The notes under the pieces are model-generated. The model saw nothing but the letters and a program-made list of their open reading frames with translations. It did no database searches and had not been told where the DNA came from. From positions 1-64,000 of the forward strand of contig DASYTI010000033.1 of assembly GCA_036002485.1 (NCBI GenBank): a stretch of 64,000 nt of DNA, written 5' to 3'. Origin of the DNA: Candidatus Methylomirabilota bacterium. Its GTDB lineage: Bacteria; Methylomirabilota; Methylomirabilia; Rokubacteriales; CSP1-6. The position numbers and the translations under genes were made by a program. Positions 1 to 64,000 of the stretch are shown piece by piece. Within the stretch, counting starts at the first letter, position 1. The number at the start of each line of letters is the position of its first letter.

Positions 1-1079
1 GGGGCCTTGCGCGGCTTCTTGTCATCCGCCGTCGGCGGCCTGGGCGCCGAGCCCCACGCGGCGGCCACGGGCTGCACCGCCTGCACGCCCTTCTCGTTCA
101 CCGCGCGATGGCACTCCACGCACCAGCCCATGGTCAGCTTCGTCGGCGGTATCGGCATCCCGGAGAGGTTGGCCAGATCATTGACCATGTTCTGCCCCGT
201 CTTGGCATGCACCTGCTCCATGGCCTCGATGCGCCCATGGCAGGTCTGGCACTGGAGCCCCGCCGCGATGTGATTCTTGTGCGGGAACTGCGCGTGCTCG
301 GGAATCTTGAAGATGCGCACCCAGGGGATGGGCTGCTGCTTTTCCCAGTACGCGTGAAGCTTCTGGACCTGCTCGTTGCCCTGGGCGGCCACGATCTTGT
401 GGCACCCCATGCATCGCTCCACCGACGGCAGCCCGGCCGCGCTGCTTCGCCGGGCGCCCGTGTGACAGTACTGGCAGTCCAGCCGGTACGACCCGGCGTG
501 GATGACGTGGCTGAACAGGATGGGCTGGACGGGGCCCTCGCGCTTCTCCGCCACCGGCAGCACCCGCTCCGGCTCGTACGGCGGACTGGCCAGGGTGCGC
601 ATATACGCGATGACCTCGTTGATCTGACGATCTCCCAGCTGCGGCTTGAAGGGCGGCATCAGCGCAGACAACCCGACCACCTGGGGCCCATCGGCAATGA
701 TCTTGTGCAGAAAGTGATCAGGCAGCGGGTTCATCACCAGCCCGAGCGTGAGGTTTTGCGGCTTGATCGGAAGGTTGGCGCCGCCCGGCCCATCGCCCTG
801 GCCCGTGTCGCCATGGCAGGAGGCGCAGTACTGCGCGTAGGTCTGCTTGCCCCGCTCGAGGATGGCCTTGTCCATGTGAGCCGCGGGCCCACCGCCGGCG
901 CGCTCGACCTTCTTTGAAGAGTCAGCGGAGCCCGCTTTGGGGTCGGAGGGCGCGGTGGCGGCCTGAACGCGATTGGCGGTGATCCTGGCGGCCAAGCTCG
1001 GGAACCCGGCCAGCAGCGCGATGAAAGCGACCGCAATGACGAGGCCGGCCGCGGCGGAAGGCCGCAAGAAACGATCCAT
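1..1079 (-). CDS. Pentaheme cytochrome c, alternative complex III ActA-like (3' end off window)
   Basis: The frame opens with ATG at 1079 behind an AGGAGGAG ribosome site and is still open at the window edge (359 residues seen). Residues about 8-30 form one hydrophobic anchor or signal segment. Five haem-binding CXXCH motifs follow: CASCH (85-89) in a class I cytochrome c domain with a downstream MPPF likely holding the Met ligand, then CQYCH (202-206), CMGCH (223-227), CQTCH (277-281) and CVECH (320-324). The last four, with DCQYCH, IPWVRI and MGWCVECHR around them, resemble the ActA/QrcA multihaem subunit of quinol-oxidising membrane complexes. Expected role: moving electrons from quinol to periplasmic acceptors. 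The fused N-terminal monohaem domain is notable. Partner genes would lie left of the window, so membership in a complex is inference. Confidence 0.8.
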   Translation of the reverse strand, partial: MDRFLRPSAAAGLVIAVAFIALLAGFPSLAARITANRVQAATAPSDPKAGSADSSKKVERAGGGPAAHMDKAILERGKQTYAQYCASCHGDTGQGDGPGGANLPIKPQNLTLGLVMNPLPDHFLHKIIADGPQVVGLSALMPPFKPQLGDRQINEVIAYMRTLASPPYEPERVLPVAEKREGPVQPILFSHVIHAGSYRLDCQYCHTGARRSSAAGLPSVERCMGCHKIVAAQGNEQVQKLHAYWEKQQPIPWVRIFKIPEHAQFPHKNHIAAGLQCQTCHGRIEAMEQVHAKTGQNMVNDLANLSGMPIPPTKLTMGWCVECHRAVNEKGVQAVQPVAAAWGSAPRPPTADDKKPRKA

Positions 1080-1122
1080 TCGAGTTTCTCTCCTCCTTTA
1101 AACCCGGTACACGATACAGAAA

Positions 1123-1835
<713 letters not shown>

Positions 1836-1839
<4 letters not shown>

Positions 1840-2483
1840 GGCTCGCGCCGGCAGATGTAGAGGACATGGGGATACGGCAGGATGTCCACCATGAGATGGC
1901 GGCGAACGCCGAAGCCGATATCGCTCAGCAGCGCGGTGAGCTCGCCCGCCTCCCAGTAGTGGACGGGGGTAGCCGGGTCCATGATCTTGTCCAGGATCAG
2001 GGTGAACCACCGCTTGTAGGCGGGCGTGCGATCCACGTCTTTGATCACGAGCATCCCCTCGGGCGGGAGGACCTTGGCCACTTGCTCGAGGAGAGGCCGG
2101 ACGGCCTCCACCGGGATATGGTGCACGATGTCGAGCATGTAGACGGCGTCGAACCCCTCCCCGCCACGAAAATCCATGACGTCGCCCACGTCGTAGCGGA
2201 CATTGGCGAGGCCGAGCCGCCGCGCCGCCGCCTGCGCCATGGCGATTCGGCGCGGATTGCGGTCGAGCCCCTGAAGCCTGACCTCCGGCAGCACGCTGGC
2301 GTAGTAGAGCGAGAAGAGGCCGAATCCACAGCCGAGATCGAGCACGCGCCCACGCACGGGCAGATACTGGCCGATCTCGTCCAGAAAGCGCTGGCGGAGG
2401 ATCCAGAAGCGCCCCCAGCAGTAGCCGCGGACGATCCAATCGTCGTAAGCGCGGATGACTCTAAGAACGGACTCGCTGCGCAT
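1836..2483 (-). CDS. SAM-dependent class I methyltransferase
   Basis: About 215 residues from the ATG at 2483 (MRSESVLRVIRAYDDW). A Rossmann methyltransferase core is visible: motif I VLDLGCGFGLFSL, the acidic GLDRNP loop after strand 2, DVMDF at the third strand and a YMLDIVHHIP motif IV region, followed by VLPPEGMLVIKDVD. It resembles methyltransferases that act on small or lipid-like substrates, but nothing fixes the acceptor. The start overlaps the end of the glycosyltransferase gene by 23 bases and the stop overlaps livF by four, so all three are probably co-translated. Upstream in-frame starts exist inside the glycosyltransferase gene and look less likely. Its place inside a transporter operon is unusual. 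Confidence 0.8.
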
Positions 2484-3945
2484 AGATCCGATAGCCGTCG
2501 CCCTCCACGGCCAGGCGGTAGTCGCCCTGAAGAACGCGCGCGGCGGCCGGCCAGGCGTCCAGCCGAGCATAGCCGGCGCGGCGCCACGTGTCGCGGAAGA
2601 TCACCACGGCCGCGGGCCGCCCCTCCTCGAGACCGTGCGCGAACTCGGCGCGAAGGGCCTGGATGCGCGGGTCTCCCTCGTCGTGAAAGAAATGGAAGTC
2701 GTAGAGGAAGCGCGTGGGCTGGCGAAGGTGCAGGCGCAGGAGCGCGTGAATTCCGCCCTCCGTCACATCCATTACCTGCACGGTTTCCCCCGGGACCACG
2801 AGCGGCTCGAGATCGCGCACCAGGGCCGAGACGCGCCGCTCCTTGGCGGCGATCCAGGGCGCATCGGCCGCGTCCACGCCCTTGACGCCCAGAAGAGCCA
2901 CGACGATCACGAGGAGGCCCAGGCTCGCCGCGCGCGACAGGCGCGGCGCGACGTCCCACCGACGCGGCGTCGCCGGAGAAGCGGGGGCCAGCGCCACGGA
3001 GCCAAGAGCGCAGAGAAAGACGGCCAGCGGATAGAGGTGATACTCCCACCCCTTGCCCTGGCTCGCGAAGTGCCAGCCGCCATACACCGCCCCCAGGACG
3101 GCGAGGGCGCGCCTGATCCCGTACGGCGCCGCGATGCGATACGCTGCGCCCACGAGGGTGAGGGCCACGAGGCAGGTCCAGATCTGCCAGCCATAGGCAT
3201 GCCCGCGCATCGTTTGCCAGATCGACTCTCCTCCTACGCGGCTGTAGAGCGGCAGAACATACTCCGTCGCGATGGCGGCGAAGGGCCCGAGCCCGCCGCG
3301 AATCGCGAGCCAGCCGAGGACCAGGGCGGGCGCCGCGAGCCCGGTGCCCATCCACACCGCCACCGCGGCGAATGTCGAGCGGCCCCCTCGACGCGAGCCC
3401 AGGAGCACGATGGGCGCGCAGGCGAGCCAGAAGCCCGCCACATGGGGCTTGATCGTCATACCGGCGCCCGCGGCGAGGCCGCCCCACACCAGCGGCGCGA
3501 GCGCTCCGCCCGTCTCCCAGCCGCGCGCCACGCCCCAGGCCGCGAGGACAAGGCAAAGGGCGAGCAGAAAATCGCGCTGGCCCACCCGCCACGCGCCCCC
3601 GGCGAGATGATAGAGAATGAAGAGCAGCGCGGCGCCCAGCCCGCTCCAGTCGTCGCCCATTCGCCGGCAGTATCCCCACAGCGCCACCGCCGTAGCGGCG
3701 AGCCAGCTGAGATCGAAGAGCCTCCAGGCCAGGCTCCCTTCGCCCAGCGTCTTGATCACGGCCAGATGGATCAGGTAGATGCCGGGCAGATTCATGTCGA
3801 AGACGTCGCGGTACGGCACGAGGCCCTGGGTGGTGAGCCAGGCGACATAGTGCATGAGGGGGGCGTCGTGGATGAGCGGCCAGCCCCGCGAGAGCCAGCC
3901 GAGATAGAGGGCAAGCCCGGCGCTAGCGGCCAAAATAGGCTTCAA
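2461..3945 (-). CDS. GT-C fold membrane glycosyltransferase (ArnT/PMT-like)
   Basis: About 494 residues with a dozen or so hydrophobic helices. The first luminal loop carries HDAPLMHYVAWL and then PYRDVFDMNLPGIYL, the acidic-residue arrangement of polyprenyl-phosphate-sugar dependent GT-C enzymes (families 39 and 83). A soluble C-terminal part with VTEGGIHALLRLHL and a FHDEGD segment follows. The start is TTG at 3945, overlapping the end of livG by 23 bases; the next in-frame Met is about 30 residues in and would remove the first helix. Expected role: moving a sugar from a lipid carrier to a protein, lipid or polysaccharide on the outer face of the inner membrane. Donor and acceptor are unknown. 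It sits between livG and the methyltransferase gene. Confidence 0.75.
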   Translation of the reverse strand: MKPILAASAGLALYLGWLSRGWPLIHDAPLMHYVAWLTTQGLVPYRDVFDMNLPGIYLIHLAVIKTLGEGSLAWRLFDLSWLAATAVALWGYCRRMGDDWSGLGAALLFILYHLAGGAWRVGQRDFLLALCLVLAAWGVARGWETGGALAPLVWGGLAAGAGMTIKPHVAGFWLACAPIVLLGSRRGGRSTFAAVAVWMGTGLAAPALVLGWLAIRGGLGPFAAIATEYVLPLYSRVGGESIWQTMRGHAYGWQIWTCLVALTLVGAAYRIAAPYGIRRALAVLGAVYGGWHFASQGKGWEYHLYPLAVFLCALGSVALAPASPATPRRWDVAPRLSRAASLGLLVIVVALLGVKGVDAADAPWIAAKERRVSALVRDLEPLVVPGETVQVMDVTEGGIHALLRLHLRQPTRFLYDFHFFHDEGDPRIQALRAEFAHGLEEGRPAAVVIFRDTWRRAGYARLDAWPAAARVLQGDYRLAVEGDGYRIYAQRVRS

Positions 3946-4627
3946 TCACTCGCTCGTCGGTCTGGATGACGCCGGGCGGGCCCTCGGCCAGCTTCTCGCC
4001 GTGGTCGAGGACGAAGACCGTCTCGCAGAGTCCCATGACGACCTTCATGTCGTGCTCCACGAGGAGCACGGTCTTGCCCCGGTCGCGCAGCTGCCGCACG
4101 GCGTCCAGGAGCTCGTTGAGCAGGGTGCGGTTGACCCCCGCCGCCGGCTCGTCGAGCAGGATGAGGTCCGGGTCGGTCATGAGCACCCGGACGAACTCCA
4201 CCAGCTTCTGCTGCCCGTAGGAGAGATTGCCCGCGTATTCCCCGGCGAGCCGCTCGAGCTTGACGAAGCGGAGGAGCTCCTCGGCGCGAGCGCGGGCCGG
4301 GGCATAGTCATTGGTGGTGACGACGAGGAGATTCTCGAGCGCGGTCAGCTCGGGAAAGACCCGGATGATCTGGAAGGTGCGGCCGATGCCCTCGTGAAAG
4401 ACCTGATGCGGCTTGAGGCCGTCGATCCGCCGTCCCTTGAAGCGGATCTCGCCCTCGTCGCGCGGCTCGATGCCGGTGATGCAGTTGAACAGCGTGGTCT
4501 TGCCCGAGCCATTGGGCCCGATGAGGCCGTAGATGCGGCCGGGCTCGAGGCTGAGCGATACGCGATCCACGGCGGTGACGCCGCCGAAGCGTTTGAGGAC
4601 CCGGTCCACCTCGAGGATGGGCGGCAT
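3923..4627 (-). CDS. livG: Branched-chain amino acid-type ABC transporter ATP-binding protein LivG
   Basis: A 234-residue ATPase: Walker A GPNGSGKTTLFN, the LivG-type GIGRTFQIIRVFPEL stretch after it, signature LSYGQQKLVEFVRVLM, Walker B LILLDEPAAGVN and HDMKVVMGL switch region. It ends in the characteristic VIEAYFGR. The start at 4627 (MPPILEVDRVLKRFGG) fits the family; open frame upstream runs into an inverted repeat and gives arginine-rich sequence unlike LivG. It works with LivF on the LivHM permease. Spacing from livM (about 210 bases) is large for this operon and is filled by a long inverted repeat. Confidence 0.93.
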   Translation of the reverse strand: MPPILEVDRVLKRFGGVTAVDRVSLSLEPGRIYGLIGPNGSGKTTLFNCITGIEPRDEGEIRFKGRRIDGLKPHQVFHEGIGRTFQIIRVFPELTALENLLVVTTNDYAPARARAEELLRFVKLERLAGEYAGNLSYGQQKLVEFVRVLMTDPDLILLDEPAAGVNRTLLNELLDAVRQLRDRGKTVLLVEHDMKVVMGLCETVFVLDHGEKLAEGPPGVIQTDERVIEAYFGR

Positions 4628-4650
4628 CAGCGTAGTGCGTGCCGGCAGTG

Positions 4651-4801
4651 CGGCGAATGGAGCAGGGGGCATCCCCCGTGGACCACGCTGACTCGCAACC
4701 CGCTGCGTCGTCTCGTAAGGGGCCACGAGACTCTAGTCTTGCGCTTCGCCAGCGCGCAGAAGATACGGGTCCACGGGGGATGCCCCCTGCCCCACTCGCC
4801 G
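4651..4801. repeat. Long inverted repeat between livM and livG
   Basis: Arms of about 34 bases at 4651-4684 and 4768-4801 are near-perfect reverse complements (both contain CCCCCGTGG or its complement), separated by about 83 bases. Transcript from either strand could fold into one long stem; each arm also contains a smaller self-complementary GGGGGCATCCCCC core. No coding sequence lies between the arms. It could be a small dispersed element or an attenuator between livM and livG; no second copy was found in the window. Confidence 0.7.
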
Positions 4802-4836
4802 CCGCGAGCCGACGAACCGCTGCAAGAAGACATTCG

Positions 4837-5757
4837 TTAGATGGTGCGGGGGAGGTTGTACTTCTGCTGGAGGACGCCGAGGATGCCCCGCGGCATGAGG
4901 AGGACGACGGCGACGATGATGGCGCCGAAGAGGAGCTGGTGGAGGTAGATGAAGCGGGCCCACACCAGCTCCTGGAAGGTGAACAGGAGGATGGCGCCCA
5001 GCACGGGGCCCCAGATGGTCCCCTTGCCGCCAAAGAGGGCCATCACGATCATGGTGATCGTCGTGATGAGGGGGAAGACGCTGGTGGGCTCGATGTAGCC
5101 CTGGTCCCGCGCGGCCAGCCCGCCGACTATCCCGGGCCCCACCGCCGAGAGGAGGAACGCGTAGAGCTTGTAGCGGAAGGTATCGATGCCCATCGCCTCG
5201 GCCGCCACCTCATCCTCCCTGATCGTCATGAGACGCAGGCCGAAGCGGGAGGTGATGATCACGTAGGTGAGCCCGGTGACGGCGAGCGCCACCAGACCCA
5301 TCGCATAGTAGATCGGCACGCTCGCGTGGAGGGTGGGCAGGGAGAGGCCGCTCCCGCCGCCCGTGAGCCCCTCGTAGTAGGACACGATCACGCGTAAAAC
5401 CTCATTGAGTCCCAGCATGGCGATGGCGAAGTACGGCCCCTTGAGTCTGAGGCATGGCCAGCCGATCACCAGCGCCAGCACCATGGCCATGACGCCGCCG
5501 GCCAGGGCGGCCAGGGGCCACGGCCATGCGAGTCGCGTGATCAGGATGCCCGTGCTATACGCGCCCATGCCGAAAAAGGCCACGTGGCCGAACGACACGT
5601 ACCCCGTGAGCCCCGAGATCAGGTTCCAGGATTGAGCCAGCGCTATCCACATGAAGAGCTGGAGCATGGTGCGGACGCCATAGCCCGTGCCCTGCATCGG
5701 GTACAGCGCGAGGGCGAACAGCACGACGGCGAGCCCGACGAAGAACCCGCGCTTCAC
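4837..5757 (-). CDS. livM: Branched-chain amino acid-type ABC permease LivM
   Basis: 306 residues from a GTG at 5757 whose GTGA overlaps the livH stop. Eight to ten hydrophobic helices are visible. Family signatures include NLISGLTGYVSFGHVAFFG in the N-terminal third, GLRLMTIREDEVAAEAMGI (the cytoplasmic coupling loop that docks on the ATPase) and YIEPTSVFPL. The C-terminus MPRGILGVLQQKYN is the usual LivM end. It forms a heterodimer with LivH in the inner membrane. The open frame continues upstream in the same phase through livH, which is why the overlap start rather than a longer frame is chosen. Confidence 0.93.
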   Translation of the reverse strand: MKRGFFVGLAVVLFALALYPMQGTGYGVRTMLQLFMWIALAQSWNLISGLTGYVSFGHVAFFGMGAYSTGILITRLAWPWPLAALAGGVMAMVLALVIGWPCLRLKGPYFAIAMLGLNEVLRVIVSYYEGLTGGGSGLSLPTLHASVPIYYAMGLVALAVTGLTYVIITSRFGLRLMTIREDEVAAEAMGIDTFRYKLYAFLLSAVGPGIVGGLAARDQGYIEPTSVFPLITTITMIVMALFGGKGTIWGPVLGAILLFTFQELVWARFIYLHQLLFGAIIVAVVLLMPRGILGVLQQKYNLPRTI

Positions 5758-6632
5758 GAGGAGCGCCCCCCGAGCAGGCCCGTGGGCCTCACCAGCAGCA
5801 CCAGGACGAGCAGGATATAGGCGACCGCCTCGTTGACCTGGGTGGTGAGGAACAGCGAAGAGAGCTGCTCGATGAGGCCGAGAAGCAGGCCGCCCAGCAG
5901 CGCGCCCGGGTAGTTGCCGGCTCCGCCCAGCACGATCACCAGAAACGACTTGAAGGTGTAGACCTGTCCCATCTCGGGCTGAATGGCCACCATCACGGCG
6001 ATCAAGGTGCCGCCCGCAGCCGCGAGGGCAGCCGCGACGCCAAAGGCCAGCATGTGAATCCCCTGCACGTTGATCCCGCAGACCTGGGCGCCCTCCCGGC
6101 TCTGGGACACCGCGCGGACGGCCTTGCCGAGACGGGTCTTTTGCAAGAAATAGAAGGCGCCCGCGGTGATTACGAGGGCAAAGGCACAGGCGATCACGCG
6201 AGACTTGGAGAATGCGAAGGGCCCCAGGACGAAGGATCCCGTGAGGTACTCCACGGACCTCAGATCGGAGGTGAAGGCGAGCTGGGTCAGGTTGACGATG
6301 GCGATGGAGACGCCGAAGGTGAGGAGCAGGGAAGACAGCTCCGGGGCGTCCACCACCCGTCGCACGAGGAGGCGCTGGAGGACGACGCCCACCACGAACA
6401 GCGCCGGCATGGACACGAGCAGCGAGAGATACGGGTTGAGCCCGACCCAGTGGAAGAGCCAGAACGTGGTGTAGGCGCCCAGCATGAGGAGCGGTCCATG
6501 GGCCACATTGAGCACCCGCATGACGCCGAAGATGAGCCCCAGGCCCAGGGCCACCATCGCATAGAGCGAGCCGGCCAGGAGGCCCGAGATGACCACCTGG
6601 CCGATCATGGTGGGGGTGATGACGACAGTCAT
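5754..6632 (-). CDS. livH: Branched-chain amino acid-type ABC permease LivH
   Basis: 292 residues with about eight membrane helices. Signatures: SGLLAGSLYAMVALGLGLIFG at the N-terminus, VLNVAHGPLLMLGAY, and RAVSQSREGAQVCGINV, which is the coupling loop. Ends LLVRPTGLLGGRSS as in the family. It is preceded by a perfect hairpin after livK and overlaps livM by four bases. Partner of LivM, LivG and LivF. Confidence 0.93.
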   Translation of the reverse strand: MTVVITPTMIGQVVISGLLAGSLYAMVALGLGLIFGVMRVLNVAHGPLLMLGAYTTFWLFHWVGLNPYLSLLVSMPALFVVGVVLQRLLVRRVVDAPELSSLLLTFGVSIAIVNLTQLAFTSDLRSVEYLTGSFVLGPFAFSKSRVIACAFALVITAGAFYFLQKTRLGKAVRAVSQSREGAQVCGINVQGIHMLAFGVAAALAAAGGTLIAVMVAIQPEMGQVYTFKSFLVIVLGGAGNYPGALLGGLLLGLIEQLSSLFLTTQVNEAVAYILLVLVLLVRPTGLLGGRSS

Positions 6633-6666
6633 GGAGCCTCGCGCGTCGAGAAGGCCCTAACGAGCC

Positions 6667-6694
6667 GGCGCCCGCCGGAGCTCCGGCGGGCGCC
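6667..6694 (-). terminator. Perfect palindromic hairpin between livK and livH
   Basis: A 28-base perfect palindrome (14-base arms, GGCGCCCGCCGGAG and its complement) starts about 30 bases after the livK stop. There is no T-run, so it is more likely an RNA 3'-end stabiliser or partial attenuator that keeps binding-protein mRNA in excess of permease mRNA than a full terminator. A similar hairpin occupies the same place in the second Liv operon (13544-13579). Confidence 0.7.
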
Positions 6695-6724
6695 CTGCCT
6701 GTGGTGAGCCAAACGATCCTGTGG

Positions 6725-7906
6725 TCAGCGTTGATTCCACGCGGGAGTGGGGAAGCGCGCCTTGCCGCCGGCCAGGTCATCCGGCCATACCGTCGCTTTC
6801 TTGCCGTCCTGCCACTGGAACATGACCATCTTGTGGGCGACCTGGAAGCCGTCCGGGTCCACCTTGTAGTCGCCGAAGAACGTCCGCGTCTCCAGCTTGA
6901 GCAGCTGCTCGCGCACCTTGTCGGAGTCCAGGGTGCCCGCGCGCTTGACGCCTTCCGCGTAGATGATGCAGCCGGCATACCCGGCCGCCGAATGATAGAC
7001 GGGCTCGCGCCCGAACTTTTTCTGGTAGGAGTCGACGAACTCCTTCTGGCCCGGATACGGCAGGGTGGCCTCCCACTGCGTCGAGCCATAGACGTATTCC
7101 GCGTTCTGCTTGAGCAGCTCGTAGAACTTGGGAAGGTCGCCGCCCACCGTCACCCCGTACATCTTCGCGTTGACGTTGAGCTCCCTCATCTGGCGGGTGA
7201 TGGCCACGGCGTCATCGAAGTAGGTGGAGGCCGCGATCACGTCGGGGTTCGCCGCCTTGACCTTGGTCAGGAGCGCCGAGAAGTCGGTGTTGCCCTTCGG
7301 GTACGCCTCCTGGAAGACCACCTGCATCCCCTTCTTCTTGGCGATCTCGGCCACGCCCGTCGCGGACGCCTTGGTGAAGAGCGTGTCCTCGTTCAGGATG
7401 GCCACGGTCTTGAGCCCGCGCTTGGCGGCAATGTCGATGAGCCCCTCCAGGTACGCCTCCGCGGGCGAGATGACCATGAAGATGTACTTGCGTCCCTTCT
7501 TGAAGATGGACGTGGTGGCGGCCAGGGGCGAGACCATGACCTTCTGGTACTTCTCGCTCACGTTGGCCACCGCCTCCGTGATCGGTGAGGAGTACGGCCC
7601 CATCACCGCTTCCACCTTGTCCTCGGTGATCAGCTTCTCGTAGAGGCGCACGCCGGTGGCCGGCATGGACTGGTCGTCGTAGAAGACGAACTCGACCTTG
7701 CGCCCCAGCAACCCTCCCTTGGCGTTCAAGTGCTCCGCGCACAGCTCGTACCCTTCCTTCTGGTACGTGCCGGGCTGGGCATAGGTGCCCGTCAGCGACA
7801 GCGATGCGCCGATCTTGATCGGGGCCTGCGCGTGCGCTTCGGATGCGGCGAAAAGCGCCAGCGCCACGGCGGCGGCGCCCACGAGTTTCCCCAGCGGTAT
7901 GGTCAT
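6725..7906 (-). CDS. livK: Periplasmic branched-chain amino acid-type binding protein LivK
   Basis: 393 residues. Residues 1-27 are a Sec signal peptide ending AHA before QAPIKIGASLSLTG. The type I periplasmic binding fold is shown by GASLSLTGTYAQPG, VMGPYSSPITEAVANV and the hinge region SPLAATT. The start at 7906 follows GAGGAGGA in the leader; a longer frame to 7972 adds residues unlike a signal peptide. First gene of the operon livK-H-M-G, glycosyltransferase, methyltransferase, livF. Ligand is not predictable: this family binds amino acids, amides, aromatic acids and short fatty acids. Confidence 0.92.
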   Translation of the reverse strand: MTIPLGKLVGAAAVALALFAASEAHAQAPIKIGASLSLTGTYAQPGTYQKEGYELCAEHLNAKGGLLGRKVEFVFYDDQSMPATGVRLYEKLITEDKVEAVMGPYSSPITEAVANVSEKYQKVMVSPLAATTSIFKKGRKYIFMVISPAEAYLEGLIDIAAKRGLKTVAILNEDTLFTKASATGVAEIAKKKGMQVVFQEAYPKGNTDFSALLTKVKAANPDVIAASTYFDDAVAITRQMRELNVNAKMYGVTVGGDLPKFYELLKQNAEYVYGSTQWEATLPYPGQKEFVDSYQKKFGREPVYHSAAGYAGCIIYAEGVKRAGTLDSDKVREQLLKLETRTFFGDYKVDPDGFQVAHKMVMFQWQDGKKATVWPDDLAGGKARFPTPAWNQR

Positions 7907-8005
7907 CAGAGTCCTCCTCGAGTGGTCCGGAAATGGACCGGGGACAGCTCGAAATGCCCTTTCTTCTAGCAAACTTGCCGTGACCTGTCAAGGTTCCGCG
8001 GGCGG

Positions 8006-8833
8006 CTACTTGAGCGACGTGAAGGTGAACGCGCGAATGATGTGACGCTGGGCCACGATGAAGACCGCCAGCACGGGGGCCACCACGAACATGCTGCCCG
8101 CCATGATGACGTGCCAGCGATCGCCGGTGCCCTCCTCGCGCAGCATGGCCACGCCGATGGGCAGCGTGCGCACCGCCTCGCTGGTCGTCATGACGAGCGG
8201 CCAGAAGAAGTCGTTCCAGTGGTAGACCACGCTGAACAGCGAGAAGGCCACGAGCGTGGGCCGCGCGATCGGCGCCAGCACGCGGAAGATGATCGTGAAG
8301 GTGCCGGCGCCGTCGACGCGGGCGGCGTCCACGATGTCGTCCGACACCTGCAGGAAGGCATCGCGGATCAGGAAGGTCCCGAGCGCGGAGACCGCGTAGG
8401 GCACGATGAGCGAAGCATACGTGTTGAGCAGCCCGAGCTTGCTGAACAGCATGTAGAGCGGCACGAAGCGCACCTGTGGCGGCACGATGAGGCAGGCGAT
8501 CACGATCAGGAAGCACGCATCCCGGCCGCTCCAGCGCAGCTTGCTGAAGGCAAAGCCCGCCAGACAGCCGAAGAAGAGCTGGCAAACGACGATACCCACG
8601 GTCTGGATCGCGTTGTTCACGGCGTAGCGCAGGAACGGCCCCGAGGCCCACGCCTTGGCGTAGTTCTCCCAGTGGGGCGGGGCGGGCCAGAGGGCGGGCG
8701 GGAACCGGGTCACGCCGGCCATGTCCTTGAGCGACGTGCTGACCATCCACACGTAGGGAAAGACCTCGATGAGCGCCACCAGCGCGAGCGCGGCGAGCGT
8801 GAGCGCGCGGATCGACACGCGGCGCCCGCTCAC
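8006..8833 (-). CDS. CUT1 sugar/glycerol-phosphate ABC permease, MalG/UgpE-like
   Basis: 275 residues from a GTG at 8833 that overlaps the stop of the upstream permease (GTGA). Six membrane helices are visible. The EAA coupling motif appears as DDIVDAARVDGAGTFTIIFR. N-terminal FPYVWMVSTSLKD is the MalG/UgpE signature. It should pair with the permease encoded just upstream. No ATPase follows; the gene is last in its cluster and the next gene on this strand is livK of another system. Confidence 0.9.
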   Translation of the reverse strand: MSGRRVSIRALTLAALALVALIEVFPYVWMVSTSLKDMAGVTRFPPALWPAPPHWENYAKAWASGPFLRYAVNNAIQTVGIVVCQLFFGCLAGFAFSKLRWSGRDACFLIVIACLIVPPQVRFVPLYMLFSKLGLLNTYASLIVPYAVSALGTFLIRDAFLQVSDDIVDAARVDGAGTFTIIFRVLAPIARPTLVAFSLFSVVYHWNDFFWPLVMTTSEAVRTLPIGVAMLREEGTGDRWHVIMAGSMFVVAPVLAVFIVAQRHIIRAFTFTSLK

Positions 8834-9678
8834 GTGAGGTAGTGGACGCGGCGCCGGAAGGCCAGCCACTGGGCGAAGGTGAGCGCCACGATCACGATGA
8901 AGAAGAGCACCACCGCCGCCGACGCCTTGCCGAGCTTGAAGTACTGAAAGGCCTGCTCGTAGATGTAGTACACGTAGATCATCGTCGCGGTGACGGGGCC
9001 GCCCTGGGTCATGATCTTCACGATGTCAAAGCCCTGGAAGCTCGTGATCGTCAGGGTGACCACGAGGAAGAGGGTGGTGGGAGTGAGCAGCGGCCACGTA
9101 ATGTGGCGGAAGCGCTGCCAGCCGCCCGCCCCGTCGAGCGCCGCCGCCTCGTAGAGGTCGCCGGGAATGGCTTGCAGGCCCGCGAGGTAGATCACCATCG
9201 GGTAGCCCACCGTTTTCCACACGGTGACGAGCACGAGCGTCCAGAGTGCCCAGCGATGGTCGCCGAGCCAGTTCACGCCTCGCAGGCCGACGAGCCGAAG
9301 CACGTAGGCGACCAGGCCGTACTGCGGGTCGAGCAGCCAGATCCAGAGCAGGGACACCGCGACCCAGGAGACGACGTAGGAGCTGAAGATCGACGCCTGC
9401 AAGAGCGCGCCCAGGCGCGTGCGGTCGTTCAGAAGCACCGCCAAAACGAGCCCCAGCGTCTGGGACAGCACCACCACTCCCAGGGAGTACTTGACGGTGT
9501 TGGTGACGACCTCCCAGAACTCCGTGGAGACGAGCGCGCGGTAGTTCGCGGCGCCCACCCAGCGCGCGGGCATCACGAGGTCCCACTCGTACAGGCTCAC
9601 CCACGCCGAGTAGGCGACCGGATAGAGGTAGACGAGGGCGAAGAGCAGCAGCGAGGGCGCGGCCAGGGCGTACCCCAG
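8830..9678 (-). CDS. CUT1 sugar/glycerol-phosphate ABC permease, MalF/UgpA-like, probable CTG start
   Basis: Six-helix permease with coupling loop EAAALDGAGGWQRFRHITWP. The only ATG/GTG/TTG in frame is GTG 9600 (256 residues), but that drops the first helix: the frame upstream encodes GYALAAPSLLLFALVYLYP followed by VAYSAW, exactly the family's first helix just before SLYEWDL. No canonical start exists between the binding-protein stop (9703) and 9600. A CTG at 9678 lies five bases after a GGAGG and gives 282 residues, a normal length, so it is used here. The alternative is a lost start codon or sequence error. Partner of the downstream MalG-like permease. Confidence 0.8.
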   Translation of the reverse strand: MGYALAAPSLLLFALVYLYPVAYSAWVSLYEWDLVMPARWVGAANYRALVSTEFWEVVTNTVKYSLGVVVLSQTLGLVLAVLLNDRTRLGALLQASIFSSYVVSWVAVSLLWIWLLDPQYGLVAYVLRLVGLRGVNWLGDHRWALWTLVLVTVWKTVGYPMVIYLAGLQAIPGDLYEAAALDGAGGWQRFRHITWPLLTPTTLFLVVTLTITSFQGFDIVKIMTQGGPVTATMIYVYYIYEQAFQYFKLGKASAAVVLFFIVIVALTFAQWLAFRRRVHYLT

Positions 9679-9700
9679 CCGCGCCTCCGCGCGCGCCCGC

Positions 9701-10984
9701 CTACTGCTGCTTGGCGAGTATCTCGTTGGCCTTGGCCTCTGCCGCCTGCATGATCTCCGCCGCGGTCTTGATGCCGAGCACCGCGGCCTCGAGGTTCGGC
9801 TGGATCACTTCCCGCTGGATCTCGATCAGCGCGGGCGTGTACGGAAAGCGTTGCGCCGTCCGGAGCTGGTCGATGGCGGTCTTGTAGTTCGGGTTCTGCT
9901 TGTAGAAGGCCTGCATCTCGGGCGAGTTGACGGCCGAGGTGCGGATCGGCATGTAGCCGGTGGCCTTCGACAGCGAGATGGTCTGCGCGGGCTCGGTCAT
10001 CCACTTGAGAAAGGCCCAGCCGGCTTCCTTCTGGGCCGGGGGCGCGTCTCGGGCGATGACAAAGAAAGTCCCGCCCGTGGGCACCGCTTGCTTGACCTTC
10101 CCAGGCAGGAAGGCGGTGCCGAGCTTGAACTTGGCGTTCTCGGTCATGTAGTTGAGGAAGGCCGTCGAGGTGAAGATCATCGCCGCCCGGCCGTTGATGA
10201 AATCGGTGTTGGTGACGGTCCAGGCGTTGTAGTCCTTGCCCGGCGGCCGCTTCATCGTCTTGTCCTTGTTGACGAGGTCCACCCAGAACTGGAGAGCCTC
10301 CGTCCCCTTGTCGCGGAAGGCGGCCTTCTTGCCGTCGGGCGTCAGCAGCGAGCCGCCCGCCTCGTGGAGCAGCGCGTACCAGAACCACCAGTCCACCGGC
10401 ACCTCGAAGCCGTACGTCTTGGTCTCGCCGCCCTCGCGCACCGTGAGCTTGGCCGCCGCATCCCGCAGCTCGTCCCACGTGGCCGGCACCTTCACGCCCT
10501 TGGCCGCGAGCATGTCGGCGTTGTAGTAGAGGATGGGCGTCGAGCGGAAGAAGGGCAGCGCCATGAGCGGCGCCGCCGGCTTGCCCAGGTAATCGAAATA
10601 GGTGTGCTGGGTCTGCCCGGGCAGGTAGTCCTCGAGGTTGGCGCCGTTCGGACCCTTGGCGTAGGGCTCGAGGTTCTCGAAGAGCCCGGAGGCGGCGAGC
10701 TGCGGGATGGCCTCGCCGATCACGTGGAACGTGGCGGGCGCGGTCTTGGTCGCCGCGGCGGCGCGGATCTTGGCCAGGGCCTCGAAGTAGTCGCCCTGGA
10801 AGGTCCCCTCGATCCTGTACTTGGACTGCGACTCGTTGAACCGCTTGATGTGGGCCTCGGTGACCTCGCGGTTCGTGCCCCCGAAGGAATACCAGAACTG
10901 GGCCACGACGGGGCCCTGGGCCGCGGCCGGACCGGCCGCGCCGAGGAATCCGGCAATCATCAGCAGGGCCAGCGCTCGTCTCAT
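9701..10984 (-). CDS. Periplasmic extracellular solute-binding protein, family 1 (UgpB-like)
   Basis: 427 residues from ATG 10984, preceded by GAGGAGGC. Residues 1-23 are a signal peptide (MRRALALLMIAGFLG, cleavage after AAA). The mature part begins with VVAQFWYSFGG, then PALPFF-like LMALPFFRSTPILYYN and GRAAMIFTSTAFL, signatures of the UgpB/MalE type substrate-binding proteins. Closest overall pattern is glycerol-3-phosphate or sugar binding; the ligand is not certain. First gene of the three-gene CUT1 cluster, followed at about 22 bases by the permease with the unusual start. Confidence 0.88.
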   Translation of the reverse strand: MRRALALLMIAGFLGAAGPAAAQGPVVAQFWYSFGGTNREVTEAHIKRFNESQSKYRIEGTFQGDYFEALAKIRAAAATKTAPATFHVIGEAIPQLAASGLFENLEPYAKGPNGANLEDYLPGQTQHTYFDYLGKPAAPLMALPFFRSTPILYYNADMLAAKGVKVPATWDELRDAAAKLTVREGGETKTYGFEVPVDWWFWYALLHEAGGSLLTPDGKKAAFRDKGTEALQFWVDLVNKDKTMKRPPGKDYNAWTVTNTDFINGRAAMIFTSTAFLNYMTENAKFKLGTAFLPGKVKQAVPTGGTFFVIARDAPPAQKEAGWAFLKWMTEPAQTISLSKATGYMPIRTSAVNSPEMQAFYKQNPNYKTAIDQLRTAQRFPYTPALIEIQREVIQPNLEAAVLGIKTAAEIMQAAEAKANEILAKQQ

Positions 10985-11054
10985 CTTCTTGTGCCTCCTC
11001 TGGTCTTGGGTGGCTCTCTGGAGCAGACGGCTGCCGCGGCCGCGATGCAGCGGG

Positions 11055-11060
11055 ATTATA
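11055..11060 (-). promoter_or_regulatory. Perfect -10 hexamer upstream of the CUT1 operon
   Basis: TATAAT on the minus strand lies about 70 bases upstream of the binding-protein ATG (10984) in the divergent gap with the MetE-like gene. No good -35 is present at 16-18 bases, so this is a partial match, plausible as a sigma-70 promoter in a GC-rich background. Confidence 0.4.
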
Positions 11061-11137
11061 GCGCGGGTTCTCCCACGCGATTTGTTGGTGATATGTGAAT
11101 TGACTGATCGCGCGGGCCCCGCTATTGTGGCCCGGCC

Positions 11138-12175
11138 ATGCTGAGGACGACGCTCGCGGGCAGCCTTCCCAAGCCATCCTGGCTCGCCGATCCGAGCGCT
11201 CAGCTCTTCGCGCCGTGGGTGGCCCCGGCCGACCGGTTGCGTGAGGCCCAGGACGACGCCGTGCGCCTGGCCCTCCTCGACCAGGAGGAAGCCGGCCTCG
11301 ACATCGTCTCCGACGGCGAGCAGCGGCGCCGGCACTACATCTGGGGATTCCTGGATGGCTTGACGGGCACCGATACGGAACGGCTCGGGAAAAAGCGGAC
11401 GCGGGGCGGCCGCTACGTCGCCGAGCAGGACGTGGCCAGGATCATCGGCGAGGTGACGCGACCGGGGCCCGTCATGGGCTCGGCCCTCGCCTTCGCGAAG
11501 GCCCACACGCGGCGCCCGGTCAAGGTCGCTCTGCCGGGTCCCATGACCATGGTCGACACCACGCTCGACGAGCACTACCGCCAGGACGAGGAGAGCCTGG
11601 CCATGCGCTTCGCCGCCCTCCTGAACGCCGAGGCCCGCGACCTGACCGCGGCGGGAGCCGACGTGATCCAGTTCGACGAGCCCTGCTTCAACATCTACCT
11701 CGACAAGGTGAAGGCCTGGGGGATCCGGGCCCTCGAGGCGGCCATCGACGGCGTGAGCTGCACGACGGCCATCCATATCTGCTACAGCTATGGAATCCCC
11801 CGCGTCCTCGCCTGGAAGCACAAGAACACGGAATGGGGCCAGTACGCGGTCACCCTCCCCCTGCTTCGCGAGACGCGGATCAATCAGATCTCCGTCGAGT
11901 GCGCGGCCTCTGGGGTCGACGTGGCCCTCCTGGCGGAGGCGCGCGGGAAGGACATCCTCCTCGGCGTCATCGACGTGGGCACCGAGGAGGTCGAGTCGCC
12001 CGCCCTCGTGGCCGAGCGCATCAGGAAGGCGCTCCCGTACGTGGATGCCGGGCGCCTCTTTCCCTGCACGGATTGCGGGCTGGTGCCCCGCAGCCGGGAG
12101 TCGGCGCGAGGAAAGCTCCGGGCTCTCGTGGAGGGCGCGCGGCTCGTCCGCCGCGAGCGGGGAGCCGTGACCTGA
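11138..12175 (+). CDS. MetE C-terminal-domain-like cobalamin-independent methyltransferase
   Basis: 345 residues, equivalent to the catalytic half of MetE (homocysteine methyltransferase), without the N-terminal domain. Zinc ligands are visible: H213 and C215 in HICYSYG, E254 in ISVECAAS and C313 in PCTDCGL. QFDEP (178-182) matches the substrate-binding DEPA segment. Such core-length proteins can methylate homocysteine using a corrinoid protein or another methyl donor, or act on other thiols. The N-terminus MLRTTLAGSLPKPSWL is the typical beginning of the family. It is divergent from the CUT1 cluster and precedes the second Liv operon by about 120 bases. Confidence 0.82.
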   Translation: MLRTTLAGSLPKPSWLADPSAQLFAPWVAPADRLREAQDDAVRLALLDQEEAGLDIVSDGEQRRRHYIWGFLDGLTGTDTERLGKKRTRGGRYVAEQDVARIIGEVTRPGPVMGSALAFAKAHTRRPVKVALPGPMTMVDTTLDEHYRQDEESLAMRFAALLNAEARDLTAAGADVIQFDEPCFNIYLDKVKAWGIRALEAAIDGVSCTTAIHICYSYGIPRVLAWKHKNTEWGQYAVTLPLLRETRINQISVECAASGVDVALLAEARGKDILLGVIDVGTEEVESPALVAERIRKALPYVDAGRLFPCTDCGLVPRSRESARGKLRALVEGARLVRRERGAVT

Positions 12176-12221
12176 GAGTCGCCGTCCTCGGCCGACGACG
12201 TGATGCGCGACCGGAGCGCGC

Positions 12222-12251
12222 TTGACAACGCTTCCGCCGCGATTCTAGAGT
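12222..12251 (+). promoter_or_regulatory. Putative sigma-70 promoter for second Liv operon
   Basis: Perfect -35 TTGACA at 12222-12227 and -10 TAGAGT at 12246-12251 with an 18-base spacer. The livK ATG at 12296 follows 45 bases later, behind AAGGAGGC. Reasonable but untested promoter. Confidence 0.5.
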
Positions 12252-12295
12252 CTGCCAGCCCCATCACCCAGTCACCGTGCAAGGAGGCACTGGCC

Positions 12296-13531
12296 ATGCG
12301 ACGATTCCTTGTCCTCGCCCTCGTGTCAGGGATGCTTCTCGTCGCCGCCCCCGCACCCGCCGCGGCGCAGGACACGCTCAAGATCGGCGCGCCCCAGCCC
12401 ATGACCGGCCCCGACGCGCCGTTTGGCGACAAGTTCAAGAAGGCGTACGGGATGGCCGTCGAGGAGATCAACGCCAAGGGCGGCGTCAACGGCAAGAAGA
12501 TCGAGGTGATCATCGACGACCACCAGGCCAAGAACGCGCTGGCCGCCACGGTGGCCGAGAAGCTGATCACCCAGACCAAGGTACTCGTTCTCACCGGAGG
12601 CCGCGCCTCGGGTCAGGCCGTGGAGATCGCCTCCGTGGCCCAGAGGCTCAAGACGCCGTACGTGGTCGATCACCCGTCGGCCGACATCATCACCTCGAAG
12701 GGCTTCGAGTGGGTGTTCCGGAACAACCCCACGGGGTCCATCTACCCGCAGGCCTTCAACAAGTTCATCACGGAAGTGCCGGGGGCCATGCCGAAGTCCG
12801 CCGCCGTGGTCTACGACAACACGGTCTTCGGCAAGACCATCGCGAACTCCGCCATGACCTTCCTCAAGTCCAAGAACGTGCCAATCGTCAATGACGAGGC
12901 CTACCCGGTCAACAGTCTCGACTTCAAACCGCTGATGACCAAGGTCAAGGCCGGCAATCCGGACTTCCTGCTCATGGTCGCGGTGGCGACCACGGACGCC
13001 ATCCTCCTCACCAAGCACGCCAAGGAGATCGGGGTGGCCCCGCGGGCCTTCGTCGGATTCGGCGGCGGGTTCGGGGTCGAGGACCTCGCCAAGGAGCTGG
13101 GGCCGCAGAGCCAGAACGTCTTCTCCTCGGCCGCGTGGTCGGGCAATCCCAACGACCCGACCGTGAAGGAGTTCTACAAGAAGTTCCACGACAAGTACGG
13201 CATCTGGCCCAAGGAGCACGAGGTCGAAGGCTACGCCATCGTCTACGTGATCGCCGACGCGCTGCGGCGCTCGTCGCTCGGCGGCAATCTGGACGCCGAT
13301 CGCGAGACCATCCGCCAGGCGCTGCTCAAGACGGACATGACCACCGTGTTCGGAAAGGTCAAGTTCGGGAACTGGGCCGGCCCGCTCGGCGACAAGTACA
13401 CGAACCAGAACATCTACTCCCCCGATCATTCGGTGCTCGCGCAGTGGCTGGACGGCAAGCTCCAGAACGTCTGGCCCAAGTCCAACGCCGAAACCAACTA
13501 CGTCTTCCCGGACAACACGGTCAAGCGCTGA
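12296..13531 (+). CDS. livK: Periplasmic branched-chain amino acid-type binding protein (second Liv system)
   Basis: 411 residues from ATG 12296 behind AAGGAGGC. The first 26 residues are a signal peptide (MRRFLVLALVSGMLLVAAPA, ending AAA before QDTLKIGAPQPMTGP). The type I periplasmic binding fold is shown by AVEEINAKGGVNGKKIEVI, VLTGGRASGQAVEI and NPDFLLMVAVATTD. An earlier ATG adds 32 residues with no signal character. First gene of a complete livKHMGF operon; the ligand may be an amide or aromatic acid as easily as a branched-chain amino acid. Confidence 0.92.
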   Translation: MRRFLVLALVSGMLLVAAPAPAAAQDTLKIGAPQPMTGPDAPFGDKFKKAYGMAVEEINAKGGVNGKKIEVIIDDHQAKNALAATVAEKLITQTKVLVLTGGRASGQAVEIASVAQRLKTPYVVDHPSADIITSKGFEWVFRNNPTGSIYPQAFNKFITEVPGAMPKSAAVVYDNTVFGKTIANSAMTFLKSKNVPIVNDEAYPVNSLDFKPLMTKVKAGNPDFLLMVAVATTDAILLTKHAKEIGVAPRAFVGFGGGFGVEDLAKELGPQSQNVFSSAAWSGNPNDPTVKEFYKKFHDKYGIWPKEHEVEGYAIVYVIADALRRSSLGGNLDADRETIRQALLKTDMTTVFGKVKFGNWAGPLGDKYTNQNIYSPDHSVLAQWLDGKLQNVWPKSNAETNYVFPDNTVKR

Positions 13532-13543
13532 CGCCTCCTCCCG

Positions 13544-13579
13544 CCTCCGCCCGCTTCTCGGCCGAGAAGCAGGCGGAGG
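13544..13579 (+). terminator. Near-perfect palindromic hairpin between livK and livH (second system)
   Basis: Two 18-base arms (13544-13561 and 13562-13579) are reverse complements with one mismatch. Lacks a T-run. Same location as the 6667-6694 hairpin in the first Liv operon, and so likely serves to lower permease expression relative to binding protein or to protect the livK message. Confidence 0.7.
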
Positions 13580-13592
13580 GCGGACCATCGTC

Positions 13593-14459
13593 GTGGACAC
13601 CTTCTTTCAGAGTCTGGTCAGCGGCGTTCTGACCGGCTCGCTCTACGCCATGATCGGCGTGGGGCTGACCGTGGTCTTCGGCGTCATGCGCATCATCAAC
13701 CTGGCCCACGGCGACCTCGTGATGCTCGGCATGTACGGGGCCTTCTGGAGCCACGTCCTGTGGCGGATCGATCCCTTCATCTCCCTCGTGCTCTGGGTTC
13801 CCCTCATGTTCCTGGGGGGGACGCTCGTCTATCGCTTCCTCCTGCGCTCGATCATCCCCGGGGGAGAGCTCAATACCCTGCTCTACACGGCGGGCTTCTC
13901 TCTTCTCATCGCCAACGTCGCGCTCTTCTCGTGGACGGGCGACTACCGCACGATCAAGCTGCCCTACGCGATCACGCCTCTCCGACCGTTCGGCATCGCC
14001 GTGCCGATCCCCCTGGCCCTCGCTTTCGCCCTGGCCACCGCCATCACGCTGGCCCTCTACCTCTTCCTCGCTCGTACCGACCTCGGCCGCGCCATCCGCG
14101 CCACCAGTCAGAACCCCGAGGCGGCGGCCTTGATGGGGATCGACGCCGGGCGCGTCAGCATGGTCACCTTCGGTCTGGGGAGTGCCCTCGCCGGGGCCGC
14201 GGGAATCCTCCTGGCGCCTTCGCTGTACCTCTACCCGACGGTGGGAGAGATCCTCATCGCCAAATGCTTCGTCATCGTGGTTCTCGGCGGCCTCGGCTCC
14301 GTGGCCGGAGCCATCGCGGGAGGGATCCTCCTCGGCCTCGTCGAGTCACTGGGCGCCGTGTACGTCTCCGTGGCCTACAAGGACACCATCGGCTTCGTCA
14401 TCTTCCTGCTCGTGCTGCTCTTCCGCCCCTCGGGCCTCTTCGGCGTCGGCAAATCGTGA
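13593..14459 (+). CDS. livH: Branched-chain amino acid-type ABC permease LivH (second system)
   Basis: 288 residues from GTG 13593, preceded by GGAGGG within the hairpin. About eight membrane helices; signatures SGVLTGSLYAMIGVGLTVVF, RIINLAHGDLVMLGMYG and the coupling loop RATSQNPEAAALMGIDAGR. Ends LLFRPSGLFGVGKS. The stop overlaps the livM GTG (GTGA). Partner of LivM in the inner membrane. Confidence 0.93.
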   Translation: MDTFFQSLVSGVLTGSLYAMIGVGLTVVFGVMRIINLAHGDLVMLGMYGAFWSHVLWRIDPFISLVLWVPLMFLGGTLVYRFLLRSIIPGGELNTLLYTAGFSLLIANVALFSWTGDYRTIKLPYAITPLRPFGIAVPIPLALAFALATAITLALYLFLARTDLGRAIRATSQNPEAAALMGIDAGRVSMVTFGLGSALAGAAGILLAPSLYLYPTVGEILIAKCFVIVVLGGLGSVAGAIAGGILLGLVESLGAVYVSVAYKDTIGFVIFLLVLLFRPSGLFGVGKS

Positions 14460-15424
14460 GCCGCGCGGCCGCCGTCGCCCTCGTCGTCATCCTCATGATG
14501 GCACCGCCGTTGCTCACGGCAAACTCTTTCCTCCTCCACCTGGGCATCACCATGCTGCTGTGGACGCTGCTCGGCGCGTCGTGGAATCTCCTCGGCGGCT
14601 TCGCGGGCCAGGTCTCTTTCGGGCACGCGACCTTCTTCGGAGTGGGCGCCTACGCCACCATGCTGCTCTACCTCCGCCTCGGCCTGGCCCCGTGGTACGG
14701 GCTGGCCCTGGGCGGCCTCGCGGCGATGCTCGTCTCGCTGCCCATCGGACTGATCTGTTTCCGCCTCCGGGGGCCTTACTTCTCGCTGTCCACCCTCGCG
14801 GTGGCGGAGATCGTGAGACTGGTGGCCCTCAACTGGGAAGCGCTCACCAACGGTCCCGTGGGTCTCTTGATCACGGGGCTGCCGAGCGTGGCCCTGGGCG
14901 GGCGGGTCATCAACTGGGAGAGCAAGCTCCCTTTCTATTGCGTCATCGCCGCTCTGGCCGCGCTGGCCATGGCCGCGACCCGGCAACTCTCACGCGCGAG
15001 GCTGGGCGCCTATCTGGTGGCCATCCGCGAAGATGAAGACGCCGCGGAGGCAATCGGGATCGACACGGTGCGAGCCAAGGTGCTCACCCTCGCCCTCTCC
15101 GCCTTCTTCACGGGGCTGGGGGGCGGCTTCTACGGCTTCTACTACCGTTACGTGGACCCGGATGCCGTGTTTCCCATCGCGCTCTCCGTGGAGATGGTCT
15201 TCATCGCGGTGGTGGGCGGGCTTTCCACCGTGGTGGGCCCGGTGATCGGGGCCGTGTTCCTCACCAGCATCGGCGAGCTGTTCCGCGAGCGCTTCCAGGT
15301 CGGCCACCTGATCTTCTACGGGCTGTTCATGATGCTCGCGATCCGTTATCTGCCCGAAGGGATATGGGGCAGTCTGCGGCGCGCCTTGGCGGGCCGTCCG
15401 AGAGCCGAGCCTTGGCGCTCCTGA
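14456..15424 (+). CDS. livM: Branched-chain amino acid-type ABC permease LivM (second system)
   Basis: 322 residues from GTG 14456 overlapping the livH stop. Signatures: SWNLLGGFAGQVSFGHATFF, RLRGPYFSLSTLAVAEIVRL and the ATPase-docking loop YLVAIREDEDAAEAIGIDT. The C-terminal part RYLPEGIWGSLRRAL is typical. The same reading phase stays open far upstream through livH, which is non-coding there. Its 3' end overlaps the livG start by a few bases. Confidence 0.93.
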   Translation: MSRAAAVALVVILMMAPPLLTANSFLLHLGITMLLWTLLGASWNLLGGFAGQVSFGHATFFGVGAYATMLLYLRLGLAPWYGLALGGLAAMLVSLPIGLICFRLRGPYFSLSTLAVAEIVRLVALNWEALTNGPVGLLITGLPSVALGGRVINWESKLPFYCVIAALAALAMAATRQLSRARLGAYLVAIREDEDAAEAIGIDTVRAKVLTLALSAFFTGLGGGFYGFYYRYVDPDAVFPIALSVEMVFIAVVGGLSTVVGPVIGAVFLTSIGELFRERFQVGHLIFYGLFMMLAIRYLPEGIWGSLRRALAGRPRAEPWRS

Positions 15425-16131
15425 CCGTCATCGATCTGACCCGCGACTTCGGCGGTCTCCGCGCCGTGGCCGGCTTCTCCTTCCAGGTCGAGGGCGGGGA
15501 GATTCTGGGGCTCATCGGGCCCAATGGCGCGGGCAAGACCACGGTCTTCAACTTGATCACCGGCTTCCTGCGCCCGACATCGGGTCAGATACTAATCGAG
15601 CGACGGAGCATCGTCGGCCTGCGGCCTCATGCCGTCATCCGGCAGGGCATTGCCCGGACCTTCCAGGTGGTGAAGCCTTTCCCCAAGCTCTCCGTGAGAG
15701 AGAACGTCACCCTGGCCGCTTTCACCCACGAGCGGACACGGCGGCGCGCGGAAGCTGTGGCCTCTGGCCTCCTGGAACGCGTGGGACTGGGAGACCGGCT
15801 GGGCACCCCCGCCGCCGATCTCACCCTGAGCGGGCAGAAGCGCCTCGAGATCGCGCGGGCCCTGGCCACCCGCCCGAGGGTCCTTCTCCTCGACGAGCCC
15901 ATGGGAGGCCTCAATCCTCGCGAGGTGGACGAGGCGTCAGCTCTCGTCAAGGGGATACGCGCCGACGGCGTCGCCGTCGTCCTCGTCGAGCACGTGATGA
16001 AGGCCATCATGCGCATCTCCGATCGCGTGGTGGTGATTCACCACGGGGAGAAGATCGCGGATGGCGCGCCGGATCGCGTGGTCCAGGACCCGAGCGTGAT
16101 CGCGGCCTACCTCGGCACGCGGAGAAGCTGA
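15412..16131 (+). CDS. livG: Branched-chain amino acid-type ABC ATP-binding protein LivG (second system)
   Basis: 239 residues from a TTG at 15412; ATG 15364 is an alternative that adds 16 residues and overlaps livM by 61 bases. Family homology begins at LTVIDLTRDFGGLRAV, favouring the shorter form. Walker A GPNGAGKTTVFNLITGF, GIARTFQVVKPFPKLSV, signature LSGQKRLEIARALA, Walker B VLLLDEPMGGLN, then VVLVEHVMKAIM. Ends DPSVIAAYLGTRRS. Confidence 0.92.
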   Translation: MALLTVIDLTRDFGGLRAVAGFSFQVEGGEILGLIGPNGAGKTTVFNLITGFLRPTSGQILIERRSIVGLRPHAVIRQGIARTFQVVKPFPKLSVRENVTLAAFTHERTRRRAEAVASGLLERVGLGDRLGTPAADLTLSGQKRLEIARALATRPRVLLLDEPMGGLNPREVDEASALVKGIRADGVAVVLVEHVMKAIMRISDRVVVIHHGEKIADGAPDRVVQDPSVIAAYLGTRRS

Positions 16132-16132
16132 C

Positions 16133-16837
16133 ATGCTGCGTGTGGAAGACCTCGAGGTCGCCTATGGCAAGATCCAAGCGCTCTGGGGTGTGACGTTCGA
16201 GATTTCGGAAGGTGAGATCGTCGCCCTGGTGGGCGCAAACGGCGCCGGCAAGACCACCACGCTCAAGACTCTCTCCGGCCTCCTTCGCCCCCAGAGGGGG
16301 CAGATGTCCCTGGACGAGCGCCGGCTCGACCACCTCTCCCCCGCGGAAATCGTGGAGCTGGGCCTCGTGCACGTGCCGGAGGGGCGGAAGCTCTTCCCCG
16401 AGATGACCGTGCTCGACAACCTCCTGATCGGGGGTTACCCGCGCACGGCCCGGCCCGAGCGCCCTCGCCGGCTCGAGGAGGTCTTCGCGATCTTCCCGAC
16501 GCTGGCCGAGCGCCGCCGACAGCTCGCGGGCACCCTCTCGGGCGGCGAGCAGCAGATGGTCGCCATCGGCCGAGGACTCATGGCCGGCCCTCGCCTCCTC
16601 ATGCTCGACGAGCCATCGCTCGGGCTCGCCCCCATCATGGTCGAGGAGATGTTCCGCGTGATCGGAGACATCAACCGGGCCGGCGTGACGGTGCTTCTGG
16701 TCGAGCAGAACATCGAGCATGCCCTTGCTCTTGCCCACCGGGGCTTCGTCCTCGAGTCGGGCCGGATGGTCCTGTCAGGGACGGGTCAGGATCTGCTGGC
16801 GAGCGCGCGTGTGCGCGAAGCCTATCTCGGGCTCTGA
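16133..16837 (+). CDS. livF: Branched-chain amino acid-type ABC ATP-binding protein LivF (second system)
   Basis: 234 residues from ATG 16133, two bases after the livG stop. Walker A GANGAGKTTTLKTLSGLL, VHVPEGRKLFPEMTVLDN (the LivF lock region), signature LSGGEQQMVAIGRGLM, Walker B LLMLDEPSLGLAP, and VLLVEQNIEHAL. Last gene of this livKHMGF operon; a GC-rich hairpin follows. Confidence 0.93.
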   Translation: MLRVEDLEVAYGKIQALWGVTFEISEGEIVALVGANGAGKTTTLKTLSGLLRPQRGQMSLDERRLDHLSPAEIVELGLVHVPEGRKLFPEMTVLDNLLIGGYPRTARPERPRRLEEVFAIFPTLAERRRQLAGTLSGGEQQMVAIGRGLMAGPRLLMLDEPSLGLAPIMVEEMFRVIGDINRAGVTVLLVEQNIEHALALAHRGFVLESGRMVLSGTGQDLLASARVREAYLGL

Positions 16838-16851
16838 GTCTTCTTCGGTTC

Positions 16852-16881
16852 TGGGGGGGAGCGAGCCACGCTCCTCCCCCA
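16852..16881 (+). terminator. GC-rich hairpin after livF
   Basis: A 30-base stem-loop with a TGGGGGGGAGCG/CGCTCCTCCCCCA-type stem, followed by CAGACCCCCCCACGG. It ends the Liv operon. The same stem plus the ACCCCCCCAC tail recurs twice in tandem at 45996-46097, so it belongs to a dispersed family. Confidence 0.6.
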
Positions 16882-16923
16882 GACCCCCCCACGGCTCCGT
16901 GATGGGGCTGGGAATGGCTTGAC

Positions 16924-17448
16924 GTGATGCCCGGGAACGGGAATCATGCCGGGGTCATGGCCAAAGACGTGCGCCCCCTGCACCACGCCGACCGCCGACG
17001 GGACGTGATGATGCCCTACGCGCCGGCCCTGCTCGTCCGCCGCGGGAGCCTGGTCTTCCTCTCGGGTGTCACCGCGGCGCCCGTCTACCACAGCCATCCG
17101 CACCGCGAGGAGGAGTTCGACCTGCCCCAGACCATGCGCGAGCAGGCCGTGCTCGCCATGGAGAACCTGAAAAAGACGCTCGAGGCTGCGGGCTGCACGC
17201 TGGGCGACATGGTGTCCGCCACGCGCTATCTCACCGACGTGAGCGAGCAGGACGATCTCAACCGGGTCTGGGCCGATTATCTGGCCGGGCACCTGCCGAC
17301 CACGACCACCGTGGAGGTCTCGAGGCTCGCCACCCATCGCAACTGCAAGATCGAGATCAGCGCCATCGCCGTCGCCGACTCCGCGCCACCCGAGAAGCCC
17401 CGCAGACGCCGGATCGCGCGACGCGCTCCGAAAGGACGACGCCAGTGA
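16924..17448 (+). CDS. RidA/YjgF/UK114 family protein
   Basis: A Rid-superfamily trimeric enamine/imine deaminase fold: LVFLSGVTAAPVYHSHPHRE, EQAVLAMENLKKTLEAAGCT, VSATRYLTDVSEQDDLNRVW and TTVEVSRLATHRNCKIEISA. The Arg of the RidA active site is not clearly present where EcRidA has it (here SRLAT), so it may belong to a non-RidA subfamily. Starts GTG 16924, ATG 16957 or ATG 17008 are possible; none has a strong ribosome site. The basic tail (RRRRIARRAPKGRR) is unusual. Overlaps the next gene (GTGA at 17445-17448), so both likely serve one catabolic step. Confidence 0.8.
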   Translation: MMPGNGNHAGVMAKDVRPLHHADRRRDVMMPYAPALLVRRGSLVFLSGVTAAPVYHSHPHREEEFDLPQTMREQAVLAMENLKKTLEAAGCTLGDMVSATRYLTDVSEQDDLNRVWADYLAGHLPTTTTVEVSRLATHRNCKIEISAIAVADSAPPEKPRRRRIARRAPKGRRQ

Positions 17449-18335
17449 CGCTTGGCTTTGTCGGGCTGGGCGCCATGGGCGGACGGATGGCCAAGCGGCT
17501 GCTCGACGCCCGCTTGCCCCTCGTGGGCTACAACCGCACCGCCGCCAAGGCCCAGGGGCTCGTGGATGCCGGCATGCACCTCGCGAAATCCCCGCGCGAG
17601 GTGGCGGAACAAGCGGACGTGATCTTCACCATGGTCACCGACTCGGCGGCGCTCGAGGCGGTGACGAGCGGGCCCGATGGGATTCTGGCCGGCCTCGGGC
17701 CGGGCAAGATCTATGTCGAGATGAGCACGGTCAGCCCAGATCTGACGCGCCGGCTCGGTGGCGAGGTTGCCGCGCGCGGGGCGGCCATGCTCGATGCCCC
17801 GGTGTCAGGCAGCGCCATCACTCTGGAGGCCGGCCAGCTCGCCTTCATGGTCGGCGGCGAGCCGTCCGTCCTCGAGCGCGTGCGCCCCTATCTCCTCGCC
17901 ATCGGCCCGACCATCACCCATGTGGGCCCGCTGGGCCTTGCCGTGACCATGAAGATCGCCGTCAATCTCGGGCTGGCCGTCCAGATGCTCGCCTTCTCTG
18001 AAGCCGTCTTGCTCGCCGAGAAGGCCGGCATCGCGCGCGAGCGGGCCGTCGAGGCGCTCATGAAGAGCGTGGTCGCCTCGCCAATGGTCAAGTACCGCGG
18101 TCCCTTCGTTCTCGGCATGCCCGCCGAGGCGCTCTTCGACGTCAACATGATGCAGAAGGACTTGCGCCTGGCCCTCGACCTCGCCCACACCTCCGGCGTG
18201 ACCATGCCCTCGACGACCCTCACCCACGAGGTGCTCAACATGGCGCGTGGTCTCGGACTCGCTCAGTACGACTTCGCGGTGATGTTCGACGCGCTGGCGA
18301 ATCTTTCCGGCCTCCCCCCGAGCAAGAAGGAATGA
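17445..18335 (+). CDS. Beta-hydroxyacid dehydrogenase, 3-hydroxyisobutyrate dehydrogenase family
   Basis: 296 residues. N-terminal NAD(P) fold GLGAMGGRMAKRL (7-19), GYNRT (28-32) for the cofactor ribose or phosphate, the substrate-binding DAPVSGS (117-123), catalytic K170 and N174 in GLAVTMKIAVNLG, and a helical C-terminal domain. Members oxidise 3-hydroxyisobutyrate, tartronate semialdehyde or related hydroxy acids; the exact substrate is not evident. Starts at GTG overlapping the RidA-like stop. Confidence 0.88.
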   Translation: MTLGFVGLGAMGGRMAKRLLDARLPLVGYNRTAAKAQGLVDAGMHLAKSPREVAEQADVIFTMVTDSAALEAVTSGPDGILAGLGPGKIYVEMSTVSPDLTRRLGGEVAARGAAMLDAPVSGSAITLEAGQLAFMVGGEPSVLERVRPYLLAIGPTITHVGPLGLAVTMKIAVNLGLAVQMLAFSEAVLLAEKAGIARERAVEALMKSVVASPMVKYRGPFVLGMPAEALFDVNMMQKDLRLALDLAHTSGVTMPSTTLTHEVLNMARGLGLAQYDFAVMFDALANLSGLPPSKKE

Positions 18336-18366
18336 TTCTGCTATCCTGAGAGGGGAGACGAGGGCG

Positions 18367-18783
18367 ATGACCGAGCGCAAGCCTCCGGGCACCTCGTGGG
18401 AGTCGTGGATCGAGCAGCAGATTCAGCGCGCCCGGGAAGAGGGCGAATTCGATCACCTTCCCGGGGCGGGCAAGCCATTGCCCGATCTCACGGCGCCCTA
18501 TGATCCCCTGTGGTGGCAGAAGAAGCTCATGCAGAGAGAGCAGATATCGGCGTTGCCCACGGCGCTCGAGCTTCTGCGAAAAGTCGAAACCGAGCTGGCG
18601 GCGCTCCCGCGGCTACGTGACGAAGCCGAGGTCAGGCGGCGGCTGCAGACCCTCAACGCCGAGATCGCCAAGGTGAACTCACGAGGCGCCGAAGGGCCTC
18701 CCTCTCGCCTGGGCCCTCTGGATGTCGAGGCCGTCGTGGCGGAGTGGCGCGCCCGCTCGCCGATCGAACGCTCCTCCAGCTAG
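18367..18783 (+). CDS. DUF1992 protein (DnaJ homolog C28 conserved domain)
   Basis: 138 residues, matching the DUF1992 pattern: WIEQQIQRAREEGEFDHLPG, then GKPLPDL, DPLWWQKKLMQREQI and a C-terminal helical region with LNAEIAKVNSR. Small cytoplasmic protein of unknown biochemical role found in bacteria and in eukaryotic DNAJC28. ATG 18367 follows GGGGAGACG. It is tail-to-tail with the SDR gene (13 bases apart). Confidence 0.85.
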   Translation: MTERKPPGTSWESWIEQQIQRAREEGEFDHLPGAGKPLPDLTAPYDPLWWQKKLMQREQISALPTALELLRKVETELAALPRLRDEAEVRRRLQTLNAEIAKVNSRGAEGPPSRLGPLDVEAVVAEWRARSPIERSSS

Positions 18784-18795
18784 GAGCGCTCTCCC

Positions 18796-19578
18796 TCAGC
18801 CCGCGGGCTCGCCGGCATTGACGGCCACGACCTGGCCGGAGACGCTCCGCGACATGTCGCTGGCGAGGAACAGCGTGGCGTCGACGATGTCCTCGGCCGT
18901 CACGAAACGCCTCAGCGGCATGCGCTCGATCATCGACTTGCGCTGGGCTTCCACGGAGATCCCCTTGACCTCAGCCTGGCCCGCGATGACCCGGTCGATG
19001 CGATCGCCATCCACCGCGCCGGGAGCGACGCAGTTGACGCGGATCCCGTGGGGCGCCAGCTCGAGGGCCATGCCATACGTCATGCCCACCTGCCCCGCCT
19101 TGGCCGAGCAGTAGCCGATGCGGTAGGGCAGGCCGCGCCGGCCCGCCCCCGAGGAGATGTTCACGATGGCGCCGCCCCCCGCCTTGATCATCTCCGGCAC
19201 CACGAAGCGGGTGCAGAGGTAGGAGCTGGTGAGACAGGAGTCGATGGTGTAGCGCCAGTCCTCCATCGAATAGTCCTGCACGGGCTTGGTGGCTCCGCCG
19301 TCGCCCGCATTGTTCACGAGGACGTCGATCTTCCCGAACGCTTTGAGGCTCTCGGCGACGAGGCGTCGCACGTCGGCCTCGATGGCGGCGTCGCCCACCA
19401 CCGCGATGGCCTTGCCGCCCGCCGCGCTCACCTGCGCCGCCGTCTCCCTGACGAGATCGGCCGAGCGGGCGGCACAGACCACGCTGGCCCCCTCGCGCGC
19501 GAAGCGCAGGCTCATGACGCGCCCGATGCCCTTGGACGCTCCCGTGATGATAGCGACCTTTCCCTCGAGCAAGCCCAT
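18796..19578 (-). CDS. Short-chain dehydrogenase/reductase (SDR)
   Basis: 260 residues, classical SDR: TGASKGIG (12-19), NNAGDGG, catalytic Ser in NISSGAG and YxxxK as GYCSAKAG, then PGAVDGDRID and a C-terminal LASDMSRSVSGQVVAVNAG. NAD(P)-dependent oxidoreductase of unknown substrate; length and C-terminus fit 3-oxoacyl-ACP reductase-like or 2,3-dihydroxy dehydrogenases. Monocistronic as far as seen. Confidence 0.9.
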   Translation of the reverse strand: MGLLEGKVAIITGASKGIGRVMSLRFAREGASVVCAARSADLVRETAAQVSAAGGKAIAVVGDAAIEADVRRLVAESLKAFGKIDVLVNNAGDGGATKPVQDYSMEDWRYTIDSCLTSSYLCTRFVVPEMIKAGGGAIVNISSGAGRRGLPYRIGYCSAKAGQVGMTYGMALELAPHGIRVNCVAPGAVDGDRIDRVIAGQAEVKGISVEAQRKSMIERMPLRRFVTAEDIVDATLFLASDMSRSVSGQVVAVNAGEPAG

Positions 19579-19750
19579 GCAGAACCTCCCCGTTGATCTT
19601 GATGGTTGTCGATCTCGGAGGGCACCCGACCGGGCCCTGGCCAGGTCAGGCCGGCGCCTCCTCGGGGAGTGTACGCGAGAGGCGACAGCAGGTAATGCCG
19701 CTTGGCTCGCCCCGGCCTGTCCCCCTTTGCCTACAAGATATAGGGTTCCA

Positions 19751-19781
19751 TTGACGGAAGACGCCCAAGATGCTGTATGGT
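19751..19781 (+). promoter_or_regulatory. Weak putative promoter for the small GrlR-like gene
   Basis: TTGACG at 19751-19756 and TATGGT at 19776-19781 with a 19-base spacer, 40 bases upstream of ATG 19821. Spacer is long and both hexamers have mismatches. The rest of 19579-19820 shows no gene. Confidence 0.3.
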
Positions 19782-19820
19782 AGCTACTATGATCCGCTGA
19801 GCCAGAAAGGAGCCGAGGCC

Positions 19821-20165
19821 ATGCCGCAGGCAGGCGACTGGCAGGGCACGTGGACGATCGACTACCTCACGTGGAGGGGAGACAGGAACCAGGGGGTGAT
19901 CACCCTCGACGAGGACCGCTCTCTCTCGGGCGGCGATTCGCTCTACCGATACTCGGGCCACTACACGGTGAGAGACAGGACGCTTCTCTGCGACGGCGTG
20001 GAGATGACGCCCGCCAACGGCTGTCATGTCACGCCCTGGGGCGAGGAAGCTCCGACATGCCAGATCGTTCTCTGGGGACGGATGGCCGGCGCCTCCATAG
20101 AAGGCATGATGATCAATCCAGGCAACCCAAACCTTCGCTTCCGGATGACCAAGAGGGTCGACTAG
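19821..20165 (+). CDS. Small conserved-pattern protein, GrlR-like beta-barrel candidate
   Basis: 114 residues from ATG 19821 behind AAAGGAG. An earlier ATG at 19770 is less likely because no ribosome site precedes it. The pattern W-x-G-T-W, GVITLDEDRSLSGGDSLYRY, SGHYTVRDRTLLCDGVEM and a final FRMTKRVD is that of short beta-barrels of the GrlR-like family (GGDS-x-Y-x-Y-x-G). Cytosolic, no signal peptide. Function unknown; the homology is by pattern recall and should be tested. It precedes the NitT/TauT transporter but has its own likely promoter. Confidence 0.55.
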   Translation: MPQAGDWQGTWTIDYLTWRGDRNQGVITLDEDRSLSGGDSLYRYSGHYTVRDRTLLCDGVEMTPANGCHVTPWGEEAPTCQIVLWGRMAGASIEGMMINPGNPNLRFRMTKRVD

Positions 20166-20279
20166 CCTCCCGCCTCCCTTCTCCGCGCGCTGTAGTATTC
20201 TCGGGGCGCCGTGAACGGCGTAGCACGATCGAGCCGGCCCGGTGTGCCTGTGCCCATGAATCGTTCAGGAGGGAAGCCC

Positions 20280-21230
20280 ATGCGCTCCGTCACATGCCTC
20301 ATCGCGGGACTCCTCGCCCTCGCGGGTGTCGCCCTCGCTCCCGCTCAAGATCTGCCCAAGGTCACTGTGGCCATGAGTGGGTGGACGGGCTTCGCCCCGC
20401 TGTCCCTCGCGGAGAAAACCGGTATCTTCAAGAAGAACGGCGTCGACGTCACCATCAAGTTCATCCCGCAGAAGGACCGCCATCTGGCCATCGCCTCGGG
20501 CGACGTGCAGTGCGCGGCGACCACGGTGGAGACGTGGATCCTCTGGAACGCCAACGGCGTGGCCACCCGGCAGGTCGTCCAGCTCGACAAGTCGTACGGG
20601 GCGGACGGCATGGTGGTGCGCAACAACATCGCCAGGATCGCGGACCTCAAGGGCAAGACGGTGGCCGCATCGGCCCCGGGGACGGCACCCTACTTCACGC
20701 TCGCCTGGATGCTCAAGAAGAACGGGCTCTCCGTCAAGGACGTGACCATCGCCACCCTCGAGCCCGGCCCCGCCGCCCAGGCTTTCATCGCGGGGCAGAA
20801 CGACGCGGCCATGACCTACGAGCCGTATCTCTCCGGCGTCCGCGACAAGCCAGAGGCGGGCAAGATCATCGCGACCACCCTCGACTATCCGATGGTCATG
20901 GACACCTTCGGCTGCACCCCGAAGTTCATCCAGGAGAACCCCAAGCTCGTCCAGAGCATGGTGGACAGCTACTTCGAGGCCGTCGAGCTGATCGGGCGCG
21001 AGCCGAAGAAGAGCTTCGAGATCATGGGCGCCGTGGTCAAGCAGACGGGCGAGCAGTTCGAGAAGTCGCAGTCGTATCTCCGCTGGCAGAACCGCGAGGC
21101 CAACCGCAAGTTCTTCGCGGGAGAGATCCAGGCCTTCAGCAAGGAGGCCACCGACCTGCTCCTCGAGCTCGGCATCATCAAGACGCAGCCGGACATCGCC
21201 TTGACCATCGACACGCGCTTCATCAAGTGA
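20280..21230 (+). CDS. NitT/TauT-type ABC transporter periplasmic binding protein
   Basis: 316 residues from ATG 20280 preceded by CAGGAGGG. Residues 1-24 form a signal peptide ending at about APA before QDLPKVTVAMSGWTG. Type II periplasmic binding fold of the SsuA/TauA/ThiY class: GFAPLSLAEKTGIFKKNGVD, KDRHLAIASGDVQCAATT, LKGKTVAASAPGTAPYF and AAMTYEPYLSGV. Likely ligands in this class are sulfonates, nitrate, taurine or pyrimidine-like molecules. Earlier starts (20211, 20256) lack a ribosome site. First gene of a three-gene importer operon. Confidence 0.88.
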   Translation: MRSVTCLIAGLLALAGVALAPAQDLPKVTVAMSGWTGFAPLSLAEKTGIFKKNGVDVTIKFIPQKDRHLAIASGDVQCAATTVETWILWNANGVATRQVVQLDKSYGADGMVVRNNIARIADLKGKTVAASAPGTAPYFTLAWMLKKNGLSVKDVTIATLEPGPAAQAFIAGQNDAAMTYEPYLSGVRDKPEAGKIIATTLDYPMVMDTFGCTPKFIQENPKLVQSMVDSYFEAVELIGREPKKSFEIMGAVVKQTGEQFEKSQSYLRWQNREANRKFFAGEIQAFSKEATDLLLELGIIKTQPDIALTIDTRFIK

Positions 21231-21249
21231 GCGGCGGGCGGGCCCGACG

Positions 21250-22023
21250 CTGACGCCGCTCGTCCCCGTCTCGCGGGCGGCCAAGATCACCCTCGGCCTC
21301 GCCTTCTTCGCCTTGTTCTTCCTCGGGTGGGGCGTGGCCACCCTCGGCGGCTTCGTCAACAAGACCTTCCTGGCCGACCCGATCACCATGGTCCTCTCGG
21401 GCTGGCGGCTCCTCGTCCTCCACGGCTTCTATGTCGACATCGGCGTCACCATCTGGCGCGTGGTGGGGGGCTTCGTCATCGCCACCGTCATCGGCGTGCC
21501 CCTGGGCGCGGCGATGGGCGCCTACAAGCCGATCGAGGCTTTCTTCGAGCCCTTCATCTCCTTCGCGCGCTACCTGCCCGCCTCGGGCTTCATCCCGCTC
21601 CTCATCCTCTGGGCGGGCATCGGCGAGAAGGAAAAGCTCGCCGTCATCTTCATCGGCTCGTTCTTTCAGATCGTGCTCATGGTCGCCGTCATCGTGGGCT
21701 CGACCCGGCGCGACCTCGTCGAGGCCGCCTACACCCTGGGGGCGAGCGCGGGGGGCATCGTCCGGCGCGTGCTCCTGCCCTCGAGCGCGCCGGACATCGC
21801 CGAGTCGCTGCGCCTGGTCCTCGGCTGGGCGTGGACCTATGTCATCGTGGCCGAGCTGATCGGGGCCTCCAGCGGCATCGGACACATGATCACCGACAGC
21901 CAGGCCCTGCTCGACACGGGCCAGATCATCTTCGGCATCGTGGTCATCGGCGTGATCGGGCTCGTCTCGGACTACCTCTTCAAGACGCTGAACCAGCGGC
22001 TGTTCCCCTGGAGCCTGGCCTGA
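21250..22023 (+). CDS. NitT/TauT-type ABC permease (SsuC-like), probable CTG start
   Basis: Permease with coupling loop EAAYTLGASAGGIVRRVLLP and FGIVVIGVIGLVSDYLF. The first ATG/GTG/TTG in frame is TTG 21313, which cuts the first helix in half: in frame upstream are VSRAAKITLGLAFFALFFLG and an N-terminal cytoplasmic part. Frame is open from before the binding-protein stop, but no canonical start lies there; a CTG at 21250, 20 bases after that stop, gives a normal 257-residue permease and is used here. Works with the ATPase that follows. Confidence 0.78.
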   Translation: MTPLVPVSRAAKITLGLAFFALFFLGWGVATLGGFVNKTFLADPITMVLSGWRLLVLHGFYVDIGVTIWRVVGGFVIATVIGVPLGAAMGAYKPIEAFFEPFISFARYLPASGFIPLLILWAGIGEKEKLAVIFIGSFFQIVLMVAVIVGSTRRDLVEAAYTLGASAGGIVRRVLLPSSAPDIAESLRLVLGWAWTYVIVAELIGASSGIGHMITDSQALLDTGQIIFGIVVIGVIGLVSDYLFKTLNQRLFPWSLA

Positions 22024-22036
22024 GCGCGAGAGCCGC

Positions 22037-22825
22037 GTGCCCACCCTCTTCATCGAGGAGCTGAGCCGGACTTTTCCGGGCGTGCGCGGCGGGCCGCCGA
22101 CGCGGGCCATCGAGCCGACCTCACTCCGCGTCGCCGACAACGACTTCATCTGCCTGCTCGGACCGTCCGGCTGCGGCAAATCGACGCTGCTGCGCATCGT
22201 GGCCGGGCTCGATCACCCCACCACGGGACACGTGCTCCTCGACGGCGAGCCCGTGACCGGACCGGGCGCCGATCGCGGCATGGTGTTCCAGTCCTACACC
22301 CTCTTCCCCTGGCTCACCGTCGAGGAGAATATCGGGTTCGGTCTGCGCGAGAAGGGCACGGCCGCCGCCGAGCGCCGGCGCATCATCGCGCACTACATCG
22401 AGCGCGTGGGCCTGGGCGGCTTCGAGCACCACTATCCGCGAATGCTCTCGGGAGGCATGCAGCAGCGGACCGCGCTGGCCCGGGCCCTCGCCAATGATCC
22501 GAAGGTGCTCCTGCTCGACGAGCCCTTCGGGGCCCTGGACAACCAGACCCGTGCCCTCATGCAAGAGCTCTTGCTCGGGATCTGGGAGGCCGACCGCAAG
22601 ACCGTCCTCTTCGTGACCCACGACATCGAGGAGGCCATCTTCATCGCCAACCGCGTCGCCGTCATGACCGCCCGCCCGGGACGGATCAAGAGCGACATCG
22701 CGATCGATCTGCCCCACCCGCGCCACTACACGGTCAAGACCACGCCCGAGTTCTCCGCGTACAAGGCGCGCCTCACCGAGGAGATCCGCATCGAGTCCAT
22801 CCGCGCGGTCGAGATGGGAGCATAG
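22037..22825 (+). CDS. NitT/TauT-type ABC ATP-binding protein (SsuB/TauB-like)
   Basis: 262 residues from GTG 22037, 13 bases after the permease stop. Walker A GPSGCGKSTLLRI, the Q-loop VFQSYTLFPWLTV, signature LSGGMQQRTALARALA, Walker B VLLLDEPFGALD, and VTHDIEEAIFIANRV. C-terminus HYTVKTTPEFSAYKARL matches the class. Powers the preceding permease. Confidence 0.93.
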   Translation: MPTLFIEELSRTFPGVRGGPPTRAIEPTSLRVADNDFICLLGPSGCGKSTLLRIVAGLDHPTTGHVLLDGEPVTGPGADRGMVFQSYTLFPWLTVEENIGFGLREKGTAAAERRRIIAHYIERVGLGGFEHHYPRMLSGGMQQRTALARALANDPKVLLLDEPFGALDNQTRALMQELLLGIWEADRKTVLFVTHDIEEAIFIANRVAVMTARPGRIKSDIAIDLPHPRHYTVKTTPEFSAYKARLTEEIRIESIRAVEMGA

Positions 22826-22878
22826 CGAGTACCAGCTCAACCTTCGTCCTCGGTCGGAGTGACGTGAGACAAACCTCG

Positions 22879-23078
22879 CCCCTCACCTACTCGGTCCTCG
22901 CCTCTTCGCCCGAGGCGGGCGTCTCGGCTCGAACTGCGGCCCTCTCCCCAGAGGGGAGAGGGATTCGTAAGCATACCCTCTCCTTCATTTTAGAATCCCT
23001 CTCCCCCGCGGCGGGGGAGAGGGCCGCAGTTCGAGCTGAGCGGCAAAGCCGCGAGGCGAGGGCTGAGATGGTGAGGGG
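22879..23078. repeat. Large inverted repeat of a dispersed element
   Basis: Arms 22879-22965 and 22994-23078 are imperfect reverse complements of about 85 bases. Each arm holds an inner CCCTCTCCCC/GGGGAGAGGG hairpin. The arm sequence, with CTCGCCTC and GGCTCGAAC cores, recurs partly at 39035-39128 and 43606-43653. No gene is present. It sits between two same-strand operons, so it could terminate transcription of one; long arms suggest a small mobile repeat. Confidence 0.75.
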
Positions 23079-23115
23079 GCCGGCGTGACAGCACTTGTGA
23101 TAGTCTCCCTGCACC

Positions 23116-24225
23116 ATGAAGATCACCGACGTCCATCTCACGCTGTTCGGCTGGGACGATATTCCCGCCACCACGTACGGCCGGCACACCGGGAAGTTCA
23201 GCGGCAAGAGCCAGCTCGGCCTCGTGACCATCGAGACCGACGAGGGCGTCAAGGGCCACGCCTTCCTCGGCTCCTCGATGCGCGGCGCGCACATGGACGG
23301 GCAATCGCTCATCCAGTACCTGAAGCCCGTCGTGCTCAACCAGGACCCGCTCGAGCGCGAGCGCCTGTACCAGGCGATGTGGCACAAGAACCGCCAGACC
23401 ACCTATCGCGCGATCGGGGCCATGGACGTGGCCCTCTGGGACATCGCGGGCAAGGTGGCGGGGCTGCCCATCTACCGCCTGCTCGGCTCGTACCGTGAGA
23501 GCGCTCCCGCCTACGCGAGCTCGGCCGTGCTGCCGAGCAAGGAGGCGTACGCGGAGGAAGCGGCCCGCTTCAAGGCCGAGGGCTGGACGGCCTACAAGAT
23601 CCATCCGCCCACCGATCCCGTCGTCGATGCCGAGGTCTGTCGCACCGTCCGCCGCGCCGTGGGCGAGGGCTTCACCGTGATGCTCGACTCGACCTGGGCC
23701 TACCAGTACCCGGAGGCCCTCCGCGTGGGCAAGGTCGTCGAGGAGCTCGGCTTCCACTGGTACGAGGACCCGCTCGCCGATGACGATCTGCTGAGCTACG
23801 TCAAGCTCAAGCAGCACCTCGCCATCCCGATCCTGGCCACCGAGTACTCGCCGGGCGGGCTCACCGCCTACGCGCCGTGGCTCGTTCACCAGGCCACGGA
23901 CTATCTCCGCGGCGACGTGGCCGTGAAGGGGGGCATCACCGCCCTCGTGAAGGCCGCGCATCTCGCCGAGGCCTTCCACATGAACTTCGAGATCCACCAC
24001 GGCGGCAACTCCCTCAACAACGTGGCCAACCTCCACGTGACCATGGCCATCGGGAACTGCGAGTTCTTCGAGGTGCTCCTGCCCGCGGGGGCCCAGAAGT
24101 ACGGGCTCGCCGAAGACATCGAGATCGACAAGGGGGGGCTGGTCCACGCCTTCAAGGGCCCCGGGCTCGGCGCCGTCATCGACTTCGGCCTCATCGAGCG
24201 GAAGAAGATCGCCGTTCTGACCTGA
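23116..24225 (+). CDS. Mandelate racemase/muconate lactonizing enzyme family protein
   Basis: 369 residues of the enolase superfamily. Capping domain at the N-terminus, then a barrel with K161-x-H163 (AYKIHPP), metal ligands D191 (MLDSTW), E217 (WYEDPL) and E243 (ATEYSPG), and H294/H295 in FEIHHGGNS. KxH rather than KxK at the base position is seen in acid-sugar dehydratases of the D-galactonate/mannonate sort as well as others. Likely dehydrates or epimerises a sugar acid; substrate unproven. ATG 23116 has a weak ribosome site. Confidence 0.85.
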   Translation: MKITDVHLTLFGWDDIPATTYGRHTGKFSGKSQLGLVTIETDEGVKGHAFLGSSMRGAHMDGQSLIQYLKPVVLNQDPLERERLYQAMWHKNRQTTYRAIGAMDVALWDIAGKVAGLPIYRLLGSYRESAPAYASSAVLPSKEAYAEEAARFKAEGWTAYKIHPPTDPVVDAEVCRTVRRAVGEGFTVMLDSTWAYQYPEALRVGKVVEELGFHWYEDPLADDDLLSYVKLKQHLAIPILATEYSPGGLTAYAPWLVHQATDYLRGDVAVKGGITALVKAAHLAEAFHMNFEIHHGGNSLNNVANLHVTMAIGNCEFFEVLLPAGAQKYGLAEDIEIDKGGLVHAFKGPGLGAVIDFGLIERKKIAVLT

Positions 24226-24300
24226 ACGACCGCCCGGGGCAAGCGAGACGGCCGGAACTTCCTCCCTCCCCGTCAGTCTAAGGGGCGAGGAGGACACACC

Positions 24301-25296
24301 ATGCGATCCTGGCTGAAGCCCGTTTCTTCATTCGGCACCGCCCTGTACCAAGCTGTTCGCTCGAGGCCGAGCCTCGCTCTGCTCTTCGTCGCGCTCGTTG
24401 CGGTGACGGCGGTCGCGAGTCTCCGGTTTCTCGAACCCCATCGCGCGGCCACGTCACCACCCGTCTACCGCCCGGCCAACCGGCTCTTCGACGAGGAGCA
24501 GGCAGCGTTCGGAGGGATGGTGGCGTCCCGTCGCGGCATCGTGCCCTCTTCCTCGCCGCCGACCAATGCGACGGATGCCGTGTCCGATGGCTGGGGCCGC
24601 CGCATCATCCGGCGCGCGACCCTCGACGTCGAGCTGGCCGACGTCGAGCAGGGCGTGGCCCGGCTTACCAGCGTCGTGGAGTCGGTCGGCGGCTTCATCA
24701 GCTCCACCGAGACCCAGGTGGACCAGAAAGGCACGGCGCGGGCGACCGTCACTGCCTACATCCCGCCTGCGCACTTCGCGCGGGTGCTGGGCGGCCTCGA
24801 TGGGGTCGGGCGCGTGACGCGACGCTCGATCGGCGGCCAGGACGTGAGCGAGGAATTCGTCGACCTCGAGGCGCGCCTCCGGAACTTCGAGCGCCACGAG
24901 GCGCAGCTCTTGAGCTTCATGGGCAAGGCCCAGAAAGTCCAGGATCTGCTGAGCCTCGAGAACGAGCTGGCGCGGGTGCGCGGCGAGATCGAGCGCACGG
25001 CAGGACGCCTGCGCTTCCTCAAGGCCCGGACCGACCTCGCCACCATCCAGGTGGCCCTCGTGCGAGCCCCACTCGTCGTTCCCCCGGACGGCCTGTTCCC
25101 CCGCTTTGTCGAGCAAGTGAAGCAGGCCTTCGCCGAGGGGTGGTCGACGGCGTTCGCCTTGGCCCTCGCCGCCGCGGTCCTGGCCGCCCAACTGAGCCCG
25201 CTCGCCATCCCCGCGCTTTGCGCCTGGGTGATCTATCGCCGCAGAACGGGACGACGGTCGAACGCGCTGACTCCACCCCCCCTGGAAGGAGCGTGA
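24301..25296 (+). CDS. DUF4349 domain membrane protein
   Basis: 331 residues. A membrane segment at about 25-43, then a DUF4349 region (about 95-270) with RRATLDVELADVEQGVARL, SVVESVGGFISSTETQ, ARATVTAYIPPAHFARVLG and SEEFVDLEARLRNFERHEA. A coiled coil runs about 195-235 (LENELARVRGEIERTAGRL). A second hydrophobic segment near the C-terminus is followed by a short basic tail. Extracytoplasmic, unknown function. RBS GAGGAGG before ATG. Confidence 0.85.
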   Translation: MRSWLKPVSSFGTALYQAVRSRPSLALLFVALVAVTAVASLRFLEPHRAATSPPVYRPANRLFDEEQAAFGGMVASRRGIVPSSSPPTNATDAVSDGWGRRIIRRATLDVELADVEQGVARLTSVVESVGGFISSTETQVDQKGTARATVTAYIPPAHFARVLGGLDGVGRVTRRSIGGQDVSEEFVDLEARLRNFERHEAQLLSFMGKAQKVQDLLSLENELARVRGEIERTAGRLRFLKARTDLATIQVALVRAPLVVPPDGLFPRFVEQVKQAFAEGWSTAFALALAAAVLAAQLSPLAIPALCAWVIYRRRTGRRSNALTPPPLEGA

Positions 25297-25387
25297 GCCA
25301 CTTTCCAAATGCGGCCTCGCGTGGACACCTTGCTCGGGTATATTTCACGGCGAGCGTCGATTCCCGGACTGCCCGGAGGTGACGAAC

Positions 25388-26629
25388 ATGACCCGATCGA
25401 CACGCGCCGACTTCGCGGGGAGCTGGAAAGAGATCGTCTCGTCGTTTCTCAAGCTCGGCGCGACCTCCTATGGAGGTCCCGCCATCATGGGCGTCATGCA
25501 GACGGAGCTGCAGCAAAAGCGACAGTGGGTGTCCAAGGAGCGGTTCGTCGAGGGACTCTCCGTGGTGAACATGCTGCCGGGGGCGACGGCCACCCAGCTG
25601 GGCATCTTCCTCGGCTACGCCCGTGGTGGCTGGTGGGGTGGGCTGGTCGGCGGGCTCTGCTTCGTCCTGCCCGCGTTCTTCGTCATGCTCCTGCTGACCA
25701 TTGCCTATGCCAGCCTTGAAGCGAGTCCCCTCTTGCGCGGCGCCCTCTACGGCCTGGGCCCCGTCGTCCTGGCCATCTTCGCGGTCGCCGTCTACCGGCT
25801 CGGGCGCACGGCCGCGAGCACCATTCCCCAGGTGATCATCGCCGTGCTGGCCGCCTTCGCCACCGTGGGAACTCCGCTGGGGATCGCGGCCATCCTGGCC
25901 CTCGCCGGCGGGGCCGGATTGCTGCTCTTCCACTCCAGAAGGCCGGCCGTCATCCTCGCCGTGTCATTGATCTGCGCGCTCGCCGTGGTCTCGGCGGCTG
26001 GTTGGTTGACTCCCGTTTCCGTAGGAGGTGTCTCGGGGACCATCCCGAAGCCGGACAGCCTCATGGATATCGCGACGTACTTCTTCACGGTGGGCGCCTT
26101 CACCGTGGGCGGCGGTTTGACGATGATCGCCTTCATCCAGGACCAGGTGGTCGGCCAGTTTCATTGGCTGACCCCGCGCGAGTTTATCGACGGCCTCGCC
26201 CTCGGCCAGTTCACGCCGGGACCGGTCCTGATGGTGGCCGCCTATGTCGGTTACAAGGTGGCGGGCGTCGCGGGAGCCACCGTGGCCGCCACCGCCGCCT
26301 TTCTCCCCTCCTTCATCCTCATGCTGGCCATTCTCCCCGCGCTCGATCGCGTCAGGACGCTGGCGTGGACGAGGGCGATGATGAAAGGCATGGGCCCCGC
26401 CGTCATCGGGCTCCTCGCGGTGTCTCTGCTCCGTCTTGCCCCGTACGCGCTCCCCGATCCGATGGCCATCGCCATCTTCGCTCTCACCCTCATCGTCTTG
26501 GCCCTTGGTCGGCTGGGTGCCTTCAAGGCCATGCTCGCCGGCGCTCTCCTTGGCGTGCTGCGGAGCCGCCTGTCTTCCATCCCCGGACTCAAGGCGGCCA
26601 CTCATCTGCTCATCTGGACGCGAATCTGA
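25388..26629 (+). CDS. chrA: Chromate transporter, ChrA (CHR family, fused double domain)
   Basis: 413 residues with about ten to twelve helices in two related halves. First half: FLKLGATSYGGPAIMGVMQ, VNMLPGATATQLGIFLGY. Second half: FFTVGAFTVGGGLTMIAFIQ, LALGQFTPGPVLMVAAYVGY. These GGP and PGP-type motifs mark the CHR superfamily. Likely exports chromate in exchange with or as mimic of sulfate; in many genomes other anions are substrates. Start 25388 has GGAGGTGA upstream; a GTG at 25379 is an alternative. Confidence 0.9.
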   Translation: MTRSTRADFAGSWKEIVSSFLKLGATSYGGPAIMGVMQTELQQKRQWVSKERFVEGLSVVNMLPGATATQLGIFLGYARGGWWGGLVGGLCFVLPAFFVMLLLTIAYASLEASPLLRGALYGLGPVVLAIFAVAVYRLGRTAASTIPQVIIAVLAAFATVGTPLGIAAILALAGGAGLLLFHSRRPAVILAVSLICALAVVSAAGWLTPVSVGGVSGTIPKPDSLMDIATYFFTVGAFTVGGGLTMIAFIQDQVVGQFHWLTPREFIDGLALGQFTPGPVLMVAAYVGYKVAGVAGATVAATAAFLPSFILMLAILPALDRVRTLAWTRAMMKGMGPAVIGLLAVSLLRLAPYALPDPMAIAIFALTLIVLALGRLGAFKAMLAGALLGVLRSRLSSIPGLKAATHLLIWTRI

Positions 26630-26656
26630 GCAGCGTCTTGCGTATGAGCTCGCCCA

Positions 26657-27964
26657 TCACCTCGCCGCGGTTCTGAATCCCGCGAAGATGTTTCGGCGGT
26701 GGTGCTTGTAGAAATTGCGCCAGGTGCTCCGGATCAGGCGCGAGCGGGTGGTCCAGCCCCCGCCCTTGAGCACCTTCTTCTGGCCGAAGTACGGCTGCGA
26801 GTACTCCTTGTAGGGATCGCAGACGTAGCCCGGATACGGCAGGAAGGTGTCCTCGACCCACTCCCAGGTGTTGCCGATCATCTGCCGGCACCCGGCCGCG
26901 CTGTCGCCGTCCGGCAGCGCACGCACGTCGATCGTCCCGCCCGCCCGGTAGTCGAGATTGGCGCGCTCGGGCGTGGGCGCCTCGTCGCCCCACGGGAAGC
27001 GCCGCTTGCCACCCGTGGCGGAATCGAGGGTGGCCGCCATCTCCCACTCCGCCTCGGTGGGCAGGCGCCGCCCGGCCCAGCGGCAATACGCTTCCGCCTC
27101 GTACCAGTTGACGTGGACGATCGGATGCCACGGCCCGAGCGGAACGGGGAGACCGAACTGGCACTCGTACCAGCGCCGGTCATCACCGCGGACCCAGAAC
27201 AGCGGGTGCTCGGCCTGCTCGCGGCGGCGCCAGTCCCAGCCTCGGCGTCCCCACAGCTCACGTCGGCGGTAGCCGTCGTCTTCGACGAATGCCTGGAACT
27301 CGGCGTTCGTCACCGGCGTCGAGGCGATGCGAAAGGGAGCCACCTCCACGGGATGGGCCCACTTCTCGTTGTCGAAGACAAAGGGCTCGTCCGGTCTCGC
27401 CCCGAGCATGAAGGTGCCTCCGGGCAGGTCGACGTCGCGAGGTCGGTAGGCCAAATCGATCGGCGGGGTCGCCCACTTCGGATCGAGGCGCGAGAGGGTG
27501 GGGCGCGGATAGCCGAGGGTCTGCCGCACCAGGGTCAGATTCTCCGCGTGCATGTCTTCGTGCAGCGCGGCCAGCGTGTAGACGTATGTCTCCTCGGGGC
27601 TCGGCTCGCGCGAGTCCAGCCGGCCCAGGGTGCGGCGGAGGATCTCGGCAATGTAGGCGAGGGTGGCAGGCCGGGACGGGAAGCGATGGTCCCAACGCCG
27701 GGTGTAGGACACGTTGAAAGAATCATAGATCCCGTCGGAGCCGGACAGGAGGGCCTGCGCGCCATCGAGGTGGCGCAAGATCCAGTACTCCTGAAACCAG
27801 CCCACGTGCCCGATCTCCCAGATCGGGGGCTCGACGAAATGCTGCCGGGCCCCCAGCATCTGAGCGTCCGTCAACCCCTCCGCCAGCTCGAGCTCGACGC
27901 TACGCGCGTCGAGAAGCATGCCGCGAAGAGCGTCAGCGGTCGGACGGGAGACGAATTCGGTCAC
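26657..27964 (-). CDS. EgtB/SenA-like non-haem iron C-S (or C-Se) bond-forming enzyme (DinB_2 + FGE domains)
   Basis: 435 residues. N-terminal DinB_2 domain carries the iron triad: H53 in WEIGHVGWFQEYW, and H135/H139 in LHEDMHAENL, positions close to His51, His134 and His138 of MtEgtB. C-terminal formylglycine-generating-enzyme-like domain (about 175-435): GGTFMLGARPDEPF, RRLPTEAEWEMAA, IGNTWEWVEDTF, KGGGWTTRSRLI and HRRNIFAGFRTA. EgtB joins cysteine sulfur to hercynine; SenA joins selenosugar to hercynine. The PPIWEIGHVGWFQEYW form is closer in my recall to SenA than the WHLAHTTWFFE of EgtB, but this is inference. No EgtD or SenB partner is nearby. Its ATG overlaps the stop of the rhodanese-CBS gene (ATGA), so the two are coupled. 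Confidence 0.75.
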   Translation of the reverse strand: MTEFVSRPTADALRGMLLDARSVELELAEGLTDAQMLGARQHFVEPPIWEIGHVGWFQEYWILRHLDGAQALLSGSDGIYDSFNVSYTRRWDHRFPSRPATLAYIAEILRRTLGRLDSREPSPEETYVYTLAALHEDMHAENLTLVRQTLGYPRPTLSRLDPKWATPPIDLAYRPRDVDLPGGTFMLGARPDEPFVFDNEKWAHPVEVAPFRIASTPVTNAEFQAFVEDDGYRRRELWGRRGWDWRRREQAEHPLFWVRGDDRRWYECQFGLPVPLGPWHPIVHVNWYEAEAYCRWAGRRLPTEAEWEMAATLDSATGGKRRFPWGDEAPTPERANLDYRAGGTIDVRALPDGDSAAGCRQMIGNTWEWVEDTFLPYPGYVCDPYKEYSQPYFGQKKVLKGGGWTTRSRLIRSTWRNFYKHHRRNIFAGFRTAAR

Positions 27965-28686
27965 GGGCGGGCCGATTCCCCGACGTGGCGCGCTCCGCCG
28001 GCGCCGCCCGGCCTCTGGCGAGCGAAGTCCTCGAGCGGCAAGAGCCCGATCAAGACGCCATCGGAAGTTGTCACGAGCGCGCGGGGAATCCGATGCTTGG
28101 TCAGGTAGTGAGGCAGCTCACCGGTTCGGAGATTCGGTCTGAAGGTGACGGGACCCGGGTCCATGACCTCCTCGACGGGGGTCGCGGGGTCGGCGCTCAG
28201 CGCCTCGGCGAGAACGAGGCCCAGCACGACTCGCTCCTGGTCGATGACGACGCACAGATCCCAGCCGCCCGCTCGCACGCGTTCCCCCAGGTCGCCCACG
28301 CGCTCATCGATCCGACATGTCGGGACGTCACGCCTCGCCGTATCCGCCACCCGCGGCGTGCGGGCTTCACGGCCCTCACGGGACAGGTCGGTGGCGAACC
28401 AGTCAGCCTTGCCGGCCTGGTAGCGGTGAACTTGCTTGAAGCCGAGGCTCGCGAGCCGCGACGCGGCCCGGGCGCTCAGATCTCACTGATAGTCCCAGCA
28501 GTAGACGATGACCGGGCGGTTGGGGTCGAGCGGCTGGACCGTCTTGCGACCGAGCATCCTCAGGGGAATGCTAATGGCCCCCGGAATATGCTCGGCCTCG
28601 TACTCCTTCGCGGGCATCACCTCGACGAGCTGCGCCCCCTGCTCAAGGAGCTTCCGAACTCCATCTCGATCGGTGATCGTTGCCAT
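27961..28686 (-). CDS. Rhodanese-CBS protein interrupted by in-frame TGA (candidate selenocysteine, or pseudogene)
   Basis: Reading from ATG 28686 (RBS GGGGAGGG), 67 residues of a rhodanese domain (IPGAISIPLRMLG, VIVYCWDYQ) end at TGA 28485-28483. The same phase resumes at once with DLSARAASRLASLGFKQVHR and GKADWFATDL, completing the domain, then about 130 residues of CBS-like repeat (RRDVPTCRIDERVGDL, EEVMDPGPVTF, HRIPRALVTTSDGVLIG). Relatives, as I recall them, have Cys where the TGA sits, so a single C-to-A change or a true Sec codon explains it. Total 241 residues with Sec at 68. Alternative: nonsense mutation leaving a separate CBS protein from GTG 28350. The stop overlaps the downstream EgtB/SenA-like gene, favouring one transcription unit. 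Confidence 0.6.
28452..28470 (-). other. Hairpin downstream of the in-frame TGA (SECIS-like candidate)
   Basis: In the mRNA, bases 16-23 after the start of the UGA pair with bases 27-34 (eight base pairs including one G-U), leaving a GUC triloop; more pairs continue below. The loop lies about 21 bases past the UGA and starts with G. Size and spacing fit the loose bacterial SECIS model (short stem-loop, G in the loop, tens of bases past UGA). GC-rich sequence forms hairpins easily, so alone this is weak. Confidence 0.35.
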
Positions 28687-28705
28687 GACCCTCCCCGATG
28701 ACGAG

Positions 28706-28736
28706 AGTATACATTCATAGGGAACTGGCGTGGCAA
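28706..28736 (-). promoter_or_regulatory. Putative promoter of the rhodanese-CBS / EgtB-SenA-like operon
   Basis: On the minus strand, -35 TTGCCA (28736-28731) and -10 TATACT (28711-28706), 19-base spacer, each one mismatch from consensus. ATG 28686 is about 20 bases downstream, allowing a short leader. Suggests the operon, including the TGA-bearing gene, is transcribed. Confidence 0.4.
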
Positions 28737-28805
28737 GGTCGGCTGACCCGGGTATCTCGACGGTGGAGTCAGCCTGGCGTCATGTCTGGCGGGCGGTCCG
28801 TCTCC

Positions 28806-29042
28806 TCATGGAGTCTCGATCCGCTCCGCTCTCGAGATTTCCTCGACGAGCTCGGCGGAGCGTTGGGCAGGATCCACGCGGTACACGCTGACGTGGCAGT
28901 GGTCCTGCGCCGTGTCTCCCACGAGAAATCCACACGAGTACAGGATCGGCTCTGCGTAGATCCCCCCCGTTCCACATCCGGACACGAGCATGGCGGCCAC
29001 CAATATCGTTGCGGCAAGGATCAGGGTTCTGATGGTCTTCTC
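28806..29042 (-). CDS. Small lipoprotein, start codon unresolved
   Basis: Frame encodes KTIRTLILAATILVAAMLVS then GC, a lipoprotein signal with VSGC as the lipobox, followed by about 57 residues (GIYAEPILYSCGFLVGD, DHCHVSVYRVDPAQRS, EEISRAERIETP). The first standard start in frame is TTG 29003, which would leave no positive n-region. The sequence upstream reads GAG AAG ACC after AAGGGAG, as if an ATG before AAG were altered. Function unknown; two additional Cys (in YSCGF and DHCHV) could form a disulfide. Monocistronic, upstream of nothing recognisable. Confidence 0.5.
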   Translation of the reverse strand, partial: EKTIRTLILAATILVAAMLVSGCGTGGIYAEPILYSCGFLVGDTAQDHCHVSVYRVDPAQRSAELVEEISRAERIETP

Positions 29043-29227
29043 CCTTGGGTGGTGGGCGAGGCGCTGCGCGGTGAGCCCGCGTGGACGGGAACGAGAGATT
29101 CAAACGAGATGCCAGGGGGTTGGGCGATGCCGACAGGACTTACGCGAGTCTCTGGCGCGAGCGCGTTCCATCACGAGACGCTGGTGTCACAGGATGGAAC
29201 GTCCTGAGAGAGGCAGAGCTAACTAAA

Positions 29228-30568
29228 TCAGCGGTGGAAACCGTACTCCTTGAGCTTTCGCCACAGCGTGGTCCGGCTGATGCCGAGGGCGTCGGCCGTG
29301 CGCGAGTAGTTCCAGCCGTGGCGTTCGAGCATTTCACGAATGTGCGCCTTCTCGGTGTCCGCGAGGCTTCCCCCGTTCGGCGCCGCCAGCTCCGACCCCA
29401 CCCCACTCGCCAGCAGGGGGGGCAGATCATCCACGGTGATCGTGTCACTCTCGCCCAGAATCACCATCCGCTCCATCGCGTGCTCGAGCTCTCGAATATT
29501 GCCGGGCCACGGATGGGCCACCAAGCGTTCCATGGCCTCCCCATCGAGCCGCATCTCGCGTCCTTGCCGGCGATTGAAGCGGTCGAGGAAGTGCTCCACG
29601 AGGAGAGGGATGTCCTCCCGCCGCTCACGGAGCGGAGGGATGGTGAAGGCGATGACGTTCAGCCGATAAAAGACGTCTTCGCGGAATCGGCCCTGGCGCC
29701 TCAGCGCTTCGAGGTTCTGGTTCGTGGCCGCCACCACTCGCGTGTCCACCGTGATCGACTGACTGGATCCCACCGGGCGTACCTCACCATCCTGGAGCGT
29801 ACGAAGCAGCTTGACCTGGAGGGCGGGGCTCATCTCCCCGACCTCGTCGAGAAACACCGTCCCGCCTTCCGCCTCTTCGAATAGCCCCTTCTTGTTGACG
29901 CTGGCCCCGGTGAAGGCGCCCTTGACGTGACCAAAGAGCTCGGACTCGAGGAGCGTTTCGGGGAGGGCGCCACAGTTCAGCGCGACGAACGGTCTCTGGG
30001 CTCGGCGGCTGGCCCCGTGGATCGCCCGCGCAATGAGCTCTTTCCCGGTGCCGGACTCTCCGTGGATCAACACGGCGGCGTCCGTGGGGGCGACGCGCGC
30101 GACGATGTCGAGGACCCGCCGCATGGCGGGGGACCTGAAGACGATCCCCGGGGCCCCATCGCCTGCGGCGATGGTCAGGCGGGGGGTATCGTGCTCGCGG
30201 CGCGATGCCTGTTCCGAGAGAGCCCGATCGATCCGAGCGAAAAGCTCATCGGGCTCGCGGCCCTTTTCGAAGTAATCGAGAGCGCCGAGCTGCAGGGCCT
30301 CCTTGGCAGACTCCCAACCCGCATAGGCGGTGAGCAGGATGACGTCGGCCTCGGAACCGAGCGTCTTCACGGCGCGAAGGATGTCGATCCCACTTCCATC
30401 CGGCATTCGCAGGTCGGTCACCACGAGCTCGAACACCTCATCGTTCAGAGCCTTCACGGCCGCCATGAGACCCTCGGCCTGGGTCACCCGATGTCCCCGT
30501 TTCTTCAGGAGGAGGGCCAGGGTAGAGCGTGCCGACCCTTCGTCGTCGACCACGAGGATGGCGGCCAC
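29228..30568 (-). CDS. Sigma-54-dependent two-component response regulator (NtrC family)
   Basis: 446 residues. Receiver domain with phosphoacceptor D52 ([10 protein letters not shown]) and D9/D10 pocket; a sigma-54 AAA+ domain with Walker A GESGTGKE (170-177), GAFTGA (217-222) for sigma-54 contact, Walker [11 protein letters not shown] and R-finger region; C-terminal Fis-type helix-turn-helix [23 protein letters not shown] start at 30568, three bases past the stop of the sensor kinase gene; the two form a two-component pair. Target promoters are not evident in the window. Confidence 0.93.
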
Positions 30569-30571
30569 CGC

Positions 30572-32230
30572 TCACGCCCTCCGGACGGGGAGGGCGACCA
30601 GGAATCGGCTGCCTGTTCCCGGAGCCGACTCCAGATCGATCCGCCCCCCGTGGGCGGCCACGATGCGCTGGGCGAGGGTGAGCCCGAGACCGGTCCCGTC
30701 GAGCTTCTTCGAATAGAAGGGCTCGAAGACTCGCCGTCGTTCGTCCGCGGGAATCCCTCGCCCCGTATCGGAGACGGCGATCAGCACCTCGCCGCTTCGC
30801 GAGGCGACATCGAAGGAGAGGCGGCCGGCTCCCTCCATGGCTTCCACGCCGTTCAAGGCGATGTTCCATAGCACCTGCGTCAGCTGGTCGGCGTCGAACG
30901 AGAAGGGCGCCAACGATGGATCCACGTGAACCTCGACGTCGACGTGGGCGGTCCGATCGGGATCGTTGCGGAGCAGCGCGACCACGTGCTCCACGACCTG
31001 GCCGATGTCTCCCTCGCGGCGCTTGGGCTCGCGCGGCCGGGCGAACAGGAGAAAGTCGGAGAGGATGCGATCGAGCCGGCGGGCCTCCCGCTTGACCGCA
31101 TCGAGCGTGCTCGCCCGTTCCTCCCCCGTCAGGGTCTCCTCCCCCTTGAGGAGGGTGGTGGCATTGATGATGCCGGCGAGGGGGTTGCGAATCTCGTGGG
31201 CGAGCCCGGCTGCGAGCTCGCCCACCGCGGCCAGCCTCTCCGCTTCATGCAAGCGCGCCCCGAGCTGTTCTCGTTCGGTGATGTCGGCCACCAGCTCCAG
31301 GAGCAGCACCTCCCCCGTCGGTTGACGAACCGGCGAGCAGCTCAGGAGCAGTCGCCGCCCCCCGGAGGCGTCGACTTCGACGCGAGAGGGCCGGTCCATG
31401 CTCTGGAGGTTCTCCATTGGACAGTTCGGGCACGGCTGGCCATCGGCGGTGAGGACCTCGTAGCAGCGGCGACCCGCCACGGGGCCGAATTCATTGAACA
31501 GCCATCGGTTGGCGTGGCGGATGGCGAAGTTGGCATCGACGAGCTGGAGGCCCTCGCCGAGGCCGTCGAACAGGCGCTCGTTGAGCTCCTTGAGGGAGCG
31601 CATCTCGCTGCGCGCGCGATCGAGGACCATGATGATGATGGCAAATGTCGACAGGAAATACAGGGCGATGAACGTCGTGTGAACGGCGAGATGGAGCGTG
31701 CTTCCCGGCTGGGCATGGACGAACTCGGCGCCGACGCGATGGACTCCCCAGAGGCACAGCGAGGTGGCGAGAAGCCGATCTCCACGGTACCCGGTGCTCA
31801 CGGCGGCGCGCGGCCAGAAAGCCCACCCCGCGGCGATGAGAGCCCCGCCCAGGATCAGCCCCACGATGACTCGGACCGTCAGGTGAGCCTCGGAAAAATC
31901 TCCGAGAATCCCCAAAGCGAGGGCGAGCAGGCAGGGGATCAGCACATCCCGACGTTTCAGGCGATAGTCCCAGCGATACAAGAGCCCCGCCGAGAAAACA
32001 CAGAACACCGCCATCACGCTGGCCGCCTGCATGAGCTCGGTCAGTCCGACTGTGCCGGGGACGAACACCCGCAGCAGCCTCAGTCCCCGGGAGAGGGTGA
32101 AAAAACCCCAGGCCCACACCAGATAGCGGAAGAACAACACCCGATGTGAAGAGTACAGATAGACGAAGATCAAGAACTGGATCCCGAAGGCGAGAGCGGA
32201 CAGAAAGATCGGCATGAACTGAGTGGGCAT
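30572..32230 (-). CDS. Membrane sensor histidine kinase with PAS domain (NtrB/AtoS-like)
   Basis: 552 residues. About seven N-terminal membrane helices (to about residue 215), a short linker coiled coil (RSEMRSLKELNERLFDGLGE), a PAS domain with a Cys-rich piece (RRCYEVLTADGQPCPNCPME), HisKA with phosphoacceptor H in LAHEIRNPLAGIINATTLL, and HATPase (NIALNGVEAMEGAGRL, DTGRGIPADERRRVF, GLGLTLAQRIVAAHGG). Autophosphorylates and signals to the NtrC-type regulator immediately downstream. The CX3-5C cluster in PAS could sense redox or metal; signal unknown. Confidence 0.92.
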   Translation of the reverse strand: MPTQFMPIFLSALAFGIQFLIFVYLYSSHRVLFFRYLVWAWGFFTLSRGLRLLRVFVPGTVGLTELMQAASVMAVFCVFSAGLLYRWDYRLKRRDVLIPCLLALALGILGDFSEAHLTVRVIVGLILGGALIAAGWAFWPRAAVSTGYRGDRLLATSLCLWGVHRVGAEFVHAQPGSTLHLAVHTTFIALYFLSTFAIIIMVLDRARSEMRSLKELNERLFDGLGEGLQLVDANFAIRHANRWLFNEFGPVAGRRCYEVLTADGQPCPNCPMENLQSMDRPSRVEVDASGGRRLLLSCSPVRQPTGEVLLLELVADITEREQLGARLHEAERLAAVGELAAGLAHEIRNPLAGIINATTLLKGEETLTGEERASTLDAVKREARRLDRILSDFLLFARPREPKRREGDIGQVVEHVVALLRNDPDRTAHVDVEVHVDPSLAPFSFDADQLTQVLWNIALNGVEAMEGAGRLSFDVASRSGEVLIAVSDTGRGIPADERRRVFEPFYSKKLDGTGLGLTLAQRIVAAHGGRIDLESAPGTGSRFLVALPVRRA

Positions 32231-32317
32231 GGCTATCGCCTCTGGCAGTAGAGCCTACTCCTTCGATCAGGACGGAGGCCAGACGAAAGAGTCGCCCGTG
32301 GGACGGGGCACCATCAA

Positions 32318-33121
32318 TTACTGTTTCATTTTGGAACGTTCCCCGCCGCCGGCCCCCTCCTCACCGTCGGAATGTCGGTGGTGGGCGAAGCCGTTCACCA
32401 CGACCACGGCGACGGAGACAAGGGGCAACCAGGTCACCAGCGTCGATGATCGCGCGTGCAGAGCGCCGCCCACCAGAGCTCCCAGCGCATAGACGAAGAA
32501 CACGCCGGTGAGGAGCCCGATGCGCTGCGGCCACTTCACGCTGTCTCCGGCATTACCGGCCGCCTCCGCGGTGGAGGCGGCGCGGGACGACGACCCCTTC
32601 CATGAGCGGGTCCAGCCCACCAGCTCGGCCATCAGGCTGGTGAGCGTGCCCGTGAGGTACGTGGTAGCCACCCCGGGGACGCCGAGGTGGCGGACGGCCG
32701 CGGCCTGGACACCCATGGCGAGACCTGACAGCACGATCAGCAGATTGGTAGCACCGCTGGTTCGCGCCGCCCCGGCCACGTGCCACACGAACGTGAAGCC
32801 ACCGAGCAGCACGCCCTCGAGAGCCAGGGCGGCGGTGACGCCCGGCGGCCACTCGCCCCGGTTCTCACCGCGCAGGACGATCAGCGCTCCCATGGCCGCG
32901 CCGGCGCTGAAACCAACCAGCGCGAGGACCGACCGCAATACGGCCGCGGCCTCTCCCTGCCCGATGGCCAAGGCCAGCAACACCGTGTTCCCCGTCATCA
33001 TCGCCGTGAACACGCGGTCGAGGGCCAGATAGCTGACCGCGTCGATGATGCCGGCGGCCCATGCGAGCATGAGCAGCATGGCATCGCGCCCTAGATGTGG
33101 GATGCGGATTTCCCTTTCCAA
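32318..33121 (-). CDS. YoaK/DUF1275 family membrane protein
   Basis: 267 residues with about six helices. Family signatures: [23 protein letters not shown], then [38 protein letters not shown] and [17 protein letters not shown] basic, serine-rich loop ([13 protein letters not shown]) separates the last helices. Function unknown; small homologs are found next to sensor or transport genes. Divergent from poxB. Confidence 0.88.
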
Positions 33122-33347
33122 CGGCGCTCATGCTGGCATACACAGGACACGATCATCAACCGGCATTCGACCACGCCTCAGCGTTCTCGTGTCTCCCCCG
33201 CCTTCGCCCACCATCACCGAGGCGGCGGCCCCCCTCGCCCAGACCCTGGTACTCTGGGTATGGGCCGGCGGGCCTTCGTGCGCTTTCCTTCGCTGGTCTA
33301 CTTGTTCCGGATCTTCACACGGCAGCCAGAAAGGAGCGCCTCGTGCC

Positions 33348-35075
33348 ATGGCGAAGAAGAACGTAGCGGACGTGCTTGTCGACACTCTCGCCGCGCGGGG
33401 AGTCGAGAGAATCTATGGAGTGGCCGGCGACTCGCTCAACGGAATCACGGATTCGATTCGCAGACAAGAGCACATGCGCTGGGCCCATGTCAGACATGAG
33501 GAAACGGCGGCGTTTGCCGCCGGCGCGGAAGCGCATCTCACCGGGCGATTGGCCGTCTGCGCGGGCAGCTGCGGTCCCGGCAATCTGCACCTGATCAACG
33601 GGCTCTACGATTGTCACCGCAGCCGGGTGCCCGTCCTCGCCATCGCCGCGCAGATCCCCAGCCATGAAATCGGGAGTGGATACTTTCAGGAGACCCGCCC
33701 GGAGCATCTCTTCGCCCAGTGCAGCCACTACTGCGAGCTCGTCTCCCAGCCGGAGCAGATGCCCCGGGTCCTGGAGATCGCCATCCAGACCGCGCTCGCG
33801 CGGCGCGGCGTGTCGGTCATCGCCCTGCCCGGAGACGTGGCCCTGCGCGATGCCGTCGAGGATCACCCGCGCCCGCATTTTCCCGAGCCGACCCCCCGCG
33901 TGTGTCCTTCCGATGACGAGATCGTCGCGTTGGCGAAGGTTCTCAACGGGTCGAAGAAGATCACCATCCTCGGGGGAGCGGGCTGTGCCGGCGCTCACAC
34001 GGAGTTGATCGAGCTCGCGAGCAGGCTGAAAGCCCCCATCGTGCACGCGATGCGCGGGAAGGAGTTCATCGAGTATGCCAATCCCTTCGACGTGGGCATG
34101 ACCGGCTTGCTCGGATTCTCCTCCGGCTATCACGCGATGATGAACTGCGACCTGCTCCTGATGATTGGCACGGACTTCCCGTACCGGCAGTTCTTTCCGA
34201 AGGACGCGACGATCGTCCAGATCGACCTCCGCGGAGAACAGCTCGGCCGGCGCACCAAGGTCGACCACGGCCTCGTGGGGGACACGAAGACGACCCTCCG
34301 AGCCCTCCTCCCCAGGCTCGAACAGAGCAGGGACGAGAAACACTTGCAGGCATCACTCGAGCACTATGAGAAGGCACGGAAGAGCCTCGATGAGCTTGCC
34401 ACCGGCGAAGCGGGCAAGAAGCCCATCCATCCCCAGTATGTCGTCCGCGTGCTCGACGAGCTTGCCGCCGATGATGCCGTATTTTCTTGCGATGTGGGCA
34501 CGCCCACCGTCTGGGCCGCCCGCTATCTCACGATGAACGGCCGGCGTCGGCTCCTCGGGTCTTTCAATCATGGGTCAATGGCCAATGCCCTCCCCCAGGC
34601 CCTCGGCGCCCAGGTCAGTCATCCCGGCCGCCAGGTCGTCTCCCTTTCCGGAGACGGCGGTCTCGCGATGCTCATGGGCGACCTGCTCTCGCTCCGTCAG
34701 CTGCAGGCGCCGGTCAAGGTCGTGGTGTTCAGGAACGACGCCCTCGCCTTTGTCGAGCTGGAAATGAAGGCGGCGGGCCTCCTGGACTTCGCCACGGACC
34801 TTCACAATCCGGATTTCGCCAAGATGGCCGAGGCGGCCGGTCTCCTGGGATTGACCGCGGAGACACCGGAACAGGTACGGCCGATGATCTCGCAAGCGCT
34901 CACGCATGGCGGACCCGCGCTGGTCGACGTCCACGTATCGCGGCAGGAGCTGTCCATGCCTCCGACGATCAACCTCGAGCAGATGACCGGCTTCAGCCTC
35001 TTCATGCTCAAGGCCGTGCTCAGCGGCCGCGGCGACGAAATCATCGATCTGGCCAAGGTCAATCTCTTTCGCTAG
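33348..35075 (+). CDS. poxB: Pyruvate dehydrogenase (quinone), thiamine diphosphate-dependent
   Basis: 575 residues (E. coli PoxB 572). N-terminal TPP-binding half with [20 protein letters not shown] and the catalytic glutamate in [13 protein letters not shown]; central domain with [20 protein letters not shown] for FAD; C-terminal TPP motif [14 protein letters not shown] followed by [15 protein letters not shown]. Converts pyruvate to acetate and CO2 with electrons passed to quinone at the membrane. The start ATG 33348 follows AAAGGAG; a longer frame to 33045 lacks ribosome site and family similarity. Confidence 0.92.
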
Positions 35076-35135
35076 CGGGCCAAGGCCGATGCGCGGGGCT
35101 GGGGAGCGGTCGCCGCCCCGCCGTGAGTCGGAGCG

Positions 35136-35504
35136 CTAGAGATCCTTGAACTTCTCGTTGATCCGGTCGAGGAGAAGATCTCGCTGCTCGCGACTCTCGG
35201 TCTCGGCGTGGCGCTTCTGCTCCGCGGCTTCGTCGGCCGCCACCTGCTTGTTGGCGGAGGCGATCCAGAGATCGATATGCGCGATCCAGCCCGGCACGAG
35301 GGACTCCTCGGCCTCGAAGAGGAGCCCGCGCTGAGGGTCGAAGACGACGCGCTCGGGATCGAACTCCGTGGCCACCGGCGTGGCCATCTTGAAAGAGTAG
35401 ATCCAGTGCTCGGCCGGCGGCTCGTTCAGCCGGACGACAAAGGAATAGAAACCATCCGAGAAATCGATCGCCCGGGGCGAGCTTATGCGCAGGATCTTGT
35501 CCAC
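35136..35504 (-). CDS. Hypothetical protein, 122 residues
   Basis: GTG 35504. Patterned beta-rich start (ISSPRAIDFSDGFYSFVVRL) with a following aromatic repeat and a helical Gln/Glu-rich tail (AADEAAEQKRHAETESREQR). No family was recognised. Coupled to the gene just upstream: the G of its GTG is shared with that gene's TAG. No signal peptide. Confidence 0.6.
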   Translation of the reverse strand: MDKILRISSPRAIDFSDGFYSFVVRLNEPPAEHWIYSFKMATPVATEFDPERVVFDPQRGLLFEAEESLVPGWIAHIDLWIASANKQVAADEAAEQKRHAETESREQRDLLLDRINEKFKDL

Positions 35505-35743
35505 TACGTCCTCTCCCCCGCGCGCGGCCTGGCCGCTTGCCCGAGGGGGACCCGAGGCTCTGCCCCTCTCGCGGTGACGACCCTCTCACCGCGACGCGAG
35601 CGGCTCGCGATCGGTTGCCTCCCGATCGTCGGAGCGCGACGGAAATCCCTGGCCGGAACGACCCGCACAATTCGTCCCTGACCGTCCAGAATAGTAACGG
35701 CCCCTATGAACTCGTCGTAACTCGGAAGTCTGATCTCGCCCAT
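35504..35743 (-). CDS. Hypothetical small basic protein, 79 residues
   Basis: ATG 35743 (MGEIRLPSYDEFIG) after GGAGGATCGGGA; an earlier ATG 12 codons up lacks a good site. Short globular start (VTILDGQGRIVRVVPARDF), then Arg-rich tail. No family recognised. First gene of a two-gene cassette with the 122-residue gene. Confidence 0.55.
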   Translation of the reverse strand: MGEIRLPSYDEFIGAVTILDGQGRIVRVVPARDFRRAPTIGRQPIASRSRRGERVVTARGAEPRVPLGQAARPRAGERT

Positions 35744-35886
35744 TCCCGATCCTCCATTCTTCGCCGGCTTCCCTCGCATGCCCGGCTACCGCTCACGCGC
35801 GACCATCACGTTTTTGATGCGGTCAGAGACCGGGAGGTTCCCAGGCGGCCGCACTGATCCTTGGGCAAATCCGTGCGACCGGCCGC

Positions 35887-35946
35887 GCATTCCGCGGTCG
35901 GTCATTGATTACCACTCGATCCGATCCCGCAGCGGAATGCTATGAT
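35887..35946 (+). promoter_or_regulatory. Inverted repeat and -10-like element upstream of CoA-transferase
   Basis: GCATTCCGC (35887-35895) and its complement GCGGAATGC (35932-35940) flank 36 bases and directly precede TATGAT (35941-35946), 54 bases upstream of ATG 36000. Possible operator plus -10. The rest of the 35744-35999 gap shows nothing else. Confidence 0.3.
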
Positions 35947-35999
35947 TCTCCCGGGTTTGGGATCCGGAGACACACGCGTGCTGGCGTCACGGAGGTGGC

Positions 36000-37196
36000 A
36001 TGGCGGAAAAAAGTACTCGCGGCCCGCTCGACGGACTCAAGGTCCTGGATCTCACGGAGCACATGGCGGGCCCGTACTGCACCATGATCCTGGCCGACAT
36101 GGGCGCCGATGTGATCAAGGTCGAGCGGCCCGGCGCCGGCGATTCCTCGCGTGCCATGGGCGACGGCAGCGAGCGCAATCCCTACTTCCGCTACATCAAC
36201 CGGAACAAGAAGAGCCTCACCCTGGACTACAAATCGCCCCGGGGCAGCGAGATCTTCCTCAAACTGGTGGGCGGCATGGACGTGCTCGTGGAGAACTATC
36301 GCCCCACCGTCATGGAGCGGGCGGGGCTCGGATACGAGATGCTCAAAGAGAAGAACCCGCGCCTCATCTATGCCCAGCTCTCCGGCTTCGGCTCGGACGG
36401 CCCCTATCGTGAAAAGGGCGGCTTCGACCTCATCGCGCAGGGCATGGGCGGCATCATGCACGTCACGGGGGAGCCGGATGGTCCGCCGACCTCCGTGGGC
36501 CTGCCCATCTGCGACCTCGGCACCGGCATGTGGGGAGTGCAGGGCATCCTGGCCGCGCTCTACGAACGGCAGCGCACGGGCCGGGGACAGCGCGTCGAGT
36601 GCTCGCTCCTCGAGACGGCGGTGGCTTTCTCTTCATGGACGAGCGCGGGCTGGCTGGCCGATCGCGTGGAGCCCACGCGCATGGGCTCGCGGCATCGTCA
36701 GAACGCGCCCTACCAGCGCTTCGAGACCAAGGACGGCTACATGATGATTGGCGCGGCCGGCCAGGGCATCTGGGAGCGCTGCGCGCCCGCCCTCGGGCAT
36801 CCGGAATGGCTGGAGGATCCGCGCTTCCGCCACGGTCCCGAGCGCAGAAAGAACCGCTCCGCCCTCGAGCGGGAAATCGCCTCGGTCCTGATCACGGCGC
36901 CCTCCGCCCACTGGATCAAGGCCCTGGACGACGCGGGCGTCCCCTGCGGGCCCGTCTACACCTATGAGCAGCTCTTCGCCGATCCGCAAGTGCTGCACCG
37001 TGAGATGGTCGTGCACGCCGAGGACGCGGAGCTGGGACGCGTGCCTCATATCCGGACGCCCGTGCGGATGTCCGAGAGTGCGGTGGCCGTGCGCGTCACG
37101 GCGCCGAAGCTCGGCCAGCACACGGACGAGGTGCTGTCCGGCCTGGGCTATGCGGCGGGCGACATTGCTGCGTTTCGCCGCGACCGCGTGATCTGA
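36000..37196 (+). CDS. CoA-transferase family III (CaiB/BaiF)
   Basis: 398 residues from ATG 36000 after GGAGGTGGC. Family III signatures: LDGLKVLDLTEHMAGPYCTM, ADMGADVIKVERP, the catalytic Asp D172 in GLPICDLGTGMW, and GRGQRVECSLLETAV. Forms a CoA thioester with an organic acid by intermediate acyl-Asp anhydride. Substrate could be carnitine, formyl, oxalate, mesaconate or aromatic; not decided. The next genes on this strand are histidine phosphatase and alcohol dehydrogenase. Confidence 0.9.
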   Translation: MAEKSTRGPLDGLKVLDLTEHMAGPYCTMILADMGADVIKVERPGAGDSSRAMGDGSERNPYFRYINRNKKSLTLDYKSPRGSEIFLKLVGGMDVLVENYRPTVMERAGLGYEMLKEKNPRLIYAQLSGFGSDGPYREKGGFDLIAQGMGGIMHVTGEPDGPPTSVGLPICDLGTGMWGVQGILAALYERQRTGRGQRVECSLLETAVAFSSWTSAGWLADRVEPTRMGSRHRQNAPYQRFETKDGYMMIGAAGQGIWERCAPALGHPEWLEDPRFRHGPERRKNRSALEREIASVLITAPSAHWIKALDDAGVPCGPVYTYEQLFADPQVLHREMVVHAEDAELGRVPHIRTPVRMSESAVAVRVTAPKLGQHTDEVLSGLGYAAGDIAAFRRDRVI

Positions 37197-37235
37197 GCCG
37201 CTGGCGACACCTACCGTCCCCGTCGACAACATCTC

Positions 37236-37850
37236 GTGTCCATCTTTCTGATCCGCCACGGTGAGACGCTGGGCAATGCCTCGCGCACCGTCCAGCTCCC
37301 GGATAATCCCCTCTCGCCTCGCGGTGTCGTGCAGGCCGAGCGCCTGGCCCGCCGGCTCGAGGGCGAGGGCATCGCCAGCATCCTCTCGAGCGATCTCGCG
37401 CGAGCGGTCATGACAGCCGACCGCCTCCGGCGCCTCACGGGCGCGCCCATTCGCCACGATCCGCTTCTCCAGGAGCGCAACTTCGGCGACATTCGCGGCA
37501 CGCCGTATGCGGAGCTCGCCTTCGACATGTTCGCGCCCGGCTACGCGCCGCCCCACGGTGAGAGCTGGGAGATCTTCCACGCTCGCGTGGATCGCGCCTG
37601 GGTGCTCGTGCAGCAGGCGGCCGCGGCCGCGAAAGGTCACCTCGCGGTCGTCACGCATGGGCTGGTCTGTCGCTCGCTGGCCGCTCGGCACCTGACCCTG
37701 CCGGAAGGCCAGGAGGCGCCGGAGCGGTGGGAGAACACCGCGCTCACCATCGTCGACTATCCAGCCCCCTGGCGCGTGCGGCTGCTCAACTGCATCGCCC
37801 ACCTCGACGGCCTCGACCCCGCCCCCCTCTCGGAGTCAGGCGCCGTCTGA
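37236..37850 (+). CDS. Histidine phosphatase superfamily protein
   Basis: 204 residues from GTG 37236. Catalytic core LIRHGETLGNASRT (His, Arg), LSSDLARAVMTADRLRRLTG, ERNFGDIRGTPYAEL and the second His in AVVTHGLVCRSL. Cofactor-independent phosphoglycerate mutase-like or CobC/PhoE-type phosphatase; substrate not predictable. Follows the CoA-transferase gene by 40 bases. Confidence 0.88.
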   Translation: MSIFLIRHGETLGNASRTVQLPDNPLSPRGVVQAERLARRLEGEGIASILSSDLARAVMTADRLRRLTGAPIRHDPLLQERNFGDIRGTPYAELAFDMFAPGYAPPHGESWEIFHARVDRAWVLVQQAAAAAKGHLAVVTHGLVCRSLAARHLTLPEGQEAPERWENTALTIVDYPAPWRVRLLNCIAHLDGLDPAPLSESGAV

Positions 37851-37943
37851 TCGCGGCCTTGACACGTCGGGCGCCGCGGCGCACTCTCTGGGCCTGCGCC
37901 CGGTGAGCTGCTCCCGAGCCCGACAATCCCAGAGGAGGTCTCC

Positions 37944-39023
37944 ATGAAAGCTGCCATGTTCCACGGTCCGCATCAGCCGCTGACCATCGAGGAAGTCGAC
38001 ATCGACAAGCCCATGGGCCGCGAGGTGCTCGTACGCACGGTGGCGTCCGGAGTCTGTCACAGCGATCTGCACTTCGTGGACGGCTACTATCCCTTCCCCA
38101 CGCCGGCCATCCTGGGTCACGAGGCGGCCGGGATCGTGGAGGAGGTCGGTCTCCAGGTGGGCGAGTTCAAGCCAGGCGATCACGTCATCGCCTGTCTCTC
38201 CGTCTTCTGTGGCCATTGCGACTACTGCCTCACGGGCAAGACCCATCTCTGCCAGACGCGTCCCGTCCGGGCCAAGACGGATCCGCCCAAGCTCTCCTGG
38301 AAGGGGCAGGCCGTCAATCAGTTCGCCAATCTCTCCGCCTACGCGGAAAAGATGCTCGTGCACGAAAACGCCCTCGTGAAGATCGACGACACCATGCCGC
38401 TGGACCGCGCGGCCCTCATCGGCTGCGGCGTCACCACGGGCGTGGGGGCGGTGCTGAACACGGCCAGGATAGAGGCGGGCTGCATCGTGGCCGTCTTCGG
38501 CGCGGGCGGCGTGGGGCTCGCGGCCATCCAGGGGGCGCGCATCGCGGGAGCGCGCATGATCATCGCCGTGGACACCGTCGAGTCCAAGCTGACCAAGGCG
38601 CGTGAGCTGGGCGCCACCCACGGCGTCAATGCGTCTTCCGGTGATCCCGTGAAGGCCATCCGCGACCTGACCAATGGCGGCGCCGACTACTCCTTCGAGT
38701 GTATCGGCCTCAAGATCGCGGCCGAGCAGTGCTTCGACTGCATCCGGCCGGGCGGCACCGCGACGGTGGTGGGCATGATCCCGGTGGGACAGAAGATCGA
38801 GCTGGACGGCCCCATGTTCCTTCGCGAGAAGAAGATCCAGGGCTGCAGCATGGGCTCCAATCGTTTCAAGGTGGACATGCCGCGGTATATCGACCTGTAT
38901 CGTCAGGGCCGCCTCAAGCTCGACGAGATGATCAGCCGTCGCGGCAAGCTCGAGGATGTGAACGAAGCCTTCCGCGCCATGAAGGCTGGCGAAGTCGCGC
39001 GCACGGTGCTGATGTTCGCGTAG
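37944..39023 (+). CDS. Zinc-dependent medium-chain alcohol dehydrogenase
   Basis: 359 residues. Catalytic Zn ligands C38 and H59/E60 in HE, structural Zn cysteines C89, C92, C95 and C103 (CGHCDYCLTGKTHLC), NAD motif GAGGVGLAAIQGARIAGA. Family resembles class III / aryl or aliphatic alcohol dehydrogenases that use NAD. RBS GAGGAGG before ATG. Ends before a dispersed repeat. Likely oxidises a primary alcohol formed or fed by local metabolism. Confidence 0.9.
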   Translation: MKAAMFHGPHQPLTIEEVDIDKPMGREVLVRTVASGVCHSDLHFVDGYYPFPTPAILGHEAAGIVEEVGLQVGEFKPGDHVIACLSVFCGHCDYCLTGKTHLCQTRPVRAKTDPPKLSWKGQAVNQFANLSAYAEKMLVHENALVKIDDTMPLDRAALIGCGVTTGVGAVLNTARIEAGCIVAVFGAGGVGLAAIQGARIAGARMIIAVDTVESKLTKARELGATHGVNASSGDPVKAIRDLTNGGADYSFECIGLKIAAEQCFDCIRPGGTATVVGMIPVGQKIELDGPMFLREKKIQGCSMGSNRFKVDMPRYIDLYRQGRLKLDEMISRRGKLEDVNEAFRAMKAGEVARTVLMFA

Positions 39024-39034
39024 GTAGCCTCTCG

Positions 39035-39128
39035 CCCCCTCATTTACTCAGCTCTCGCCTCGTCGCTCGAGGCGAGCGTCTCAGCTCGAACGGCGCAGCC
39101 GCGAGACGAGGGCCGAGTAGATCAGGGG
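39035..39128. repeat. Dispersed intergenic repeat between convergent genes
   Basis: A 94-base sequence with CCCCTCATTTACTC at one end and its near complement at the other, folding about an inner CTCGAGGCGAGCGTCTCAG. It matches one arm of the repeat at 22879-22965. Lies between alcohol dehydrogenase and ArnT-like genes that converge, so may act as bidirectional terminator. Confidence 0.6.
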
Positions 39129-39129
39129 C

Positions 39130-40710
39130 CTACCCGCCGAGCAGAACGAAGTGGCGGCTACCGACGGTGCCCTCGTCCAGCACGCGCCAAGCGGGATTCG
39201 TTGCGGGGCGAAGGCGAGCCCACTCCTCGGCGCGCAGCATGAGGCGGGCCGCGGGCGCTGAGGCCAGGAGAGATTTCACCTCGGCCTCACTCCGCACCTC
39301 GCGCACGGGGTGACGCATGTAGAAATCCCAGGCGAGGTTCGCATCTGGATAGGAGAGGAGCGGAGGGCCGGGGTCGAGCCGCGCGACGAAGCGCTGGGCC
39401 ACGCCGCGGTAGTCATGGGCCTGGGCGAACCGGGCCGGATACTCGACCGCCGTCACGGCCAGCGCGACGCCGAGCCCAGCTGCGATCCACGCCGCCGCCG
39501 CGAAACCGTTGCCTTCGCGGACGAGCCGCCAGAATCCAAGCGCCGCCCCGATGACGATGGCCCCGGCCACCACCCCGCGCTCCCACGGCGCCGCGGGGAG
39601 GAAGACGGCGTCCGGGCCGGACAGGTGGCCCCAAAGTAAGAAAGCGCCCGCCCCCATCATCAAGAAGAGGTAGGCGCCGCTGGCCCAGGCGACAAGGCGA
39701 GCCGGGGCCCTCGTGAAGAACTGCCCGACCAGGAGCGCCAGCACGGGCCAGAGAGGAAGGAAGTATCGCGCGCGCTGCTCGCCCGACAGGCTCAGGAGGA
39801 CGATGAGCGTCGCGGCCCAGACCAGGAGACGGCGCCGGCCGGTATCCCGCGACCGCGTCCACCACCAGGCCGCCGGAAACAAGAAGAGGCCCCAGGGCAG
39901 AAAGCGCAGCAGGTGCGCGGCCACGGCCTGGACCCTCGAGCTGACCGCGCTCCTGAAATACCAGCCAAGATAGTCCGTCATCACCACGGCCCGGCCATAG
40001 CTCTTCTCGCGCTGGAGGAGATAGGGCAAGAGCCATGGCAGCGCCGTCAGCGCGAGAATGGCGAGACCCATGAGCAGCCGGAGCCGCTTGAGCCCCCGCA
40101 TGCCGTCCGTGGCGAGGCTCGCAGCGAGCGCCGCCGCCACCACCATGAGAGCGGCCGGGCCCTTGGCGGCCAGCCCGCCCGCCGCGCAGAGATAGAAGCC
40201 CACCAGCGCGCGACGCCCCTCACCCTCCTCGACGGAGGCCAGATAGAAATAGAGCGCCCAGGTCATCCACGCGGTGAGCATCATGTCGGTGAGAACCTGG
40301 TGGGCCATGAAGAAGTAGAAGGGGCTGGTGGCGAGCACCAGGGCCGCCGCCCGCCCCGTGTCGCCATCCCACAATCGGCGCCCGATCGCGAAGACGCCGA
40401 GCAGCCCCAGCAGCGCCGAGAGCACGGAGGCGATGGGCGCGGTGGCGTCGGAGACGGCGCCGAAGGGCAGCGAGAAGAACGCGACCGTCCAGAAGTAGAG
40501 CGGGGGCTTGTTGAGATAGACCTCGTCGCGCACGCGCGGCAAGATCCAGTGGCCACGCTCCACGGCCTCTCGCGCGAGGAGGCCATAGCGCGCCTCGTCC
40601 TGATTGTCCAGGGGCCGCCGGCCGAGGGGCAGGGCAAAGACGACGGCACTCGCGACGAGCACGACCCCCAGCGCGAGCAGCGCGCGCCGCGGGGTGAGGG
40701 CCTCGATCAG
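39130..40710 (-). CDS. ArnT-like GT-C membrane glycosyltransferase, probable CTG start
   Basis: About 526 residues. Membrane glycosyltransferase with DNQDEARYGLLAREAVERG, the acidic first-loop motif of ArnT/PMT type enzymes, about a dozen helices, KPPLYFWTVAFF and EREKSYG-like luminal helix region (LQREKSYGRAVVMTDY). The first standard start in frame, GTG 40662, would begin inside the first helix. A CTG at 40710-40708 overlaps the stop of the upstream lyase (CTGA), like the ATGA/GTGA overlaps throughout the window, and gives RRALLALGVVLVASAVVFA as a complete first helix after a basic start. Likely transfers a polyprenyl-phosphate sugar. It is the last gene in an operon with hydantoinase, MaoC and CitE-like genes. 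Confidence 0.8.
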   Translation of the reverse strand: MIEALTPRRALLALGVVLVASAVVFALPLGRRPLDNQDEARYGLLAREAVERGHWILPRVRDEVYLNKPPLYFWTVAFFSLPFGAVSDATAPIASVLSALLGLLGVFAIGRRLWDGDTGRAAALVLATSPFYFFMAHQVLTDMMLTAWMTWALYFYLASVEEGEGRRALVGFYLCAAGGLAAKGPAALMVVAAALAASLATDGMRGLKRLRLLMGLAILALTALPWLLPYLLQREKSYGRAVVMTDYLGWYFRSAVSSRVQAVAAHLLRFLPWGLFLFPAAWWWTRSRDTGRRRLLVWAATLIVLLSLSGEQRARYFLPLWPVLALLVGQFFTRAPARLVAWASGAYLFLMMGAGAFLLWGHLSGPDAVFLPAAPWERGVVAGAIVIGAALGFWRLVREGNGFAAAAWIAAGLGVALAVTAVEYPARFAQAHDYRGVAQRFVARLDPGPPLLSYPDANLAWDFYMRHPVREVRSEAEVKSLLASAPAARLMLRAEEWARLRPATNPAWRVLDEGTVGSRHFVLLGG

Positions 40711-41591
40711 ATCACGCCCGCGTGGCGCGCGCGCTCGGCGATCTTCCGGGCGCGCGTGAGATGGGGCTGGTCCATCATCTGGCCCTTCCAGGTGAAGGCG
40801 CCCGCGCCCCTTCGCGCGTGCTCCTCGAAGGCCGCCATGAGGGCCAGCGCGTCCTCGGCATCGGCCTTGGAGGGCGTGAACTCCTGGTTGATCACCTCGA
40901 TCTGGCTCGGGTGAATGGATATCTTCCCGCTGAAGCCCATGGCCACGCCGTCCCGGCACTCGCGCCGCAGCCCGTCGAGATCAGGAATATCGGTATAAAC
41001 GGTGTCGAGCGATTCGACGCCGGCCGCCGAGGCCGCCACCGCGCACATGACGCGCGCGTGCCGCGGGATATCGAGATAGCGCCCCGACTCATCGCGGACG
41101 CGCGGCAGGCCCATGGCTGCCGAGAGATCCTCGATGCCCCAGGAGACGGCGACGATGCGCGGGCTGGCCGCCGCCACCTCGCCGACATTGAGCAGCCCGA
41201 GCGGTGTCTCGGTGGCAATCAGGATGAGCTTGGTGGACCCGAAGGGCAGCCCGTGCTTCTCCTCGAGCCTCTCGAGGGCCGCCGCCACCTGACGCACGTC
41301 CGCGGCCGAGCGCGGCTTGGGCACGATATATCCATCGGGCCTGGCCGCGATGGTCTCCTCGAGGTCAGGGATGGCGTGCTCGGTGAAGATGGGATTCATC
41401 CGGACCCATCGCTCACGGCCGCCGAAGTCGAGGGTCTCGAGCCAGCGGCGGACGATGGGACGCGTGGCGGGCTTCCTCTCGGGAGGCACGGCGTCCTCGA
41501 GGTCGAGAATCAGCCCGTCCGCGGGGAGGGTCAGGGCCTTGGCCATCATCTTCTCCTGGCCGCCGGGGACGAAGTGGAGCGATCGCCGCAT
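40707..41591 (-). CDS. HpcH/HpaI-CitE family CoA lyase
   Basis: 294 residues from ATG 41591. Signatures: RSLHFVPGGQEKMMAKAL, DGLILDLEDAVPPERK (DLEDAV metal/CoA motif), IPKPRSAADVRQVAAALE-like section, and GFSGKISIHPSQIEVIN near the end. Family includes malyl-CoA, beta-methylmalyl-CoA and citramalyl-CoA lyases. Its start shares the A with the stop of the MaoC gene (TGATG). With MaoC hydratase this pair resembles mesaconyl-CoA hydratase plus citramalyl/malyl-CoA lyase; substrate is inference. A longer frame to 41693 overlaps the MaoC gene and is not favoured. Confidence 0.85.
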   Translation of the reverse strand: MRRSLHFVPGGQEKMMAKALTLPADGLILDLEDAVPPERKPATRPIVRRWLETLDFGGRERWVRMNPIFTEHAIPDLEETIAARPDGYIVPKPRSAADVRQVAAALERLEEKHGLPFGSTKLILIATETPLGLLNVGEVAAASPRIVAVSWGIEDLSAAMGLPRVRDESGRYLDIPRHARVMCAVAASAAGVESLDTVYTDIPDLDGLRRECRDGVAMGFSGKISIHPSQIEVINQEFTPSKADAEDALALMAAFEEHARRGAGAFTWKGQMMDQPHLTRARKIAERARHAGVI

Positions 41592-42046
41592 CAGGCGGAT
41601 GTCCTCCGCCGCATCATGGCGGCGCGCCGGCAGCGCATGATGAGCTCGCCGTGCTGGTTCTTGGCGCGATGCTCGAAGGTGACGATGCCCCACTCGGGAC
41701 GCGACTTCGACTCGCGCTTGTCCACGACTTCCGTCTCCGCGTAGATCGTGTCGCCGTGGAAGACCGGCTTGGGGAACTCCACTTTCTCGAAGCCCAGGTT
41801 GCCCACCGTCGTGCCCAGCGTCGTCTCGCCTACGGAGAGCCCCACGGCCACCCCGAGGGTGAACAGGCTATTGACGAGCGGCTTGCCGAACTCAGCCTTG
41901 GCCGCGGCGTGAAAATCCACGTGGAGCGGCTGCGGGTTCATGGTCAGGCACGAGAAGAAGACGTTGTCGGCCTCGGTGACGGTGCGGCCAGGCTGGTGCT
42001 GGAACACCTGGCCCACCGCGAGCTCTTCGAAGAGCTTGCCGGCCAT
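41591..42046 (-). CDS. MaoC family hot-dog hydratase
   Basis: 151 residues. MaoC motifs: [31 protein letters not shown]-type stretch (here split, see TEADNVFFS and PLHVDFHAA), [20 protein letters not shown], and [17 protein letters not shown]. Hydrates enoyl-CoA esters. Its stop shares a base with the CitE-like lyase start, so the two enzymes likely work in sequence. Preceded by the hydantoinase gene at 15 bases. Confidence 0.88.
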
Positions 42047-42061
42047 GGGGAGAGCCTCCGA

Positions 42062-43492
42062 TCAGCAGGCGGGGCGGTTCAGGACCCGCGGGTCGATCTT
42101 GCGCGTGAGAAGCTGGCCGTCGCCCGTGCTGCCGAGGAGCTTGCCTCGCTCGGCGATGACGCGCCCGCGCAGGATGGTCGTGACCGGCCAGCCCGTGACC
42201 GACCAGCCCTCCCAGGGGCTGTAGTCCGTGACGTGGAAATCGTCCTTGGTCAGCGTCTTGCGGATGGTGGGATCGATGAGGGCGAAGTCGGCGTCGCTCC
42301 CCGGCGCGATCACGCCCTTGCGCGGATAGAGGCCGAGGATCTTGGCGGCATTGGTGGCGGTGATGTCGACGAACCGCTCGAGCGACATGCCGCGCTTGCC
42401 CACGCCCTCGGTGAAGCCGATGCCCATGCGCGCCTCGGCGCCCACATTGCCGCCCGTGACGTCCTCGATGGTCCGTCCTCTGAGCTTGAGGGCGAGGCTC
42501 GTCGGGTACTCGTCGGTGGCCAGGGTGGAGAGCCCACCGTGCACGAGCCCGTTCCAGAGCGCGGCCTGATCCTCGGGGAACTTCAGCGAGGGATACGTGT
42601 GCGAGCAGAAGCCCCGCGGCGTCTTGTAGTACTCCGCGTTGAAGCACGCGTACTGGTGGAGCGTCTCGCCATACACGGGTAGACCCGCGGCGCGAGCCTC
42701 CGCGATGGCCTCCACCCCTTCCCGCGCCGAGGTGTGAACGAAGTAAATGCCGGCGCCCTTGGCCCGCGCGAGCGCAATGGTGCGGCGGAAGGCCAGCAGC
42801 TCGGAGAGATTGGTGTGCACGAGGTGCAGGTTCGACCCCTCCATCCGGCCTTGCTCACGGAAGAGCTCGTAGTTGAACTGGACCAGATCCTCGTCCTCGC
42901 CGTGCACGATCATGATGCCGCCGTGCTTGGCCACCTTCTCCATGGCGAAGCCGATGCGGCCGAAGTCGATGCGGTTCGTGGGGCGCTTGGGATGTGGGGG
43001 GAGGATGCTCGTCGTGAAGACCTTGAAGGACGGGTGCCCCTGCTGGATCGCCTCGGGGATCTGCTCGAAGGTCCGCAGGGGCAGCGCCCCGGCCAGCGTG
43101 ATGTGGAAGGCGTAGTCGACGTAGGACTGTCCCTTCCACCGCGCCGCCCGCTGCTCCAGCATCGGCATGATCTCGCCGCCGGGGCGCACGAAACAGAAAT
43201 CCACGTGGGTCGTGGTGCCGCCGCAGGCCATGCCCTTGGTGTCTTCCTCGGGGCCGAGGGTGAGGCTGGGCTCCTCGGGGTGGGACATGATGGGATGCGC
43301 GAGGTGCGCGTGGGGCTCGACGCCTCCCGGCACCACGATCTTGCCCGCGGCGTCGATGACGCGCGCCGACTCCGTCGGGAGCGAGCCCGGCGTGCCGAGG
43401 AGGGCAATGCGCTCCCCCTCCACGCCCACATCGCAGATCGCCACGCCCTGGGGCGTCACGACCTGTCCACCGCGAATCACGAGATCGAGCAC
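42062..43492 (-). CDS. Dihydropyrimidinase/hydantoinase-like cyclic amidohydrolase
   Basis: 476 residues. Binuclear-metal amidohydrolase motifs: HxH in EPHAHLAH, the lysine that is carbamylated in SFKVFTT, H in IVHGEDED, H in YFVHTSARE, D in ATDEYPT. C-terminal composite-domain residues DFALIDPTIRK close the metal-barrel core. Hydrolyses cyclic ureides such as dihydrouracil or 5-substituted hydantoins. A second paralog is at 56425. First gene of an operon with MaoC, lyase and glycosyltransferase. Confidence 0.9.
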   Translation of the reverse strand: MLDLVIRGGQVVTPQGVAICDVGVEGERIALLGTPGSLPTESARVIDAAGKIVVPGGVEPHAHLAHPIMSHPEEPSLTLGPEEDTKGMACGGTTTHVDFCFVRPGGEIMPMLEQRAARWKGQSYVDYAFHITLAGALPLRTFEQIPEAIQQGHPSFKVFTTSILPPHPKRPTNRIDFGRIGFAMEKVAKHGGIMIVHGEDEDLVQFNYELFREQGRMEGSNLHLVHTNLSELLAFRRTIALARAKGAGIYFVHTSAREGVEAIAEARAAGLPVYGETLHQYACFNAEYYKTPRGFCSHTYPSLKFPEDQAALWNGLVHGGLSTLATDEYPTSLALKLRGRTIEDVTGGNVGAEARMGIGFTEGVGKRGMSLERFVDITATNAAKILGLYPRKGVIAPGSDADFALIDPTIRKTLTKDDFHVTDYSPWEGWSVTGWPVTTILRGRVIAERGKLLGSTGDGQLLTRKIDPRVLNRPAC

Positions 43493-43542
43493 GCGCCGAG
43501 CCTAGCCCAACCCGTCGGAACCGTCAATTCCGCTCTCACCCC

Positions 43543-43676
43543 GGTACTGGGTCAAGTTGCGAGCCACATTGTATGTTGAGCGTCGCTGGCGACCGAGAAC
43601 GTGGCGTTTCGAGCCGAGCGGCCCTGCCGCGAGGCGAGAGCTGGGTAGATCTGGCGAAGCAAATTGGCCCAGTACC
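43543..43676. repeat. Imperfect inverted repeat upstream of the hybrid kinase gene
   Basis: GGTACTGGGTCAA near 43543 and TTGGCCCAGTACC at 43664-43676 are near complements. Between them, 43606-43653 shares CGAGCCGAGCGG and GCGAGGCGAGAGC with the arms of the 22879-23078 repeat. It lies in the gap between divergent hydantoinase and hybrid-kinase genes. Confidence 0.55.
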
Positions 43677-43778
43677 CCCTCCGCTCCGGGCCGGCACCCG
43701 CCGATAACTCCCGCGATGGGCACTGCCCGGAGACTGTGGCTTGGGGTGCCACGACCCCGAGGAGGCGTGGGGAGGAGC

Positions 43779-45995
<2,217 letters not shown>

Positions 45996-46097
45996 GTCAG
46001 GGGGAACGTCGCCGCTCTTCCCCCGACACCCCCCCACCGGTCTAGATAAGTCAGGGGGGAGCGGCGCCGCTCCTCCCCCGACACCCCCCCACCGGTC
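45996..46097. repeat. Two tandem copies of a GC-rich hairpin element
   Basis: Copies at about 45996-46042 and 46049-46097 share GTCAGGGGG, a stem, and CCCGACACCCCCCCACCGGTC. The second stem GGGGGGAGCGGC/GCCGCTCCTCCCC is near-perfect. They start at the base after the hybrid-kinase stop and relate to the hairpin at 16852-16881. Likely transcription terminators duplicated in tandem; about 100 bases then lead to the deaminase start. Confidence 0.7.
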
Positions 46098-46196
46098 ATC
46101 CGCGAGGGCTTGGGGCAAGGTCTTGCAATGCGGCGTTGGGCATGCGAAGAGCGTAGCTGTCTGCCCACACGTCGAACGCTCCGGAGGAGAGGCGAT

Positions 46197-46679
46197 ATGG
46201 ATACAGAGCACGAGCGGTTCATGCGGATCGCCCTGGAAGAAGCGCGCGCCGGCCGCGCCGAGGGCAACATGGCGGTGGGCGGCGTCATCGCGCGCGGCGG
46301 CGAAGTGCTCGCGCGCGGCCACAACGAGGCAGTGTCCACCTTCGACGTCACCGCCCACGCGGAGACGGTGGCCCTGCGACGCCTCTCCACCCGCCTCCGC
46401 GTCGTGAATCCCACCTACCGCGCGGGGCAGGGTCCGCTCGCCGACTGCGTGCTCTACACCACCGTGGAGCCCTGTGCCATGTGCTGCTTCGCCATCTGCG
46501 TATCCGGCATCGCCCGGGTCGTCATCGGCGCCCGCTACGCCCGGATGGGCCTGCACTTCGGCGACTACGCGATCGAGAAGCTGCTGGCCATGGTCGACCA
46601 GCCCGTCACCATCGTCGACGGGATTCTCTACGAGGAATGCGCCGCCCTCCGCCTGGAAAGCAGCACCGGCCGCACGTGA
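46197..46679 (+). CDS. Nucleoside/cytidine-type deaminase (CMP/dCMP zinc-binding)
   Basis: 160 residues from ATG 46197 after GGAGGAG. Zinc deaminase signature: H54-A-E56 (VTAHAETVAL) and PCAMC with C93 and C96 (TTVEPCAMCCFAI). Matches guanine deaminase or tRNA adenosine deaminase-like fold; without the tRNA-binding extension of TadA, free base or nucleoside is as likely. Converges with an APH-like gene. Confidence 0.85.
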   Translation: MDTEHERFMRIALEEARAGRAEGNMAVGGVIARGGEVLARGHNEAVSTFDVTAHAETVALRRLSTRLRVVNPTYRAGQGPLADCVLYTTVEPCAMCCFAICVSGIARVVIGARYARMGLHFGDYAIEKLLAMVDQPVTIVDGILYEECAALRLESSTGRT

Positions 46680-46697
46680 GCGTCACCGTGGGGCCTC

Positions 46698-47780
46698 TCA
46701 TCGGGGCATCAGCTCGCCCGCATCCAGATCCTCGATGGCCGCGCTCCGGCGCCGAAGCCACGCGTGGAATACCGCCATCCCCCGCTCGTTCGCTGGGTTC
46801 AGCGAGCCGGTGGCGATGACCGTGTAGACGTTGCAATACAGGACCGAGCGCCGATAGTCGCTGAGCGCATCCTCGAACGTGTAGTCCCCGCGGCCGCCCG
46901 TTGCGAGCTCGTGCCAGAGACGGAGAAGGCGCATCTCCTCCGCCCGCCGTACCGGAGGCTCGAGGCAGCCGGACAGGAAATAGGCGACATCGAACGCACC
47001 ACGTCCGCGGAAGGCAATCTGCCAGTCGATGACGGCTAGCCCCGTATCGGCGAAGAAAAGATTGTCGAGGCGATAGTCGCCGTGGGCGATCGTCATCGGG
47101 GGCGCGGTGAAGCTGTTGAGCAGGTCGACGACGTGGGTGCCCATACTCTCGGTGATCGCCCGCATCCTCGGCGAGAGATGGTCGCCGAACGTCCTCAGAT
47201 AAGGCACGAGGGCCGCCTGGTAGGCGGGCTCGGCGAACTGGTGCACGGGCGCATTGCTCGTGGGAATCCAATCCAGCCGCTCCAGCTCCGGGCTGGCCCA
47301 CCAGGCCGCATGAAGCCCCGCGATCCTCCGGATGGCGAGCTCGGCTTCCGTCGCCGAACATCCCGCCGCATCGTTCCCCATCGAGAGGGACCCGAGGTCC
47401 TCCAGCAGGATGAGGTACTTGTCGGCGGCCACGTCCATGGCGGCCGCGTAGCAGCGCGGCACCCGCAGCGGCACGCGGTGAGCGAGATCACGGTAGAAAC
47501 AGATCTCGCGCTCGTAGAATCTGAACAATCGACAGATCTCGCGGCCCCCCGGATCCAGCGTAGGTAGCTTCCCGACGAGACTCCACGGGGCAGTGTCGTC
47601 GCGCCGCTCGTAGGTGGGACGAATCCTGGCCACTTGACCGAGGAAGCCGACGCCCGTCCCGATCGACTCGGTCGTGACGGCCGTCACGCTACCGGCACGC
47701 AGGGCGCCACTTTGACGCAAGAGGGAGGTTAGGCCGGCAGGCGTGATGTCCTCGAATCGACGCGGGATGCCCGTCGCCAT
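46698..47780 (-). CDS. APH-like phosphotransferase / kinase family protein
   Basis: 360 residues of the protein-kinase-like phosphotransferase fold: N-lobe with YLILLEDLGSLSMGN (hinge), catalytic loop TIAHGDYRLDNLFF, and metal-binding DWQ in AVIDWQIAF. N-terminal GIGTGVGFLGQVARI gives a Gly-rich nucleotide loop. Closely related proteins are aminoglycoside phosphotransferases, ecdysteroid-22-kinase-like and choline kinases; antibiotic resistance should not be assumed. Monocistronic, downstream of the LLM gene. Confidence 0.82.
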   Translation of the reverse strand: MATGIPRRFEDITPAGLTSLLRQSGALRAGSVTAVTTESIGTGVGFLGQVARIRPTYERRDDTAPWSLVGKLPTLDPGGREICRLFRFYEREICFYRDLAHRVPLRVPRCYAAAMDVAADKYLILLEDLGSLSMGNDAAGCSATEAELAIRRIAGLHAAWWASPELERLDWIPTSNAPVHQFAEPAYQAALVPYLRTFGDHLSPRMRAITESMGTHVVDLLNSFTAPPMTIAHGDYRLDNLFFADTGLAVIDWQIAFRGRGAFDVAYFLSGCLEPPVRRAEEMRLLRLWHELATGGRGDYTFEDALSDYRRSVLYCNVYTVIATGSLNPANERGMAVFHAWLRRRSAAIEDLDAGELMPR

Positions 47781-47884
47781 GATGGCTGAGGACTGTAGCG
47801 GACTCGACCGCGAACATCAACGGGATGGCCGGATCGGTGGTCAGGTCTTACCCGATGCTGGTGATGCCGCTCGATCACCGGTCG

Positions 47885-48949
47885 CTAGACGCGCGCCATC
47901 ACCCGGCGCGCGAAGGATTCGGCCAAGCCCCACTTCTCGTCCACACCCGTGGCGAACATGAGCTCCTGCAGACCCTGGCGGCCGAGCTCGCGGATCTGCT
48001 CGACGAGCTCCTCTGCGGAGCCGACCAGGCACGTGGCGCGGATCAGGTCGGCATCGATCAGCTCGGCCTCCCCCGGATGCAGGTGCGTGTAGTGGAACTC
48101 GTGGGTGCGGAAGTGCCGGTGCTCGGGCGGGGTCTTCTCGACGAGCGCGCAGTACCGTTTCCACATGGGCCGGAGGAAGGGCGGCGGATCGATCCCCCGC
48201 TCGTGCACTTCATCGTAGAAATAGTAGACGCTGGCCATGACGTTGGGCCCGATGGTGCGAATCACCCGCTCGGAGTCCACGGCCTCGCCCGGGTCGAGCA
48301 GCGCGATGTTGGTGAGCGCGCAGTTGCGGAAGCCCTCGAGAGCGCGGCCGGCTCGCGCCGCGCCCTTTCCCGCATACCCCAGGGCCTCCGCCACCGGCAC
48401 CCCGCGTGGCGGGATGGCGAACACCAGGCCGTCGCCGTATTGCCCCGCCAGCTCCATGGCCCGCGGCCCGAAGCCCGAGACGTAAAGGGGGATTCTCGGC
48501 TCGAGGTTCATGTACTCGCGGTCGCGCATGAGGATCTGGATGGGGCGCGTGACGCCGTTGTAGGTGTAGTCCACCACCTCGCCGCGCAGGAGCGCGCTCA
48601 GGACCCGGAGGTACTCGGCGTAGTCGGCCACGCGCATCGGCCGCTGGCCCATCGTGCGCATGGCCGTGTTGCCCGTGCCGATGCCGAGATGCACACGCCC
48701 GGGGGCTAGCCGGTTGATCGTGGCCACGCCCGCCACGTGCACGGGCGGGATGCGCGTGCCGGAGATCGCGGTGCCGGGCCCGATGCGGAGGCGTGTGGTC
48801 GCCTTGGCGGCCAGCGCCAGCACCGCGTAGCAGTCGGAGTACAGCATCTGGCTGTCCGTGACCCAGACGGAATCGAAGCCCAGGCTCTCGGCATGGGTGA
48901 AGAACCCGATCTCGTCGATATTGGCCATGAAGCAGACGCCGAAACGCAT
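47885..48949 (-). CDS. LLM-class flavin-dependent oxidoreductase
   Basis: 354 residues. Bacterial luciferase-like barrel: AESLGFDSVWVTDSQMLYS, IGPGTAISGTRIPPVHVAG, GRVHLGIGTGNTAMRTMGQ, IPLYVSGFGPRAMELAG. Pattern is close to F420- or FMN-dependent methylene-H4MPT reductase-like and alkanesulfonate/alkanal monooxygenase relatives. Cofactor and substrate unresolved. Followed by the broken dienelactone hydrolase upstream on the same strand and by APH-like kinase downstream. Confidence 0.88.
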   Translation of the reverse strand: MRFGVCFMANIDEIGFFTHAESLGFDSVWVTDSQMLYSDCYAVLALAAKATTRLRIGPGTAISGTRIPPVHVAGVATINRLAPGRVHLGIGTGNTAMRTMGQRPMRVADYAEYLRVLSALLRGEVVDYTYNGVTRPIQILMRDREYMNLEPRIPLYVSGFGPRAMELAGQYGDGLVFAIPPRGVPVAEALGYAGKGAARAGRALEGFRNCALTNIALLDPGEAVDSERVIRTIGPNVMASVYYFYDEVHERGIDPPPFLRPMWKRYCALVEKTPPEHRHFRTHEFHYTHLHPGEAELIDADLIRATCLVGSAEELVEQIRELGRQGLQELMFATGVDEKWGLAESFARRVMARV

Positions 48950-48961
48950 GTCGGCCCGCGC

Positions 48962-49853
48962 CTAGCCCCGCAGGTGCTTGGTGAAGAACTCCAGCGTCCG
49001 CTGCCAGGCAAGCTTGGCGGCGGCCTCGTCGTATCGTGGCGTGGTGTCGTTGTTGAATCCGTGCTGCGTGCCCGGATACTGATACATAGCGTATGTCACG
49101 TTGCTCGCCTTCAGAGCGGTCTCGTAGGCGGGCCAGCCCGCGTTGATCCGCTCGTCGTTTTCCGCATGGTGAACTAGGAGGGGCGCCTTGATCTTGGCGG
49201 CCTCCGAGGCGGTGGGCTGGGTGCCGTAGAACGGGACGGCTGCGGCAAGATCCGGCAGGCGCGTGGCCAGCATGTGCGCGATGCCGCCCCCATAGCAGAA
49301 GCCCACCACGCCGATCTTGCCGGTGCAGTCAAACCGGGCTTTCAAGATAGCCGCCGCGGCCACGAAGTCTTCGCGGGACTTCGCCTCATCCAGCTTCGCG
49401 AACGGCTCCCGCGCCTTGTCCTCGCCGCCGGGATATCCGCCCAGCGGCGTCAGGGCATCGGGCGCGAAGGCCATGAAATTGTCGAGGGCGAGGCGCCGCG
49501 TGATGTCCTCGATGTGGGGGTTGAGTCCGCGATTCTCGTGGACGACGAGAATACCCGGCAGCTTGCCGGTGGCGTCGCTCGGCCGCGCCAGGTACGCGCG
49601 CATCTTCCCCGACCCTTGCGGCGACTCGTAGTCGACGTACTGAGTCTTGAGGCGCTTGTCGTCCTTCGAGTACCTGCTGTGCTTCCACGAACTTCGGATT
49701 CAGCGCGTCGAGAAGCATGGCGGCCGTCATGCCGGCCACCGCGAACTTCGTCGCGCGATCCAGGAAGCCGCGGCGGTCGATGGCCCCGTGGACATACTGA
49801 TCGAAGAGGTTCAGAAGCTCCTGATCGAAATCCGCCGCTCTCTTTCGCTCCAT
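48962..49853 (-). pseudogene. Dienelactone hydrolase with Tat-type signal, +1 frameshift near 49670
   Basis: N-terminal piece from ATG 49853 (after GGAGGTCACGCGC): MERKRAADFDQELLNLFD, then DRRGFLDRATKFAV as a Tat-like signal, [11 protein letters not shown]. The rest lies one base off: the other phase gives [18 protein letters not shown] and then [35 protein letters not shown], nucleophile Cys in [10 protein letters not shown] and H in PGTQHGFNN, to the stop at 48962. The shift is near GTACTCG (about 49669-49674); one extra base fits. Could be a real frameshift, or a sequence error. A 213-residue remnant from ATG 49603 would lack the signal but keep the alpha/beta-hydrolase core. Confidence 0.75.
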
Positions 49854-49883
49854 GCGCGTGACCTCCATGCCTCTCGGCCAAAT

Positions 49884-49920
49884 CCCTCCCCATTGGGGGA
49901 GAGGGCAGGGTGAGGGGGTC
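49884..49920. repeat. CCCTCTCCCC-type dispersed hairpin
   Basis: CCCTCCCC ATT GGGGGAGAGGG followed by CAGGGTGAGGGGG. Same core as copies at 52594-52719 and 62338-62375 and in the 22879-23078 repeat. Between ketopantoate-reductase-like and dienelactone hydrolase genes on the minus strand; likely terminator for the former. Confidence 0.6.
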
Positions 49921-49970
49921 GGGCCCTTGCACCACCCCGAGATTCTCCGTTGATCTTGTCCGGCGTTCCT

Positions 49971-51008
49971 CTAGTGCGGGACCATGGCCCAGAGGGGGTC
50001 GAGGTTCTTGGGATCCGGCTTGAGCTGGCCCACCCCAGGGGCGTTGACCAGCTCGACGATCTTGTCGTTGATGGGCGTCTTGACGCCGACCTGGCGCCCC
50101 TGATCCGCCACGTAGCCGTTCAGGTAGTTGATCTCGGTGCGGCGGCCCTTCATCACGTCCTGGAGCATGGAGGGCCGGCCGCCCACGCGGCTCTTGGCAT
50201 CGCGGGACATGTCGGCTTCGACCTCGGCGAGGCCGTCGCCCGCCACGGCGTCCACGAAGCGCTGGGTGGCGATGCTGTAGATCGGCTCGACCTCGAAGCC
50301 GCGCGCCCGGCCCACCTGGATGACCTCGGCCGCGGTGAAGACGGCGATGCGGCGCGGGACATGATTGGTCCGCGCCTCGGCGGAGTCGAAGCCGGAGAGC
50401 CCCGAGATCGGATTAACCATGCAGTTGACGGCGAGCTTGGACCACCGCTCGCCCCAGAGATTGGGCGTCACCTTGGTGACCGCGACGTCATTCATGATGC
50501 GGGCGATCTCCTGGGCGCGCGGCGTGTCCTTGCCGTCGTGTTCGCCGATCTTGAAGCCGATGCTGCCCCTGTCGGTGCGGATGGCGTGGCCGGGCTCGTA
50601 CATGCCGGCGCTGATGGTGATGACGCAGCCGAGCGTCCGCTCGCGTCCCGCCACGGCGGCCACGCGCTCGTCATTGATCCCGTTCTGGAAGTCCACCACG
50701 ATGCCGGAGGGCTGGCGGAGATACACCGTGGCGAGGGCCGTCGCCCACTCGGTGTCATAACTCTTGACCGAGATGAAGATCACGTCGAAGGGCTCGCGGA
50801 GCCCCTGCGTCTCGTGAATGTGCAGCGCCTTGACGGGAATCAGGTGCTCGCCGCAGGTGCCCGAGAGCCGGAGACCGTGCCGCTTGATGGCCTCGATGTG
50901 GTCCGGCCATTGATCGATGAGCGTGACATCGTGCCCAGCCCGCGTCAGCATGCCGCCGACGACAGACCCGATTGCCCCCGCGCCGATGATGCCGATCCTG
51001 GTCGCCAT
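49971..51008 (-). CDS. Ketopantoate reductase-like (PanE/ApbA) dehydrogenase
   Basis: 345 residues. Rossmann start IGIIGAGAIGSVVGGMLTRAGH, catalytic Lys in SKLAVNCMVNPISGL, and the C-terminal helical domain with DVMKGRRTEINYLNGYV, all PanE/ApbA. The start at 51008 removes 18 residues unlike the family; RBS GGGGGAGAC precedes. PanE reduces ketopantoate; such paralogs in catabolic regions may act on other 2-keto or 2-hydroxy acids. Divergent from the thioesterase gene. Confidence 0.85.
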   Translation of the reverse strand: MATRIGIIGAGAIGSVVGGMLTRAGHDVTLIDQWPDHIEAIKRHGLRLSGTCGEHLIPVKALHIHETQGLREPFDVIFISVKSYDTEWATALATVYLRQPSGIVVDFQNGINDERVAAVAGRERTLGCVITISAGMYEPGHAIRTDRGSIGFKIGEHDGKDTPRAQEIARIMNDVAVTKVTPNLWGERWSKLAVNCMVNPISGLSGFDSAEARTNHVPRRIAVFTAAEVIQVGRARGFEVEPIYSIATQRFVDAVAGDGLAEVEADMSRDAKSRVGGRPSMLQDVMKGRRTEINYLNGYVADQGRQVGVKTPINDKIVELVNAPGVGQLKPDPKNLDPLWAMVPH

Positions 51009-51143
51009 GTCTCCCCCTGCCTTCGTGGATTTCGGGCGCCTCGCGCCCGGAGCCGCGAGCATAGCACTTCGCGAGCCTGTGGTGAGTCCGAGCGGTGGCG
51101 TTGAGTCTCGCCCGCATTTTCGGTATAACCTAGCCCTTCACCC

Positions 51144-51572
51144 ATGCCCACCGATCCCCTCACTCTCGCCCGTGAGCGCGCCCAGGAAAACCTCTTCTGG
51201 CGGCATCTGGAGGTGAACGTCGAGGAGGCCGGGGAGGGCTGGGTCAAGCTGCGCGTGCCCGTCAAGGATGGGCTCCGCAACGCCGTGGGCGCGCCCGTGC
51301 ACGGCGGCGTGCTGAGCGCGCTCGTGGACATGGCCGTGGGCGGCGCCGTCGGCACCACCCACGAAGGGCCGGGGGGCGGCGTGGGCCAGAGCACCCTCGA
51401 CCTCAACGTGAGCTTTCTCGCGGCGGCGGGCGACGGCGATCTCTTCGCCGAGGGACGCCTCCTCCGCCGCGGCCGCACCATCGCTTTCGGCGAGGCCCGC
51501 ATCAGCGATGCCTCGGGCCGTCTGGTCGCCGTGGGCCGTGCCACCTACATGCTGCTGACCACCAAGCCCTAG
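51144..51572 (+). CDS. PaaI-type hot-dog thioesterase
   Basis: 142 residues. GAPVHGGVLSALVDMAVGGAVG is the HGGxxxxLxDxA core; STLDLNVSFLAAAGDGDLFA and RGRTIAFGEARISDAS follow. Hydrolyses acyl-CoA esters. First gene of the 51144-60912 plus-strand run, 28 bases ahead of the dehydrogenase gene. Confidence 0.88.
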   Translation: MPTDPLTLARERAQENLFWRHLEVNVEEAGEGWVKLRVPVKDGLRNAVGAPVHGGVLSALVDMAVGGAVGTTHEGPGGGVGQSTLDLNVSFLAAAGDGDLFAEGRLLRRGRTIAFGEARISDASGRLVAVGRATYMLLTTKP

Positions 51573-51599
51573 ACGAGCAGGATCAAAGGAGACCCCATC

Positions 51600-52571
51600 G
51601 TGGCCACCAAGATCGTCTTCGCTCCCAAGATGCCCGACCCCATCATGGAAAGAGCCCGCAGCATGGTGCCCCAGGGGTTCGAGCTGGTCGTCACCGATTC
51701 CGACAGCCCTGACTTCCTCAAGACGGTGGCCGGGGCGGAGTACTACGTGGGCTTTCCGCGGGCCGGGATGGGGCCGGACTTCTTCAAGGCCGCGCCGGGG
51801 CTCAAGCTCATCCAGCTCATCAGCGCCGGCTACGACCGCCTGGATTTGGCCGCGGCCAAGAAGGCGGGCGTGCCCATCGCGAACAACGGCGGCTCCAATT
51901 CCGTGGCGGTGGCCGAGCACACCATGATGCTGATCCTGGCCGTGTACAAGAAGCTGTCGTGGCATCACGACAATGTCGTGCACGGCAAGTGGCGCGTGGG
52001 TGACTTCTCCGAGACGCGCACCTACGAGCTGGCCGGCAAGACGCTGGGCATCGTGGGGCTCGGCACCATCGGCAAGAAGGTGGCGCGCCGGGCCCTCGCC
52101 TTCGACATGGACGTGCAGTACTACGACATCGCGCGGCTCAGCGAAGACCAGGAGGACGCCATCGGCGTGAAGTTCACGCTCTTCCCCGAGCTGCTCCAGA
52201 CCTCCGACGTGGTCACCCTGCACGTGCCCCTGAACGAGGCGACGCGGAAGATGATGGGCGCCCGCGAGTTCGCCATGATGAAGAAGGAGGCCATCTTCAT
52301 CAATACGTGCCGCGGCCCCGTGGTCGACGAGGAGGCGCTGCGGCACGCGCTTCTCTCCAAGCAGATCGCGGCCGCGGGGCTCGACGTCATGGTCGAGGAG
52401 CCGCCGCTCATCAACCATCCGCTCTTCGGGCTGGAGAACGTGACCTTCACGCCGCACTCGGCGGGGCCGACGTGGGAGAACTGGCCGAAGGCGTTCCGGA
52501 ACGCATTCGACAACGTGCAAAGGGTGGCGCGCGGGGAGAAGCCGCTCTGGGTGATTCCGGAGATGAGGTAG
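51600..52571 (+). CDS. D-2-hydroxyacid dehydrogenase family protein
   Basis: 323 residues from GTG 51600. NAD motif GLGTIGKKVARR (153-164) and catalytic triad R238 (NTCRGPVVD), E267 (MVEEPPL) and H286 (FTPHSAGPTWEN). Oxidises a D-2-hydroxyacid or reduces a 2-keto acid with NAD(P)H. Exact substrate unknown. Followed by a repeat-filled gap of about 285 bases. Confidence 0.9.
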   Translation: MATKIVFAPKMPDPIMERARSMVPQGFELVVTDSDSPDFLKTVAGAEYYVGFPRAGMGPDFFKAAPGLKLIQLISAGYDRLDLAAAKKAGVPIANNGGSNSVAVAEHTMMLILAVYKKLSWHHDNVVHGKWRVGDFSETRTYELAGKTLGIVGLGTIGKKVARRALAFDMDVQYYDIARLSEDQEDAIGVKFTLFPELLQTSDVVTLHVPLNEATRKMMGAREFAMMKKEAIFINTCRGPVVDEEALRHALLSKQIAAAGLDVMVEEPPLINHPLFGLENVTFTPHSAGPTWENWPKAFRNAFDNVQRVARGEKPLWVIPEMR

Positions 52572-52593
52572 CGACGCGCGGCTCGTCGAGTCA

Positions 52594-52719
52594 CCCCCCT
52601 CACCCTGCCCTCTCCCCCGCGACGGGGAGAGGGATAATTACCAAGCAACAAGACGACGTCGTTGAGGTTGAGACTTTTCATTCATCCCTCTCCCCCATCG
52701 GGGGGGAGGGCAGGGTGAT
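52594..52719. repeat. Inverted pair of CCCTCTCCCC-type hairpins
   Basis: Copy one at 52594-52634 and copy two, in opposite orientation, at 52684-52719. Each has CCCTCTCCCC and GGGGAGAGGG arms and a CACCCTGCCC tail or its complement; spacer about 49 bases. Together they also form one larger imperfect inverted repeat. Lies between the dehydrogenase and the second NitT/TauT transporter and probably ends the upstream transcript. Confidence 0.65.
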
Positions 52720-52855
52720 ACATCCGGGTGAGTGAGAGGTAAGCAGGGGGCGCGGAGTGTCGGCGTCTTCGGCAGCTTGCCAATGGACAGGCATGGGAGT
52801 ATCTCCCTAGAGCAGCACTGATCCACGCTTCATACCGCCATCTCAGGAGGACGTC

Positions 52856-53890
52856 GTGGCCACAGCCATTCGACTCTTCGCCTTGATCTTGCTCGCCCTC
52901 ACCGTCGCCCCTGGGCATGCCCGCGCTCAAGGCGCCATCGAGCAGAAGGAGATCGAGATCGCGGCCGTCCGCGATCCACAGCTCGGATCCCAGGTTGCCA
53001 TCGCGGATGCCTTCGGCTACTTCAAGGAGGTCGGCCTCACCGTCAACGTACGCTGGCAGCAGTCGGCCGCCGATGTCATCACCCTCATGGCGGGGGGCAG
53101 CCAGTATCTCGGCACCGGCGGCACCTTCACGCAGATCGTCCTGGGCGGGCAGAAGCTTCCCGTCCACACGATCTCCGCTCTCGCCGACATCGCGGGCACC
53201 CAGGGCTTCGCCCTCTCCCCCGGCGTGAAGCTCGGCCATCCGCGCGAGCTCGAAGGCAAGAAGCTCGCCTTCACCCAGGGCAATTCCCAGGTGCTCATCC
53301 TGGCCAAGCTCGCCAAGATCTACGGCTTCGATGCCTCCAAGGTGACGCTCGTCAACATGCAGCCGTCGGAAGGGGTGGTCGCGGCATCGAAGGGAGACGT
53401 CCAGGGCTTCCTCGGCTGGCAGCCGAACCTCTTCCGGCTCGTCAAGATGGGCGGCACCATGTACGTGACGGGCACCACCTCGTTCATCGGAGGCAAGCCG
53501 GAGCCGTATCCGGCCACCGACAAGCTGCAATTCAACCATTCGGTCCTCATGGCCGCCGACGCCTGGATCAAGGACAAGCCCAATACGCTCAAGGCCGTGC
53601 TGCGCGCGCTCCTCAAGGCCAACGACCTCATGGTCAAGGACCGGCCCAAGGCGCTCGAGGCGCTCGTCTCGCAGCTCCGCATCGATCGCGACGCCATCGA
53701 GGCGATGACCGAGCAGAACAAGTACAGCCTGGCCCTCACCGACGACGTGGCCAACAGCATCCGGTTCCAGAGCGACTGGGCCCTCGGCATCAATCGCATC
53801 CAGGGGCCCGTCGCGCCCGAGGACATCCTGGCCCCCAAGCTCCTGGCCGAGATCGATCCGAAGCTCGTGACATGGAAGCCCAAGCGGTAA
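52856..53890 (+). CDS. NMT1/THI5-like (NitT/TauT) periplasmic binding protein
   Basis: 344 residues from GTG 52856 preceded by CAGGAGGACG. Signal peptide residues 1-25 (LFALILLALTVAPG, then HARA-Q). Type II periplasmic binding fold: ADAFGYFKEVGLTVNVRW, VITLMAGGSQYLGTGGTFTQ, LEGKKLAFTQGNSQVLILAK, GDVQGFLGWQPNLFRLV. The class includes binding proteins for pyrimidines, sulfonates and riboflavin-like ligands; context (hydantoinase, carbamoylase) suggests a cyclic ureide or pyrimidine. Its end overlaps the next permease. Confidence 0.87.
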   Translation: MATAIRLFALILLALTVAPGHARAQGAIEQKEIEIAAVRDPQLGSQVAIADAFGYFKEVGLTVNVRWQQSAADVITLMAGGSQYLGTGGTFTQIVLGGQKLPVHTISALADIAGTQGFALSPGVKLGHPRELEGKKLAFTQGNSQVLILAKLAKIYGFDASKVTLVNMQPSEGVVAASKGDVQGFLGWQPNLFRLVKMGGTMYVTGTTSFIGGKPEPYPATDKLQFNHSVLMAADAWIKDKPNTLKAVLRALLKANDLMVKDRPKALEALVSQLRIDRDAIEAMTEQNKYSLALTDDVANSIRFQSDWALGINRIQGPVAPEDILAPKLLAEIDPKLVTWKPKR

Positions 53891-54756
53891 ACACGCCGGG
53901 CGCGGCCGCGGTCTCTCCTCGACCGGACATTCCGAGCACGGCCGCGGCGAGACCGAGACCGCGGAAGACCCTCGGCCGCCCCCTCGCTGTCCTGCTACGC
54001 GTGTGCTCGCTGCTGCTCTTCTTCGCGCTGTGGTGGGGCGTGAGCCTCCTCAACGCGCATGTGCTCAAGGTCTTCAACCCCGTGCTCTTGCCCGCTCCCC
54101 ACGCGGTCCTGCAGGCGGGGATCAAGATGGCCGCCTCGGGCGAGCTCCTGAGGCACATCACGGCGAGCCTCTCGCGGGTCCTCTGGGGTTTCGGTATTGC
54201 CGCCGTCCTCGGCGTCGTCGTGGGCACCGCCCTCGGCCGCTCCCGCGTGCTGGAGCATCTGGTCGAGCCGACGCTCGAGATGCTGCGGCCCATTCCGCCC
54301 CTGGCCTTCCTGCCCATGATGGTGCTGTGGTTCGGCATTGGCGAATCGTCCAAGGTCGCCTTCATCGCCTATGCCGCCTTCTTTCCCGTCTTCACCACCA
54401 CGGTCGAAGGCATCAAGTACGTCGATCCGGTGCTGATCCGGGCCGCCTCGAGCCTCGGGGCCACCGAGCGTCAGATCTTCTGGCACGTGGTGCTGCCCGC
54501 GGCCACGCCCAATATCATCACGGGCCTGCGGCTGGCCTTCGGGCTGTCCTTCTTCGTCATCGTGGCGGCGGAGTTCATCGCCGCCGACTCCGGGCTGGGC
54601 TATCTCATAAATGACGCCCGGACCTTCTTCCTCGTCGCCAACATGCTCCTGGGCGCGGCCGTGATCGGCATCATCGGCGTGCTCGCCAATGTGCTCCTGC
54701 GCAAGCTCGAGGGCCGTCTCCTGCGCTGGCGCGCGGAGTCGCGGGGCCAGTCGTGA
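53872..54756 (+). CDS. NitT/TauT-type ABC permease
   Basis: 294 residues from ATG 53872, overlapping the binding-protein gene by 19 bases. Six or so helices, long N-terminal charged Pro/Arg-rich cytoplasmic tail (about 1-40) that is longer than usual. Signatures RPIPPLAFLPMMVLWFGIGE, the coupling EAA-like RAASSLGATERQIFWHVVLP and LGYLINDARTFFLVANML. Stop overlaps the ATPase GTG (GTGA). Confidence 0.9.
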   Translation: MEAQAVNTPGAAAVSPRPDIPSTAAARPRPRKTLGRPLAVLLRVCSLLLFFALWWGVSLLNAHVLKVFNPVLLPAPHAVLQAGIKMAASGELLRHITASLSRVLWGFGIAAVLGVVVGTALGRSRVLEHLVEPTLEMLRPIPPLAFLPMMVLWFGIGESSKVAFIAYAAFFPVFTTTVEGIKYVDPVLIRAASSLGATERQIFWHVVLPAATPNIITGLRLAFGLSFFVIVAAEFIAADSGLGYLINDARTFFLVANMLLGAAVIGIIGVLANVLLRKLEGRLLRWRAESRGQS

Positions 54757-55514
54757 GGTCCATCCAGATCGAGCGCGTGTCCAAGAGCTACACGGAGGGC
54801 GCCCTCGCCCTCGACGAGGTGAGTCTCGAGCTGTCAGAGAACAGCTTCACCTGTCTCCTCGGGCCCTCCGGCTGTGGCAAGTCCACGCTCCTGAACATGA
54901 TCGCGGGCTTCCTCGAGCCCACCACGGGCCACATCCTGGTGGACGGCCGCGAGGTCACCCACGCGGGGGCCGACCGCGGCGTGGTCTTCCAGGAGTACGC
55001 GCTCTTCCCCTGGCGCACGGCCATCGAGAACGTGGAGTTCGGCCCCATGATCCAGGGCGTGACGCGCGCGGCCCGCCGCGCCACCGCGCGCCAGTACCTC
55101 TCGCTGGTGGGCCTCGCCGAGCACGAGGGCAAGTACCCTCGCGAGCTCTCGGGCGGGATGAAGCAGCGGGTGGCCATCGCGCGGGCGCTCGCCAACCATC
55201 CCTCGGTGCTCCTGATGGACGAGCCCTTCGGCGCCCTCGACGCCCAGACCCGCGAGGTCATGCAGGAGGAGCTGCTCAGGATCTGGCAGCAGGACAAGAA
55301 GACCGTGGTCTTCGTCACCCACAGCATCTCCGAGTCCATCTTCCTCGCCGACCGCATCGTGGTCATGGCCACGCAGCCCGGTACCATCAAGGAGATCGTG
55401 GACGTGACCCTGCCCCATCCGCGTGAGCGCTCGAGCGCGGAGTTCGTCTCCCTCGAGCGGGAGATCAAGCGCCTGGTCCGCGAAGAGGTCGCCAAGCTCG
55501 GCGTCACCGGGTAG
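54753..55514 (+). CDS. NitT/TauT-type ABC ATP-binding protein
   Basis: 253 residues from GTG 54753. Walker A GPSGCGKSTLLNMIAGF, Q-loop VVFQEYALFPWRTA, signature LSGGMKQRVAIARALA, Walker B VLLMDEPFGALDAQ, and VTHSISESIFLADRIVV. Powers the preceding permease. The carbamoylase gene follows at 29 bases, so uptake and degradation may be one operon. Confidence 0.93.
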   Translation: MRSIQIERVSKSYTEGALALDEVSLELSENSFTCLLGPSGCGKSTLLNMIAGFLEPTTGHILVDGREVTHAGADRGVVFQEYALFPWRTAIENVEFGPMIQGVTRAARRATARQYLSLVGLAEHEGKYPRELSGGMKQRVAIARALANHPSVLLMDEPFGALDAQTREVMQEELLRIWQQDKKTVVFVTHSISESIFLADRIVVMATQPGTIKEIVDVTLPHPRERSSAEFVSLEREIKRLVREEVAKLGVTG

Positions 55515-55543
55515 GATACTGAAAACACCGCAGAGGAGAGCCC

Positions 55544-56428
55544 ATGGCTAGGATCGTCACCGTCGCCGCCGCCCAGATGGGGCCCAATCAGGAAAGTAGC
55601 AGCCGCGAGGAGATCGTCGAGCGCATGCTCGCGCTCCTCGAGCAGGCCAAGGCGCAGGGCGCCGAGCTCATCGCCTATCCCGAGATGGCGCTCACCACCT
55701 ATTTCCCCAAGAAGATCCGCAAGGACTTCGATCAGTTCTTCGAGACCGAGATACCGCCCAAGGCGCTCGAGCCCGTGCTCCGTCGCGCCAAGGAAGCCAG
55801 GGTCGCCGTCCACGTCGGCTTCTGCGAGAAGGCCGACGGCAAGTACTTCAACACGGCGCTCTTGACCGACACGGGAGGCCGGCTCGTCGGGACCTTCAGG
55901 AAAATCCACCTCCCGGGCACCAAGGCCGCCGACGGCTTCGCCCAGGTCTACGAGCCCTATTACTTCGCCCACGGCGACACGGGCTACAAGGTCTTCGAGG
56001 CCTGCGGCGCCAAGGTGGGCATCGCGATTTGTCAGGACCGCCGCTATCCCGAGAGCTACCGGGCCCTGGCCCTCCAGGGTGCCGAGATCATCCTGATCGG
56101 GTACAACACGCCCATCTCCGCGCTGGCTCTCGACCTCAACGAGCTGTGCATGCGGTCCGGCGCCTATGCCAACGCGTGCTTCGTGGTCGGCGTCGCGAAA
56201 GCGGGCGTGGAAGACGGCATCGAGCTGATCGGCGGCTCGTGCATCATCAACCCTGTCGGCCAGGTGCTCGCCAAGGCGGCCACCACGGGCGACGAGCTGG
56301 TGGTCTCGCGCATCGACCTGGATCAGATGACGCCTGTGCGCAAGCGATGGAACTTCCTCGGCCGCCGCCAGCCCCAGCACTACGCCACCCTGCTCCAGCC
56401 CGTGACGGAGAAGGAGCCGCACCGATGA
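55544..56428 (+). CDS. Carbon-nitrogen hydrolase, N-carbamoyl-D-amino acid hydrolase-like
   Basis: 294 residues of the nitrilase superfamily. Catalytic Glu E47 (YPEMAL), Lys K120 (FRKIHLPG) and Cys C163 (AICQDRRYPE) are all present. Length and the surrounding sequence (SALALDLNELCMRSGAYAN, FLGRRQPQHYATL) suit the N-carbamoylase branch. Hydrolyses N-carbamoyl amino acids to amino acid, CO2 and ammonia, the step after hydantoinase. Its stop overlaps the hydantoinase ATG, and both enzymes of the pathway are translated together. Confidence 0.87.
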   Translation: MARIVTVAAAQMGPNQESSSREEIVERMLALLEQAKAQGAELIAYPEMALTTYFPKKIRKDFDQFFETEIPPKALEPVLRRAKEARVAVHVGFCEKADGKYFNTALLTDTGGRLVGTFRKIHLPGTKAADGFAQVYEPYYFAHGDTGYKVFEACGAKVGIAICQDRRYPESYRALALQGAEIILIGYNTPISALALDLNELCMRSGAYANACFVVGVAKAGVEDGIELIGGSCIINPVGQVLAKAATTGDELVVSRIDLDQMTPVRKRWNFLGRRQPQHYATLLQPVTEKEPHR

Positions 56429-57849
56429 GCGCACTCACCGCTCCGCGCGTCGACACCATCGTCCGCGGCGGTCGGATCGTGACCGCCTCCGATGTCTTCG
56501 AGGCGGCCGTGGCCATCAAGGGCGACAAGATCGCCGCCATCGGTCCCGAGGAGCTCTTGCCCCCCGCCGACCGCGTCATCGACGCGGGAGGGCGATACGT
56601 CCTGCCCGGGCTCATCGACTGCCATCTCCACGTCGGCCCGGAGTACGACGACTGGAAGACGGCCCCGCTCGCCGCCGCCCAGACGGGCCTGACCACGCTC
56701 CTCCCCTTCGTGATTTATGACGAAGGCGAGAGGCTGCCCAAGGCCGTGGCGCGGCTGCGCGAGGAAGCGCAGGCCCTCTCCGTCCTCGACTTCGGCTTCC
56801 ACTTCATCCTGAATCACGAGCCCCCCATCCTCTCCGGCCTGGCCGAGGCCTTCTCGATGGGCGTGTCGTCCTTCAAGCTCTTCATGACGTACAAGAAGCG
56901 GCCCAAGCGTATGGTCTCCGACGAGTTCATCGCCAAGACCATGGACATCCTCGGCCGCCTGGGCGGCGTCTGCCAGCTCCACTGCGAGAACGGCGACATC
57001 CTCTGCTACCTCGAGGACAAGGCCATCGCGGCGGGGCGCACGGCGCCCGTGGATTTCCCGGGGACCTGCCCCGACTGGACGGAAGAAGAGGCGATCAATC
57101 GCGCCATCCTGATCGGCAAGCTCGCCGAGTGCCCCGTCTATGTCGTCCACCTCTCGACCCGGCTTGGCCTCGAGCGCATCAAGCGGGCGCAGAGCGAAGG
57201 CCAGCGGGTCTGGGCCGAGACCTGCCCGCAATACCTCTTGCTCAACGACAAGGAGATGGAGCGTCTCGGTCCCTTCGCCAAGATCGGCCCGCCCCTCCGC
57301 TCGGCCGACGGGGTCAATCAGAACGCGCTCTGGGCGGGCACCGCGCAGGGCTTCGTGTCGACGGTGGCGAGCGATCATTCCCCTCGCGTGCCCGCGGCCA
57401 AGGAGCCTGGGCGGACGAACATCTTCGTGGATACAGAGGGCAAACCCATCCCCTTCGGGGCGCCCTCGCTCGAGACGCTGACCTCGCTCATGTGGAGCGA
57501 GGGCGTGGTCAATCGCGGTTTGCCCGTAACCTGGATGGCACGCGTGATGGCCGAGAACCCCGCGCGCATCTTCGGCCTCTACCCGCGCAAGGGCGTGATC
57601 CGCGTGGGCGCGGATGCGGACCTGACCATCTGGGATCCCGCGCCCGCCTGGACCATCGAGCAGAAGCAGCATCTCGGCATCGCGGGCTTCACGCCGTATG
57701 AAGGCTGGCCGGCGCACGGCAAGGCCTGGATGACGCTCCTGCGCGGCCAGGTCGTGCTCAACCAGGGCACGCTCGAGCAGAAGCCCGGCTATGGCCAGTT
57801 CCTCGCGCGGGGTGGACCCATCGCCCCCCTCGGCGGCGCCGTGCGCTGA
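56425..57849 (+). CDS. Hydantoinase/dihydropyrimidinase-like amidohydrolase
   Basis: 474 residues. HxH in GLIDCHLHVGP, carbamylated Lys in SSFKLFMTYKK, His in QLHCENGD, His in YVVHLSTR, Asp in ASDHSPRVP. C-terminal DLTIWDPAPAWTIEQKQ and TPYEGWPAHGKAW are typical of D-hydantoinase/dihydropyrimidinase. Opens 5- or 6-membered cyclic ureides to carbamoyl amino acids, feeding the carbamoylase gene whose stop it overlaps (ATGA). Start 56425 is favoured over an upstream frame inside the carbamoylase gene. Confidence 0.92.
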   Translation: MSALTAPRVDTIVRGGRIVTASDVFEAAVAIKGDKIAAIGPEELLPPADRVIDAGGRYVLPGLIDCHLHVGPEYDDWKTAPLAAAQTGLTTLLPFVIYDEGERLPKAVARLREEAQALSVLDFGFHFILNHEPPILSGLAEAFSMGVSSFKLFMTYKKRPKRMVSDEFIAKTMDILGRLGGVCQLHCENGDILCYLEDKAIAAGRTAPVDFPGTCPDWTEEEAINRAILIGKLAECPVYVVHLSTRLGLERIKRAQSEGQRVWAETCPQYLLLNDKEMERLGPFAKIGPPLRSADGVNQNALWAGTAQGFVSTVASDHSPRVPAAKEPGRTNIFVDTEGKPIPFGAPSLETLTSLMWSEGVVNRGLPVTWMARVMAENPARIFGLYPRKGVIRVGADADLTIWDPAPAWTIEQKQHLGIAGFTPYEGWPAHGKAWMTLLRGQVVLNQGTLEQKPGYGQFLARGGPIAPLGGAVR

Positions 57850-59198
57850 TGGACTATCTCGCGCGGCTGGCCAGCTTCGCCTGCGGCATTCGCGTAGCCG
57901 ATCTTCCCGCCTCCACGGTCAAAGCGTCCAAGCTCGTGCTGCTCGACACGATGGGCGCCATCGTGGCGGGGAGCGCGCTCCCCGAGAACGGACGGCTGGC
58001 CCGCATGGCCGCCCGCCGCGCGCCCCACGGCAGCTCGAGCCTGCTCGGTCACGCCCTCAAGGCCGATTCGTTCCTCGCCGCCTTCACCAATGCCACGGCC
58101 GGCGTGGCCCTGGAGATGGACGAAGGCAATCGCCTGGGCGGCGGCCATCCGGCCATCCACGTCATTCCCGGAGCGCTCGCCGTCGCCGAGGAAATGGGTG
58201 CCGACGGCGGCCGGCTTCTCGAGAGCGTGATCGCGGGCTATGAAATCGGCTCGCGCATCGGCGGGGCGACGCTCGCGCGTCCCAACGTCCACTCCCACGG
58301 CACCTGGGGCACCATCAGCACCGCGGCGGCCGTCGCGCGCTTGAATGATCTCGCAGCGGACGACATGAGGCGCGTCATCAATCTCTCGGCGTCGATGAGC
58401 CCGGCCAACACCTGGACGCCCGCCCTCGAAGGCGCCACCATCAGGAATGCCTATCCGGGGCGCTCGGGGCTCGAGGGCATTCTCGCCGTGGATCTGCTTC
58501 GGGCGGGCTTCACCGCCCTCGAGGACGCGCCGTCCGATGTCTACGGGACCATCCTGGCCGATCGCTTCGAGCCCGAGGAGGCCGTGCGTGGCCTCGGCGA
58601 GCACTACCGGATCGAGCAGAACTACTTCAAGCTCCACGCCTGCTGCCGCATGAACCACCCGGCGCTGGACGCCATCATGGCGCTGCGCGCGGAGTCCAAG
58701 CTCACGGCCGAGCAGGTGGCGCGGGTGCAGATCACCTCCGTCCCCTTCGGCCTGCGCATGGCGGAGGCGGCGCCCACGAACATGCTCGGCGCCAAGTTCT
58801 CCATCCCGTATGCTGTGGCCGCCGCCCTCGTGCTCGGGCGCACGGATGTCGCGGCCTTCGAGGAGTCGCGGCTGGCCGATCCGCGCATCCGTAACCTGGC
58901 CGCGCGCGTCGAGATCGCCGCCGATCCCGAGATGGCCCTCAAGCGCACCGACTATCCCACGGCCGAGGTGCGGATCACCCTCGGCGACGGGCGAGTGCTC
59001 TCGCGAAAGACCGGCGTGGTGCGCGGCGATGCCGTCAATCCCGTCGCCCAGGACGAGATCGTCGCCAAGTTTCACTCGCTCGCCGGCGGCCCCCTCGGCG
59101 CGGCCCGCGCCCGAGAGATCGTGGAGGTCGTCGAGGGCATGGACGGTCTCAAGGATATTCGCGACCTGACCGCGCTCCTGGTACCGACCCCCGCGTGA
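57849..59198 (+). CDS. MmgE/PrpD family protein
   Basis: 449 residues. Family signature GTWGTISTAAAVARL, EMDEGNRLGGGHPAIHVIPG and the C-terminal domain with FKLHACCRMNHPALDAIM and the VARVQITSVPFGLRMAEAA beta segment. 2-methylcitrate dehydratase and iminodisuccinate epimerase belong here; other members are aconitase-like dehydratases. Starts with TGATG overlap to the hydantoinase gene. Its place suggests dehydration or isomerisation of a side-product of the same pathway. Confidence 0.85.
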   Translation: MDYLARLASFACGIRVADLPASTVKASKLVLLDTMGAIVAGSALPENGRLARMAARRAPHGSSSLLGHALKADSFLAAFTNATAGVALEMDEGNRLGGGHPAIHVIPGALAVAEEMGADGGRLLESVIAGYEIGSRIGGATLARPNVHSHGTWGTISTAAAVARLNDLAADDMRRVINLSASMSPANTWTPALEGATIRNAYPGRSGLEGILAVDLLRAGFTALEDAPSDVYGTILADRFEPEEAVRGLGEHYRIEQNYFKLHACCRMNHPALDAIMALRAESKLTAEQVARVQITSVPFGLRMAEAAPTNMLGAKFSIPYAVAAALVLGRTDVAAFEESRLADPRIRNLAARVEIAADPEMALKRTDYPTAEVRITLGDGRVLSRKTGVVRGDAVNPVAQDEIVAKFHSLAGGPLGAARAREIVEVVEGMDGLKDIRDLTALLVPTPA

Positions 59199-59217
59199 CC
59201 GCGCCGTTCCCAACAGC

Positions 59218-60912
59218 ATGGACCACGGACTCTCGCGCGGACTGACCAACTACGGCGACCGCGACTTCGCGCTCTATCTGAGGCGCTCGTTCGCGCGCTC
59301 CATGGGCTACTCGTCGGCGAGCCTCGCCAAGCCCATCGTGGGAATCGCGGACTCGGGCTCGGGCTTCAACAACTGTCACCGGGCGCTCCCGGAGCTCATC
59401 GAGTCCGTCAAGCGCGGCGTGCTGGCCGCGGGCGGGCTGCCCCTCGTGTTCCCCACCATCTCGCTCGGCGAGGTCTTTCTCGACCCGACCAGCATGATGT
59501 ACCGCAACCTCATGTCCATGGACGTCGAGGAGATGGTGCGCGCCCAGCCCATGGACGCGGTGGTGCTGGTGGGCGGCTGCGACAAGACGGTGCCGGCTCA
59601 GCTCATGGGCGCGGCCTCGGCCGGCGTGCCCGCCATCCAGCTGGTGACGGGTCCCATGATGACGGGCCGCTGGCAGAACGAGCGGCTGGGCGCCTGCACC
59701 GATTGCCGACGCTTCTGGGCACGCTATCGCGCGGGAGCCATCTCGCGAGAGGAGATCGACGGCGTGGAGAGCCGCTTGGCCACGACCACCGGCACCTGCG
59801 CCGTCATGGGCACGGCCAGCACCATGGCCTGCGTCGCCGAGACGCTCGGCATGACCCTGCCGGGCACCGCGGCCATTCCCGCCGTCCACGCCGACCGGCT
59901 GCGCGCGGGCGAAGCCACCGGCGAGGCGGCGGTGCGGCTGGCCGCCTCGCGAATCACGCCCGATCGCGTGCTGACCGCCGAGGCATTCGAGAACGCAGTG
60001 CGCGTGCTCCTTGCCATCGGCGGCTCGACCAACGCCATCATTCATCTCACGGCCATCGCCGGACGCGTGGGCGTGCCCATCTCGCTCGAGCGTCTCAACG
60101 CCATCTCCGACGAGACGCCCGTCCTCGTCGACCTCAAGCCCTCCGGCGATTTCTACATGGAGGATTTCTTCAACGCGGGCGGGCTCGGCGCCGTGCTCGC
60201 CGAGCTGCGCCTCCAGCTCCACCTGGGCTGCCTCACCGTCACCGGCGAGACGCTCGGCGACCGGCTGGAGGCGACTCCGCGCTACGTCGACCACTCGGTG
60301 ATCCGGCCGCGAAGCGAGCCCATCCTGCCCGTGGGCGGCCTCGTCGCGCTCTTCGGCTCGCTGGCCCCGGGCGGCGCTATCCTGAAGCGCTCCGCCGCGG
60401 ATGCGCGCCTCTTCGAGATCGAGGCGCCGGCCGTGGTCTTCGACTCGCTGGAGGACCTCGCCGCGCGTGTGGATGATCCCGCGCTGCCCGTGACGCCGGA
60501 GAGCATCCTCGTCTTGAAGCATGCGGGGCCCAAGGGCGCTCCCGGCATGCCCGAGGCAGGCTATCTGCCCATCCCGCAGAAGCTGGCGCGCGCCGGCGTC
60601 AAGGACATGGTGCGCATCTCAGACGCGCGGATGAGCGGGACGGCCTTCGGGACCATCGTGCTGCATGTCACGCCCGAGGCCGCCGTGGGCGGGCCGCTGG
60701 CCTTGGCTAAAACGGGCGATCGCATCAGGCTCAGCGTGAAGGATCGCCGGCTCGATCTCGTCGTGGACAAGGCCGTGCTCGCGAAGCGACAGGCGGCTCG
60801 CACCGAAGCGCCGGCTCCGAACCGTGGATATCGACGCCTCTATATGGACCACGTGCTCCAGGCCGATCAGGGCTGCGACTTCGACTTCTTAAAGAAGAGC
60901 GCGATCAGATAG
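59218..60912 (+). CDS. IlvD/Edd family dehydratase (sugar-acid or dihydroxy-acid dehydratase)
   Basis: 564 residues. Fe-S dehydratase cysteines: GFNNCHRALPE, VGGCDKTVPAQ and the ACTDCRRFW region with TGTCAVMGTASTMACVAE. C-terminal MSGTAFGTIVLHVTPEAA. Length and DYM-type pattern fit the sugar-acid (arabonate/xylonate/galactonate) dehydratases as well as IlvD; genome context gives no biosynthetic neighbours, so catabolic role is preferred. About 20 bases downstream of MmgE/PrpD. Confidence 0.85.
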   Translation: MDHGLSRGLTNYGDRDFALYLRRSFARSMGYSSASLAKPIVGIADSGSGFNNCHRALPELIESVKRGVLAAGGLPLVFPTISLGEVFLDPTSMMYRNLMSMDVEEMVRAQPMDAVVLVGGCDKTVPAQLMGAASAGVPAIQLVTGPMMTGRWQNERLGACTDCRRFWARYRAGAISREEIDGVESRLATTTGTCAVMGTASTMACVAETLGMTLPGTAAIPAVHADRLRAGEATGEAAVRLAASRITPDRVLTAEAFENAVRVLLAIGGSTNAIIHLTAIAGRVGVPISLERLNAISDETPVLVDLKPSGDFYMEDFFNAGGLGAVLAELRLQLHLGCLTVTGETLGDRLEATPRYVDHSVIRPRSEPILPVGGLVALFGSLAPGGAILKRSAADARLFEIEAPAVVFDSLEDLAARVDDPALPVTPESILVLKHAGPKGAPGMPEAGYLPIPQKLARAGVKDMVRISDARMSGTAFGTIVLHVTPEAAVGGPLALAKTGDRIRLSVKDRRLDLVVDKAVLAKRQAARTEAPAPNRGYRRLYMDHVLQADQGCDFDFLKKSAIR

Positions 60913-61198
60913 GCCTTCGGCCGGTTGGTTCTGACGTATTTCGGCCGGAAAATCCGGCATTTGCCGGTTCTCCACCGCCCGTTCTGACCACATCGTAGTC
61001 TTTTCAGCTACTTAGACGATCCATCCCCAGCTTACCCACCTGTTGTGGACGTGGCTGGCAAAATCCACATCATGTGGGGTGCCGTCCTGGCAGGGCAGTC
61101 CTCAAAAAAGCACATGTTGACAGGGGTTTATCCATTTATTACTCTACTAAGGCTCCACTCGACTGCTTCTGGCTCAACTGAACTAGGTGGAGGAGTTC
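60913..61198 (+). promoter_or_regulatory. AT-richer leader of the DGQHR gene with palindromes and -35
   Basis: No gene seen. The stretch is distinctly less GC-rich than its neighbours. It has CCACATCATGTGG (perfect palindrome around a central base, 61065-61077), TGTGGA/TCCACA (61044-61069), two GTTCTGAC copies, and repeated GGCCGG near 60930-60970. A TTGACA at 61117-61122 with no clear -10 lies 77 bases before ATG 61199. Candidate autoregulatory leader. Confidence 0.45.
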
Positions 61199-62326
61199 AT
61201 GATCACCGTTCCCGCGCACCGTGTGAAACAATTCGGTGTGGAGTTCTTTCAGGCGTCCTTCTCTGCCAAGGATATCGATCGCCTGGTCAAGTTCGAGGTC
61301 CTGGGTTACGCGGGTGCGGCCGCTCCTCCTACCAAGGCCAAGCGCGGAAACCGCTCGCGGGTCAACTGGGAGGCCCTCGAGAAGCGGATCGGCGAGAGCG
61401 AGGCCGCCTACCAGCGTCCGGTCATCCGCCGCAAGATCGACGAGCTGGTCAGCTACTATCGCGACTGCAAGGACGCGGGCACGCTGCCCGCCATTCCCGG
61501 CGCGGTCATCATCACCTCCGAGAAGCGTTTCACCTTCACGCCGATGGCGAGCCAGCACGATCTCGGGCTCCTGCAGATCCCCGAGGAGCATGGCGTCCTC
61601 CGCGTGCTGGACGGCCAGCACCGGCTGCTCGCCCTCCACGCGCTCACCCAGGCGGGAGAGAACATGGGCATCGAGGTCCCGGCCGTGCTCTTCGACCGCC
61701 TCGACGCGCGCCAGATCGTCGAGCTCTTCGTCACCATCAATGCCAAGCACACGCGGCTCAATCCCTCGCACATCGTGAGCCTGGCCGGGCGCAAGCTCTA
61801 CCCCGATCCGAACCAGGCCCTGGCCCACGACGTGATCCGCTCGCTCAACGAGGACGAGACCTCGCCGTTGCACGGCGAGATCAAGATGCTCGGCACCGGG
61901 CGCGGGCGGGTCTCGCAGGCTCCGCTCGCCGAGGAGATCGTGGACTTCCTGGAGACCGTCGAGAAGATCGGGGGCGGCGCGCGCATGAACGAGCTCCGCC
62001 AGAACGCCAAGCGCTTCTTCCTGAACTACATGAAAGCGGTGTCGGGGGTCTTTCCCACGGCGTGGGCAGGCCGTAAGTACTCGATCAAGACGGGCGCGGC
62101 GCTCCGCGCCTTCATCCGCGTGGCGCCCGACGTGATGGCGCGCGCCCGCGAGCTCAAGCGCGACGCCTTCGACCACAACGCGATCCGCGAGGCGGTCAAG
62201 CCCTGGGGCGAGCGGCTGCGCGACCGGCGCTTCGAGACCGAGGCCGAATGGAAGAACAAGCTCCAGGGCGGCACCCGCGGCACGGTGGAAGCGCTGACGC
62301 GCGAACTGCGAGACGCCCTCCGCTAG
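61199..62326 (+). CDS. DGQHR-domain protein, DndB-like (DNA modification regulator family)
   Basis: 375 residues from ATG 61199 behind GGAGGAG; a GTG four codons earlier is the other choice. The DGQHR motif is 138-142 (LRVLDGQHRLLAL), followed by FVTINAKHTRLNPSHIVSL (177-195), matching the DndB/DpdB-type DGQHR fold, related in architecture to ParB/Srx-like domains. The N-terminal part has AYQRPVIRRKIDELVSYYRD and a lysine-rich GKAKRG stretch. DndB regulates phosphorothioation genes; none of dndC, dndD or dndE is nearby. Orphan function unknown. Confidence 0.75.
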   Translation: MITVPAHRVKQFGVEFFQASFSAKDIDRLVKFEVLGYAGAAAPPTKAKRGNRSRVNWEALEKRIGESEAAYQRPVIRRKIDELVSYYRDCKDAGTLPAIPGAVIITSEKRFTFTPMASQHDLGLLQIPEEHGVLRVLDGQHRLLALHALTQAGENMGIEVPAVLFDRLDARQIVELFVTINAKHTRLNPSHIVSLAGRKLYPDPNQALAHDVIRSLNEDETSPLHGEIKMLGTGRGRVSQAPLAEEIVDFLETVEKIGGGARMNELRQNAKRFFLNYMKAVSGVFPTAWAGRKYSIKTGAALRAFIRVAPDVMARARELKRDAFDHNAIREAVKPWGERLRDRRFETEAEWKNKLQGGTRGTVEALTRELRDALR

Positions 62327-62337
62327 GCTGCCGTTTG

Positions 62338-62375
62338 CCCCCTCACCCTGCCCTCTCCCCCGAGGGGAGAGGGAT
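62338..62375. terminator. CCCTCTCCCC-type hairpin between convergent genes
   Basis: CCCCCTCACCCTGCCCTCTC then CCCGAGGGGAGAGGGAT. Same family as 49884-49920 and 52594-52719. Between the DGQHR gene and greA, which converge; probable bidirectional terminator. Confidence 0.6.
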
Positions 62376-62393
62376 GCAACCCGCAGGATTCTG

Positions 62394-62882
62394 CTAGGCT
62401 TTTCCATCCATGGGGAAGTTCGCGGCGAGGATCTCGAAGGTCTTCTTGCCCCCCGGGAGCTGCGCGGTCACCGTATCGCCGACCTTCTTGCCGATGAGCG
62501 TGCGCGCCAGCGGCGCCATGACGGAGATGCGGCCCCGCGCCGGATCGGTCTCGTCCGATCCCACGATCTGATACCGGCTTTCCTTCCCGGTCTCATCCTC
62601 GAGCCTGACCGTCGAGCCAAAGGTGACCCGATCGCCTGAGGTCGGCGGCGCGATGACTTCGGCCGCGCCCAGCTTGCCCTCCAGCTCCTTGATCCGCGCT
62701 TCGGTGAAGGATTGCTTCTCGCGGGCGGCGTGATACTCGGCGTTCTCGGAGAGGTCACCGTGGGCGCGCGCCTCGGCGATGGCCTTGGTGATGGCGGGCC
62801 GCTCCACGCGCTTCAAGCGCTCGAGCTCTTCCTGGAGGCGGACGTGACCCTCGCGGGTCATGGGCGTGCGCTGGACCGACAT
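62394..62882 (-). CDS. greA: Transcription elongation factor GreA
   Basis: 162 residues. N-terminal coiled coil with [20 protein letters not shown] and the tip region [22 protein letters not shown]-terminal FKBP-like domain with [33 protein letters not shown] and [11 protein letters not shown]. It rescues backtracked RNA polymerase by stimulating transcript cleavage. Length is near E. coli GreA (158). Tandem with the foldase gene at about 70 bases. Confidence 0.95.
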
Positions 62883-62950
62883 CGGCCTATCCTGCGACCG
62901 CAGTCATGGATGAGCTGGCGCACGGACGTCGCACGCCCATCGACCCGACA

Positions 62951-64000
62951 TCAGTTGACACTGATGGTCTCGCCCTGAACCTTGATCTTGGCGCCCGCGT
63001 AGAGGGCCTTGATCCAGCGCTCCCAGGCGAAGGCGCGCTTCTGCTCGAGCAGCTGGGTGCGCAGCTGATCGCGGGCCTTGTCGAAGCCTTGCGGATCGGC
63101 CGGCCGCCGCTCGAGGGTCTGCACGACGTAGGCCCCCGTGGCCGTCTTCACGGGCTCGCTCAGCTTGCCCGCAGGCGTCTGCAGGGCGGCCAGCAGCACG
63201 GCGCCCGGCAGCGTCTCGCGCTCCTTCGGCGGCTCCGCCCGTGAGAAGAGCGGCGTCTCGCCGCCCGGCAGCTTGTCGCGTCTGGCCGCGGCGAGCAGAT
63301 CACCCGCGCCCACAGAGGATGCCAAGGCCTTCGCGCGCTCTTCCGCAGCCGCCTGGGCGCGCTCGCGCTTGATGGTCTCGACGACACGGTCCTTGATCTC
63401 GGCGAAGGGCGGCACGCCCGCGGGGAATTGCTCGGTCACCTTGGCGATCACGATGCCCAGCGCCATCTTCACCGGGGGGGTGACGCCGCCCACGGCCAGA
63501 CCGAAGAGCGCCTCCTCGACTCCGGGATCGCGCCCTACTCCCTCGAGCCCGTCGCCGCGCGCGATGGTCGTTTCCTTGGCCTCGAGGCCGAGTCGCTTCG
63601 CGTCGGCGGCGAAGTCCTTCGCGGCCGCCAAGGCCGGACGGGCCTCGTCGGCCTTGGCCTGAGCCGCGCGCTCGCTCCGTTCGGCGCCGAGCTTCTCCTT
63701 GATCTTGGGCGCCACCTCACGGAAGGGCTGCACGCCCGCGTCCTGGACATCGGAGACCTTGATGGCGTGATATCCGAACGGCGTCCTCACCGGCTGGGGC
63801 GAGACCTCGCCCTTCTTGAGCGCGAAGACCCCTTCCTCGAACTGCGGCACCATCTCGCCCTTGCCGACAAACCCCAGATCGCCGCCCTGTCCCGCCGTGG
63901 CCGTGTCCTCGGAGATCTCCTTGGCGAGCTTGCCGAAGTCCTCGCCCGCCTTCACGCGGCGGATGGCCTCCTCGATCTTGGCCCTCGACTTGTTCTCGGC
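62951..64000 (-). CDS. SurA/PpiD-like peptidyl-prolyl isomerase (5' end off window)
   Basis: At least 349 residues, open through the right edge. A parvulin rotamase domain: KAGEDFGKLAKEISED, GGDLGFVGKGEMVPQFEEGV, FGYHAIKVSDVQD. A further helix-rich tail contains a second, divergent rotamase-like part (TPAGKLSEPVKTATGAYVVQ). Position and pattern match PpiD/SurA-type periplasmic folding factors, membrane-anchored by an N-terminal helix which would lie beyond the window. Helps outer-membrane protein folding. Runs before greA on the same strand. Confidence 0.85.
   Translation of the reverse strand, partial: AENKSRAKIEEAIRRVKAGEDFGKLAKEISEDTATAGQGGDLGFVGKGEMVPQFEEGVFALKKGEVSPQPVRTPFGYHAIKVSDVQDAGVQPFREVAPKIKEKLGAERSERAAQAKADEARPALAAAKDFAADAKRLGLEAKETTIARGDGLEGVGRDPGVEEALFGLAVGGVTPPVKMALGIVIAKVTEQFPAGVPPFAEIKDRVVETIKRERAQAAAEERAKALASSVGAGDLLAAARRDKLPGGETPLFSRAEPPKERETLPGAVLLAALQTPAGKLSEPVKTATGAYVVQTLERRPADPQGFDKARDQLRTQLLEQKRAFAWERWIKALYAGAKIKVQGETISVN

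Follow-up and report, generated by a model that had tools for sequence, protein, structure and literature searches.

Is the TGA codon inside a rhodanese-CBS gene of this Rokubacterium the end of the protein, or is it read as selenocysteine (Sec)? The gene lies in the window, by which we mean the whole stretch of 64,000 nucleotides that was analysed, and an earlier note made from the letters of this stretch had proposed it as a candidate selenoprotein. This proposal is supported by the conservation of the TGA among orthologs, by a conserved SECIS element and by Sec machinery in the lineage. We regard the gene as a genuine selenoprotein gene in which UGA68 is read as Sec, and put the probability of this reading, which rests on sequence comparisons, at roughly 95%.

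A rhodanese-CBS frame with a single internal TGA

The gene and its parts were assigned as follows.

27961..28686, minus strand: predicted rhodanese-CBS selenoprotein gene, 241 codons plus stop with a single in-frame TGA, translated with TGA as U; Pfam PF00581 and PF00571; the orthologs are likewise open except for the same TGA
28689..28696, minus strand: ribosome binding site ggggaggg, 2 nt 5' of the ATG, read directly from the sequence
28393..28659, minus strand: rhodanese domain, residues 10-98, spanning the TGA; Pfam PF00581 (54.9 bits), AlphaFold2 model, nearest PDB match BH2092 (3nhv)
28498..28500, minus strand: TGC codon of the catalytic Cys63 in the rhodanese loop, from the alignment; TGA instead in 19 orthologs (double-Sec form)
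28483..28485, minus strand: TGA predicted to be read as selenocysteine, codon 68, at +5 from the catalytic Cys63; assigned on the basis of TGA here in 65 of 70 orthologs
28018..28353, minus strand: CBS pair (Bateman module), approximately residues 112-223; PF00571 (33.2 bits), profile match to PDB CBS pairs, fold search

The frame opens with the ATG at 28686 and, past the in-frame TGA, meets its next stop at the TGA in 27963-27961. Half a rhodanese domain before the TGA and its remainder with CBS repeats after it, over 241 codons, is what the earlier note had described, and both the frame and the Pfam matches bear this out. The motif that it had singled out, YCWDYQ-[TGA]-DLSARAASRL, is indeed found at 28485-28483 on the minus strand; with residue numbers it reads YC63WDYQ-U68-DLSARAASRL, which places U68 at the end of the active-site loop of the rhodanese domain. 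The PF00581 score exceeds the gathering score of 22.2 bits and Cys63 is invariant in our alignment A2, which together place the protein in the rhodanese superfamily. For the CBS pair, Pfam scores the second repeat alone (residues 171-223). An AlphaFold2 model (17 orthologs) has a mean pLDDT of 89, and in it the segments before and after the TGA together make up a complete rhodanese fold. BH2092, the nearest solved rhodanese in both fold and sequence comparisons, has a Cys at the Sec position (YCWGPAC). In the predicted product, Cys63 and Sec68 (CxxxxU) would both stand in the active-site loop of the rhodanese domain, with the CBS pair C-terminal to it. Two signals upstream of the ATG had also been proposed: the good ribosome site is present at 28696-28689, while the promoter-like pair, with a spacer that we count as ~19 nt, fails a standard sigma-70 scan.

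The TGA is conserved across phyla

We compared 70 distinct orthologs from Rokubacteria/Methylomirabilota, Acidobacteria, Chloroflexi, Thermomicrobia and Actinomycetota (at least five phyla, 38-62% identity), a total reached by also surveying the entire home phylum and the classes to which two Actinomycetota carriers belong. Codon 68 is TGA in 65 orthologs, TGC in three, TGT in one and TCC in one (i.e. 65 Sec, 4 Cys and 1 Ser), and the orthologs show no scattered stops. This number of orthologs with a TGA at the same codon excludes chance, and the simple point mutation that had been held up as an alternative is rejected, since the TGA is shared. In a scan of genome contigs, codon 68 was TGA in 13 of 14 close relatives (Acidobacteria, Chloroflexi, Thermomicrobiales, Actinomycetota and Rokubacteria) and TGC in one. 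Besides the window's own gene, the 57 genomes of the organism's taxonomic family contain three orthologs (G005, G022 and G006, 50-62% identical), all with TGA at codon 68. The same TGA occurs on complete plasmids of Pseudonocardia autotrophica, P. broussonetiae and Rubrobacter marinus. Since these come from isolates, a base-call error or an assembly artefact does not explain it.

The earlier note had placed the TGA at a conserved-Cys position beside the active-site Cys, which agrees with the Cys found there in 4 of the 70 orthologs and in BH2092. The relatives with Cys that it described do exist (YCYDYQCDLSARAA in L089), but they are a minority of four against 65 with TGA. In the tree, these Cys forms are scattered among the Sec forms (four changes for four rows), which suggests repeated Sec-Cys exchange at codon 68. 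Within Methylomirabilota the gene is present in only 4 of 95 genomes, and two Rokubacterial copies are placed in the tree beside Acidobacterial or Actinobacterial ones. Hence, the gene has likely spread between lineages.

A conserved hairpin follows the TGA

28452..28470, minus strand: predicted bacterial SECIS (bSECIS), 8-bp stem CGGGCCGC / GCGGCUCG with triloop GUC; stem kept in TGA orthologs, compensatory pair 21-29, freeze at silent sites, fit to the model in PMC13188914

The hairpin begins 12 nt past the UGA and its G-led triloop begins 21 nt past it. In most of the genes the sequence after the UGA follows the consensus GAY-NTG-AGY-CCN-CGR-GCC-GCG-NNN-CGG-CTC-G. Two pairings occur, depending on how the variable codon ends: an 8-bp stem of positions 16-23 with 27-34 and the loop GUG or GUC, and a 7-bp stem of positions 16-22 with 28-34 and a 5-nt loop whose second base is G. 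Published constraints for bSECIS elements are a loop of 3-9 nt, an upper stem of 4-16 bp, a G in the first two loop positions, a distance of 16-37 nt from the UGA and a minimum free energy of at most -7.5 (PMC13188914). The hairpin agrees with all of them: it has a 3-nt loop (5-nt in some genes), 7-8 bp, a G first or second, a distance of 21 nt and an energy of -23.6 kcal/mol for a 48-nt stretch.

A hairpin with a G-led loop about 21 bases past the UGA had been noticed from the window alone and is found at 28470-28452. Folded as a single sequence it is no better than its shuffles (z = -0.92), hence it is the comparison across species that makes it significant. At least seven of the eight stem pairs are present in 63 of the 65 TGA genes and in none of the five surveyed Cys/Ser genes, and at seven positions the pairs are kept in 64-65 of the 65 TGA genes, all of these being raw gene counts that include shared ancestry. 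At the four stem codons the top codon has a mean share of 98%, against 54% at the other conserved codons of 4-6-fold degeneracy in these genes (shared ancestry included). Arg73, for example, is encoded by CGA, which gives an A-U pair, in 72% of cases, against 13% of the Arg codons elsewhere. In L222, L223 and L238 the C-G of pair 21-29 is replaced by U-A, through a silent change of GCC to GCT together with an Arg to Gln replacement (CGG to CAG); in L190 the CAG occurs without the compensating GCT. The stem is broken in all five surveyed Cys/Ser forms and is kept in a Cys form from Nonomuraea (L242) found outside the 70-gene survey, which could be a recent conversion. The hairpin is an unusually clean natural case of a SECIS whose silent sites have stayed frozen in different phyla. 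In our proposed mechanism it would direct SelB with Sec-tRNA(Sec) to decode UGA68.

The 19 orthologs of the double-Sec form (YUHDGLUDMS) belong to a single Acidimicrobiia clade and have a second TGA in place of the catalytic Cys codon. These are the loci L211, L212, L214, L215, L217, L218, L220, L222, L224-L230 and L233-L236. The two TGA codons are 15 nt apart and a single hairpin, 36 and 21 nt away, could serve both; whether one hairpin acts on two UGAs so spaced is a testable question that this clade poses.

Selenocysteine machinery in the genome and its lineage

The source assembly is a draft (95.7% complete, 253 contigs), and family searches found neither SelB nor tRNA-Sec in it. A SelB-like match of 103.9 bits was rejected because a similar, IF-2-like match occurs in nearly every genome of the family; such matches cover positions 3 to ~225 in frames of mostly 820-900 aa. 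The tRNA-Sec candidates of the genome that were checked were all ordinary tRNAs. Of the sel genes that the earlier note had named for a search, selD is present, its product with Sec at the classical site (SYAACAG-U-ASKM; L165, G000:C51:43396-44334), whereas SelB and tRNA-Sec are absent from the draft, though in the family SelB exceeds the cut-off in 51 of 57 genomes and tRNA-Sec is found in 46 of 57. The congener G024 has selB, selA and selC together in a single block, and the DNA of this region matches contig G000:C193 of our assembly from base 84 on, beginning 1.4 kb beyond selC. Because contig C193 starts just beyond the sel cluster as laid out in G024, the absence of SelB and tRNA-Sec is probably due to an assembly break beside the cluster. 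The G024 block itself has no counterpart in our genome except tRNA-sized or short pieces, and its other flank lies mid-contig, so the argument from the contig break is one-sided.

SelB was also sought in 13 genomes that have a TGA ortholog. It exceeds the cut-off in 10 of them, and an eleventh, G067, has a match of 239.3 bits, just below the cut-off, spread along an 850-aa frame. SelB was not found in the other two (G066 and G069), both of which are small assemblies (2.8 and 1.5 Mb). The Cys-form genome G070 has no SelB over the cut-off.

Other in-frame TGA codons were seen in the organism and its relatives. The genome encodes a trypsin-like protease-rhodanese with an in-frame TGA after YCT (YCT-U-VDE, CxU) at L155 (G000:C112:1-4194), and CxU-type rhodaneses with an in-frame TGA occur in many genomes of the family (many of L023-L040, and L045). 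Rokubacteria thus appear to have several rhodanese selenoproteins. A second SelD of the genome is fused to an NADH-dehydrogenase-like domain (L173, 5290-7530). Together, the SelD with Sec and the YCT-U-VDE protein imply that the genome carries other genes needing UGA as Sec.

Alternative readings of the codon

A pseudogene, or a sequencing or assembly error that turned a Cys codon into TGA, would take a single TGC to TGA change and would not be at odds with a draft assembly without selB and selC. It has next to no chance of being correct, given that 65 of 70 orthologs share the TGA at codon 68, as do copies on complete isolate plasmids, that the frames are otherwise open and that the SECIS is conserved. 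The UGA might instead be decoded as another residue: an unusual tRNA-Cys(UCA) might read it, for example, or Trp or Cys might be inserted by read-through independent of SelB. selC was not found in the organism's own assembly and Cys is the alternative residue at codon 68, both of which would suit such decoding. Nevertheless, relatives in the family have an ordinary tRNA-Sec and SelB, the organism's own SelD has a classical Sec site, and the SECIS is frozen, is lost in 5 of 6 non-TGA forms and fits the SelB-type model, which makes decoding as a residue other than Sec very unlikely.

The gene could also yield two separate products, a short rhodanese half and a CBS protein. This is how it is annotated at NCBI in Pseudonocardia, where the public annotation of two cultured strains splits the gene at the TGA into 'rhodanese-like' and 'CBS domain' (L239 438-1103, L240 5977-6645), and a certain amount of short product is likely, as Sec insertion has to compete with termination. 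We give almost no credence to this reading: the UGA falls within the rhodanese fold, just past the catalytic Cys, the AlphaFold2 model shows this fold being completed, at high confidence, by the part downstream (from helix 70-80 on), and the conservation of the SECIS would be left unexplained. Recoding of the UGA, Cys/Sec exchange at the site, conservation of the SECIS and Sec machinery in the lineage are established by comparison between genomes, and we infer that the residue inserted in the cell is Sec.

Neighbourhood and possible function

26657..27964, minus strand: senA, selenoneine synthase; NF041186 454.9 bits (cut-off 420); its GTG start overlaps the stop of the predicted selenoprotein (GTGA)

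The senA product scores 326.1 against the EgtB model, under the EgtB cut-off of 360. The rhodanese-CBS gene is, from the overlap of the two frames, apparently translationally coupled to senA. Coupling to the next gene had been claimed earlier through an ATGA; the coupling stands, but the overlap is GTGA, with the GTG start at 27964. The other flanking genes that were typed are a chromate transporter and a sigma-54-type regulator; neither senB nor senC is among these typed neighbours. The chromate efflux transporter gene (window 25379-26629, plus strand) is convergent with senA, and a related chromate transporter gene is also found near the ortholog in L077 (6228-7448). No mer genes were found among the genes typed beside the window copy. 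Adjacency of senA and the rhodanese gene as a general rule was rejected, since among the ortholog loci examined it is seen in the window only.

The neighbours of orthologs include MerR, MerT, a Sec-containing MerP-like protein, MerB, MerA and the DF family (NF049942). A DF, MerA, MerB, MerT or HMA neighbour, mostly of the DF family, is present in the short flanks of 32 of the 70 orthologs. MerB lies beside the orthologs L082 and L240, and MerA beside L077 (569.5 bits, over the cut-off). MerP-like heavy-metal genes stand directly upstream of the rhodanese-CBS gene in L076 (2689-2901, plus strand, GMTUGAC) and in L171 (~3030-3254, minus strand, GMTUGTU, NF041115-like); with one or two in-frame TGA codons, they are likely selenoproteins in a mer-type operon. 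Metal-resistance selenoproteins are a recognised group (PMC13188914), and selenoneine was reported to demethylate methylmercury in zebrafish (PMC10665234). Taken with the mer and DF neighbours, this points to a possible role of the family in mercury/electrophile detoxification, to which we give a little less than an even chance. Cys63 and Sec68 might act as a redox or metal-binding pair, either by forming a selenenylsulfide or by capturing Hg or organomercurials with persulfide-type transfer, and the CBS pair might be a regulatory or nucleotide-sensing module. Given the coupling to senA and the demethylation of methylmercury by selenoneine, the local pair of selenoprotein and senA may serve the same detoxification end. 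A fuller scenario is tentative and, as a whole, rather doubtful: a family of mercury-detoxification selenoproteins, in which the Cys-Sec pair of the loop (Sec-Sec with a single SECIS in the Acidimicrobiia clade) would capture or transfer mercury or its ligands under CBS control, and whose member in this Rokubacterium would have been recruited beside selenoneine synthase into one detoxification operon.

The main rival for function accepts the Sec recoding and takes the protein for a selenium carrier, a Se-rhodanese delivering selenium to SenA for selenoneine synthesis, or for selenophosphate synthesis. Rhodanese folds can carry sulfane S or Se, and the overlap with senA in the window is what such a partnership would lead one to expect. 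Yet senA lies beside no other ortholog examined, whereas 32 of 70 orthologs have DF or mer-type neighbours, in some cases MerA, MerB or MerT. We therefore consider selenium trafficking improbable and mercury/electrophile detoxification the likelier of the two. The mer neighbourhoods and senA coupling suggest that some soil bacteria turn selenium, both protein-bound and small-molecule, against mercury. This idea is testable in cultured carriers (Pseudonocardia and Rubrobacter plasmids).

Comparison with known selenoproteins

A 2026 review lists 119 prokaryotic selenoprotein families, five of them rhodaneses (UxxS, UxxG, CxU, UxxG and UxxxxU) (PMC13188914). Rhodanese selenoproteins, including Sec at this loop position, are already known. 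The catalogue contains neither the rhodanese-CBS family nor its double-Sec form or mer-gene neighbourhoods, a literature search found no published rhodanese-CBS selenoprotein, and none of the NCBIfam selenoprotein models is passed by the window protein. The review also reports a Methylomirabilota MAG with 63 predicted selenoproteins (PMC13188914), and that study could already contain the rhodanese-CBS gene unnamed. What is added here is a widely distributed selenoprotein family with nearly always Sec over Cys, whose gene can be cut by genome annotation into two hypothetical genes, as seen in Pseudonocardia.

Among the known forms, rhodanese-like selenoprotein form 1 (PF00581, UxxS; WP_010941598.1; PMC13188914, Table 1) shares the U-x-x-S, here UDLS, a likeness by motif alone; it is listed with no CBS pair and occurs in other lineages and neighbourhoods. 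Sec likewise stands at +5 from the catalytic Cys in L100, a rhodanese from Thermodesulfobacteriota outside the rhodanese-CBS family (YCNGFK-U-SKS). TsoB (NF045694, UxxxxU; rhodanese/DsbD fusion-like) carries a pair of Sec residues at the same spacing of five as the 19 double-Sec orthologs, but it has another fusion partner, while the window protein has a single Sec and scores 29.1 bits against a cut-off of 805. Rhodanese form 3 (NF041203, CxU) shares the Sec in the active loop, and a CxU rhodanese is also present in this genome; its Sec is at +2, in contrast to +5 in the window protein, which scores 21.5 bits against a cut-off of 115. The nearest solved rhodanese, BH2092 of Bacillus halodurans (PDB 3nhv/3o3w), has Cys at the Sec position and differs in being a single domain without Sec. 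Finally, the NF041115 UxxU metal-binding protein and the NF049942 DF family are encoded directly beside orthologs, the NF041115-like gene with a TGA of its own; their folds are unrelated to rhodanese-CBS, which makes them partners of the family and not members.
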